Assembly (NCBI GenBank): GCA_001783695.1 | Contig: MFNE01000052.1 | Coordinates: 1,864 to 38,906 of the forward strand | Reading direction: 5' to 3' | Length of the DNA stretch: 37,043 bases | From: Candidatus Lambdaproteobacteria bacterium RIFOXYD2_FULL_50_16 | GTDB taxonomy: Bacteria; SAR324; XYD2-FULL-50-16 | In this document: positions 1-37,043 of the stretch, in pieces | Position numbering within the stretch: position 1 is the stretch's first letter | Layout of the letters: every line of letters begins with the position of its first letter | The notes under the pieces: model-generated | What the model was told of the DNA's origin: nothing | What the model saw: the letters and a program-made list of their open reading frames with translations, nothing else | The model's database searches: none | Position numbers and translations under genes: made by a program

Positions 1-316
<316 letters not shown>

Positions 317-327
317 CTAAAAGTGGA

Positions 328-618
328 TTAGCCTTCGATGATCCCAAAGATGTCGTCTTCTTTCATCATCAACAGCGTTTCACCGTCGATAGTGATCTCG
401 GTGCCCTTATATTTGCCAAAAAGCACCCGATTTCCAACTTTTACGTCCAAGGGAATCAATTGGCCGTCGTCTTTGCGTCGGCCAGCGCCGACCGCAATGA
501 TTTCGCCTTCAATAGGCTTTTCTTTAGCCGTATCAGGAATAATGATCCCACTGGCGGTCTTGTTTTCGGCTTCTTTGCGTTTGACGATCACTTGGTCGTG
601 CAACGGTCTGATCTTCAT
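328..618 (-). CDS. groS: Co-chaperonin GroES (10 kDa)
   Basis: Heptameric lid of the GroEL chamber, cytoplasmic. The 96-residue length is standard. [14 protein letters not shown] at the N-terminus and the mobile-loop region [12 protein letters not shown] (about residues 20-31) are classic, as is the C-terminal [17 protein letters not shown] stretch. It is the first gene of the groES-groEL operon. A perfect CIRCE operator lies about 65 bases upstream of its ATG, which indicates HrcA-type heat-shock repression. Confidence 0.98.
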
Positions 619-682
619 GCTAAGCGTCTCGATTAATGGTTAAGAAAAAAGGGTAACACCCTGGTATAAGAGTCTTTTTAAG

Positions 683-709
683 TTAGCACTCATAACAATT
701 GAGTGCTAA
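683..709 (-). promoter_or_regulatory. CIRCE operator (HrcA-binding inverted repeat)
   Basis: Perfect match to the CIRCE consensus: TTAGCACTC at 683-691, nine spacer bases, and GAGTGCTAA at 701-709. The element lies just downstream of the predicted groES transcription start, the usual repressor position. In other bacteria the HrcA repressor binds this element; hrcA itself is not in this window. Confidence 0.95.
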
Positions 710-718
710 CACTGCCTC

Positions 719-747
719 AATATAGGGCAGAAATTAGACAAGGGCAA
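719..747 (-). promoter_or_regulatory. Sigma-70-type promoter of groES-groEL
   Basis: Read on the minus strand, TTGCCC (742-747) and TATATT (719-724) are separated by exactly 17 bases. Transcription would start near 712, immediately before the CIRCE operator. The placement supports heat-shock control by repression rather than by a heat-shock sigma factor. Confidence 0.65.
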
Positions 748-771
748 GGGGCAAATAAAGGATTTTGATTT

Positions 772-801
772 AAAAAAAGCCCAGCCCCTAAGGGGTGGGC
801 T
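772..801 (-). terminator. Rho-independent terminator of recA
   Basis: On the minus strand, GCCCACCCC, a short TTA loop and GGGGCTGGGC form a stem with one bulged base, followed by a run of seven T. It lies about 20 bases after the recA stop codon and separates recA from the groES promoter. Confidence 0.85.
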
Positions 802-822
802 TATCCTGGTACCTGTTGGAGG

Positions 823-1875
823 TTACTCGTCCGCGTCAACAGGGGCCTCAAGGGCGTCTGCATTAGCCGGGGGTTCGGGCAATTCAGAGACCGCAAAATG
901 AGCGCGAACCTTGGTATCTAGGTCCTTGGCCATATCAGCTCTTTCCTCTAAAAAGGCCTTGGCGTTTTCTCGACCTTGGCCGATCCGTTCGTCACCATAA
1001 CTGTACCAAGACCCACTTTTTTTAATGATCCCCGCCTCGGCGGCTAAGTCTAGTAAATCCCCGACCTTTGAGGCCCCGGTGCCAAACATCACGTCGAACT
1101 CGACTACCTTAAAGGGTGGTGCCAATTTATTTTTGACCACCTTGACCCGCACCCGACTGCCCACCACTTGTTCCCCTTGCTTAATGTCTGAAACCCGGCG
1201 GATATCCAGCCGGATCGAGGCATAAAACTTGAGGGCGTTTCCGCCGGTTGTTACCTCAGGGTTGCCATACATAACCCCAATCTTCATCCGCAATTGGTTG
1301 ATAAAAATAATGGTGCAATGGGACTTATTGAGGTTACCGGTTAATTTGCGCAACGCTTGGCTCATCAACCGAGCCTGCAAACCTACGTGAGAGTCCCCCA
1401 TTTCCCCATTGATTTCGGCTCTAGGCACTAAGGCCGCTACCGAATCCACCACAATCAGATCGACCCCGCCTGAACGGACTAAGATATCGGTAATCTCTAA
1501 GGCTTGTTCGCCATAGTCAGGCTGACTAATCAATAGATCATCTACTTTCACCCCCAAACGCCGGGCATAAGAAACGTCGAGTGCATGTTCGGCATCAATA
1601 AAAGCGGCGACTCCACCCGATTTTTGTACTTCAGCAATAGCGTGAAGTGCTAAAGTGGTTTTACCACTCGATTCTTTCCCATATACCTCAACCACTCTAC
1701 CAACGGGCATCCCGCCAATCCCCATGGCCACGTCTAAGCTTAAAATCCCTGTTGATACCGAAGGCGCGTTGACCACGGCCCCATCATCCATTCGCATAAT
1801 GGCACCCTTCCCGTACTGCCGGTCGATTTGCGAGAGGGCACCCTCGATAGCTCGGGTTCGTTCCTTATCCCACAT
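823..1875 (-). CDS. recA: Recombinase RecA
   Basis: ATP-dependent strand-exchange protein of homologous recombination and co-protease for LexA in the SOS response. About 350 residues from the ATG at 1875. The Walker A motif GKESSGKT spans residues 66-73; the E. coli family form is GPESSGKT, so lysine replaces proline here, which is tolerated in the motif. The Walker B-like [13 protein letters not shown], the DNA-binding loop L2 region ([17 protein letters not shown]) and an acidic C-terminal tail are present. The frame could extend nine codons further upstream to a TTG at 1902, but family length and the MWDKER opening favour the ATG. The gene is monocistronic, with its own terminator and promoter. 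Confidence 0.97.
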
Positions 1876-1919
1876 AGTTTTTCCCAAGGGCTGGGGCCGC
1901 AAGGCCCGTTAAATAAAGA

Positions 1920-1931
1920 GAACATTTGTAC
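1920..1931 (-). promoter_or_regulatory. Possible LexA (SOS) box at recA
   Basis: On the minus strand this reads GTACAAATGTTC, one mismatch from the GAAC-N4-GTTC form of SOS box known from Gram-positive bacteria and some others. It sits directly downstream of the predicted -10 element, where a repressor would block transcription start. No lexA gene is in the window, so the site preference of this organism is unknown. Confidence 0.4.
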
Positions 1932-1933
1932 TG

Positions 1934-1963
1934 CTTATATCCTTTTTAAGACAGAGGTTTTAA
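1934..1963 (-). promoter_or_regulatory. Probable recA promoter
   Basis: On the minus strand TTAAAA (1958-1963) and TATAAG (1934-1939) lie 18 bases apart. The -10 matches consensus at five of six positions and the -35 at four. It lies about 60 bases upstream of the recA ATG and abuts the LexA-like site. Confidence 0.5.
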
Positions 1964-2150
1964 AAATGCAACCACCAATCGAAATTTTTTTTACCCAGAT
2001 GCCGACTAAAAACGAGATTACCTTTTTTGGGAGTCCATCCTTGATAGCTAGATTATGCTTGAAGGGGGAACTGATTTGGGATATTGGTACTGGGATATCT
2101 AGGTTTTTTAAACCTTGGCGTGTAAACAAAAGAATTTTTTGGGAGTATGC

Positions 2151-3866
2151 ATGCAAACCTTCTCAAGGGCTATAACCCTTTTTGCGCTCTGCCTGACCTT
2201 TGGGTTAGCTACCGGTTCTAATGGTTTATATGCCTTAGAGGAAAATACCCAGGCTGCCCCGGTTCAAGAGTCGGCTGAAGCCCTGGTTTCGACTGATCAC
2301 GACCGTATTACCCAAGCGGGCGAAGCTGAACCTTTAAATACTCATGAATCGATTCGGCCCTCTGCTTATCAGCCTCCACCCAGAGAAGAGGGGCAAAATG
2401 CCCATGGGGGACATGGCGATAGCGAGTTTGAGTTCCCTCCACCCCTATCTAGTTACGCAGATGAAGGCAAATCGGTTGGCGAACGGCTTTTTATCCGTAT
2501 TCAAGCGGAGCCGCTTAACCTAATCGCCAGTTTGATCTTTTTGCTCGCCATTATGCATACCTTTGTGGCCAGTAAGTTTACCCACGCCGCTCATAAAGCC
2601 GCGCACGCGCATGCTGAAAAATTAAAACTCAAAGAAAAGACCGTTCTTTATCACGGTGAAGTGAAGGAAGAGGTGAGTTTTAAAGCGGAAGTGTTCCACT
2701 TCTTAGGCGAGGTGGAAGCGGTGTTTGGGATTTGGACCTTGGCGTTGATTTTTGCTATCGCCTATTTCAAAGGGCCTCACGCTCCTATTGATTACATCAA
2801 CGATGTGAACTATACGGAGCCGATGTTTGTGGTGGTCATTATGGCCCTAGCTGCGACTAGACCAATTACCCAATTGGCGGAGATGTTTTTAAGGGTTTTC
2901 GCCAAACTGATCGGTGGGGGCACTGCCGCTTGGTGGTTGGCCATATTAACCATCGGGCCGCTTTTAGGTAGTTTTATTACCGAGCCTGGGGCCATGACCA
3001 TTTCGGCGTTGTTACTTTCCAAACAGTTTTACAACAAAAAACCGAGTTCCAAGTTTAAATACGCAACGATCGGGCTTTTGTTTGTAAACGTTTCGGTCGG
3101 TGGTACGATTACCCACTTTGCGGCCCCGCCAGTACTAATGGTAGCCGGACCTTGGGGTTGGGATTTGGCCTTTATGGCAACCCATTTCGGGTGGAAGGCG
3201 GCATTGGGGATCTTGATTAGTAATATCCTCTACTTTATGGCTTTCCGCTGGGAGTTTAAGAAGTTAGACAGCCCAGAAGGCCATGCCCTCGATGAAACCG
3301 CTAAAACTATAGATTGGAACCTTCGCGAAGAAAAGGTGCCGACCTGGATTATGTGTACGAACGTCTTTTTTATGGTCTGGACGGTAATGAACGCTCACTA
3401 CCCAGCCTTATTTATTGGCGGGTTCCTGTTTTATGTGGGCTTCCACCAAGCAACCGTACACCACCAAAACCGCTTAGACCTGAAGCCTCCTATGTTAGTT
3501 GGTTTCTTCTTGGGAGGCTTGGTGACTCACGGGGGTCTTCAAGGCTGGTGGATTCAGCCGGTTTTAGGTTCTATGACCGAATGGCCGTTGATGCTTACCG
3601 GTACCTTCTTGACCGCGTTTAACGACAACGCAGCCATTACCTACCTATCGACCTTGGTGCCCGACTTTTCCGATGGCCTCAAATACGCCATTGTCGCCGG
3701 TGCAGTTACGGGCGGGGGGTTAACGGTAATCGCCAACGCGCCGAACCCGGCGGGTCAGTCTATTTTGGGTAAATACTTCCCCGATGGGGTGGTGCCATTG
3801 TGGTTGGCTGTTTCTGCAATCATCCCGACGATTATCGTTGGCGGCTGCTTTATGTTGCTCCGCTAG
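2151..3866 (+). CDS. Putative Na+/H+ antiporter with long N-terminal extension
   Basis: Multi-spanning inner-membrane protein of 571 residues, resembling the putative Na+/H+ antiporter family PF07399. The family assignment is from recognition of the C-terminal signature: AFNDNAAITYL near residue 490 and GGLTVIANAPNPAG near residue 523. Residues 1-30 look like a signal peptide or first membrane segment. Residues 30-115 form a hydrophilic, His/Pro-rich region that would be periplasmic, followed by about ten hydrophobic segments. The ATG at 2151 is chosen because GGGAG lies 5 bases before it; the frame opens further upstream without a better site. It stands alone, with a 250-base leader and a likely terminator at 3887. 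Transported ion and direction are inferred only. Confidence 0.72.
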   Translation: MQTFSRAITLFALCLTFGLATGSNGLYALEENTQAAPVQESAEALVSTDHDRITQAGEAEPLNTHESIRPSAYQPPPREEGQNAHGGHGDSEFEFPPPLSSYADEGKSVGERLFIRIQAEPLNLIASLIFLLAIMHTFVASKFTHAAHKAAHAHAEKLKLKEKTVLYHGEVKEEVSFKAEVFHFLGEVEAVFGIWTLALIFAIAYFKGPHAPIDYINDVNYTEPMFVVVIMALAATRPITQLAEMFLRVFAKLIGGGTAAWWLAILTIGPLLGSFITEPGAMTISALLLSKQFYNKKPSSKFKYATIGLLFVNVSVGGTITHFAAPPVLMVAGPWGWDLAFMATHFGWKAALGILISNILYFMAFRWEFKKLDSPEGHALDETAKTIDWNLREEKVPTWIMCTNVFFMVWTVMNAHYPALFIGGFLFYVGFHQATVHHQNRLDLKPPMLVGFFLGGLVTHGGLQGWWIQPVLGSMTEWPLMLTGTFLTAFNDNAAITYLSTLVPDFSDGLKYAIVAGAVTGGGLTVIANAPNPAGQSILGKYFPDGVVPLWLAVSAIIPTIIVGGCFMLLR

Positions 3867-3886
3867 TTTCGGGGCGGCTAGGGGTT

Positions 3887-3913
3887 AAGGGCGAGACTTT
3901 GGGCTTGCCCTTT
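3887..3913 (+). terminator. Likely terminator after the antiporter gene
   Basis: AAGGGCGAG and CTTGCCCTT form a nine-pair stem (one G-U pair) with a short T-run after it, 20 bases downstream of the antiporter stop. The T-run is only three bases, so termination strength is uncertain. Confidence 0.45.
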
Positions 3914-3948
3914 ACTTCCAACTCGGTTTGGCCTAGGCTGAATTCCCC

Positions 3949-4794
3949 ATGAAAAAAACATTACTTCTAATTTGCTTGGGGCTATTAACTGCCTGCACCG
4001 CCCATGCGCCTGACCCACGGCGGTTGGAGATAACCCAACTCGACCAGGAGCAGACCACCTTTCCGCCTTCTGAAGTGGAGCTGGTTTATCAGCCCGCCTT
4101 AATGGTGCTACTGCTCGAAGAAAAAGACCCAATAAAGCCGCTTGAACAAAGCGATTTGGTTACGCTGGCTTTGGTAAGTGACCAATTGGCTGCCCAAGCG
4201 GGCTTAGTGCAAGTCCCTCGCACCCAAATTCAAGCGGTTCTAAAGGATCAAAAATGGCGCAATCTACGCCCTGAATCGATCATGGAAGCCTTGGAATTTG
4301 GCAAGTCTATGGGCGCTCAATTTGTTGGGCAACTCAGGGTACAAACCCAAGCGGAGCGGCAGGTTCAATTTTGGTTAAAGGTGATTAAGGTGGACACGGG
4401 ACAATTGGTTTTTTCAGAAACCTTTAAGTTTCTCCCTGACAAACAAGATCGGATTATTGAAAACCTAAAACCTGTGCTACAGGCCCATTTCCCTATAATT
4501 GGTTGGGTTTTACAGACCCGCGGGGATCGGGAGATGGTCCATATTTCCTTAGGGACCGCTGAGGGTGTAAAGCCAGGAAGACCGGTCGTTTTCAGAAGCC
4601 GAAGGATTGAGCGCGGATTGGAAGAAGGGGTGAATACGGGTCGAATCGAGTATTCAGAGATTCTTGCCAAGGGGAAAGTGACTGAATCAGGTACCGAAGG
4701 CAGTTGGGTCTGGGTTGAAGAAGCTGGGCGGGGAAAATTACGTTGGGGCGATCTGGTTTTTACCGCTCCTGAATCCAAAGGCAATTTTTTTTAA
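3949..4794 (+). CDS. Envelope lipoprotein, CsgG/FlgT-like
   Basis: 281-residue lipoprotein: a short hydrophobic signal ends in the lipobox LLTAC, putting the lipidated Cys at residue 16. The body has the alternating layout of TolB-N/CsgG/FlgT-type envelope proteins: a predicted alpha/beta domain at about 35-185 (VTLALVSDQLAAQAGL, LEFGKSMGAQFVGQLRV) and a C-terminal beta domain with GTAEGVKPGRPVVF, reminiscent of the FlgT C-terminal repeat. The fold assignment is a resemblance, not a firm family call. It starts a compact plus-strand run; hemN begins 6 bases after its stop. A role in outer-membrane assembly or flagellar accessory structure is possible but unproven. Confidence 0.6.
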   Translation: MKKTLLLICLGLLTACTAHAPDPRRLEITQLDQEQTTFPPSEVELVYQPALMVLLLEEKDPIKPLEQSDLVTLALVSDQLAAQAGLVQVPRTQIQAVLKDQKWRNLRPESIMEALEFGKSMGAQFVGQLRVQTQAERQVQFWLKVIKVDTGQLVFSETFKFLPDKQDRIIENLKPVLQAHFPIIGWVLQTRGDREMVHISLGTAEGVKPGRPVVFRSRRIERGLEEGVNTGRIEYSEILAKGKVTESGTEGSWVWVEEAGRGKLRWGDLVFTAPESKGNFF

Positions 4795-4800
4795 TCCGCT

Positions 4801-6180
4801 ATGAATAAGATATACCGCATACCAGACCGATTAATTCAAAAATACAGCGTTATAGGACCTAGATACACCAGTTATCCAACCGTGCCCGTTTGGGGGCCGG
4901 TGGATTTGGATACCCAAAAATTGTGGTATCACGAGCTAGCGAACAGTGACCGTCCTCTGTCCCTCTATTTTCACATCCCTTTCTGCCGCGAACGCTGTAG
5001 CTATTGTGGGTGTAATACCATGATCACCCAAAATCAGGGCAAAGCGACCGATTACGTTTCCTATCTACTCGCCGAGTTGGATAAACTAGCGAGCTATGGC
5101 CTTAGTCATAAAAAACTTCGCCAACTCCACTTTGGCGGCGGGACTCCAACTTTTTTGCTAGACGCTGAATTCAAACAGATTATTGGTAAAGTGCGCGAGC
5201 ATTTCACTTTTGAAGAAGGGGCCGAGTTGGCTATCGAGGTGGACCCCTGCTCGACCCACGATGGGCAGTTGGAGATGCTGGCAGAGCTTGGGTTTAACCG
5301 GTTGTCATTAGGCCTTCAAGACTTCAATCCCCAGGTGCAGCAAGCCGTAAATCGCATCCAAAGTTTAGAGATCACCAAGGCGCATATCGACCTAGCCAGA
5401 AAACTGGGCTTTAAAGGGGTTAATCTGGATTTGATGTACGGCCTTCCACACCAAAGCTTGGAATCGATGAAGGAGACCTTTGAGCAGGTTATCAGCCTCA
5501 AGCCAGATCGACTGGCGTTATATAACTTCGCCTATCTACCTGAACAACTGCCCCACCAAAAGTTGATACATTTGGAAGACCTACCCAACGAAAAGGTCAA
5601 ATTAGAGATCTTTTTTGCGGCCATCGAGGCCTTTGGTCGGGCAGGGTACGAATATATCGGTATGGACCATTTCGCCAAATCGGACGACGAATTGTCAAAA
5701 GCTCAGCATTCGAGGCGGCTTTATCGAAATTTTATGGGCTATAGCCCAAAATCCGGGGTGGACCTGGTGGGGATTGGGATCACCTCGATCGGGGAGACGG
5801 AACATTATTTTTTACAAAACGAAAAAACGCTGTCCCAATACCAAAAGCAGATTGAGGCTGAAGGCTTGGCCGGGGCCAAAGGGATTCGGCTAAGCCTGGA
5901 CGACCGGATTCGCAAATGGACCATTCTGCGATTGATGTGTCACTTTTACCTAAGCTTCGTCGAGTTTGAAGCCGCCTTCCACCAGGATTTTAAGACCTAT
6001 TTTGCCGGTGAACTGGCCGGTATTGAGGATATGGTTGAGGAGGGGCTCCTTAAGGTGGAGGCCGACCATATTCAGGTCCTAGATTGGGGCAAGCTTTTAG
6101 TTCGTAATATTTGTATGCGTTTTGATGCTTACTTAAAGGGCGATCAGGCCCCGAAGGTTAAGTTTTCTAAAACCCTATAA
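4801..6180 (+). CDS. hemN: Oxygen-independent coproporphyrinogen III dehydrogenase
   Basis: Radical-SAM enzyme that converts coproporphyrinogen III to protoporphyrinogen IX in haem synthesis without oxygen; cytoplasmic. 459 residues, the usual length. The 4Fe-4S cysteines are C62, C66 and C69, with C71 next to them, in HIPFCRERCSYCGC, the same numbering as in E. coli HemN. The SAM-binding FGGGTPTFL follows near residue 111 and the typical RYTSYPT opening is at 21-27. It is a true HemN rather than a HemW because of this opening and the CxxxCxxCxC pattern. It is packed between a lipoprotein gene and a gspF-like gene, with no obvious functional link. Its presence suggests growth under low oxygen. 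Confidence 0.95.
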   Translation: MNKIYRIPDRLIQKYSVIGPRYTSYPTVPVWGPVDLDTQKLWYHELANSDRPLSLYFHIPFCRERCSYCGCNTMITQNQGKATDYVSYLLAELDKLASYGLSHKKLRQLHFGGGTPTFLLDAEFKQIIGKVREHFTFEEGAELAIEVDPCSTHDGQLEMLAELGFNRLSLGLQDFNPQVQQAVNRIQSLEITKAHIDLARKLGFKGVNLDLMYGLPHQSLESMKETFEQVISLKPDRLALYNFAYLPEQLPHQKLIHLEDLPNEKVKLEIFFAAIEAFGRAGYEYIGMDHFAKSDDELSKAQHSRRLYRNFMGYSPKSGVDLVGIGITSIGETEHYFLQNEKTLSQYQKQIEAEGLAGAKGIRLSLDDRIRKWTILRLMCHFYLSFVEFEAAFHQDFKTYFAGELAGIEDMVEEGLLKVEADHIQVLDWGKLLVRNICMRFDAYLKGDQAPKVKFSKTL

Positions 6181-6197
6181 ACCAGAGCAGGAGCCAA

Positions 6198-7412
6198 GTG
6201 GCCCTCTTTGATTATCAGGCGGTTGACAGCTCTGGCAAAACCAAAAAAGGCCAACTCGACGCGCCAAACCTCAAACAAGCCCAACTTAAGTTGCAAGGGA
6301 TGGGTTTGTTCCCAGTCGAATTGGGTGAGGCTAAAAACAAGGGCTCGGCGCTTCGCCGACGGACCCAAGGCACTGGCCGGATCTCTAAGGCCTCCATTAC
6401 CTCCTTTACCCGTCAATTTTCAGTCCTCACTGGCGCAGGAATCCCTTACGATAAAGCCCTTGAGGTTTTGATTCAAGAGAATCAGGACCCGGCCTTTGGC
6501 CCCATATTGGCCGACATTCGCCAGGAGATAACCGAGGGCTCTAGTTTGGCAGCAGCCTTGGAATCTCGCTCGCAACATTTCCCCCAGATGTACCGGGCCA
6601 TGGTTCGCGCGGGCGAAGCTGGAGGCACCTTAGCCAAGGTTTTAGAGGAGTTGACCCGCTTTCGCGAAGACAATGAAAAACTGACCCAAAAGATTCAAAA
6701 CGCCCTGATTTATCCGATGATTATGTCCGTGTTGGGGATGGGGATTGTGATCTTTATGATGACCTTTATTTTGCCCAAAATCACCCCGATTTTCGGCCAG
6801 TTTAGGGTGGAGTTGCCCCTGCCTACCAGGGTTGTGATTTTTATGTCTAGTCTGCTAACCGATCATTTTTTGATCACCGCCGGTTTTTTGGGGGTGCTGT
6901 TTTTTTCCATAAGACGTTGGCAGAAGACGGAAAAGGGGCTGTTGTACCGCGATCAGGTACTCTTAAAAATTCCAGTGGTAGGCCATCTAGCCAGACAGAT
7001 GGTTTTTTACCGTTTTGTGCAGACCTTAGGCACCCTGCTCGAAAGTGGGGTGGAAATGAAACAGGCGTTAACCATTTTGCGGGGGGTGTTGGTTAATCGG
7101 GTCTATGAGGGCCCGATGGACCAAATGATTGACGACATAGCAAACAAGGGCTTAGACCTCTCGGCAGCGATGCGAAAAACCGGGCTTTTTCCGGCGGGAC
7201 TGTTACAGATGATCCGGGTGGGTGAGGAGTCGAGCCGATTGGAATCGATGTTAGAAAAGGTGGCAGACAACCTCAATCGGGAGATGGGGGCTAACGTCGA
7301 GCGCATGGTGGCACTGCTCGAACCAGCGATGATCTTGGCCATGGCCCTGATGGTGGGCTTTATTGTGCTGGCTGTGATGTTGCCCTTGTTTGAACTCAAC
7401 CAATTGTTATAG
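6198..7412 (+). CDS. gspF: Type II secretion inner-membrane protein GspF/PilC family
   Basis: Inner-membrane platform protein of type II secretion or type IV pilus systems, 404 residues. The opening ALFDYQAVDSSGKTKKG is typical of GspF. Two copies of the T2SSF domain are visible: about residues 65-190 (FTRQFSVLTGAGIPYDKALE) and 270-395 (FVQTLGTLLESGVEMKQALT). Hydrophobic segments lie near residues 170, 220 and 375. The start is GTG at 6198, with GGAG 4-8 bases before it and 17 bases after hemN. None of the other gsp genes is present, so it is an orphan here; partners must be elsewhere. PilC of a pilus system is the alternative. Confidence 0.85.
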   Translation: MALFDYQAVDSSGKTKKGQLDAPNLKQAQLKLQGMGLFPVELGEAKNKGSALRRRTQGTGRISKASITSFTRQFSVLTGAGIPYDKALEVLIQENQDPAFGPILADIRQEITEGSSLAAALESRSQHFPQMYRAMVRAGEAGGTLAKVLEELTRFREDNEKLTQKIQNALIYPMIMSVLGMGIVIFMMTFILPKITPIFGQFRVELPLPTRVVIFMSSLLTDHFLITAGFLGVLFFSIRRWQKTEKGLLYRDQVLLKIPVVGHLARQMVFYRFVQTLGTLLESGVEMKQALTILRGVLVNRVYEGPMDQMIDDIANKGLDLSAAMRKTGLFPAGLLQMIRVGEESSRLESMLEKVADNLNREMGANVERMVALLEPAMILAMALMVGFIVLAVMLPLFELNQLL

Positions 7413-7440
7413 CAATGGTAAAAACATAAACGGGTTTGGG

Positions 7441-8700
7441 ATGGAAAGTTATAATTGGGTAAGTTTGGCGGGTTTGTTTGTTTTGGTGGCACTCGGTTGG
7501 GCGCTGTCTAACAACCGCAAAGCCGTTGATTTCAGACTGGTATTATGGGCGTTGGGGTTACAACTCTTGATAGGCGCCTTTGTCTTTTTGTTCCCTCCTG
7601 GGCGGGAACTTTTTTGGCACCTCAACAACGGGGTGGTGACGCTGCTTTCTGTTTCTGGAGAGGGAACTAGGTTTCTCTTTGGTAATCTGGCGATTCCTCC
7701 AGGTCAAGAAGGTTCGTTGGGTTTTATTTTAGCCTTCCAGACCCTTCCGGCGATTATTTTTTTCTCTGCATTAATGGCTATTTTGTATCAATGGGGGGTG
7801 CTTCCTGCTTTGATTCGGGTTTTGGCTAAGGTGATGACCAAGACCTTAAGAATATCAGGGGTCGAAGGCATGATTGCGGCAACCAATATTTTTGTGGGTG
7901 TTGAAGCAGGGCTAACCATTAAGCCCCATTTAGCCAAGGCAACTCAAAGCGAGCTAACCTTAATTTTAGCCGCGGGTATGGCAACAGTCGCCTCCAATAT
8001 ATTGGCCTTATACGTTTTTACTCTACAAGGCGTGTTTCCCGCGATTGCTGGCCACCTGATTTCAGCTTCGATTATTTCTGCTCCGGCGGCTATTTTAATG
8101 GCCAAACTCTTGGTGCCAGAAACAGGGGTCCCCCAAACCAAAGGTCAAGATATCAAACCACATTATGAAAAAGCAGATAACCTCTTTGGAGCCATAATCG
8201 AAGGCAGCCAAAATGGGGTGAAATTGATTGTGGGGATTGCTTCGCTTTTAATTGCTGTCTTGGGCCTAGTGGCTCTAGTGAACCTATTTTTAGGTTTTGG
8301 GGGCTTGAGTCTGCAACAACTCTTAGGCTACCTCTTCTACCCATTGACTCTGCTAATGGGAGTGCCTTTTGAGGATGCATCCATCATGGCCTCAATTATA
8401 GGCGAACGGCTGGTGGTCACCGAAGTGGTGAGTTATATGGACCTAGCCAAAGCCATGGAAACCGGGGTTATACATCATCAACGAAGCTTGGTAATTGGCA
8501 GTTACGCCCTTTGCGGGTTTGCTCATTTCGCTAGTCTTGCGATTTTTGTCGGGGGCACTGCTGCCTTAGCTCCTGAACGCACCAAAGACCTTAGTGCTAT
8601 TGGCCTCCGCGCCCTATTGGCCGCAACCTTAGCTTGTTTGATGACCGGGGCCATTGCCGGTATTTTTTATAATCAAACCAGCCTGCTATTAGCCGGTTGA
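7441..8700 (+). CDS. Concentrative nucleoside transporter (CNT/NupC family)
   Basis: Inner-membrane symporter that takes up nucleosides with H+ or Na+. 419 residues from the ATG at 7441 (MESYNW). The family layout is clear: N-terminal domain with FRLVLWALGLQLLIGAFVF, the gate region with ALPAIIFF-like segments (TLPAIIFFSALMAILY), the GVEAGLTIKPHL stretch, and the C-terminal transport domain with LGYLFYPLTLLMGVP and GSYALCGFAHFASLAI. The frame is open to 7390, overlapping the preceding gene, but family start and size favour 7441. Its stop is only 3 bases from the stop of the convergent gene at 8704. Substrate range and coupling ion cannot be read from the sequence. Confidence 0.9.
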   Translation: MESYNWVSLAGLFVLVALGWALSNNRKAVDFRLVLWALGLQLLIGAFVFLFPPGRELFWHLNNGVVTLLSVSGEGTRFLFGNLAIPPGQEGSLGFILAFQTLPAIIFFSALMAILYQWGVLPALIRVLAKVMTKTLRISGVEGMIAATNIFVGVEAGLTIKPHLAKATQSELTLILAAGMATVASNILALYVFTLQGVFPAIAGHLISASIISAPAAILMAKLLVPETGVPQTKGQDIKPHYEKADNLFGAIIEGSQNGVKLIVGIASLLIAVLGLVALVNLFLGFGGLSLQQLLGYLFYPLTLLMGVPFEDASIMASIIGERLVVTEVVSYMDLAKAMETGVIHHQRSLVIGSYALCGFAHFASLAIFVGGTAALAPERTKDLSAIGLRALLAATLACLMTGAIAGIFYNQTSLLLAG

Positions 8701-8703
8701 TTT

Positions 8704-8994
8704 TTATTCTGGCAAGGGGACGGGACTGGAGAAGAAGGCCGGGCATTCGATAACTTGAGCGTTATTCCAGTCCATCTCTATACCAAAGGGGCGGCGGACC
8801 AAGATATGGTCTTTGCGGCGACAAGCTATAACCGTCTCTCGACTCTCGGGTTTTCCCCTGCGAATGGCAGTTCCGTTTTGATCCAGCCAATCCATCTTTT
8901 TTTGGGTCCAGGGACTAATTCCGTTGGGAACCGGCTGGGCCAAAAGGGGTAGAGCCAAAAAGGCCAAAAAAAGCCAAAGAGTACTAACCTTCAT
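8704..8994 (-). CDS. Small secreted protein, family not recognised
   Basis: 96 residues with a clear signal peptide (MKVSTLWLFLAFLALPLLA, cleavage after residue 19). The mature 77-residue protein has two cysteines, C58 and C84, which could form one disulphide in the periplasm. It is rich in Trp (WTQKKMDWLDQNG, MDWNNAQ) and basic residues. Its ATG overlaps the stop codon of the PilZ gene (ATGA), so it is translated from the same message. The function is unknown; I recognise no family. Confidence 0.75.
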   Translation of the reverse strand: MKVSTLWLFLAFLALPLLAQPVPNGISPWTQKKMDWLDQNGTAIRRGKPESRETVIACRRKDHILVRRPFGIEMDWNNAQVIECPAFFSSPVPLPE

Positions 8995-9473
8995 GTGATC
9001 AATCGGGTCAATCGGTGAAAGAGTTGCTCGTCCAAACTGTTGTAAAACATACAGCCTACCTTATATCCCTGGTTACAACAACTAACCGCGCGGATCTCTA
9101 GGTCAAATTCAATTAAAATATTGGCCGGTTTGGTTGGGTCTGCAAAGCCAACCTGTAAAACCGTATTCTCCACAAACAGGTGGCTAGAAGTAAAACTAAT
9201 TCCGCCATAACTAGCGTCGATTAGTTCGGCTTGAATGATTTGTTCTCGGGAGGGATTTTTTTCGACCAGCGTAATGTTGCCCTTGGTGGCATGCCGGATA
9301 CTTTGCCGGCGACCACGTCTGGCACTGATCTCATCGAACTTGGTATTAAACAAGACAAGGTTGCCCACTTGATTAGGGAAACTAATCAAAACTTGAGCTT
9401 TATTTGGCAGATCACGCACTTCACCGTCTAAGACAATTTGCCCTTGGCGGAAATATCCCTTTACACTAAGCAT
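8991..9473 (-). CDS. PilZ-domain protein (c-di-GMP binding)
   Basis: 160-residue cytoplasmic protein. The C-terminal PilZ domain carries both ligand motifs: RxxxR as R56-QSI-R60 and the D/NxSxxG motif as D86-ASYG-G91. Such domains bind cyclic di-GMP and change the activity of motility or envelope partners. Residues 1-45 form a separate small beta-rich N-terminal part (GYFRQGQIVLDGEV) that resembles short domains placed before PilZ in other bacteria. It is the first gene of a two-gene unit with the small secreted protein downstream. The diguanylate cyclase encoded at 31372 is the only c-di-GMP source visible in the window. Confidence 0.85.
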   Translation of the reverse strand: MLSVKGYFRQGQIVLDGEVRDLPNKAQVLISFPNQVGNLVLFNTKFDEISARRGRRQSIRHATKGNITLVEKNPSREQIIQAELIDASYGGISFTSSHLFVENTVLQVGFADPTKPANILIEFDLEIRAVSCCNQGYKVGCMFYNSLDEQLFHRLTRLIT

Positions 9474-9539
9474 CCCAGTCCAGATTAGTTTTTAAACTTC
9501 TCTGTATAGATAACCTAGCTTGAAGATGAAGACAAGTCT

Positions 9540-9570
9540 AAGGAGGCTGATAAAAGGCACAGCCTTCCTT
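9540..9570 (-). terminator. Stem-loop downstream of the 9579 gene
   Basis: AAGGAGGCTG and CAGCCTTCCTT can pair into a ten-pair stem with one bulge around a ten-base loop. It lies just past the stop codon of the minus-strand gene ending at 9579. There is no T-run on that strand, so it may be a transcript-end stabiliser rather than a factor-independent terminator. Confidence 0.4.
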
Positions 9571-9578
9571 AACATCCT

Positions 9579-9839
9579 TTACTCTTGCTCGGGCTGATTT
9601 AAGGTAGCCGGTTTAATCTTTTGGGACAGCATCTTAATGCGCTCCAAAGTGATCGGGATGCCCGCATTTTTAAGGCGAAGCAACTCGGCATTTACCGCAT
9701 CTTCATGTGCCCCGGCTTGGCAATACTGCCTTGCCCAGTTGTTACACTTGTCAAAAGTTTCTAAGCTTGCTTCCTCTTGAGCGTAAAGGGCACCGCCAAG
9801 AAGGGTGAAGGTGAAGGCACAAAGGATCAGCTTTTTCAT
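9579..9839 (-). CDS. Small secreted protein, family not recognised
   Basis: 86 residues starting at the ATG at 9839; GGAG 6 bases before decides this start over the upstream in-frame codons. A signal peptide ends at LYAQ (MKKLILCAFTFTLLGGALYA). The mature part is short and helical with two cysteines (FDKCNNWARQYC) spaced by seven residues, suggesting a small periplasmic disulphide-bonded helix pair. It stands alone, with a hairpin behind it. I do not recognise a family. Confidence 0.65.
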   Translation of the reverse strand: MKKLILCAFTFTLLGGALYAQEEASLETFDKCNNWARQYCQAGAHEDAVNAELLRLKNAGIPITLERIKMLSQKIKPATLNQPEQE

Positions 9840-9936
9840 GCGTGTCTCCATGGATTGCACAATTGGTTAAGCTCTTCCCTAAGGGATTTTAAAGAGGTAA
9901 ATGCAAATCCGTTGCCAGATCGGAACCTCCAAAAAT

Positions 9937-10893
9937 TTAACTTTTAAAACAAGCGGACAAGTGGCCTGCGGACTTTTCTATAAAAGGGGGCACCTGGGCT
10001 TTGCAATGTTCATCAGCCAAAGGGCACCTGGGATGAAACGGGCAGCCGTTGGGCGGATTAACCAGACTGGGTATCTCCCCTTCAATAGCTTTAAATTCTT
10101 TAGAGCCCAGTTCAATACTAGGGACCGAAGCCATCAAGGCCTGCGTATAGGGATGAAGCGGACTAGAACCCACCTTTTGGGCCGGTCCCAGCTCTACCAG
10201 CCGGCCCATGTACATCACCGCAATACGGTGGCTTATAAAGCGAATTACGTGGATATCATGGGCGATAAATAAAAAACTAAGCCCAAATTGTTCTTGTAAG
10301 TCTTTTAATAAATTCAAAATCTGTGCTTGAATTGATACATCCAGAGCCGAAACCGGTTCATCTGCTACAATCAATTGTGGGGATAAAGCCAGGGCTCGTG
10401 CGATACCAATGCGTTGGCGCTGTCCACCGGAAAATTCGTGGGGGAACCTGCTCAAAACTGCCAGATCGAGCCCGACGATTTTAAGTAACTCCTGGACGCG
10501 AGCTTGCTGGCGACTTTTCTCCCAGCCTTGAATCTCCAACGGTTCAGCGATAATTTGATGGATACTCCAGCGGGCATTGAGACTCTCAAGAGGGTCTTGA
10601 AAAATCATCTGCATCCCTGCCCGGTGTTTGGCCATGGCTTGGTGATCCAGTCTGGTAAGTTTTTCACCTTTAAATTCAACCTCGCCACTGGTTGGCTCAA
10701 TTAACCGCAAGATTAATCTTGCTAAGGTCGATTTGCCCGAGCCTGATTCCCCTACCAGCCCCAGGGTTTCGCCAGGGTTTAGGGACAGACTCACCTCCTG
10801 GACCGCCTTTACCCAGTGTTGGGTACGCCCCAAGACCCCGGACTTGATCCCAAAGGATTTGGACAGATTGGTGACCTTTAGCAAGGGATTCAT
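9937..10893 (-). CDS. Oligopeptide/dipeptide ABC transporter ATPase (OppF/DppF type)
   Basis: Cytoplasmic ATPase subunit of a peptide importer, 318 residues from the ATG at 10893. Walker A is GESGSGKS (residues 48-55), the signature is FSGGQRQRIGIARAL, and Walker B is LIVADEPVSALD. The C-terminal oligopeptide-transporter tail with the cysteine pattern CPFHPRCPLADEHC is present, typical of OppF and DppF. The start is set by the TGATG overlap with the OppD-type gene upstream. The frame runs ten codons further up but overlaps that gene more. No permease or binding protein lies nearby, so the substrate is inferred from the family only. Confidence 0.9.
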   Translation of the reverse strand: MNPLLKVTNLSKSFGIKSGVLGRTQHWVKAVQEVSLSLNPGETLGLVGESGSGKSTLARLILRLIEPTSGEVEFKGEKLTRLDHQAMAKHRAGMQMIFQDPLESLNARWSIHQIIAEPLEIQGWEKSRQQARVQELLKIVGLDLAVLSRFPHEFSGGQRQRIGIARALALSPQLIVADEPVSALDVSIQAQILNLLKDLQEQFGLSFLFIAHDIHVIRFISHRIAVMYMGRLVELGPAQKVGSSPLHPYTQALMASVPSIELGSKEFKAIEGEIPSLVNPPNGCPFHPRCPLADEHCKAQVPPFIEKSAGHLSACFKS

Positions 10894-11858
10894 CAGGCCC
10901 CTTGGGGATAAAAACAGGACCAACTATGCTCGCCATCTTTTTCTAACGGCGGAGACTGGGTAAGACAACGATCCTGGCAAGAACGACAGCGCCCACTAAA
11001 AACACAACCTGCTCCAAACTGCCCAGGTTGGGGCACCATGCCGGGGATGGTGGCTAGTCGTTTGTTTCCTGGTTGGGCCAAACTTTTGATACTGGCTAAA
11101 AGCCCGACTGTATAGGGGTGTTTAGGAGACTTAAAAAGTTTTTCCGTTGGCGCCTGCTCCACCGCTTTGCCGCCATACATCACCAAGGTGTGATCACAAA
11201 CCTGCGCCACTACCCCCAAATCGTGGGTAATTAAGATCAAGGCCATCTGGTGGCGGGCTTGGAGGGATTTTAATAGGGCCAAAACTTGCGCTTGGATGGT
11301 CACATCAAGGGCGGTGGTGGGCTCGTCGGCTATTAAGACCTGGGGGCGGGCGGCTAAGGCCATAGCGATCATAACTCGTTGTTTCATACCGCCAGAGAGC
11401 TGGTGGGGATAACTTTTAAGGCGGGTTAATCCATCGGCGATCCCAACCTCGTCTAAAAGAGCGGCGGCCTGGGAGATGAGGTCGAATGGGCTTGGTTGTC
11501 GGCGCAGTACCTCAAAGAGTTGTTCGCCAATTGTTAAGACCGGATTAAGGCTGGTCATGGGGTCTTGGAAAATCATGGCCAGTTTTTGACCGCGTAATTT
11601 GCGGAAAGCCTCTGGGGGTAGCCCCATTACCTCTGTGCCCTCCAACCAAACCTCCCCTTGGTCGATTCGCCCCCAAGGTTTAGGGATCAATCTCATCAAA
11701 CTAAGGGAGGTGACCGACTTGCCACAACCTGACTCACCAATAATTCCTAAGCATTCTCCAGCCCTGACCCCGAAACTGACGCCTTTAACTACTTGGTGCC
11801 ATTGGCCATCAATCTCAAAACTAGTTGTTAGGTTTTTTACTTGAAGCAATGACTTCAA
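10893..11858 (-). CDS. Oligopeptide/dipeptide ABC transporter ATPase (OppD/DppD type)
   Basis: Partner ATPase of the preceding entry, about 321 residues. Walker A is GESGCGKS, the signature LSGGMKQRVMIAMALA, Walker B VLIADEPTTALD. It ends in the peptide-transporter tail with C-rich CVFSGRCRSCQDRC. The longest frame begins at TTG 11858; a second TTG at 11849 would also give a normal N-terminus (LLQVKNLTTSF), so the exact start is uncertain. The 39 bases to the divergent serine hydrolase gene must hold promoters for both directions. Pairing of D and F ATPases without permeases suggests that they serve a transporter encoded elsewhere. Confidence 0.9.
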   Translation of the reverse strand: MKSLLQVKNLTTSFEIDGQWHQVVKGVSFGVRAGECLGIIGESGCGKSVTSLSLMRLIPKPWGRIDQGEVWLEGTEVMGLPPEAFRKLRGQKLAMIFQDPMTSLNPVLTIGEQLFEVLRRQPSPFDLISQAAALLDEVGIADGLTRLKSYPHQLSGGMKQRVMIAMALAARPQVLIADEPTTALDVTIQAQVLALLKSLQARHQMALILITHDLGVVAQVCDHTLVMYGGKAVEQAPTEKLFKSPKHPYTVGLLASIKSLAQPGNKRLATIPGMVPQPGQFGAGCVFSGRCRSCQDRCLTQSPPLEKDGEHSWSCFYPQGA

Positions 11859-11897
11859 TCCAGGAAAATGAAGCCCTAACCTTAGTCAGGCTTCCAA

Positions 11898-12941
11898 TTG
11901 CACGACCGCATTGACAAACTCGCCGCCCAAGCGATTCGGGACGGGGCCTTCACTGGGGCCGAAATTCTTTTTGCTTGTGGAGAACAATTATTGCTCCACC
12001 GGGCTTATGGTAGAACATCGCCCGAAGCTCATGCAAGGCCTCTGAAGACCGGACGGACTTGGGATTTGGCCAGCCTTACCAAACCCTTGGCTACGGGAGC
12101 GGCTATTTTAGCCCTATATGAAGACGGCGCGTTGGGCTTAGACGACAAAGCCTCTAAATATCTGCCCGAATGGGTTTTAGGCAAAAAAATTAGTTTAACC
12201 GATCTACTCACCCACCGTAGTGGCCTGCCCGATTGGTTGCCCCTTTACCAAGAAAAAGATCCTTGGGCCGCACTAATGTCGGTCGAACCCTTGGGGCCGG
12301 TTGGAGTTAAAGTAGTCTATTCCTGTCTTAACTTTTTAATTCTAGGCGAAGTGGTTCGCCGGGTCAGCAAACAAAGCCTTGAGCAATATTGCCAAACTCG
12401 ACTTTACCGCCCCCTTGGCCTTGAGAGCCTGGCCTTTAACCCTGGCCCCCGCCCAGAGGTTTTGGAGACTGCATTTTGCCTATGGCGTCGCCGATTACTT
12501 TTAGGTGAGGTCCATGACGAAAACGCCGGGGCTTTTGGTGGTGAGGGGGGCAACGCTGGGCTCTTTGGCAACGCCATGGACCTTTGGGGGTTTGCGAAGA
12601 TGTTGTTAGCCGGGGGAAGCCTTAACGGGGTGCAGGTTTTTAAACCGGATACGGTGGCTTTGATGTTAAAAAATCATAATCCTGCCAGCTTGGCCCCGCG
12701 GGCCTTAGCTTGGGATTATTATAAGCCCGATGGGAACTATTGGTCTTGTGGAAACCGCATGAATGAAGGCAGTTTTGGGCATTTAGGTTATACTGGAACC
12801 AGTCTTTGGGTAGATCCTAAGGCCGGTTGGATTGTAATTAGTTTAAGCCACAGAGTACAGATTGGTCGCGAGGAAACCCAAGCCCAGATTAGAGCCTTCC
12901 GCCCGGAGCTTTGCAATCTGTTAATTGAGTCCAAGTTATGA
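11898..12941 (+). CDS. Serine hydrolase, beta-lactamase/esterase (class C fold) family
   Basis: 347-residue protein of the beta-lactamase-related penicillin-binding-fold family (PF00144). The nucleophile motif is S59-LT-K62. The second motif is YSCLN near residue 140, where many members have YSN or YSD; a Cys at the third position is less usual. The third motif is HLGYTGTS, in place of KTG. There is no signal peptide, so it probably acts in the cytoplasm, like EstB-type esterases or peptide amidases. The start is TTG at 11898. Its stop overlaps the ATG of the TPR gene. Lying beside peptide-importer ATPases, it might act on imported peptides, but that is inference. Antibiotic resistance is not implied. 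Confidence 0.8.
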   Translation: MHDRIDKLAAQAIRDGAFTGAEILFACGEQLLLHRAYGRTSPEAHARPLKTGRTWDLASLTKPLATGAAILALYEDGALGLDDKASKYLPEWVLGKKISLTDLLTHRSGLPDWLPLYQEKDPWAALMSVEPLGPVGVKVVYSCLNFLILGEVVRRVSKQSLEQYCQTRLYRPLGLESLAFNPGPRPEVLETAFCLWRRRLLLGEVHDENAGAFGGEGGNAGLFGNAMDLWGFAKMLLAGGSLNGVQVFKPDTVALMLKNHNPASLAPRALAWDYYKPDGNYWSCGNRMNEGSFGHLGYTGTSLWVDPKAGWIVISLSHRVQIGREETQAQIRAFRPELCNLLIESKL

Positions 12942-15100
12942 GTACTGAAGCTGAACAAGCAGACCAGATAGAAAGGCACCTTGAGCGGGCTTCCAGCCTA
13001 TTTGGAGCGGGCGATCCACTAGGGGCGGCAGAGGTTTTATCGCGCATCTTGCAGCAGGACCCCAAACACAAGGTAGCCGCCTATAATCTGGCACTTTGCT
13101 ATCAGATACAGGGGCTTAACCAACAAGCGATCATGGCTTACGAAGACGCTTTGGCTATTAGCCCCAAAGATGTAGCCAGTCTTTGTAACTTGGGGCTACT
13201 AATGGAGGCCGAAGACCGACCCCATCGGGCACTGGAGCTTTTTAAAAGGGTCTTAGAGTTAGATTCTAAAAATCTTCAGGCCTTAGAGCGTATCGCCTAT
13301 TACCGCTATCAACGAGGCGAGTGGCAACTAGCCAAAGACGCTTTAAAAGAGGCCAAAAAGGTAGATGACCAAGACCCTAGGCTTCTTGAATTAGAAGGCT
13401 TGGTTGCCTATGGTGAGGGTAAATACGCCAACGCTATTGAAGCCTACTCACTATCATTGGGCCAAGATAACCACTCCGCCTCGGTCTGGAACAATCTAGG
13501 CAACGCGCATGTAAAAAACGCAGAGATTAGAGAAGCGGAAAATGCTTACCGGCAGGCGATCAACCTAGACGATCACAACCCAGACTATTGGTTTAACCTA
13601 GGCGAAATGCTTTTTCATTACGCCACCAAGGCAGAAGCCATTGATCCCTTAAAGAAGGTGGTCGAGTTGATGCCTAGGGACCTAGAGGCTTGGACCCTGC
13701 TCGCCCGGGCCCAGGCCGACGCAAGGCCTGCCGACGCAGAAGAAAGTTTTTGCCAAGTATTAGGCTTGGGTGGTGAAACCCAAGATTTATTAAAAACCTT
13801 GGCCAGCTTATACCGCAAAAATGGGGAGAAAGAGAAGGAGGTGGACGCCCGGGTCAGGCTGTCCAAGCTCAACCCCTACGATATGGAAAACAACTTCGCT
13901 ATCGCCCAGATTCGCCTAAACCAAGGCCAGCCCGAGATTGCCTATAAACTGCTGCAAGACTGCCTAACTATTTCAGAAAAAGAATACGAGACCTGGTACC
14001 GGTTGGCCCAAAATTTTCAATTAGAGCGTAAGTTAGAAGAGGAATTTCAATGTCTGGAAAAGGTGATCAAAGCCAATCCAGCCCACCACGCCGCCTGGAC
14101 CCGGTTGGGTCATGTCGCCCTCCAAAAAGACCTGCCCCAAAAGGCGTTTAAATATTTCTTTAAAGCCGCCCCGGCGCTCAAAAATGATTACAGCCTTTGG
14201 AAGCTGGTGATGGAGCGGCTAACCGAGGAAAAGGAATGGGATATGGCCTTAGAATGTTGTGGTCAGGTCTTTGAATTAGCGGTTTATTCGCCTCGGATTT
14301 GGGAGGATTTCTTTAAACATTTTAGGCGGATCGGCGAAGAACCTAGGTTTTTGTTTTGGCTCCAAGGAAAACTCTTCGATCCTCAAACCACCTCGGCCCA
14401 CGCCTTGCCCTTCGGGGCGATCTTGGTCAGTTGTGGCAAGCCCGATCTGGCGCTTCAGCTTTACCAAACTCTGCTTAATAAAAATCCTTCCGACCGCGCC
14501 GCCCATTACCAACTAGCCGAATACTACTTGGGGCTCAATCAACCTAAAGAGGCCGCCGAAACCGCCCGCCAAGGCCTTAAAACCCACCCGAATGACTATG
14601 AATTAGTTATCGCCTTGGGTGAGGCTAGTTATCTGGAGGAAAACTACCCCGAAGCCGGCCGCACCTTCAACCGCGCCTTGGGCCTGCGCCGCGACGATTG
14701 GCGGGTGTGGTTTAACCTAGGCAACGTGGAGGCCCGCTTGGACCGCCCGGTGGAGGCACTCAAGTTTTACGACGTCGCCCTGGATATCTACGATCAAGAG
14801 CCCAAGACCCACTTTAACCGGGGCTTGGCGAACCGCAGCGTCGAGGCCTGGGACCGGGCGGAGCAAGACTTTAAAAACGCGGTTCGTCTCAACCGCCGCT
14901 ACGCCGCCGCCTGGAGCGCCTTGGGGGCCCTGGCCCTACGGCAAAACCGCTTGCAAGCCGCCAAAGGCCATCTGCTGCGCGCTTTAGCCAGCTCCAACCG
15001 CCAACACCAAGTCGCCTGGAACAACCTCGCCGCCACCTTCGAAGCCCTCGGCGACGAAGCCAAGCGGGATCAATGCCTGAAAGAAGCAGAGAAAAACTGA
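12938..15100 (+). CDS. Large TPR-repeat protein
   Basis: 720 residues made almost wholly of tetratricopeptide repeats; I count about 17 to 19 helix pairs, for example YNLALCYQIQGLNQQAIMAY near residue 50, and WNNLGNAHVKNAEIREAENAY near residue 187. There is no signal peptide or membrane segment, so it should be a cytoplasmic scaffold that binds partner proteins. The last 200 residues use distinctly GC-richer codons than the rest. The gene overlaps the serine hydrolase stop by 4 bases (ATGA), which indicates translational coupling. No catalytic domain is attached. The partner is unknown. Confidence 0.85.
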   Translation: MSTEAEQADQIERHLERASSLFGAGDPLGAAEVLSRILQQDPKHKVAAYNLALCYQIQGLNQQAIMAYEDALAISPKDVASLCNLGLLMEAEDRPHRALELFKRVLELDSKNLQALERIAYYRYQRGEWQLAKDALKEAKKVDDQDPRLLELEGLVAYGEGKYANAIEAYSLSLGQDNHSASVWNNLGNAHVKNAEIREAENAYRQAINLDDHNPDYWFNLGEMLFHYATKAEAIDPLKKVVELMPRDLEAWTLLARAQADARPADAEESFCQVLGLGGETQDLLKTLASLYRKNGEKEKEVDARVRLSKLNPYDMENNFAIAQIRLNQGQPEIAYKLLQDCLTISEKEYETWYRLAQNFQLERKLEEEFQCLEKVIKANPAHHAAWTRLGHVALQKDLPQKAFKYFFKAAPALKNDYSLWKLVMERLTEEKEWDMALECCGQVFELAVYSPRIWEDFFKHFRRIGEEPRFLFWLQGKLFDPQTTSAHALPFGAILVSCGKPDLALQLYQTLLNKNPSDRAAHYQLAEYYLGLNQPKEAAETARQGLKTHPNDYELVIALGEASYLEENYPEAGRTFNRALGLRRDDWRVWFNLGNVEARLDRPVEALKFYDVALDIYDQEPKTHFNRGLANRSVEAWDRAEQDFKNAVRLNRRYAAAWSALGALALRQNRLQAAKGHLLRALASSNRQHQVAWNNLAATFEALGDEAKRDQCLKEAEKN

Positions 15101-15224
15101 GGGGGCCCAGCACCCCAAGTCAAATTTAAGGCGTAATTATCACAGTTGACGCGCTATGCTTCCCTGGCTCGTTGGGCGCAAATCCGCTAGGCTTGGATGA
15201 AGCTTAAAAAAAAGGGTCCGTAGC

Positions 15225-15296
15225 TCACTTGAGGGCGTATTCGGGCTGGGGCTCCACCCAGTCTTTAATAACCCACAAGGGTTTGTCCCGCTTCAT
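15225..15296 (-). CDS. Possible 23-residue peptide after the toxin-antitoxin pair
   Basis: Tiny open frame starting with ATG 4 bases after the antitoxin stop on the same strand; begins MKRDKPLWVIKDW and ends EYALK. The composition is protein-like (Trp, Pro and charged residues), but there is no clear ribosome site and no family. It may be the residue of a longer gene or chance. Confidence 0.2.
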   Translation of the reverse strand: MKRDKPLWVIKDWVEPQPEYALK

Positions 15297-15300
15297 TTGA

Positions 15301-15612
15301 TTAAGAAGTTTCAATCTGCCCGGTGACGTATTTGTGGATTAAGCTGCTGATCAAGGTTTGGTAGCCGATGCCTTCTTTGGCCGCCATCATTTTGATTCCT
15401 TCCAAGTCCGCCTTGGCCAAACGGATGGTGGCCCGTTCTGACTTTTTCAGAGTGTTTCGGGCCATTTCTTGAAGCTTCTTCTTTGTCCGCTTCAATTCCT
15501 CGGGGGCCATAGAAACCCACTCCCCCCGCTCACGGGAAGCCATAATCTCGGCCTCCTCTGCGTCCAAGGGCTCGAACATCTTTGGGTCGGTGTAATCTCG
15601 TTTTTTGCTCAT
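15301..15612 (-). CDS. BrnA/CopG-type antitoxin
   Basis: 103 residues from the ATG at 15612. The C-terminal half, from ERATIRLAKADLEGIKMMA to YQTLISSLIHKYVTGQ, is the ribbon-helix-helix DNA-binding pattern of CopG-like antitoxins paired with BrnT-family toxins. The N-terminal half (EEAEIMASRERGEW) is the toxin-binding region. Its start overlaps the toxin stop (ATGA), so both come from one message with the toxin first, the usual BrnTA order. Such antitoxins neutralise the toxin by binding it and also repress their own promoter. Upstream codons in this frame (MGGALRG...) lie inside the toxin gene and are not used. Confidence 0.8.
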   Translation of the reverse strand: MSKKRDYTDPKMFEPLDAEEAEIMASRERGEWVSMAPEELKRTKKKLQEMARNTLKKSERATIRLAKADLEGIKMMAAKEGIGYQTLISSLIHKYVTGQIETS

Positions 15613-15857
15613 TTTCGTTTCCTGCTGGGGTAGGCGGTTTTCAAGAAATGGGCTCCGTCTGTTTCTACCACGTAGGGCACCTCCCAAGGGTAGTCTTCGA
15701 TCTCGACCACGTAGATTCTCTGATTTGGCCGGGAGGGATGGCTCACTTCATCAAGCAGCTTGCCAGCCTCAATCGCAGCGACGATCTCCTCAAAGGAGAT
15801 TCCCCTGGTTACCTGCAAGAGCAGGTTCTTTTCTTGATTCCACCTAAACTCGTTCAT
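15609..15857 (-). CDS. BrnT-like toxin
   Basis: 82 residues. It matches the short BrnT-like toxins found before CopG antitoxins: FRWNQEKNLLL near the start, then RGISFEEIVAAIEAG, and HPSRPNQRIYVVEIEDYPWEVPYVVE, ending TAYPSRK. BrnT proteins have a RelE-like fold and act as ribonucleases that stop translation. Its Trp and the terminal SRK basic cluster agree with this, but the catalytic residues are not assured from sequence alone. The gene starts the two-gene unit. The upstream region is AT-rich and holds an overlapping open frame ending in ATGA. Confidence 0.72.
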   Translation of the reverse strand: MNEFRWNQEKNLLLQVTRGISFEEIVAAIEAGKLLDEVSHPSRPNQRIYVVEIEDYPWEVPYVVETDGAHFLKTAYPSRKRK

Positions 15858-16012
15858 GAATTAATTGTGCATCTAATCGATGACTTTTTCAAGAAAAACC
15901 TAAAATCGCCTTCATAGCCTTTTAATATCTTTAATACTTTAGCCTGCCTGAAATTCGCGAACCTAAGTCTTTCCCGACCTTCAAAGATCACAAATTCAGG
16001 GTGAAAGACCAT
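15854..16012 (-). CDS. Uncertain open frame before the toxin
   Basis: 52-codon frame on the same strand whose stop overlaps the toxin ATG (ATGA). It starts MVFHPEFVIFEGRERLRF and contains aromatic and basic residues spaced like a real protein. There is no ribosome site before the ATG at 16012, and the frame can extend to 16078. It may be a third member of the toxin operon, a remnant, or chance in the promoter region. Confidence 0.22.
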   Translation of the reverse strand: MVFHPEFVIFEGRERLRFANFRQAKVLKILKGYEGDFRFFLKKSSIRCTINS

Positions 16013-16092
16013 TTTTTTTATATTGCTAGGGCAATAAATTTTGGGTATTCTGCACGCTGGAATTAAGCCAACAAACAAACGAGAAGGAAAAA

Positions 16093-16755
16093 ATGGAATT
16101 CGATTTACTTGTTGATAATATACTAAAGTGTTTGTCTAAAAACAAATCGACCCTGCAATTTCTGGCACAGGCCAACAAAAATGGGCCTCCACTGGAAGTT
16201 GAAGGGACGGCGTTTTCCGGTTGGGAAAAATGGCTTCAAGTCCGTTTAGCGGAATACCTTTGCGATAGCTACTTGGTCAGTCTGGAGACTCGCTTGACTA
16301 GGCATCAGCAAAAGAGCATCAAAGGCTCGGCTCGGAATCATTTTGATTTAATGCTTCGGCCACATAACAAGCAAAACTACCATATCGGCGTTGAACTTAA
16401 AGTAGATAAAACACCAGGAGCGGCAATCAAAGGCGGGTTGACAGATTTGCGAGGATTTTACGAATTAAAACTGTCCGAATGGAATGCATGGAAGTTTCGA
16501 GGACTCTTTAGCGTTGCTTTGTACAAGGGGAGCAGAAAATCGCCTTATGAGACGATTGTCGAAGAAATTCAAAAAACAGATCAAGGGCGTGGAATTGTGA
16601 AACCGTTAGGTCAAAGCCTGGGAGACTGGAAGTTAGCAGTTTTTGGATGGGAAGCTAAAATTTCGAATGCAAAAAAAGAAAACTTCGATCCATGGTATAA
16701 AAAAGAATTTGAAAAAATAATCAAAAGGTCAGGGCGAGAAACGGGCATTTTATAA
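16093..16755 (+). CDS. Orphan protein with PD-(D/E)XK nuclease-like residues
   Basis: 220 residues, cytoplasmic. The order E45 (GWEKWLQVRLAEYL, in a helix), D85 (NHFDLMLRP) and E101-L-K103 (GVELKVDK) is the layout of the PD-(D/E)XK nuclease fold: helix Glu, strand Asp, then ExK in the next strand. No standard family name comes to mind. The strong ribosome site AGAAGGA 5-6 bases before the ATG supports the start. The gene is AT-richer than its neighbours, and codons such as AAA, GAA and TTT dominate, which suggests transfer. It diverges from the BrnT/BrnA unit. A restriction-like, repair or plasmid-defence role is possible; no methyltransferase is nearby. Confidence 0.6.
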   Translation: MEFDLLVDNILKCLSKNKSTLQFLAQANKNGPPLEVEGTAFSGWEKWLQVRLAEYLCDSYLVSLETRLTRHQQKSIKGSARNHFDLMLRPHNKQNYHIGVELKVDKTPGAAIKGGLTDLRGFYELKLSEWNAWKFRGLFSVALYKGSRKSPYETIVEEIQKTDQGRGIVKPLGQSLGDWKLAVFGWEAKISNAKKENFDPWYKKEFEKIIKRSGRETGIL

Positions 16756-16765
16756 GTAACTCAAT

Positions 16766-16793
16766 TTGACTTGCGTGGCTTTTGGGGTACAAT
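16766..16793 (+). promoter_or_regulatory. Orphan sigma-70-like promoter
   Basis: TTGACT (16766-16771) and TACAAT (16788-16793) lie 16 bases apart. Each matches its consensus at five of six positions, stronger than any other promoter in this window. Downstream there is no intact gene, only the broken Rep_3-like frame. It could be the old promoter of that initiator or drive a small RNA. Confidence 0.4.
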
Positions 16794-16849
16794 GATGCTG
16801 TTTTATTTGTAATCATAAACCCCTGAAGACCCAAAAGCCCTAAATCTAG

Positions 16850-16987
16850 GTAGTCCGCCATAACGACCTGATCCATTCCCGCTTCGCCTGGACCTTGGAG
16901 GAACTGCGCTTGGTGCAGTTCCGGCTTTCCAAACTCCAACCTTGAAACAGGGAGTTCCTGACCTATCACTTTGCAGCTAAAGCGTTA
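16850..16987 (+). pseudogene. Relic of a plasmid Rep_3-family replication initiator
   Basis: Translated in frame from 16850, the sequence begins VVRHNDLIHSRFAWTLEELR and continues to KLQP, then a TGA at 16943, then NREFLTYHFAAKAL. The N-terminus of Rep_3 (RepA/RepB) initiators has the same pattern: an NDLI motif, a charged turn, a leucine-rich helix ending in SK(I/L)xP, then an (E)FxxYxF(S/A) strand. The match is to the pattern as I know it and was not searched. The frame is broken by the stop, lacks the remaining 200 or so residues, and has no start codon at the front. It looks like the stump of an integrated plasmid gene. Confidence 0.5.
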
Positions 16988-17085
16988 ATAGTGGCCTATT
17001 TTATTTTAGCGATTGCCCTTGACCCCATTATTTGTCTTTTGAATTTTACCGCTGGATTTTTAAGAGGCCTGAGATAAGGTAGATT

Positions 17086-17106
17086 CCGCCAAAAGGGCGG
17101 GTTTTT
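17086..17106 (+). terminator. Terminator-like hairpin
   Basis: CCGCC, a five-base loop and GGCGG are followed by GTTTTT. An alternative stem GCGGG...CCCGC overlaps it at 17098-17115. It would end plus-strand transcription from the islet before citrate synthase, which faces it. Confidence 0.5.
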
Positions 17107-17301
17107 CAGCCCGCGCCTTTAGCTCTCTGGTCGCCGTTTTTTAAAATACCGGTTAGCGAGGGTTAACACCAGTCTCCCGGACCTTTAAACTTGACCTAAG
17201 CCTTTCAAATGGCCCTTTTTGCGGGCAACCAAGTCACCAAAACCTTTAAACATCGCCTCGGCCGCCCCAAAAAAAGCAGTCCGCTAGGGGAAAGGTACCC
17301 T

Positions 17302-18588
17302 TTACCGTTTGTTAACCGGCACCCAGGGGCGTTCGGTGGCGCCGGTGTAGATTTGGCGTGGGCGGCCAATCTTGGTTTCTTTGCTTTCGATCATTTCCTT
17401 CCACTGGGCAATCCAGCCGGGCAGGCGGCCTAGGGCGAAAAGCACGGTAAACATCTTGGTGGGGAAACCCATGGCTTTGTAAATAATCCCCGAATAAAAA
17501 TCGACGTTAGGGTAAAGTTTGCGCTCGATGAAGTAAGGATCGGACAAAGCGATTTCTTCCAGTTTCCTAGCGATTTCAAGTCTGGGGTCAACCACTCCTA
17601 AGGTAGCTAAAACCTCGTCGGCAGTTTCTTTTAAAATGAGGGCACGCGGATCGAAGTTTTTATAAACCCGGTGGCCAAAGCCCATTAATTTGAAATTGTC
17701 GTCCTTGTCTTTGGCTTTGGCGACCCATTTATCTACGTTACCTCCATCTGCATGTATTTTATCAAGCATCTCTAGCACCGCCTGATTGGCCCCTCCGTGA
17801 AGGGGGCCCCAAAGGGCGGTGACCCCGGCGGCGATGGAGGCAAACAGGTTTGCGTGACTACTGCCCACCAAGCGGACCGTAGAGGTCGAACAGTTTTGTT
17901 CGTGGTCGGCATGGAGGATCAGGATCTGGTTCAGCGCCTTCACCAAAACCGGGTTCATCTTGTATTCTTCGACCGGCAAGGCAAACATCATATATAAAAA
18001 CCGCTCAATATAATTATATCTATTGATGGGGTACATATAGGGCTGGCCCTGGGACTTTTTATAGGCATAGGCGGCGACCGTGGGCATCTTGGCAATTAGC
18101 CGGTGGATCGAAATCTCCACTTGTCTGGGGTCATAAACGTTGTGGCTGTCTTCGTAAAAGGTTGAAAGGGCCGAGGTCACCGAGGAGAGCAGGGCCATAG
18201 GGTGGGCCGTCTGCGGCCAAGCGTCCCAATATCGCTTGATATCCTCTTTAATCATAGAGTGATGGGTGATATGATGCTCCCACTCGGCCTCTTGAGCCGC
18301 ATTGGGTAATTCCCCGTGGATCAAGAGGTAAGCGACCTCCAAAAAGCTACTTTTTTGGCAAAGTTCTTCGATCCGGTATCCGCGGTAGCGCAAAATCCCT
18401 TTTTCGCCATCTAAAAAGGTAATGGCGCTTTGGCAACTGCCAGTGGAGGTAAAGCCGTTGTCTAGGGTAATGACCCCGGTCAGGGCGCGTAATTGGGCGA
18501 TATCTATCGCTTGTTCGCCTTCGCTGCCGGTAATGACCGGGAGTTCGTACTCTTTACCGTTAATGATGATCTTTGCGGTTTCAGACAT
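17302..18588 (-). CDS. gltA: Citrate synthase (type II, hexameric form)
   Basis: Condenses acetyl-CoA and oxaloacetate to citrate at the entry of the TCA cycle; cytoplasmic. 428 residues, close to E. coli GltA along its whole length, with the N-terminal DNGFTSTGSCQSAITFLDG region seen in the NADH-sensitive hexameric type. The catalytic His regions are HADHEQNCSTSTVR and MGFGHRVYKNFDPRA, and the Asp region is YPNVDFYSGIIYKAMG. The GGGAGG ribosome site 4 bases before the ATG sets the start. The gene is monocistronic, with a predicted promoter at 18640-18669 and a palindrome in its leader. Confidence 0.96.
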   Translation of the reverse strand: MSETAKIIINGKEYELPVITGSEGEQAIDIAQLRALTGVITLDNGFTSTGSCQSAITFLDGEKGILRYRGYRIEELCQKSSFLEVAYLLIHGELPNAAQEAEWEHHITHHSMIKEDIKRYWDAWPQTAHPMALLSSVTSALSTFYEDSHNVYDPRQVEISIHRLIAKMPTVAAYAYKKSQGQPYMYPINRYNYIERFLYMMFALPVEEYKMNPVLVKALNQILILHADHEQNCSTSTVRLVGSSHANLFASIAAGVTALWGPLHGGANQAVLEMLDKIHADGGNVDKWVAKAKDKDDNFKLMGFGHRVYKNFDPRALILKETADEVLATLGVVDPRLEIARKLEEIALSDPYFIERKLYPNVDFYSGIIYKAMGFPTKMFTVLFALGRLPGWIAQWKEMIESKETKIGRPRQIYTGATERPWVPVNKR

Positions 18589-18610
18589 TTAGCCTCCCAA
18601 GTTGCTGGCG

Positions 18611-18626
18611 TTGGGCAATTTGCCCA
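18611..18626 (-). promoter_or_regulatory. Palindrome in the gltA leader
   Basis: TTGGGCAATTTGCCCA holds the inverted halves GGGCAA and TTGCCC, separated by a single base. It lies between the predicted -10 element and the gltA start, a position suited to a repressor or a short mRNA hairpin. No known regulator is matched. Confidence 0.3.
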
Positions 18627-18639
18627 GATAATTTAGCGC

Positions 18640-18669
18640 ATTATCTCAACATTAGGGGTATCGTTGCAA
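18640..18669 (-). promoter_or_regulatory. Probable gltA promoter
   Basis: On the minus strand TTGCAA (18664-18669) and GATAAT (18640-18645) are 18 bases apart, 4 of 6 and 5 of 6 matches. Transcription would begin about 40 to 50 bases before the gltA ATG. Confidence 0.45.
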
Positions 18670-19165
18670 GCTTTAGATGCATTCAACCTAGAAAACTTTA
18701 TACTTTTGGGGACTAGTATTAATAAAAACCATCCAACCAAAATGGGGGAGGACGATAAATCCCCTAACTGGGGGCGGCTTTGAAACGGTTTGATTTTTTT
18801 AGCCGAAACTTTGAAATCAGAGAACCCAAGATCAATGCCCAGTACAAACAGCTAATTGGTTGTTTGGACCGGCTTCAGGGGTACATGGGGCGGAGGGAAG
18901 GGATTGATCACATCCTGGAATTTTAGACGAATTGGCCCCCTACACTCCTTATCATTTCGAGTAGGAGGAAAGCTTGATTTCTAAGCGCAACCCAAGAAAC
19001 TGGAAACCCATTAAAAATTTCATACTCAATTTTTTAAAAGTTTGGTGAACTGCGCAAGCAGGCATCAGATCATTCCTCAGAAGCAACCGCCACCCCCCTT
19101 TCTTTTATAAACGGTTGGCGGCGAAGGCACGTTCTGGATTCAAACCGACCAGGGCTGCGCTTGAA
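18670..19165. other. Gene-free stretch with one short open frame
   Basis: About 500 bases between the gltA promoter and the end of the glycosyltransferase gene. The only coding-like signal is a 48-codon plus-strand frame at 18780-18926 (TTG start, preceded by a G-rich run); it reads SRNFEIREPKINAQYKQLIG and then CLDRLQGYMGRREGIDHIL. This looks protein-like but matches no family I can name. It may be a gene remnant. No RNA gene or repeat was recognised in the rest. Confidence 0.3.
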
Positions 19166-20668
19166 TTAAAGTTGGGGAGGTAGAATGCGGCTAATACGGA
19201 AATGACCAATCTCCTTAACCAATTCAAGCCGGTCTTTGAGTGCTTCTTTGTGCGCCACATTTTCGTCGTCTGTTACTAACCAATCAATTCCTTGGGATTG
19301 GTAACGGTCCAAGGTCTCTGCATCCACCACCTGTATGGGCTGCACCAAACCCTTACGGTTTAGGTAATAAAGCCAAACCACCGGTCCAGGATCCCCAATA
19401 ATCAGGAGCCGCGCTTCTTTAGGCAAGACCTCTTCAAACTCAGGCAATCGTTCAAGCAGTTCGTCAGGTACTTGGCGGGCGGATTGCCAGCGGTGGCTAA
19501 CCCTTCCCACCATGATTACTTGGGAAAAGACTAAAAGCAAAATGGCTACGTGTTTAATCCTCTGCCCCTTAGAAAGTAGAAACGCTTCGATACCGTAGGC
19601 CGAGGCCATGGCCGCGATCACTAGGAGTGGGGTTAAGTAGTATTCATGCTGGGTCAATTGCACCAAAAACAAAGGCACAAAAGCCAGATAACTTATAAGC
19701 CAGATAAGAAAAAATAGACCGCGCTCACTTTTATGCGCCTTGTGTTTAAACGCGACCCAAATCCCGTAAACAAAAAACGGCAAAAGTGCCCAGTTGATGT
19801 AGATCTGGGGGTACCACTCGAAAAAACCTTTCCAAAGAGGGGTTAAAATACCGATCAGATCCTCTGGGAAGGGCTTGGGGCCTAACTCTATGTAATACTG
19901 CCGTTCTTGTGGTGCGAGATCGTAAATCTGCCTAGCGTGTTTAAAAATAAAGAGGCTGGGCACCAACACCAGGGCCCCTAAGAGCCCACCATTAATCAAG
20001 ACTTTCAGATTTTTGTTTCTGCGTAATTGGGAGACAAATAGCCAAGCCAGGGGTAACCCAAAGAAGAGCCAAGTCGCCTTAGACAGGGTCGCCATCACCA
20101 AAAACAAACCACCAAGCCAATATTTAAACCCAAACCGCTCGGCCTTTAATTCGGGTAAAATCAGCGCCACTCCCCCTAAAAACCAGGCGAGCGCGGGCAG
20201 GTTTGGGGAGATAGAGACCGAGTAGTAAAAGAAATAGGGGGAAGAGGCCAAGGCCAGGGTAAACCATTTGGCTCTACCTTGGTGATATCCTAAAGCGCGG
20301 GCAAAATAATAGGCCGAAACGAGAAGGAAGGCCCCCATTAAAAACTGGATTAGCCGGCCATTAGCGTGGGAAAATCCAGTAACATTATAGCTTTGGCCGA
20401 TCAACCAATAAATTAAAGGCAGCTCAAAATAGGCCTCACCTACATCGTCAGCAGCAATCCTTACATCTTGGCGAGGCCGCCAGAACTCGTTTTTTTCCAC
20501 CCAATAGTTGCGAGCGGTCGCAAGTCCCATCGCCTGCCGCCAGGTGTGCTGGCCCATAGGTGGGAGATTATAGACCGGCAAATGCAAAAGGAACTGCAAT
20601 AAAATCAGTCCTAATAGAAAACGGCGGGCTGGAATACGCTCGAACCAATGAATAATTCTATGAGGCAT
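19166..20668 (-). CDS. Membrane glycosyltransferase, GT39/ArnT-like (GT-C fold)
   Basis: 500 residues from the ATG at 20668, chosen because GAGGAAG precedes it; upstream TTG at 20686 is less likely. About eleven hydrophobic segments follow, and then a soluble periplasmic C-terminal domain at about 410-500 (EARLLIIGDPGPVVWLYYLNRKG). The first outer loop has the acidic and aromatic residues typical of the GT-C fold (MGQHTWRQAMGLATARNYW; DVGEAYFELPLIYWLIG). Such enzymes use polyprenyl-phosphate sugars as donors to modify lipids, glycans or proteins in the periplasm. It overlaps the polyprenyl-phosphate glycosyltransferase gene by 11 bases, which suggests the two form a donor-maker and user pair. 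Confidence 0.8.
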   Translation of the reverse strand: MPHRIIHWFERIPARRFLLGLILLQFLLHLPVYNLPPMGQHTWRQAMGLATARNYWVEKNEFWRPRQDVRIAADDVGEAYFELPLIYWLIGQSYNVTGFSHANGRLIQFLMGAFLLVSAYYFARALGYHQGRAKWFTLALASSPYFFYYSVSISPNLPALAWFLGGVALILPELKAERFGFKYWLGGLFLVMATLSKATWLFFGLPLAWLFVSQLRRNKNLKVLINGGLLGALVLVPSLFIFKHARQIYDLAPQERQYYIELGPKPFPEDLIGILTPLWKGFFEWYPQIYINWALLPFFVYGIWVAFKHKAHKSERGLFFLIWLISYLAFVPLFLVQLTQHEYYLTPLLVIAAMASAYGIEAFLLSKGQRIKHVAILLLVFSQVIMVGRVSHRWQSARQVPDELLERLPEFEEVLPKEARLLIIGDPGPVVWLYYLNRKGLVQPIQVVDAETLDRYQSQGIDWLVTDDENVAHKEALKDRLELVKEIGHFRISRILPPQL

Positions 20669-21608
20669 GGTCTTCCTCGAAGCCAACTTTTTGATCGATA
20701 ATGTAATAGGGACGGCCTTTGACCTCGTCGTAGATACGGCCTAAGTATTCGCCCAAGATCCCTAAAAACACCAATTGCACCCCGCCAATAAAAAAGGTGC
20801 CCGCTAGGTTGGAGGACCATCCGGGGCTAGCTTGGTCCGTAAAAAATTTAGTATAAAGTGCCCAAAGGGCAATCACAAAGCTGCCTGAAGCGATGCAGAG
20901 CCCTAGGTAGTTGGCTAACCTTAAAGGGACATAGGACATCGAAAAAATCCCGTCCATGGCTAGTTTAAAGAGCTTAGCTAGACTGACCTTGGGTTCGCCC
21001 GCGTGTCGGGCGCCACGCTCGATTTTGATTCCAGTCTGCTTAAAACCGGTAAATCCACGTAACCCTGGTAGGTAGCGGTTTCGCTCGCCCATGGACTTGA
21101 GTTGATCAACTACCTTTTTATCCATAATCGAAAAAATCCCCGCATCCAAAGGGAGTTTGATTTCGATCATCTTGGCTTGCAGACGGTAAAAGGCAGAAAA
21201 GGCCCAACGCTTAATAAAAAACTCTTTACGGTCTGTTCTTATTGCATAGACCACTTCGAAGCCTTCTTCCCACTTGGCAATCAGATTTGGCAGAGCCTCG
21301 GGGGTGTCTTGTAGATCGGCGTCCATGAGAATAACCGCTTGACCTAGGGCGGATTCAATCCCACAAGTCAAGGCTTGCTGGTGGCCAAAGTTGCGTGAAA
21401 GGCGCACAAATTTAACAACTCCCGCGTTTTTATTTTGAATATCGTATAATATTTCAGTAGTTTGGTCATGAGAGCCATCATCTACAAAGATTACCTCAAA
21501 GGGATATGCACTTTGTTTAATAACCGCGTCCAACCTTTGCCAAAGCAACGGCAAACTGTTAGCTTCGTTAAATACAGGCAGGACTATACTGATTTTTTTA
21601 GTCTTCAT
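20658..21608 (-). CDS. Polyprenyl-phosphate glycosyltransferase, GT2 family (DPM1/GtrB-like)
   Basis: 316 residues from the ATG at 21608. The N-terminal GT-A domain (about 1-225) has ISIVLPVFNEANSLPLLW, the VDDGSHDQT motif and the metal-binding DxD in ILMDADLQDTPEALPNL. Two C-terminal membrane segments (LCIASGSFVIALWALYTKF and GTFFIGGVQLVFLGILGEYL) anchor it. The pattern is that of dolichol/undecaprenyl-phosphate mannose or glucose synthases such as GtrB, ArnC and DPM1. It would load a sugar on undecaprenyl phosphate on the cytoplasmic face, for use by the GT-C enzyme encoded just downstream. The sugar is not readable from sequence. Confidence 0.88.
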   Translation of the reverse strand: MKTKKISIVLPVFNEANSLPLLWQRLDAVIKQSAYPFEVIFVDDGSHDQTTEILYDIQNKNAGVVKFVRLSRNFGHQQALTCGIESALGQAVILMDADLQDTPEALPNLIAKWEEGFEVVYAIRTDRKEFFIKRWAFSAFYRLQAKMIEIKLPLDAGIFSIMDKKVVDQLKSMGERNRYLPGLRGFTGFKQTGIKIERGARHAGEPKVSLAKLFKLAMDGIFSMSYVPLRLANYLGLCIASGSFVIALWALYTKFFTDQASPGWSSNLAGTFFIGGVQLVFLGILGEYLGRIYDEVKGRPYYIIDQKVGFEEDHAS

Positions 21609-21710
21609 GTCCAAAGTTGGGTAAATTTACTGATCGGTCTCAGCATAGGGGTTGAGCGGGATGATGTAAAGGCCCCCCATTCAATCGGTCGAGCCTTTTG
21701 AGGCCAAAAG

Positions 21711-22001
21711 ATGGTAATTAAAAAAAACTTTTTGGTTTTACTTGAACCTTCAGGGGTCCAGTTTGAGGTGGGCCCAGGTGAAACCCTGGTCGAGGCGGCG
21801 CAGCGCTTAGGGGTGGATCAATTGCGCTTCGGATGTCAACTAGGGGGCTGTGGGCGCTGTAAACTCCAGGTTCTAACCGGAGAGTATCAGCACGAAGATT
21901 TAAGCTGGATTCATGTCTCAAAAGAGGAAGAATCAAAAGGGATCACGCTGGCTTGCTGTACCCGCGCCTTAGGGGACTTAGTAATCACTCAAGAGCTTTG
22001 A
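21711..22001 (+). CDS. 2Fe-2S ferredoxin, plant type
   Basis: 96-residue electron carrier. The cluster ligands are C42, C47 and C50 in GCQLGGCGRC, spaced CX4CX2C, with the fourth at C82 or C83 about 32 residues later (LACCTRAL). The beta-grasp opening FEVGPGETLVEAAQRLG fits. Its stop overlaps the AEC transporter start (TGATG), so the two are translated together, an odd pairing with no obvious biochemical link. It is divergent from the glycosyltransferase pair. The redox partner is unknown; a domain of a multi-component oxidoreductase encoded elsewhere is possible. Confidence 0.88.
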   Translation: MVIKKNFLVLLEPSGVQFEVGPGETLVEAAQRLGVDQLRFGCQLGGCGRCKLQVLTGEYQHEDLSWIHVSKEEESKGITLACCTRALGDLVITQEL

Positions 22002-22918
22002 TGGTCGTAATTGCGGCGTTGGGACCGGTCTTTTTTTTAATTGGTATCGGTATGGCCGTCCGCCGGTTCGAACTCTTGCCTATCTCTTCGATTGCTCCGT
22101 TAAACTCCCTACTTTATTGGATATTTTTGCCGGTTTTGTTGTTTTACAAGACTTTTAATCTCGATTTTGCCCAAGTTTCGGTAGCGATCCCTTTTTTGGC
22201 CCTCTTATTGGGCAGCTTAAGTTGCATCGCTTTTAGCTGGCTGATTGGCTTGGGGATAGGCTTGCCCAAGATCCAAAGGGGAGCCTTTATGCAGGCAGGA
22301 TTTCGAGGGAATCTGGCGTTTGTTGGCCTGCCGATTGCGCTGTTTTGGATTGGAGGTTCAGCAAAAGAGGCTATGATTTATCCACTTTTGGCTCCGGCTA
22401 TAATTTTTTACAATCTAATGGGGGTTCTGCTCTTAGTCCCTGGTAGTCAGGGCGTGGCCTGGAAATTGGTTCTTAAAAACACCGGCACTAACCCCTTGAT
22501 CTTAAGCATTTCCGCTGGCTTAGCCTACGGATATCTAGTTGACTGGCCCTTGCCCTTGGTTTTCGACCGGACTTTTGAGGTACTTTCGGGGGCGGTGCTA
22601 CCCCTAGCGTTGGTCTTAGTAGGCGCTCAAGCCAGCTTTAAATCGATCAAATTAACCTCTGACCCGGCGCTTTGGGCTGGAGTGATCAAAACCTTGGTTA
22701 ACCCGCTATTTGGACTGGGTTGGGCCGTACTCTTGGGTCTCGGGGGAATAGAGCGACAAATCTTGGTTATTTTAATGATCTCGCCCACGGCTGCGGCCGC
22801 TTACATTTTGGCCGAACAATTAGAGCGTGGCCCTGAATTAACAGCAAGGGCGATCGTTTTTTCGGTAGTTTTTGCCCTGCTAGCCTATCCGCTGGCCCTT
22901 ATTAGCTTTGGCGGTTAA
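22001..22918 (+). CDS. AEC (auxin efflux carrier) family transporter
   Basis: 305-residue inner-membrane protein with about ten hydrophobic segments. The AEC family features are the helix-breaking, Pro- and Asn-containing crossover regions: FRGNLAFVGLPIAL near residue 103 and the C-terminal SPTAAAAYILAEQL near residue 258. The internal LPLALVLVGAQASF also fits. The start is the ATG at 22001 overlapping the ferredoxin stop; the longer frame beginning inside the ferredoxin gene is not used. Bacterial members export or exchange carboxylates such as malate or malonate, but no substrate can be deduced. The stop TAA shares bases with the stop of the convergent gene. Confidence 0.82.
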   Translation: MVVIAALGPVFFLIGIGMAVRRFELLPISSIAPLNSLLYWIFLPVLLFYKTFNLDFAQVSVAIPFLALLLGSLSCIAFSWLIGLGIGLPKIQRGAFMQAGFRGNLAFVGLPIALFWIGGSAKEAMIYPLLAPAIIFYNLMGVLLLVPGSQGVAWKLVLKNTGTNPLILSISAGLAYGYLVDWPLPLVFDRTFEVLSGAVLPLALVLVGAQASFKSIKLTSDPALWAGVIKTLVNPLFGLGWAVLLGLGGIERQILVILMISPTAAAAYILAEQLERGPELTARAIVFSVVFALLAYPLALISFGG

Positions 22919-24165
22919 ACACCACCTGAAAGGGTGGAAATAAAATCGGTGATTTTATGGGTGTGAGCTTGGGCAGATTCGGTATATTTATGATCTTTAG
23001 ACATGTCCAACTTGACCAAGGTTTCCATCCCTTTTAACGCATCTTTAAGGTAGTTGATTTGCTCTTCTGGGTGCAACAAGCCCATACACATCTGCGCCCC
23101 TAAGGCGAGGTTAAAATAGGGCTCTGATTCGTAAGACTGCTTTACGGGCTGACCTTCAATTTTGGCAATAGTTGTCTGGGCCTCTTTGAACAAAGAAACC
23201 GCATGTTTAGCCATCGTATTACGGTCGCCCACGTTTTGAGCAATCTTGATAAAGCCCACCCGCCTCGTCATCAACACCGAACGCTTGCGCAAATAAAGGG
23301 GCGTGCTCGATTCGGGGATCATGTCCAACATCTGGTCCACTAATGGGGCCAAGATCGGTACCCGAGCAAAAGACACCATCAAGGCGTGAGTAAAACTAAC
23401 CATTTCAATCGCAGTTGCTAGACCACAATCCTCTTTGTTAGCCCCGCTTTCCACATGTTTAAAGGCCTGTCTAATGGACATATGGTCCCAAGTGGTAGAA
23501 AACTTAGAGGACTTGATCTTCTTTTTAAGGTGCCCCGTAACCGCGTGGATCTTGGTTTTTTCTGAAAGCAAGTAGTCGGTCACCTGGATAAATTTCGCCA
23601 GTTTTCGTTTGTCTGACTCTAGCCTAGGTTCGCTTAAAAGGGCCTTGTACACCGAAGCTTGTTCACGTTTTAGGCGACTAAGGTAGTTAAAATAGATGGC
23701 AAAAAAGTTGTCCGCGTTAAAGAGGCTAATGCCGTTACTCATCAGAGCTGTACCCGCTTCTTTTGAAGCGTTTTTCATCCCTTCAATCACCCCTTTTTTA
23801 GAGCTTGAGTTCATAATCATGCCGTTGGTGCAGGTAGCCGACAGCATCATTAGGGTGGAATCATTGGGGAATTTTTTCCGTAGGTTTTTAACCTCAATCA
23901 GGGTGTTGCCAGGAGACATCATCGCCCCCTTTCTCAGGTCGGCAATCTGATCGAAGCTTAGTTCTTTTTTTTTAAGGAGACCGAAAAATCGACCTTTTTC
24001 CTGACTGCGGGCGCTAGCGGTTATTTTCCAACTAGAATCGATATCGGGAAGGGGGAGTTGCAGCGCTTCCTTTGTCCGCTCAATTAAGACCGGATCAATT
24101 TGCAGGCTACCACTAACTGGTGGGGCCTGCCCTTCACTGGGTTGCGCTTGGTCTTCTTCGCTCAT
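22915..24165 (-). CDS. Unrecognised 416-residue cytoplasmic protein
   Basis: I do not recognise a family. The first 30 residues are acidic and Gln/Pro-rich and look disordered (MSEEDQAQPSEGQAPPVSG). From about 60 onward the protein is almost all helix, with regularly spaced hydrophobic residues as in a helical-repeat fold (LFNADNFFAIYFNYLSRLKR; FNLALGAQMCMGLLHPEEQ). Cysteines are sparse (C111, near C245 and C366). There is no signal peptide or membrane segment. The gene is monocistronic between two long non-coding or convergent regions. The regular late repeats (EPYFNLALGAQ..., INYLKDALKGMETL) resemble TPR-like pairs weakly. Confidence 0.75.
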   Translation of the reverse strand: MSEEDQAQPSEGQAPPVSGSLQIDPVLIERTKEALQLPLPDIDSSWKITASARSQEKGRFFGLLKKKELSFDQIADLRKGAMMSPGNTLIEVKNLRKKFPNDSTLMMLSATCTNGMIMNSSSKKGVIEGMKNASKEAGTALMSNGISLFNADNFFAIYFNYLSRLKREQASVYKALLSEPRLESDKRKLAKFIQVTDYLLSEKTKIHAVTGHLKKKIKSSKFSTTWDHMSIRQAFKHVESGANKEDCGLATAIEMVSFTHALMVSFARVPILAPLVDQMLDMIPESSTPLYLRKRSVLMTRRVGFIKIAQNVGDRNTMAKHAVSLFKEAQTTIAKIEGQPVKQSYESEPYFNLALGAQMCMGLLHPEEQINYLKDALKGMETLVKLDMSKDHKYTESAQAHTHKITDFISTLSGGV

Positions 24166-24691
24166 ATTCCTAACTTGGTGATTGGCCTGTCTTTTAGGCT
24201 AGCATCGCCTGGGTTTGTGGGCAAGCTTTACCGTTGGTTCATGGTGGATAGCCACTAAATGTCGTTGATCGAATCATGCTCCAATGCAAAATACCCTCCT
24301 AAACTGCGCCCTTAGCGAACTCACAGAACACCACCTGCTGCTGGTTGCCTATTTAGAGCTGCCCCCCGAGCAGCGTCATCGCCGAATTCCTTATATTTTG
24401 GGGGTTAACATGGGCGATTAGGGCATAATTCAGGGCCTAACATTTTGTTTCAAACGTTTTTTAAGGCAAGGCTTTGGTATTTTGTGAAAACCGAGTTGGG
24501 ATTCACTATTTCTTAGGGCAGGCGGCGTCAGCGCACCAAAAAAAAATCGGGAACGCGCGCACTCGCCTAGCTAGCAAGATACAGAACCCAAATTCGAGTT
24601 TTTAGCCAAGTTCTACTGATTATGCGCAATGAAAAGTTCTTACTAGGAACAGGGAAAGCCGAGAGCAGAAATACTTTGGTTTGTTAGGGCA
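24166..24691. other. Gene-free stretch with one short open frame
   Basis: 526 bases between the 416-residue protein gene and algH. A 45-codon plus-strand frame from ATG 24284 to 24421 reads MQNTLLNCALSELTEHHLLL and then ends in VNMGD; its leucine-rich helix pattern is protein-like, but there is no ribosome site. The rest (24430-24690) carries a run of nine A near 24538 and no recognisable promoter, repeat or RNA. Confidence 0.3.
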
Positions 24692-25255
24692 CTAATTAAT
24701 CACTGGGTTTCTAATAACGGTTTTATCGACCAACTGATCTAGGTGGATCCCTAAGGATTCAAAGGCTTGTTGGTAGCGTTCCTGGATGGGCACCTTTAAA
24801 ACTAAATCGACCCCAAAATCCGCCTTCCACCAAACTCCCTCCTCAATTTCGCGTTCTAGCTGGTTAGCGGCCCAACCAGCGTAACCAATCCCGGCGTGAT
24901 AGATCAAAGGCCTTTGTTGAGGATCGGTGATCAAAAGGATTTCAGAGGCCGGGCTAAGGTAAAGCTCGGGGTGTATAACAATGGTTGATTCGGTTTCTAA
25001 AATTGGTTCATGGAGCAACCAAAAAAAACCAGTCTCTACCGGTCCCCCTAAAAGCAGCGGCAACGCTTCTCCGCTAGCCGACTCAAGGTGCAGTTGCCGC
25101 AAGTTCTCGGTCAGTTCGGTCCCGGTGTTATAGTTAATCACAAAACCCAAAGCCCCTTCGGTATTGTGTTCGGCTAGTAACACCACACTGCCCTCAAAAA
25201 CCGACTCTTTTAGAGCGGGCATGGCTATTAGAAAGCTGGCCTTTTTAGATAACAT
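24692..25255 (-). CDS. algH: YqgE/AlgH family protein (UPF0301)
   Basis: 187-residue soluble protein of a widespread Gram-negative family. The conserved motifs are present: FLIAMPALKESVFEGSVVLL near the start, EGALGFVINYNTG, and LLLGGPVETGFFWLLH in the middle. The late YHAGIGYAGWAANQLEREI fits as well. AlgH influences alginate and exopolysaccharide genes in Pseudomonas, while its biochemical role is not settled; I give the symbol by family only. Its ATG at 25255 is 43 bases from the divergent lipoprotein gene start, so both promoters share this short gap. Confidence 0.88.
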   Translation of the reverse strand: MLSKKASFLIAMPALKESVFEGSVVLLAEHNTEGALGFVINYNTGTELTENLRQLHLESASGEALPLLLGGPVETGFFWLLHEPILETESTIVIHPELYLSPASEILLITDPQQRPLIYHAGIGYAGWAANQLEREIEEGVWWKADFGVDLVLKVPIQERYQQAFESLGIHLDQLVDKTVIRNPVIN

Positions 25256-25298
25256 AGGGTAACTTCTGATTTAGGTCTGGACCCCTCATGGAGCCCCG

Positions 25299-25958
25299 GT
25301 GTTACGACGATTGCTGATACTTGGCCTAATTATTTTAGGCGGATGTTTTTCGAATCTTGACGAAGACGGGGGCCACTATGACCAAAGGACCAACCGCTAC
25401 GTCTATGTCCGCCCTAAAAAAGTACCTCCTTCGGGTTATTCGCAAAAGGTCACCCAGCCCAGGCCTGGAAAACCCCAAATGATTTACGGAAGAGCGGCTA
25501 AAATCGACGAGGACCTAAAGTCAATTTGGGTCCAAATCGAGGACCGACCTACTTACCAAATGATAGCCGAGTCCTTATCCAAGGGCAACCGCGAGGACAA
25601 AGAGCGGCTACTTAGGCTACATTTACGTTACGTTTCCCCGTTAGGCTCGATTGTGGAACCGGGGCTAAAACGCCAGTGGCAGGATTATACCACGCAAACC
25701 TTTGAAAGACAATTCATGAATCGCCGGGTATATCTTGAAATCCATTATCAGCCCGAATCGCGCCAATTGGAGGGCTACCTCTTTCAACAGGTTAAACAAA
25801 ACGGCGAGACCGAGTTTTTCAACCTAAATCGCTGGATGATTGAGCAAGGGTTGTCTGTTTTCTTTGAAGCTGGGGCGTCATCAGACGAAATAAAGGAATA
25901 CCGAACCGCCCAAACCCTTGCCAAAACACAGAAGGCAGGGTTATGGAATTACCAGTGA
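25299..25958 (+). CDS. Lipoprotein with a degenerate staphylococcal-nuclease-like fold
   Basis: 219 residues; signal and lipobox LGGC place the lipidated Cys at residue 16. The middle and end follow the order of the SNase domain: a beta strand pair (LLRLHLRYVSPLG), TFERQFMNRRVYLEIHYQP, GYLFQQVKQNGETEFFNLNRW with MIEQGLSVFFE, and a closing helix YRTAQTLAKTQKAGLW. The usual catalytic Arg-Glu-Arg set is not evident: the strand that should hold DTPE has YVSPLG, and the YGR arginine is replaced in RQLEGYL. It may therefore be a non-enzymatic relative. The start is GTG; the ATG at 25288 is in another frame. It lies ahead of ndk by 45 bases. Confidence 0.62.
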   Translation: MLRRLLILGLIILGGCFSNLDEDGGHYDQRTNRYVYVRPKKVPPSGYSQKVTQPRPGKPQMIYGRAAKIDEDLKSIWVQIEDRPTYQMIAESLSKGNREDKERLLRLHLRYVSPLGSIVEPGLKRQWQDYTTQTFERQFMNRRVYLEIHYQPESRQLEGYLFQQVKQNGETEFFNLNRWMIEQGLSVFFEAGASSDEIKEYRTAQTLAKTQKAGLWNYQ

Positions 25959-26003
25959 AAAACAATAAAATTCACCTGGAAATCAACCTGAATTAGAGAT
26001 AAC

Positions 26004-26426
26004 ATGTCCATCGAACGCACCCTTTCCATTATCAAACCCGACGGGGTCAAGCGCAATCTGGTTGGTCAGATCTTGAGCCGCTTTGAAAAAGCTGGCTTGA
26101 AAATCGTTGCCACCAAGATGATTTATATGTCTCGGCGCGAGGCCGAAGGTTTTTACGCAGTGCATAGTGCTAGGCCCTTTTTCGGGGAACTTTGCGATTT
26201 TATGTGTTCAGGGCCGGTAGTAGTCACTTGTTTAGAAGGCCAGGATGCGATCAATAAAAACCGCGAGTTAATGGGCGCTACCAACCCTGCCCAGGCCGCT
26301 GAAGGCACGATTCGCAAGGATTTTTCCCTTTCGATTGGCGAAAACACGGTTCACGGCTCGGACGCGGTTGAAACAGCAAAGGTAGAAATAGCCTATTTCT
26401 TCGCCGAGACTGAGTTGGTCAACTAA
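26004..26426 (+). CDS. ndk: Nucleoside diphosphate kinase
   Basis: Balances nucleoside triphosphate pools by moving the gamma phosphate from ATP to other NDPs through a phospho-histidine. 140 residues, the standard length. The active-site H117 is in GENTVHGSD, and the N-terminal [19 protein letters not shown] and the [14 protein letters not shown] stretch are all canonical. The next gene follows 16 bases later behind its own strong ribosome site, so the pair may be co-transcribed. Confidence 0.97.
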
Positions 26427-26442
26427 AACCTAGGAGGATGGT

Positions 26443-27612
26443 TTGTTTCTGCACCAGCTAAGAGCGAATTTTCAAAAAAGCGTGCCCGTGTCGGAGAGTT
26501 TTTTCCGGCTAATGAAGGCCAACTTTGGCTTTTACGTAGGGGTTTGCCAGGAATTTCATTCTAAGCTGGGAACGCAGCTTGAGCAAAACCAACTCCACCG
26601 GTTTTTGCAAGAAGATCTACTCCCACGTTTGTTTGCAGGCGAGGTTTGTGAGCGAATCGAGCCCATTAAAAAGGCTTTTTTAGGCGAGATTATCAAGCTA
26701 GAACAGTTTTTAGCACAGGTGGGGCCGGTCAAGGTTAATGACCTGGACGAACTCAAAAGTATTGCGGATTCGATCTACGAACTTTTGCAGACTCACTGGG
26801 AATTTTACCGCTACCAAAAATCCGTAGTTAATGACCGGGTGCTGGTTGGGTTTGTTCAAGAAATTGAGCGGATTGCCATATGCTGGGATACCTATGTCGC
26901 CAAATATTTAGCGGCCACTGGTATTTTAGGGGTGACCGAGCGGGTGCCTGATAAGGTGGGTATGTCGGCGGTAAAGGTGTATTATCATTTGCCTGTTGAA
27001 GCCGGTTTGCCCTTGGAAATGGCCACCCGCTTGGGCGAATTGTTCCAGGTCTGTTACGAATTTGTCTTAGAGGTCCACGGCCAATCCAAAGAAAGCCAGC
27101 ATCCCTTGGAGGTGCTGAATTTCGAGATGGATCATCCCGTCCTGTTCACGCTGGCGCTGCCCGATGCCTTGGCCGACAGTTTTGCCAGACTGATCGACTA
27201 TTTATCAATCGACGTGATCAAGCGCGAAACCCTGGTAAAATATGTAATGGAAGTGGTTCGCCAGCAACAAGGACAAGACTTGGCCAAGCCGGTGATGAAC
27301 AACTATATTAAAAAGATCAGCAAAGCCTTTGAAGGGCTTCATCCAGAAGGATTCCTGGGAGTTGATGCAGAAGAAGAGCGCGATAGTGTGGCCATCTTAA
27401 GCCGCCTTTTGCGAGACCTAGAGCGCATGAAACACGAATACGGCGACTTGATGAATGGTGCCGAAGAACGCCTCGCCCGCAACCGCTTAGAAAACCCCAA
27501 CCCAGTTGCGCAGGTTCCCCCACTGGCTTCCTCCCCGGTTAACCCAGATCCGGCCAGCACGGTCAAGATCTCGGTCGCCAAAAAAGAACACCACGGTTTT
27601 TTGACGAGTTGA
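26443..27612 (+). CDS. Unrecognised 389-residue cytoplasmic protein
   Basis: No family recognised. Residues 1-180 are helical with many aromatic residues (FFRLMKANFGFYVGVCQEF; HWEFYRYQKSVVNDRVLVGF). Around 185-255 a mixed alpha/beta segment follows (VKVYYHLPVEAGLPLEMATR, then LEVLNFEMDHPVLFTLALP). Then come charged helices, and the last 45 residues are Pro/Ser-rich and probably disordered. There is no signal or membrane segment. The start is TTG at 26443, supported by a perfect AGGAGG 5 bases upstream; the ATG at 26438 is out of frame. It follows ndk directly and converges on a broken PhnB-like gene 3 bases beyond its stop. Confidence 0.72.
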   Translation: MFLHQLRANFQKSVPVSESFFRLMKANFGFYVGVCQEFHSKLGTQLEQNQLHRFLQEDLLPRLFAGEVCERIEPIKKAFLGEIIKLEQFLAQVGPVKVNDLDELKSIADSIYELLQTHWEFYRYQKSVVNDRVLVGFVQEIERIAICWDTYVAKYLAATGILGVTERVPDKVGMSAVKVYYHLPVEAGLPLEMATRLGELFQVCYEFVLEVHGQSKESQHPLEVLNFEMDHPVLFTLALPDALADSFARLIDYLSIDVIKRETLVKYVMEVVRQQQGQDLAKPVMNNYIKKISKAFEGLHPEGFLGVDAEEERDSVAILSRLLRDLERMKHEYGDLMNGAEERLARNRLENPNPVAQVPPLASSPVNPDPASTVKISVAKKEHHGFLTS

Positions 27613-27615
27613 GGT

Positions 27616-28108
27616 TCAATTCCCTTCATAGGCCTGTTTGAGGGCACGGAGGTCGAATTTGTGCATACTCAAAAAGCATTAGTGACACGCATCGCTTTTT
27701 GGGGGTCTGGGTCGCCTAGATAATCGATCAGCGATTGAGGGATCACTTGCCAAGATAAACCAAATTTGTCTTTGAGCCAGCCGCAGTGGCCGGGCTCCCC
27801 GCCCTCGGATAACCGCTCCCAGAGGTAGTCCACCTCAGCTTGTCCCTCGCAAAAAATTTGGATCGAGATTGATTCGTTGAAAGTAAAGAGCGGGCCGCCA
27901 TTAAGCGCGGTAAACTTCATCCCCGCAATTTCAAAGGCCACCGCCATCACTTGGCCTTCAGGGTGACCATGCACCTCTTGTCCCACTCCGTTGTAGCGAT
28001 TGATACAACGAATTTAGAATCGTTAAAAATTAAGGTGTAATGCTGAGCAGCTTCTTCGGCCTCTTTGTCGAACCATAAACAGGCGGCGGTGCGGTTGATT
28101 TTGACCAA
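27616..28108 (-). pseudogene. PhnB-like glyoxalase-superfamily gene broken by two frameshifts
   Basis: Pieces of a typical 160-residue PhnB-like (PF06983, VOC fold) protein lie in sequence on the minus strand but in three frames. Piece one begins at TTG 28108 with TAACLWFDKEAEEAAQHYTL. Piece two (from about 27998) holds RYNGVGQEV, FTALNGGPLFTFNESIS and GWLKDKFGLSWQVIP. Piece three (to TGA 27616) reads FLSMHKFDLRALKQAYEGN. One base is missing near 27999, and one in the T-run at 27671-27675 (plus strand A-run). Restoring both gives 164 residues. It is either a recent pseudogene or a sequencing error in two places. Members are metalloproteins of unclear, often resistance-linked or catabolic role. 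Confidence 0.78.
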
Positions 28109-28127
28109 CTTGGACTCTATCCGAGAG

Positions 28128-28162
28128 AAAAAAGCCCCCCTAGCTGGGCTAGTCGGGGCTTA
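28128..28162 (-). terminator. Rho-independent terminator of the SLH/TPR lipoprotein operon
   Basis: On the minus strand AAGCCCC pairs with GGGGCTT, enclosing an inner perfect stem CTAGC-CCA-GCTAG, and is followed by TTTTTT. It lies 27 bases after the stop of the lipoprotein gene. Confidence 0.85.
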
Positions 28163-28188
28163 CGGGATTTATTGTTAACCAGCTAAAA

Positions 28189-29400
28189 TTAAAAATCTTT
28201 AAGCATGGTCTTCAGGTTGCGAATGGCAAGCAGCGCATCTGCCCCCGAAACCTTGCCCATACGGTCAAATTTGCCGGAAGTTTCCGGCTGCATCAATCCG
28301 CGGCTAACCACGGTACGCACCGCGTTGTAGCTCCAATGTTCGGCGGGAACATCGGCAAAGGGGCTTTCTTGGCCAACAAACTTCGTTTCGATACTGCCGT
28401 CTTTAGTGATCTTTACCAGTAGATCCTGGATCACCAAGGCAAACTCTCCTCGGGTTAAAGCAGCGGAGGGATAAAACTTGTGTCCTGCATCGGGCTCCAG
28501 ACCTTTTACGCCCATAGAAACCACCAATTCGACGGAATCCTTCATCGGATGATTGGTTAGATCAGTCGCTTCGGGCATTCGTTGGGTCGAAGAAAGCTTC
28601 ATGCCTCGCTGACTATCTGGCGGCATAAAGCTGGGGCTTTCGGCGCGGGCTTGGGCTAGGTATAACTTGTCTAGCCGAAGTTCGGCTAAAAGCAGGGCGG
28701 CCATATCGGCGCGACTGATCTCTAGGTTATTAGCAATCTCTTTGCCAAAGCGGCTCCCAGGTAGGGCTCGTTGGACCTTCTGGATTCGCTTAAGTTCTTG
28801 ATCGGCCTCGACATCGTACTCACGACCAATCGAAAGCACCTTTTTGTAATATTCGGTCGCCTGCTCGTAGTTAAGCTTCGCCGATTCGGCGCTGGCCATA
28901 AAGAAGTAGGGTTCTGGATTCTCTGGGTTAGCTTTGACCGCGTCCTCGAAGTGGTCCTTGGCTTGGTCATACCAATCCTTAGGCCGCTCCATCACCACAA
29001 AAAACCTAACCGCATAAGAATGCGCCCTGGCTTTGATTTCCGGGCTTTTCGCGTTATCTAAGGCCTGTTCTAAAAGCTCGGAACCTTCCTTATACACCAT
29101 CTCTTGGGTCTCTGGGGAAACCGAATCCCCTTGCGCCAAGTAGGCCAAGGCGACGGCCTTCCCACTTTGGGAGGGAGAATGGTTTGCATCCAGTTCCAAG
29201 GCCAAGCCGTAAGCCTTTTTGGCCGACTGGAAATCTCGGTCTAAGAGAAACTTGTCGCCCTGCCCTTGATGATAATCAGAGGTATCCATCGCACCCTTTT
29301 GCGCTCTAGGAGCGGCGGTGTTACCACCACAGCCGGTCAGCCAAAAAAGGGCAATCGCCGTGACCCCAAACAGTTTTGATTTAGTCGATATGGTTAGCAT
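28189..29400 (-). CDS. Lipoprotein with TPR and S-layer-homology regions
   Basis: 403 residues. The signal ends in lipobox LTGC (Cys 24). Residues 40-215 carry TPR pairs (GDKFLLDRDFQSAKKAYGLAL; PYFFMASAESAKLNYEQATE). The C-terminal third has SLH-like segments (KFYPSAALTRGEFALVIQDLL; PFADVPAEHWSYNAVRTVVS) that usually bind peptidoglycan-linked polymers or pack with outer-membrane proteins. AAGGA 8 bases before the ATG supports the start. It follows the LPP20-like gene by 13 bases, so the two share a message. It is probably an envelope protein that links the outer membrane to the cell wall, an inference from domains only. Confidence 0.78.
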   Translation of the reverse strand: MLTISTKSKLFGVTAIALFWLTGCGGNTAAPRAQKGAMDTSDYHQGQGDKFLLDRDFQSAKKAYGLALELDANHSPSQSGKAVALAYLAQGDSVSPETQEMVYKEGSELLEQALDNAKSPEIKARAHSYAVRFFVVMERPKDWYDQAKDHFEDAVKANPENPEPYFFMASAESAKLNYEQATEYYKKVLSIGREYDVEADQELKRIQKVQRALPGSRFGKEIANNLEISRADMAALLLAELRLDKLYLAQARAESPSFMPPDSQRGMKLSSTQRMPEATDLTNHPMKDSVELVVSMGVKGLEPDAGHKFYPSAALTRGEFALVIQDLLVKITKDGSIETKFVGQESPFADVPAEHWSYNAVRTVVSRGLMQPETSGKFDRMGKVSGADALLAIRNLKTMLKDF

Positions 29401-29413
29401 CGGTATTTCCTTT

Positions 29414-30316
29414 TTAGAGTACGATGATCACCCGCGCCTCGCGCAGGAAGGCTTGGCTTTTTTCGAGTTCTTTTAAAAGTTCGCCGTCTTCTTTGGAAAT
29501 TTTAACATCGGCTCCCTTCGCTCCGCCAGCTGCTTCCCCTTTGATAAACAAAGGGTTACCTTTTACTCGGTCATTCTCTTTGGCTTTTTTAAGGTCTTTT
29601 AAGTAGGAAGCCACCCCGTATTCCAAGGCGAATTCGCGCTCAATAGCGAAACTACCGTAAACCTCGATCCCTTCGGCGTTTAGCACCTTTGGACTCATAG
29701 CCGGTTTAATCCCTGAGCCTCTGGCGTCAATCACTAGTCCTGAATAGATGGTTTTAGCGTCACCGCCATATTCGATTTCGGGCTTAGGGGCGGCAGGTGT
29801 GGCCGCTGACTTTTCGAGCGCTGGGAGTTTGTCTGAGGCCTCAAACATTTCGTTTTTAAGCATCACCGAAACAATATCTCGCAAATACATCCGCATGGTC
29901 ACCCAAGTGCTGCCATCTTGGGCTTCTTTGGGTTTGCCAAACTCTTCGACATGCTTGATCTTTCCTTGGATGGCGATATTGATTTCATCGTTTTCCAACA
30001 TCCCCATTTTAACGGTTTGGGTGCTAGTGATGTTGATATCTTCGATCAAGCCCAAAAGGTTGCGTTGGGCGACAACACGGGCGGCTTGGTAGGCAGAATA
30101 TCGCTTTTGGGCGGCAGATTTAAAACTTTCGTTGGGAACTCCCATCCCAGTCGCGTAAACGATGCCTTTTTCCCAATCAATACAGCCTGATGGGGAGGAA
30201 ACGGTGCAACTGTCCTTGACCTCTTTGGGCAAACAGTCCGTACCGGCGCAGGTCTCTGCCAGCGCCACCGGGGCACAAGCGAGAAGCCCCAAGAGTAAAA
30301 GGGAAATTCCTTTCAT
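29414..30316 (-). CDS. LPP20-like envelope protein
   Basis: 300 residues from the ATG at 30316 (AAAGG before it). The signal is MKGISLLLLGLLACAPVALA; it may be cleaved after ALA or lipidated at Cys 14 (LLAC), which the sequence leaves open. The middle resembles the LPP20 family: GIVYATGMGVPNE, then RYSAYQAARVVAQRNLLGLIEDI, then the STQTVKMGMLENDEI strand. A second half follows, with YSGLVIDARGSGIKPAMSPK. The last stretch, KSQAFLREARVIIVL, closes the protein. Similar two-part proteins are common in Deltaproteobacteria-like genomes. It starts the two-gene operon with the SLH lipoprotein. Function unknown. Confidence 0.7.
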   Translation of the reverse strand: MKGISLLLLGLLACAPVALAETCAGTDCLPKEVKDSCTVSSPSGCIDWEKGIVYATGMGVPNESFKSAAQKRYSAYQAARVVAQRNLLGLIEDINITSTQTVKMGMLENDEINIAIQGKIKHVEEFGKPKEAQDGSTWVTMRMYLRDIVSVMLKNEMFEASDKLPALEKSAATPAAPKPEIEYGGDAKTIYSGLVIDARGSGIKPAMSPKVLNAEGIEVYGSFAIEREFALEYGVASYLKDLKKAKENDRVKGNPLFIKGEAAGGAKGADVKISKEDGELLKELEKSQAFLREARVIIVL

Positions 30317-30409
30317 ATGATTACCTTTAACGGGTTGTTGCCAAGTCAAGGGGTGACCGGCAATCTTGGTTTATCAGTTTTTTACTGCAATTAAAAAGCA
30401 AAAATCAGA

Positions 30410-30476
30410 TTTACCCTATAAAAAAAGGGGTAAAAATATGTAACTATATGATATTAAAGAAAACAAAATGTAACTA
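30410..30476 (-). promoter_or_regulatory. Repeat and dyad region upstream of the LPP20-like gene
   Basis: ATGTAACTA occurs twice in direct orientation at 30438-30446 and 30468-30476, exactly 30 bases (three helical turns) apart. Next to it TTTACCC (30410-30416) and GGGTAAA (30428-30434) form a dyad with an 11-base spacer. The region is very AT-rich and lies about 95 to 160 bases upstream of the start codon. This looks like paired regulator sites over a promoter. Confidence 0.35.
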
Positions 30477-30530
30477 AATTTTTAGCTCTTTTGGCTAAAA
30501 TTTTAGTCTCGGCAAATCATGCCGCTAGAC
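30476..30530 (-). terminator. Two hairpins downstream of uppP
   Basis: CGGCA-AATCA-TGCCG (30510-30524), extended by outer GTCT/AGAC pairing, is followed on the minus strand by a second inverted repeat near 30476-30504 built of A/T-rich arms around GAGCC/GGCT. There is no long T-run after the first stem, so termination is likely but not certain. Confidence 0.35.
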
Positions 30531-30546
30531 CGACCAGATCGACGAT

Positions 30547-31365
30547 TTAGTAAAGCCATAAGACCAAACCCCCAACCAAAATGCGGTAGATACCGAAGGG
30601 GATCAGCCCAAGACGGGCGAGGACTGTCAAGAACCAGCGGATCGAGAGCCAAGCGACTCCAAAGGCGGTAAAGAAGCCCAAGGCGAAATAGCCTGCATCA
30701 GCCGTCTCTAGGAGGTGCCAAGATTTATAGAGGTCATAACCGACAGCCGCGACCATAACCGGAACGGCAACAATAAAGGAAAAATCGGCGGCGGCCCGAT
30801 GTTTAACGCCCACTAAAAGGCTAGTGACCATGGTACTGCCCGAACGAGACATCCCCGGCCAGATAGCCATACACTGCCCCAGACCGATCAAAAAGGCTTG
30901 TTTAAGACTAATTTGCTCAAGGGCTTCCGCGCTAAAACGTTTGTTGGGCAAAAGCTCGATCAAGATCATCAAAACCCCGCCCACAATCAAACCAATCGCC
31001 ACCACCTCGACCGAAAATAGCTGCTCCTTAATAATTTTATACAACACCAACCCGACCAAGCTAATTGGCAAGCAGGCAGCAATAAAGTGGCTTGCTGTCG
31101 GTCGGCTTTGGCCCCAAAACAGGTTTTTAAAGAACCCCCCTTGGGTGTGAGTCGGGATCAACCCGAAAAAGCGCTCTTTATAGATCAAAAAGGCGGCTAA
31201 AATGGCCCCTAATTGGATAAAAACCGTAAAACTTTCAGCCTTTTCGCCTACAAACCCAATCAAGTCGCCAAACAGAATCATATGGCCAGTCGAGCTGACC
31301 GGGACAAACTCTGTAAGCCCTTCGACCAACGCGGTCAAAAAGGCGGGGAGGTAGGTTGCTGCCAA
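30547..31365 (-). CDS. uppP: Undecaprenyl-diphosphatase UppP (BacA family)
   Basis: Inner-membrane enzyme that dephosphorylates undecaprenyl pyrophosphate and so recycles the lipid carrier of wall and glycan synthesis. 272 residues, with about eight hydrophobic segments. The two catalytic regions are EGLTEFVPVSSTGHM (residues 15-29) and WPGMSRSGSTM, both intact. The start is TTG at 31365, which gives the usual N-terminal length; no ribosome site is obvious. It begins 6 bases after the stop of the diguanylate cyclase gene, so it is probably the second gene of that transcript. The carrier it recycles is also the one used by the GT2 enzyme at 20658. Confidence 0.95.
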   Translation of the reverse strand: MAATYLPAFLTALVEGLTEFVPVSSTGHMILFGDLIGFVGEKAESFTVFIQLGAILAAFLIYKERFFGLIPTHTQGGFFKNLFWGQSRPTASHFIAACLPISLVGLVLYKIIKEQLFSVEVVAIGLIVGGVLMILIELLPNKRFSAEALEQISLKQAFLIGLGQCMAIWPGMSRSGSTMVTSLLVGVKHRAAADFSFIVAVPVMVAAVGYDLYKSWHLLETADAGYFALGFFTAFGVAWLSIRWFLTVLARLGLIPFGIYRILVGGLVLWLY

Positions 31366-31371
31366 GATAGG

Positions 31372-33297
31372 TTATTCTTTGTGGTCTAATTCGGGGACGT
31401 ACCGCACCACTTTGTTACGCCCGCCTGTTTTGGCGGCGTAAAGAGCAGTGTCGGCGTATTTAATACAAAACCAGAAATTCGCGGTCTGGTCAGGATACTC
31501 TGTAAAACCAATACTGGCTGTCTTTTTAAGAACATCTTTGCCATAAGGGAAGCTGGCTTCTTCGATCCGCGAGCGAATTTTTTCTGCCAATTTTTTGGTT
31601 TCTCCAGAGCGGGTGTGGAAGGACAGCACTAAAATTTCTTCGCCACCGTAGCGAATCACTAGATCCTTAGGCCCTACAGATTTTTTAATTACAGACGAGA
31701 TCCCTCTTAATACCAGGTCGCCCGCGTCGTGACCCAGCTCATCGTTGACCTTTTTGAAGTAGTCGATATCAATCATCAAAAAGCCAATTCTTCGGTCTTT
31801 GTATTTCTCAATAAATTCGCCTGAAACCTCTTCCAAGTACCGCCGGTTATAGAGTTGGGTCAATTCATCTTTGAGTGACTGCTCGCGGATAAATTCCATC
31901 GCTTGTTTAATTTCTAAAACCGAATTGGCCTGATCCAAGTAGCTACGCAAAAAAGGTAAGCTCTGATCGACCTTCTCGCTTTCTTCTCTTGAACAAACCA
32001 ACTGCACAATGGTGGCAATATCAGTGCCGAAACGGGGAATACATTTATGCACCGCACCTTCGACATCTTTTTCAGGGAAATGCTTACAAAACCGCTCGGT
32101 AGTCATCGAGTCAAAAGGAGCCCGAAAGCGGATTACGGGACAGTTTTCTAGGTCGTGCCCTAAGTCACAGGTGCAATCGTTGATAGGGAATTCGTTTAGC
32201 GCTTCTAGGGCACCGTGGTTTTCGTAATGATCAAGATTGGCCGTTTGAAACTCGGGTTCTACGCAATGGTCGAGAATAAATTTCATCTCTCGTTTACGAA
32301 AATCGACCTCATAAATACCGAAGCGGACTGCCCCTAATTTTTTAGCAGCCTCTTGAATGCGGAGGTAAACATCGTATTTGGACTCCTCGCGCTCGACGTT
32401 TTTCTTGAAATTATAGATCTTAAGTAACTGATCTACGTTGTAAACCGTATCTGTAATGACGTTGCCAGATTTCTCAAATTCATAACCTACTAAGGAATAA
32501 ACGTTATTACAGATTCCGCTGAAGGTTTTTTGCAACTTATCCATAGTGCGGTTAAAACTACCTGCTACGTCGCCTGCTTCATCGTCTAATAGATTTTCAA
32601 TGCGGGCATCCATGTGGCCGCGTTCTAGCGACTGGAAGCCCATCTGCAATTCCTTGAAAAAGGCCGAATAGGGCGTGAAAAACCGGTAGATCATAAAAAA
32701 TATAAAAATAATTCCAAACAGGGTCAACAAACTGATCAAGCTCACCGTCAAAAGTCCTGAACTGCGCTGTTCCGAAAGGTCAAAAGATATGGAAATGGCC
32801 CCTAAAACATCACCCTCTTTAGCCTGGGTGTGGCAATCTAGGCAGCGAATACGGCCCTTTGCCGAGGCTTTATAGGGGATAACCAGTTCGTATATGGGTG
32901 TGCCGAAGCCTTCGGTTAGATGTTCTTGAGTCTCACCGGTAACAAAAACCTGGCGCTCCATTTCGGTCTCGGCGACCTCGTTGGCTCGCGGGGGACCAAA
33001 TTGGTTGATAACCACTTGGCCGCGGATTATTTTTAGTTTTTTAATCGAGGTCAGGCCTTCGACGTCGGTCAAGCCCTGTAAGAAAATATCTCTTTGGCTT
33101 ATAACCCCGAGGACCATTAGGCTGGTAATGCCATCGCGAATGGTTTCGGCGATTGAGTAGGCGTTGGCTTTGGCGGCATTGAGGGTGAGGTGCCTAAAAC
33201 TTAGCATAAATGCAGAAAATACTAATATAAACAATATGATAAATATTAATGAAAAGCGGAAAACCAGCTTAAACTGGATCTTTCTGCTTTTTGCCAT
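31372..33297 (-). CDS. Membrane diguanylate cyclase with periplasmic haem-binding motif
   Basis: 641 residues. TM1 is at about 12-34 and TM2 at about 182-206. The periplasmic loop between them contains C152-LD-C155-H156, a c-type haem motif, followed by GAISISFDLSEQ, the end of a sensor fold. A HAMP-like segment comes at about 207-262. A middle region (310-450) is rich in cysteines (C345, C375, C377, C386, C404, C419, C435). The GGDEF domain is at about 475-640, with active-site GGEEI at 551-555 and DELTQLYNRRYLEE. The inhibitory RxxD is GPKD at 542-545, so Arg is missing. It would make c-di-GMP in response to redox or gas ligands; the signal is inferred. AGGAGG before the ATG is strong. Confidence 0.85.
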   Translation of the reverse strand: MAKSRKIQFKLVFRFSLIFIILFILVFSAFMLSFRHLTLNAAKANAYSIAETIRDGITSLMVLGVISQRDIFLQGLTDVEGLTSIKKLKIIRGQVVINQFGPPRANEVAETEMERQVFVTGETQEHLTEGFGTPIYELVIPYKASAKGRIRCLDCHTQAKEGDVLGAISISFDLSEQRSSGLLTVSLISLLTLFGIIFIFFMIYRFFTPYSAFFKELQMGFQSLERGHMDARIENLLDDEAGDVAGSFNRTMDKLQKTFSGICNNVYSLVGYEFEKSGNVITDTVYNVDQLLKIYNFKKNVEREESKYDVYLRIQEAAKKLGAVRFGIYEVDFRKREMKFILDHCVEPEFQTANLDHYENHGALEALNEFPINDCTCDLGHDLENCPVIRFRAPFDSMTTERFCKHFPEKDVEGAVHKCIPRFGTDIATIVQLVCSREESEKVDQSLPFLRSYLDQANSVLEIKQAMEFIREQSLKDELTQLYNRRYLEEVSGEFIEKYKDRRIGFLMIDIDYFKKVNDELGHDAGDLVLRGISSVIKKSVGPKDLVIRYGGEEILVLSFHTRSGETKKLAEKIRSRIEEASFPYGKDVLKKTASIGFTEYPDQTANFWFCIKYADTALYAAKTGGRNKVVRYVPELDHKE

Positions 33298-33390
33298 CGA
33301 CCCCTCCTGGTTAAACCTAAAAAATTTTCGGATAAGACTTAAGTTTGCTTTAATGTTTCTAAATCCTACCTGCTTGTCAAGAAGTTGGCG

Positions 33391-33423
33391 TTGTTTTTGC
33401 TTTTTAGATTTGAGGGTTATAAT
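33391..33423 (+). promoter_or_regulatory. Probable promoter of the fliN-ABC operon
   Basis: A perfect TATAAT at 33418-33423 is preceded by T-rich -35 candidates: TTGCTT at 33397-33402 with a short 15-base spacer, or TTGTTT at 33391-33396 with a long 21-base spacer. It lies about 73 bases before the fliN ATG. Confidence 0.4.
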
Positions 33424-33495
33424 TTAAACGTGAGCTGAACCTGTTGCCCTTTTGGGCTGGGTTGGGGTAAAGTTGGGCCAAAAAAAGGAGTGCAA

Positions 33496-33867
33496 ATGGC
33501 TGAAGAACTGGACGAGGACTTATTTTCGGGTGGTGGTGGGAAAAGCCCTAGAAACCTGAAACAAGCCTTGCTGCAACAGGAGATCTCTGAAGAGGACATC
33601 CCCAAAGGCGAAGTCGAGTATATTCACGATGTTCCTCTTAAGCTCATCGCCCAGATTGGTACGGTCGAGAAGACTATGCGCGAAGTTTTAAACCTAAAAA
33701 CCGGGCATGTGATCGAGTTCGACAAGGTGGTTGGCGAGCCCATGGACGTTTTTATTGGCGGGCGGCTCATGTGCCGAGGTGAGATTGTGGTGGTCAACGA
33801 ACGTTATGGAATTCGTATCTCTGAGGTTGTTCGCGCCGACGACTCGGCTCGTTTTTCTCAACAATAA
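33496..33867 (+). CDS. fliN: Flagellar motor switch protein FliN
   Basis: C-ring protein that takes part in flagellar rotation switching and export. 123 residues from the ATG at 33496, with AAGGAG 5 bases ahead. The N-terminal 45 residues are acidic and flexible, and the SpoA/FliN domain spans about 47-118: VPLKLIAQIGTVEKTMREVL, then KTGHVIEFDKVVGEPMDVFIG, then GEIVVVNERYGIRISEV. All the elements of FliN are there, with no FliM or chemotaxis gene nearby. It is 30 bases ahead of an ABC exporter ATPase gene, an unusual partner. The protein could also be a secretion-system FliN/YscQ-C relative, but the sequence is most like FliN. Confidence 0.9.
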   Translation: MAEELDEDLFSGGGGKSPRNLKQALLQQEISEEDIPKGEVEYIHDVPLKLIAQIGTVEKTMREVLNLKTGHVIEFDKVVGEPMDVFIGGRLMCRGEIVVVNERYGIRISEVVRADDSARFSQQ

Positions 33868-33897
33868 TATTTCCCCTCCTCATCCCTTTGGCCCCTC

Positions 33898-34881
33898 ATG
33901 ATTCACGCCCAAGGGCTTAGCAAACGCTTTAAAAGCCACCAAAAGGCCCCTGGCTTCAAAGGCGCGATCCAAAGCTTCTTTGATCGCCAGTTTGAGACAA
34001 AAACAGCGATAGAGAATTTTGATTTAGAGGTCGCTCCTGGCGAGATTATCGGTCTCTTAGGACCCAACGGGGCGGGTAAAACGACCTTGATGAAGATGTT
34101 TACAGGTATCATCGTCCCCTCAGAAGGCAGTTTAAATGTTTTAGGTACGGTTCCGCACAAAAGAAGCCGAGATTTTCGCAAGCAAATTGCTTTAGTCATG
34201 GGCCAAAAGTCCCAACTTTGGTGGGACCTGCCCGCTCTCGACTCTTTTTTACTCCTCCAAAAATATTACGAAATAGACAAAAAGACCTTTGAGCATCGTT
34301 TAAACGAACTCTCCGAACTCTTAAATGTGACCAAGCTTTTACGGGTGCATGTCCGTAAATTAAGTCTAGGCGAGCGCATGAAGCTAGAGCTGATGAGTTC
34401 ACTTCTTCATGACCCTAAGATTATTTTTTTAGACGAGCCCACCATAGGCTTAGACTTGGTCGCGCAAAAAAACATTCGTGACTTTTTGCTTAATTACCAT
34501 GGCGAAACCGGGGTGACTTTGATCCTGACCAGCCATTACATGGCCGATATACAGGCTTTGGCCAAGCGGGTGGTGTTGGTTTTAGAGGGACAAAAACGCT
34601 TTGATGACAGCTTAGAGGCCTTTGCGGGTATCTTAGGCGGGGCCAAAATGGTGGCCTTTCGGTTTGGCTCTGTGGTTAAGCGGCAGGACCCCTTTTTTGA
34701 ACCATTCTCTCCCCTTTGGAATGCTGAGGGTACCAGGGTTGAGCTCAATATCCCAGAAGACCGGCTTCGCGAACTTGGCCAACAAATCTTGCGCGATTAT
34801 CCGGTCGTCGATTTTCATACGGAAAACCTCCCTATTGAGCGGGTGATGGCCCAACTCCTAGAGCGGCCTGAGTTGTTATGA
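33898..34881 (+). CDS. ABC-2 exporter ATPase subunit
   Basis: 327 residues. Walker A is GPNGAGKT (55-62), the signature LSLGERMKLELMSSL with Q-loop region VMGQKSQLWWDLPALDSF, and Walker B KIIFLDEPTIGLD. The H-loop is in ILTSHYMAD. The C-terminal 90 residues are a short regulatory tail. It heads the ABC part of the operon; the first permease overlaps it by 4 bases (ATGA). Two permeases follow, giving a heterodimeric exporter of unknown substrate. Similar sets with DUF990-type permeases are common and often act on lipids, glycans or antibiotics, but no claim can be made here. Confidence 0.9.
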   Translation: MIHAQGLSKRFKSHQKAPGFKGAIQSFFDRQFETKTAIENFDLEVAPGEIIGLLGPNGAGKTTLMKMFTGIIVPSEGSLNVLGTVPHKRSRDFRKQIALVMGQKSQLWWDLPALDSFLLLQKYYEIDKKTFEHRLNELSELLNVTKLLRVHVRKLSLGERMKLELMSSLLHDPKIIFLDEPTIGLDLVAQKNIRDFLLNYHGETGVTLILTSHYMADIQALAKRVVLVLEGQKRFDDSLEAFAGILGGAKMVAFRFGSVVKRQDPFFEPFSPLWNAEGTRVELNIPEDRLRELGQQILRDYPVVDFHTENLPIERVMAQLLERPELL

Positions 34882-35681
34882 AGGTCTATCTAGCCAAGTG
34901 GGGTGCTACCATGGCAGTTACCTGGTCAAACCTATTGGTTTACCGGGTTAATTTTATTTTGCAGTCCATTGCCCCGCTGTTTGTTTTTCTGCTCGTTAAG
35001 CTTTCCTTGTGGTACCGAATCTATGAAGGGCAACCGGGCCTAATTGGCGGTTACAGCTTCGGCCAGATGGCGGCGTATCATCTATGGGTGATGATAACCG
35101 GGCTCTTGGTTTTTAATGGCAATAGCCAGCGAATCTCTGAAGACATAAGGTTAGGACGGATTACCAGTTATCTGATCTATCCCTTTTCCCTCTGGGAATT
35201 CCACGGGGCCGGGTTTTTGGCGCGGACCCTTTTGCAAACAGGAATCGCAATTTTTACGATCTTTGCCGCCTTAGCTTTACTAGGCGGGCGGCTGGAATCG
35301 CCCTCATTTGGCCCTTTTGTATTAGGACTGTTGCTTGCGATCCTGGGTGGGGTCTTTTGGTTTTGGATCAATTACTGGGTAGGGCTGGTGGCTTTTTGGT
35401 TGGAAGAGACCTGGACCTTGATGGTGATGTTGCAGATTGTAACCTATTTTTTATCTGGGGCCATTATTCCCTTAGAACTTTACCCTGAATGGCTCCGAAC
35501 CATTCTTCTTTATAGCCCTTTCCCTTACATCGCTTACGGTCCGGCCCAACTGATGATGGGGAACTTAGAAGGGGTAGGCCGAGCCTTTTTAGTGCTTGGT
35601 TTTTGGGCTTTGGTAGCCAGTTGGTTTGCTCAATGGGTTTGGCGGCGGGGGCTTCGGCTTTATACGGCGGCAGGGATTTGA
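34878..35681 (+). CDS. ABC-2 exporter permease, DUF990-like (first)
   Basis: 267-residue inner-membrane protein with about six hydrophobic segments (NFILQSIAPLFVFLLVKLSL; FTIFAALALLG; LGLLLAILGGVFWFWINYWV; FLSGAIIPLELYPEWLR). It fits the ABC2_membrane_6/DUF990 family. The first two segments are followed by ITSYLIYPFSLWEFHGAGF, a family feature. Its start ATGA overlaps the ATPase stop, and its own stop overlaps the start of the second permease (TGATGA), so all three are translationally coupled. Confidence 0.82.
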   Translation: MKVYLAKWGATMAVTWSNLLVYRVNFILQSIAPLFVFLLVKLSLWYRIYEGQPGLIGGYSFGQMAAYHLWVMITGLLVFNGNSQRISEDIRLGRITSYLIYPFSLWEFHGAGFLARTLLQTGIAIFTIFAALALLGGRLESPSFGPFVLGLLLAILGGVFWFWINYWVGLVAFWLEETWTLMVMLQIVTYFLSGAIIPLELYPEWLRTILLYSPFPYIAYGPAQLMMGNLEGVGRAFLVLGFWALVASWFAQWVWRRGLRLYTAAGI

Positions 35682-36475
35682 TGATCAAAAGGATCAAACA
35701 ATACGGCTCAATCTACGGGGCCTTTGTTAGCACGAGCTTTTCGGAAGCCATGAGCTTTCGCGCCCATTTTGTACTTTTGATTGTGATGGACTTGGTTTTT
35801 TACGGAACCCACCTCTGGTCGATTGATATCTTGTATGATCATATCCATCTAATCGGTACCTGGCGGCGGGAACACCTATTGTTTTTTGCGTCGGTAATGT
35901 TGGCGATTAACCAACTTACGATGACCTTAGTCTCTGAAAACTATTGGCAATTCCCCTTAATGATCCGCACGGGAAACTTTGATTTTCATCTAGTCAAACC
36001 GGTTAGTTCCATCTTTTTGACCTTCTTTCGGACCATCCGCCCTGGCAGCATGTTTAATATGGCCTTCACCGCCCCGGCTGTGGTCTATTTTGGGTTGCAG
36101 GTGGATCTTGGTTTTTGGGCTTGGATAGCCTTGCCCTTTGGGATTGTACTAGGTTTTTTGCTGCAAAACAGCTTGGAGATGCTTTTTAGCTGTGCAATGT
36201 TTTGGATGATCGACGGCACTGGGGTTAATTTTATACGGATCGAATTCCAGCAACTCGCCCGCTGGCCCGACTTCGTTTATCCTAGTATGCTGCGCGGCGC
36301 TTTAACCTATCTGGTGCCGGTGCTGTTGATTGGCAGTGCTCCAGTTAGGTTTTTACTAGCCCCCTCCGACTTCTGGCCCATCTTGGGGTTAGTGGTTTTT
36401 TTGCTCTTTTTCTGGGCGCTCCTAGGCTTTTTTTGGCGAATGGGGCTCTTAGCCTACGAATCCGCCTCTTCTTAA
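35681..36475 (+). CDS. ABC-2 exporter permease, DUF990-like (second)
   Basis: 264 residues from the ATG at 35681, chosen for the TGATGA overlap with the first permease; the longer frame reading back to 35603 lies inside that gene. Six hydrophobic segments are visible (HFVLLIVMDLVFYGTHLWS; LLFFASVMLAINQLTMTLV; VLGFLLQNSLEMLFSCAMFW; LVVFLLFFWALLGFFW). NFDFHLVKPVSSIFLTFFR corresponds to the family loop seen in the first permease. It forms the heterodimer partner. Its stop TAA overlaps the stop of hisI on the other strand. Confidence 0.82.
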   Translation: MIKRIKQYGSIYGAFVSTSFSEAMSFRAHFVLLIVMDLVFYGTHLWSIDILYDHIHLIGTWRREHLLFFASVMLAINQLTMTLVSENYWQFPLMIRTGNFDFHLVKPVSSIFLTFFRTIRPGSMFNMAFTAPAVVYFGLQVDLGFWAWIALPFGIVLGFLLQNSLEMLFSCAMFWMIDGTGVNFIRIEFQQLARWPDFVYPSMLRGALTYLVPVLLIGSAPVRFLLAPSDFWPILGLVVFLLFFWALLGFFWRMGLLAYESASS

Positions 36476-36885
36476 GGATTGAGGTTTTCTAAGCGCCCTT
36501 GGTCGCCAATCTTGCGATAGTAGCAACCCATCCTTGGTTCATTTTTTTGATTTTTAGTATGGCAAGCACCTACGTTGCGAACCTTCACTAAGTATAACAA
36601 GCTGTTTTGCTCACAGTTAACCCGCACCTCGACCAGATCCAGAAACTCGCCAGAGGTGGCCCCTTTGATCCAAAGTTCGTTTCGGCTGGTGGACCAAAAG
36701 CAAGCAACCCGGTTTTTGAGGGTGTAATCTAAGGCCTGCCGGTTGGCGTAACCTAGGATCAAAACTTCGCCCGTGCCAACCTCTTGGGCGACCACCGGCA
36801 GTACCTCTTCGCCGCAGCGGGCGACCTTTTTAAGTTTGCCAAAGTCCAACTCTAGCTTGCGTCCTTCTTCTAACTCTTTAGCCAT
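36472..36885 (-). CDS. hisI: Phosphoribosyl-AMP cyclohydrolase
   Basis: Third step of histidine synthesis: opens the purine ring of PR-AMP. 137 residues with the family order: PVVAQEVGTGEVLILGYANRQA near 30-51, FWSTSRNELWIKGATSGEF near 63-81, and the zinc-binding cysteines C91, C108 and C121 (VNCEQNS, GACHT, GCYYRK). The usual acidic motif DCDxD around the first Cys is NCEQN here, a variant. It is not fused to HisE. It stands 26 bases after the glycyl-tRNA synthetase gene on the same strand and may be co-transcribed with it. Other his genes are not in the window. Confidence 0.9.
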   Translation of the reverse strand: MAKELEEGRKLELDFGKLKKVARCGEEVLPVVAQEVGTGEVLILGYANRQALDYTLKNRVACFWSTSRNELWIKGATSGEFLDLVEVRVNCEQNSLLYLVKVRNVGACHTKNQKNEPRMGCYYRKIGDQGRLENLNP

Positions 36886-36911
36886 GATTGCCTTTATATT
36901 TTAGATAGGTA

Positions 36912-37043
36912 CTAAAATAACCCCTTTTGATGGAAATAACCTAACAAGTCCTCGATTTTGACCCGCTCTTGGCTCATGCTGTCGCGTTCGCGGACGGTCA
37001 CCGAATGGTCGGTCTCTGACTCGAAATCGTAGGTCAAGCAGTA
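36912..37043 (-). CDS. glyS: Glycyl-tRNA synthetase (single-chain type), C-terminal end
   Basis: The last 43 residues before TAG at 36912; the gene runs off the right edge. The end (YCLTYDFESETDHSVTVRER, then DSMSQERVKIEDLL) matches the anticodon-binding domain terminus of the class II alpha2 glycyl-tRNA synthetase, where (P)YCxTxDFxxxxDxxVTVRxRD is conserved. This is the single-chain form found in many bacteria, not the alpha/beta form of E. coli. The related ProRS and ThrRS ends differ. The partial length limits certainty. It leads the hisI gene. Confidence 0.75.
   Translation of the reverse strand, partial: YCLTYDFESETDHSVTVRERDSMSQERVKIEDLLGYFHQKGLF

Follow-up and report, generated by a model that had tools for sequence, protein, structure and literature searches.

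A membrane-bound diguanylate cyclase with a probable periplasmic c-type haem sensor and an unnamed four-cysteine domain in an uncultured bacterial lineage

The window (the whole stretch of DNA analyzed, 37,043 nucleotides) contains a gene whose product, judged from its sequence, is most likely a membrane enzyme in which a haem sensor outside the cell membrane controls the production of c-di-GMP. It is probably a membrane-bound diguanylate cyclase in which a periplasmic sensor with a Cache/PAS-like fold carries one covalent c-type haem and gates the enzyme as proposed below. The domain order is TM1, c-haem Cache/PAS sensor, TM2, HAMP, a GAF-like domain with four conserved cysteines (Cys4), and GGDEF (Table 1). 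The protein is best read as a periplasmic NO- or redox-sensing haem cyclase, possibly with a second cytoplasmic input through a thiol or metal center. The c-haem sensor was mostly expected, while the Cys4 domain is unnamed and is the part that an earlier sequence-only reading of this DNA did not cover.

Table 1. Features of the cyclase gene and its neighbors, in window coordinates.
Feature	Position	Strand	Basis
uppP (undecaprenyl-diphosphate phosphatase), 6 bases after the cyclase stop codon	30547..31365	minus	PF02673 2.3e-71
Diguanylate cyclase gene, 641 aa, ATG start	31372..33297	minus	ORF
GGDEF domain, residues 472-631	31405..31884	minus	Pfam PF00990 6e-39
GGEEI active-site motif, residues 551-555	31633..31647	minus	sequence
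GPKD, residues 542-545, at the RxxD I-site position	31663..31674	minus	sequence
GAF-like cytoplasmic domain, residues 272-471, with C375/C386/C404/H417/C419	31885..32484	minus	no Pfam family
HAMP, residues 215-256	32530..32655	minus	PF00672 7.4e-5; 23.4 bits vs 25-bit cut-off
TM2, about residues 183-205	32683..32751	minus	hydropathy
Periplasmic sensor (sCache_heme / GSU0935-like), about residues 35-182	32752..33195	minus	profile, fold
C152-L-D-C155-H156, haem c attachment motif	32830..32844	minus	sequence, conservation
Met61, putative counterpart of GSU0935 Met60 (distal haem ligand)	33115..33117	minus	alignment
TM1, about residues 12-34	33196..33264	minus	hydropathy; helix in model
FliN-like C-ring domain protein, divergent neighbor	33490..33867	plus	Pfam, neighborhood

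The probable periplasmic haem sensor

Hydropathy peaks at approximately residues 6-36 and 179-209 flank the loop that bears CLDCH, and C152 and C155 are the only cysteines before residue 263, leaving no third periplasmic Cys. The sequence-only reading had placed the motif in a periplasmic loop, and residues 152-156 do lie between TM1 and TM2.

Relatives were sought with cyclase residues 1-465 in 58 genomes, namely the window's own (G000) and 57 relatives. Matches were obtained in 26 of these genomes, many covering just some of the sensor or the TM2-HAMP region, and full-length orthologs were found in G002 (60% over the query) and G005 (44%). To count the motif without selecting for it, 30 loci were fetched; 20 yielded matches that span residues 152-156, three yielded matches that do not, and the remaining seven gave no match. 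CxxCH is present in 20/20 of the spanning matches, which include the orthologs, proteins resembling chemoreceptors (L004, L005, L009, and others), membrane proteins of about 225-235 aa that stand alone (L006-L008 and others), the window's own protein (L001), and a single decayed remnant (L030). Met occupies position 61 wherever the alignment reaches that residue (14/14 matches). Conservation across the 20 spanning matches rules out CLDCH as a chance occurrence, and the Cys-His pair is kept among these homologs. The CxxCH seen in all 17 sensors of alignment A1 is circular as evidence since its members were picked for carrying the motif. Small stand-alone membrane proteins bearing this c-haem sensor are common in the relatives (L006, L007, L008, L011, L012, L013, and L028), and the periplasmic part of one chemoreceptor-like protein (L018, in G013) contains CxxCH twice.

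A profile built from the 17 sensors matched two Geobacter c-haem sensors in the PDB, GSU0935 (3b42) at 4.7e-9 and GSU0582 (3b47) at 3.2e-6, and PF11845 (Tll0287-like) and PF21563 were each matched by 12/17 sensors at E up to 1. At the same limit, the window's own sensor matched neither Pfam family. Nor did a profile of the three orthologous sensors find 3b42 or 3b47 in the PDB, where it gave no family match. The family link thus rests on intermediates and on fold, and the motif itself may anchor the matches. The AF2 model of the sensor (pLDDT 85.4) has strands at 74-81, 113-117, 124-132, and 153-162 in sensor numbering, with the motif at 141-145 between the third and fourth, which gives a Cache/PAS-like fold with CxxCH between β3 and β4. 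The top Foldseek match of the model was 3b42_B (1.4e-6), with WalK sensor domains, which carry no haem, close behind. By TM-score the model compares poorly with 3b42 (0.33/0.51), for which the swapped-dimer form of 3b42 may be the reason.

When counted from the profile alignment and the published numbering of GSU0935, the invariant Met corresponds to GSU0935 Met60 and the motif to Cys140, Cys143, and His144 (PMC8396549). The same source describes His144 and Met60 as the axial ligands of the GSU0935 haem, replacement of Met60 by NO and CO, and a change in spin state of the GSU0935 and GSU0582 haems upon reduction (PMC8396549). The family was named sCache_heme in a February 2026 preprint, which reports CxxCH in 99% of members and fusions to histidine kinases, chemoreceptors, and c-di-GMP enzymes (GGDEF/EAL) (PMC12889525). 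According to that preprint, members joined to signaling modules behave as sensors of NO and not of O2, as tested on a Pseudomonas azotoformans protein; NO-sensor behavior is reported for a signaling member lacking the axial Cys, and stand-alone members are thought to be redox-related (PMC12889525).

The window's genome holds one cluster encoding an ABC ATPase, CcmB, and a CcmC-type protein and another encoding CcmE, CcmF, a thioredoxin-like protein, and CcmH. The ccm genes to which the sequence-only reading had pointed as a check are therefore present as ccmABC and ccmEFGH-like genes, a System I set. ResB, sought as a sign of System II maturation in this one genome, gave no match, and the genome has one match to the haem-copper oxidase family. 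Together with the intermediates and fold, the conserved CxxCH, and Met61, this System I cytochrome c maturation set makes the covalent haem predicted on the periplasmic loop well supported.

The GGDEF output domain and its I-site

The catalytic metal- and GTP-binding surroundings of the GGDEF domain align with those of PleD, and many of these residues are invariant among the three orthologs. The I-site stretch reads VGPKD-LVIRY-GGEEI, in which G542 stands where RxxD has its R and D545 is retained, confirming the GPKD that had been read at this site. The corresponding residues are GSKD in G002, RETD in G005, and RTSD in the distant GGDEF protein L035. Because one of the three orthologs (G005) retains RETD, loss of the I-site is not a property of the family, and the simplest account of these sequences is that it was lost in the lineage of the window protein and G002, with no tie to the haem sensor. 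The proposed freedom from feedback inhibition is less well supported than the haem: the R is gone, but no more than the primary I-site is lost with it, and the sensor would still gate activity. Nor is there support for "unrestrained" c-di-GMP output being a design feature, given the RETD of G005. Cyclases without RxxD are not rare, and the literature search gave no usable published figure for their frequency. The E. coli cyclase YfiN is described as lacking I-sites (PMC10127611). Six PilZ matches in the window's genome imply that c-di-GMP effectors are probably present in the cell.

The four-cysteine domain

Residues 272-471 have no Pfam match, their best sequence match in the PDB has an E of 1.3, and a search against plasmids returned no match. 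C375, C386, C404, H417, and C419 are invariant in the three orthologs and in L035, whose N-terminus is 4HB_MCP_1-like (E 0.0013) and unrelated to the c-haem sensor. In the window protein and in L035 the domain sits between HAMP and GGDEF. The evidence comprises four sequences of two architectures. Within the class, the domain occurs in 4/52 genomes, the window's own included; searches of other phyla found it in 0/4, 0/77, and 0/291 genomes, counts that show little as they were made without a positive control.

The AF2 model of the domain is weak (pLDDT 57.8), with the Cys-rich stretch mostly below 50 and no metal site visible. The top VIA-align match of this weak model was the GAF domain 3eea_B (Z 8.9, rmsd 4.4, 124 aligned). 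MglB and further GAF proteins scored a similar Z, and Foldseek returned nothing at E 0.001. The domain is tentatively read as a linker of GAF-like type in which the four Cys lie on an insert, and this insert may bind a metal or work as a thiol switch. A literature search with narrow, exact terms for a diguanylate cyclase with an Fe-S cluster, a GAF domain, and conserved cysteines found nothing.

Genomic neighborhood

The sequence-only reading had put uppP in the same message as the cyclase. uppP does lie directly downstream, and a shared transcript is plausible because of the 6-base gap between the genes and a 4-base overlap of the two in one relative (L044). The cyclase-uppP linkage is kept in three genomes (G000, G002, and G005). 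In G000 and G005, the pair is accompanied by the divergent FliN-like gene with an ABC transporter beyond, while in G002 the adjacent cyclase and uppP genes have an ABC gene beyond. A short FliN-like protein is encoded at the same place in relatives. In G001, only a remnant lies between the FliN-like gene and an intact uppP (about 4435-4917 of locus L046); CLDCH and the tail of the GGDEF domain survive in it, but it has an in-frame stop and a change of frame and lacks most of the protein. The cyclase gene is thus dispensable in one relative, in which uppP stays. Further downstream in the window, 28189-30349 encodes a TPR/SLH-domain protein and an uncharacterized, probably secreted protein, and similar frames are found at the same place in G002 and G005.

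Proposed mechanism and alternative readings

It is proposed that the haem is held by thioether bonds to C152 and C155, with H156 as the proximal ligand and M61 as the probable, labile distal ligand. Binding of NO or CO, or an altered oxidation state of the haem, would displace Met61 or change its bond, upon which the sensor dimer would rearrange. TM2 and HAMP would relay this rearrangement to the GAF-like linker, so that the GGDEF domains would either join in a productive dimer or leave it. Since the primary I-site is missing, output is proposed to be set mainly by the sensor. The order of the domains, the conserved motif, the maturation genes, and the conserved gene neighborhood are observed, and haem attachment in the window protein, its ligand, the direction of the effect, and any part played by the Cys4 domain are inferred.

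It may be that the sensor responds to electron-transfer potential instead of gas, the haem reporting the redox state of periplasmic cytochromes, as the reduction-dependent spin states of the GSU0935 and GSU0582 haems (PMC8396549) and the presumed redox role of stand-alone family members (PMC12889525) would suggest. However, the signaling type that lacks the axial Cys is the one with NO-sensor properties in that preprint (PMC12889525), and the window protein has no third periplasmic Cys, so a purely redox sensor is considered rather unlikely. At the output end, a degenerate or nearly inactive cyclase that acts as a receptor or scaffold would fit the GGEEI in place of GGEEF and the dispensability shown by the decayed remnant. 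This is quite improbable, since the metal- and GTP-binding surroundings match PleD well and many are invariant among the three orthologs; the I-site is also lost, and binding of product there is thus unlikely.

The Cys4 domain raises the tentative and somewhat doubtful possibility of a dual-input cyclase, in which gating of the GGDEF domain by the periplasmic haem would be joined by gating from a four-Cys center in the cytoplasm (Fe-S, zinc, or a thiol switch), so that the enzyme would compare the redox or NO state of periplasm and cytoplasm. The invariance of the four Cys and the His in the orthologs and in L035 despite its different sensor, the placement between HAMP and GGDEF in both architectures, and a model with a GAF-like core and the Cys-rich stretch as an insert all argue for such an input, whereas the small number of sequences, the low-confidence model without a visible metal site, and the empty, uncontrolled searches of 77 and 291 genomes from two other phyla argue against it. 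A more specific form is unlikely, namely a two-sided redox- and NO-sensing cyclase in which a periplasmic c-type haem would act on one GGDEF together with a cytoplasmic GAF-like domain of a new class, with four Cys for Fe-S or zinc. The preferred reading remains the periplasmic haem-gated cyclase. With it, the c-haem Cache sensors reach a diguanylate cyclase from an uncultured lineage whose nearest named relative is Candidatus Lambdaproteobacteria, and this protein lends itself to testing whether c-di-GMP synthesis can be set by a periplasmic c-haem. Should the four-Cys domain prove to bind a cluster, c-di-GMP control would gain a redox input that is absent from the Pfam and literature searches made; if the two-sided reading is true, c-di-GMP enzymes would have in Cys4 a modular input not described before, seen here behind two periplasmic sensors that are unrelated.

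Comparison with known systems

The window protein shares a Cache/PAS-like fold, two flanking TMs, and a following HAMP with the sCache_heme/DUF3365 (PF11845) sensors, including GSU0935 and GSU0582 (PDB 3B42 and 3B47), although its own sensor sequence falls below Pfam detection. CxxCH and a Met at the place of the distal ligand are likewise common to the window protein and the Geobacter pair, whereas the Geobacter output is a chemoreceptor module and that of the window protein is the Cys4 domain with GGDEF. Compared to PleD and WspR (PF00990), the GG[DE]E motif and the metal- and GTP-binding residues are the same, but the window protein has GGEEI, no RxxD, and a c-haem sensor. The closest parallel for the cytoplasmic part is L035, a 670-aa protein from a genome of the same class with the order 4HB_MCP_1-like sensor, HAMP, Cys4, and GGDEF. 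In contrast to the window protein, L035 has no c-haem sensor and retains the RTSD I-site and GGEEF, yet it carries the same Cys4 domain at the same position.
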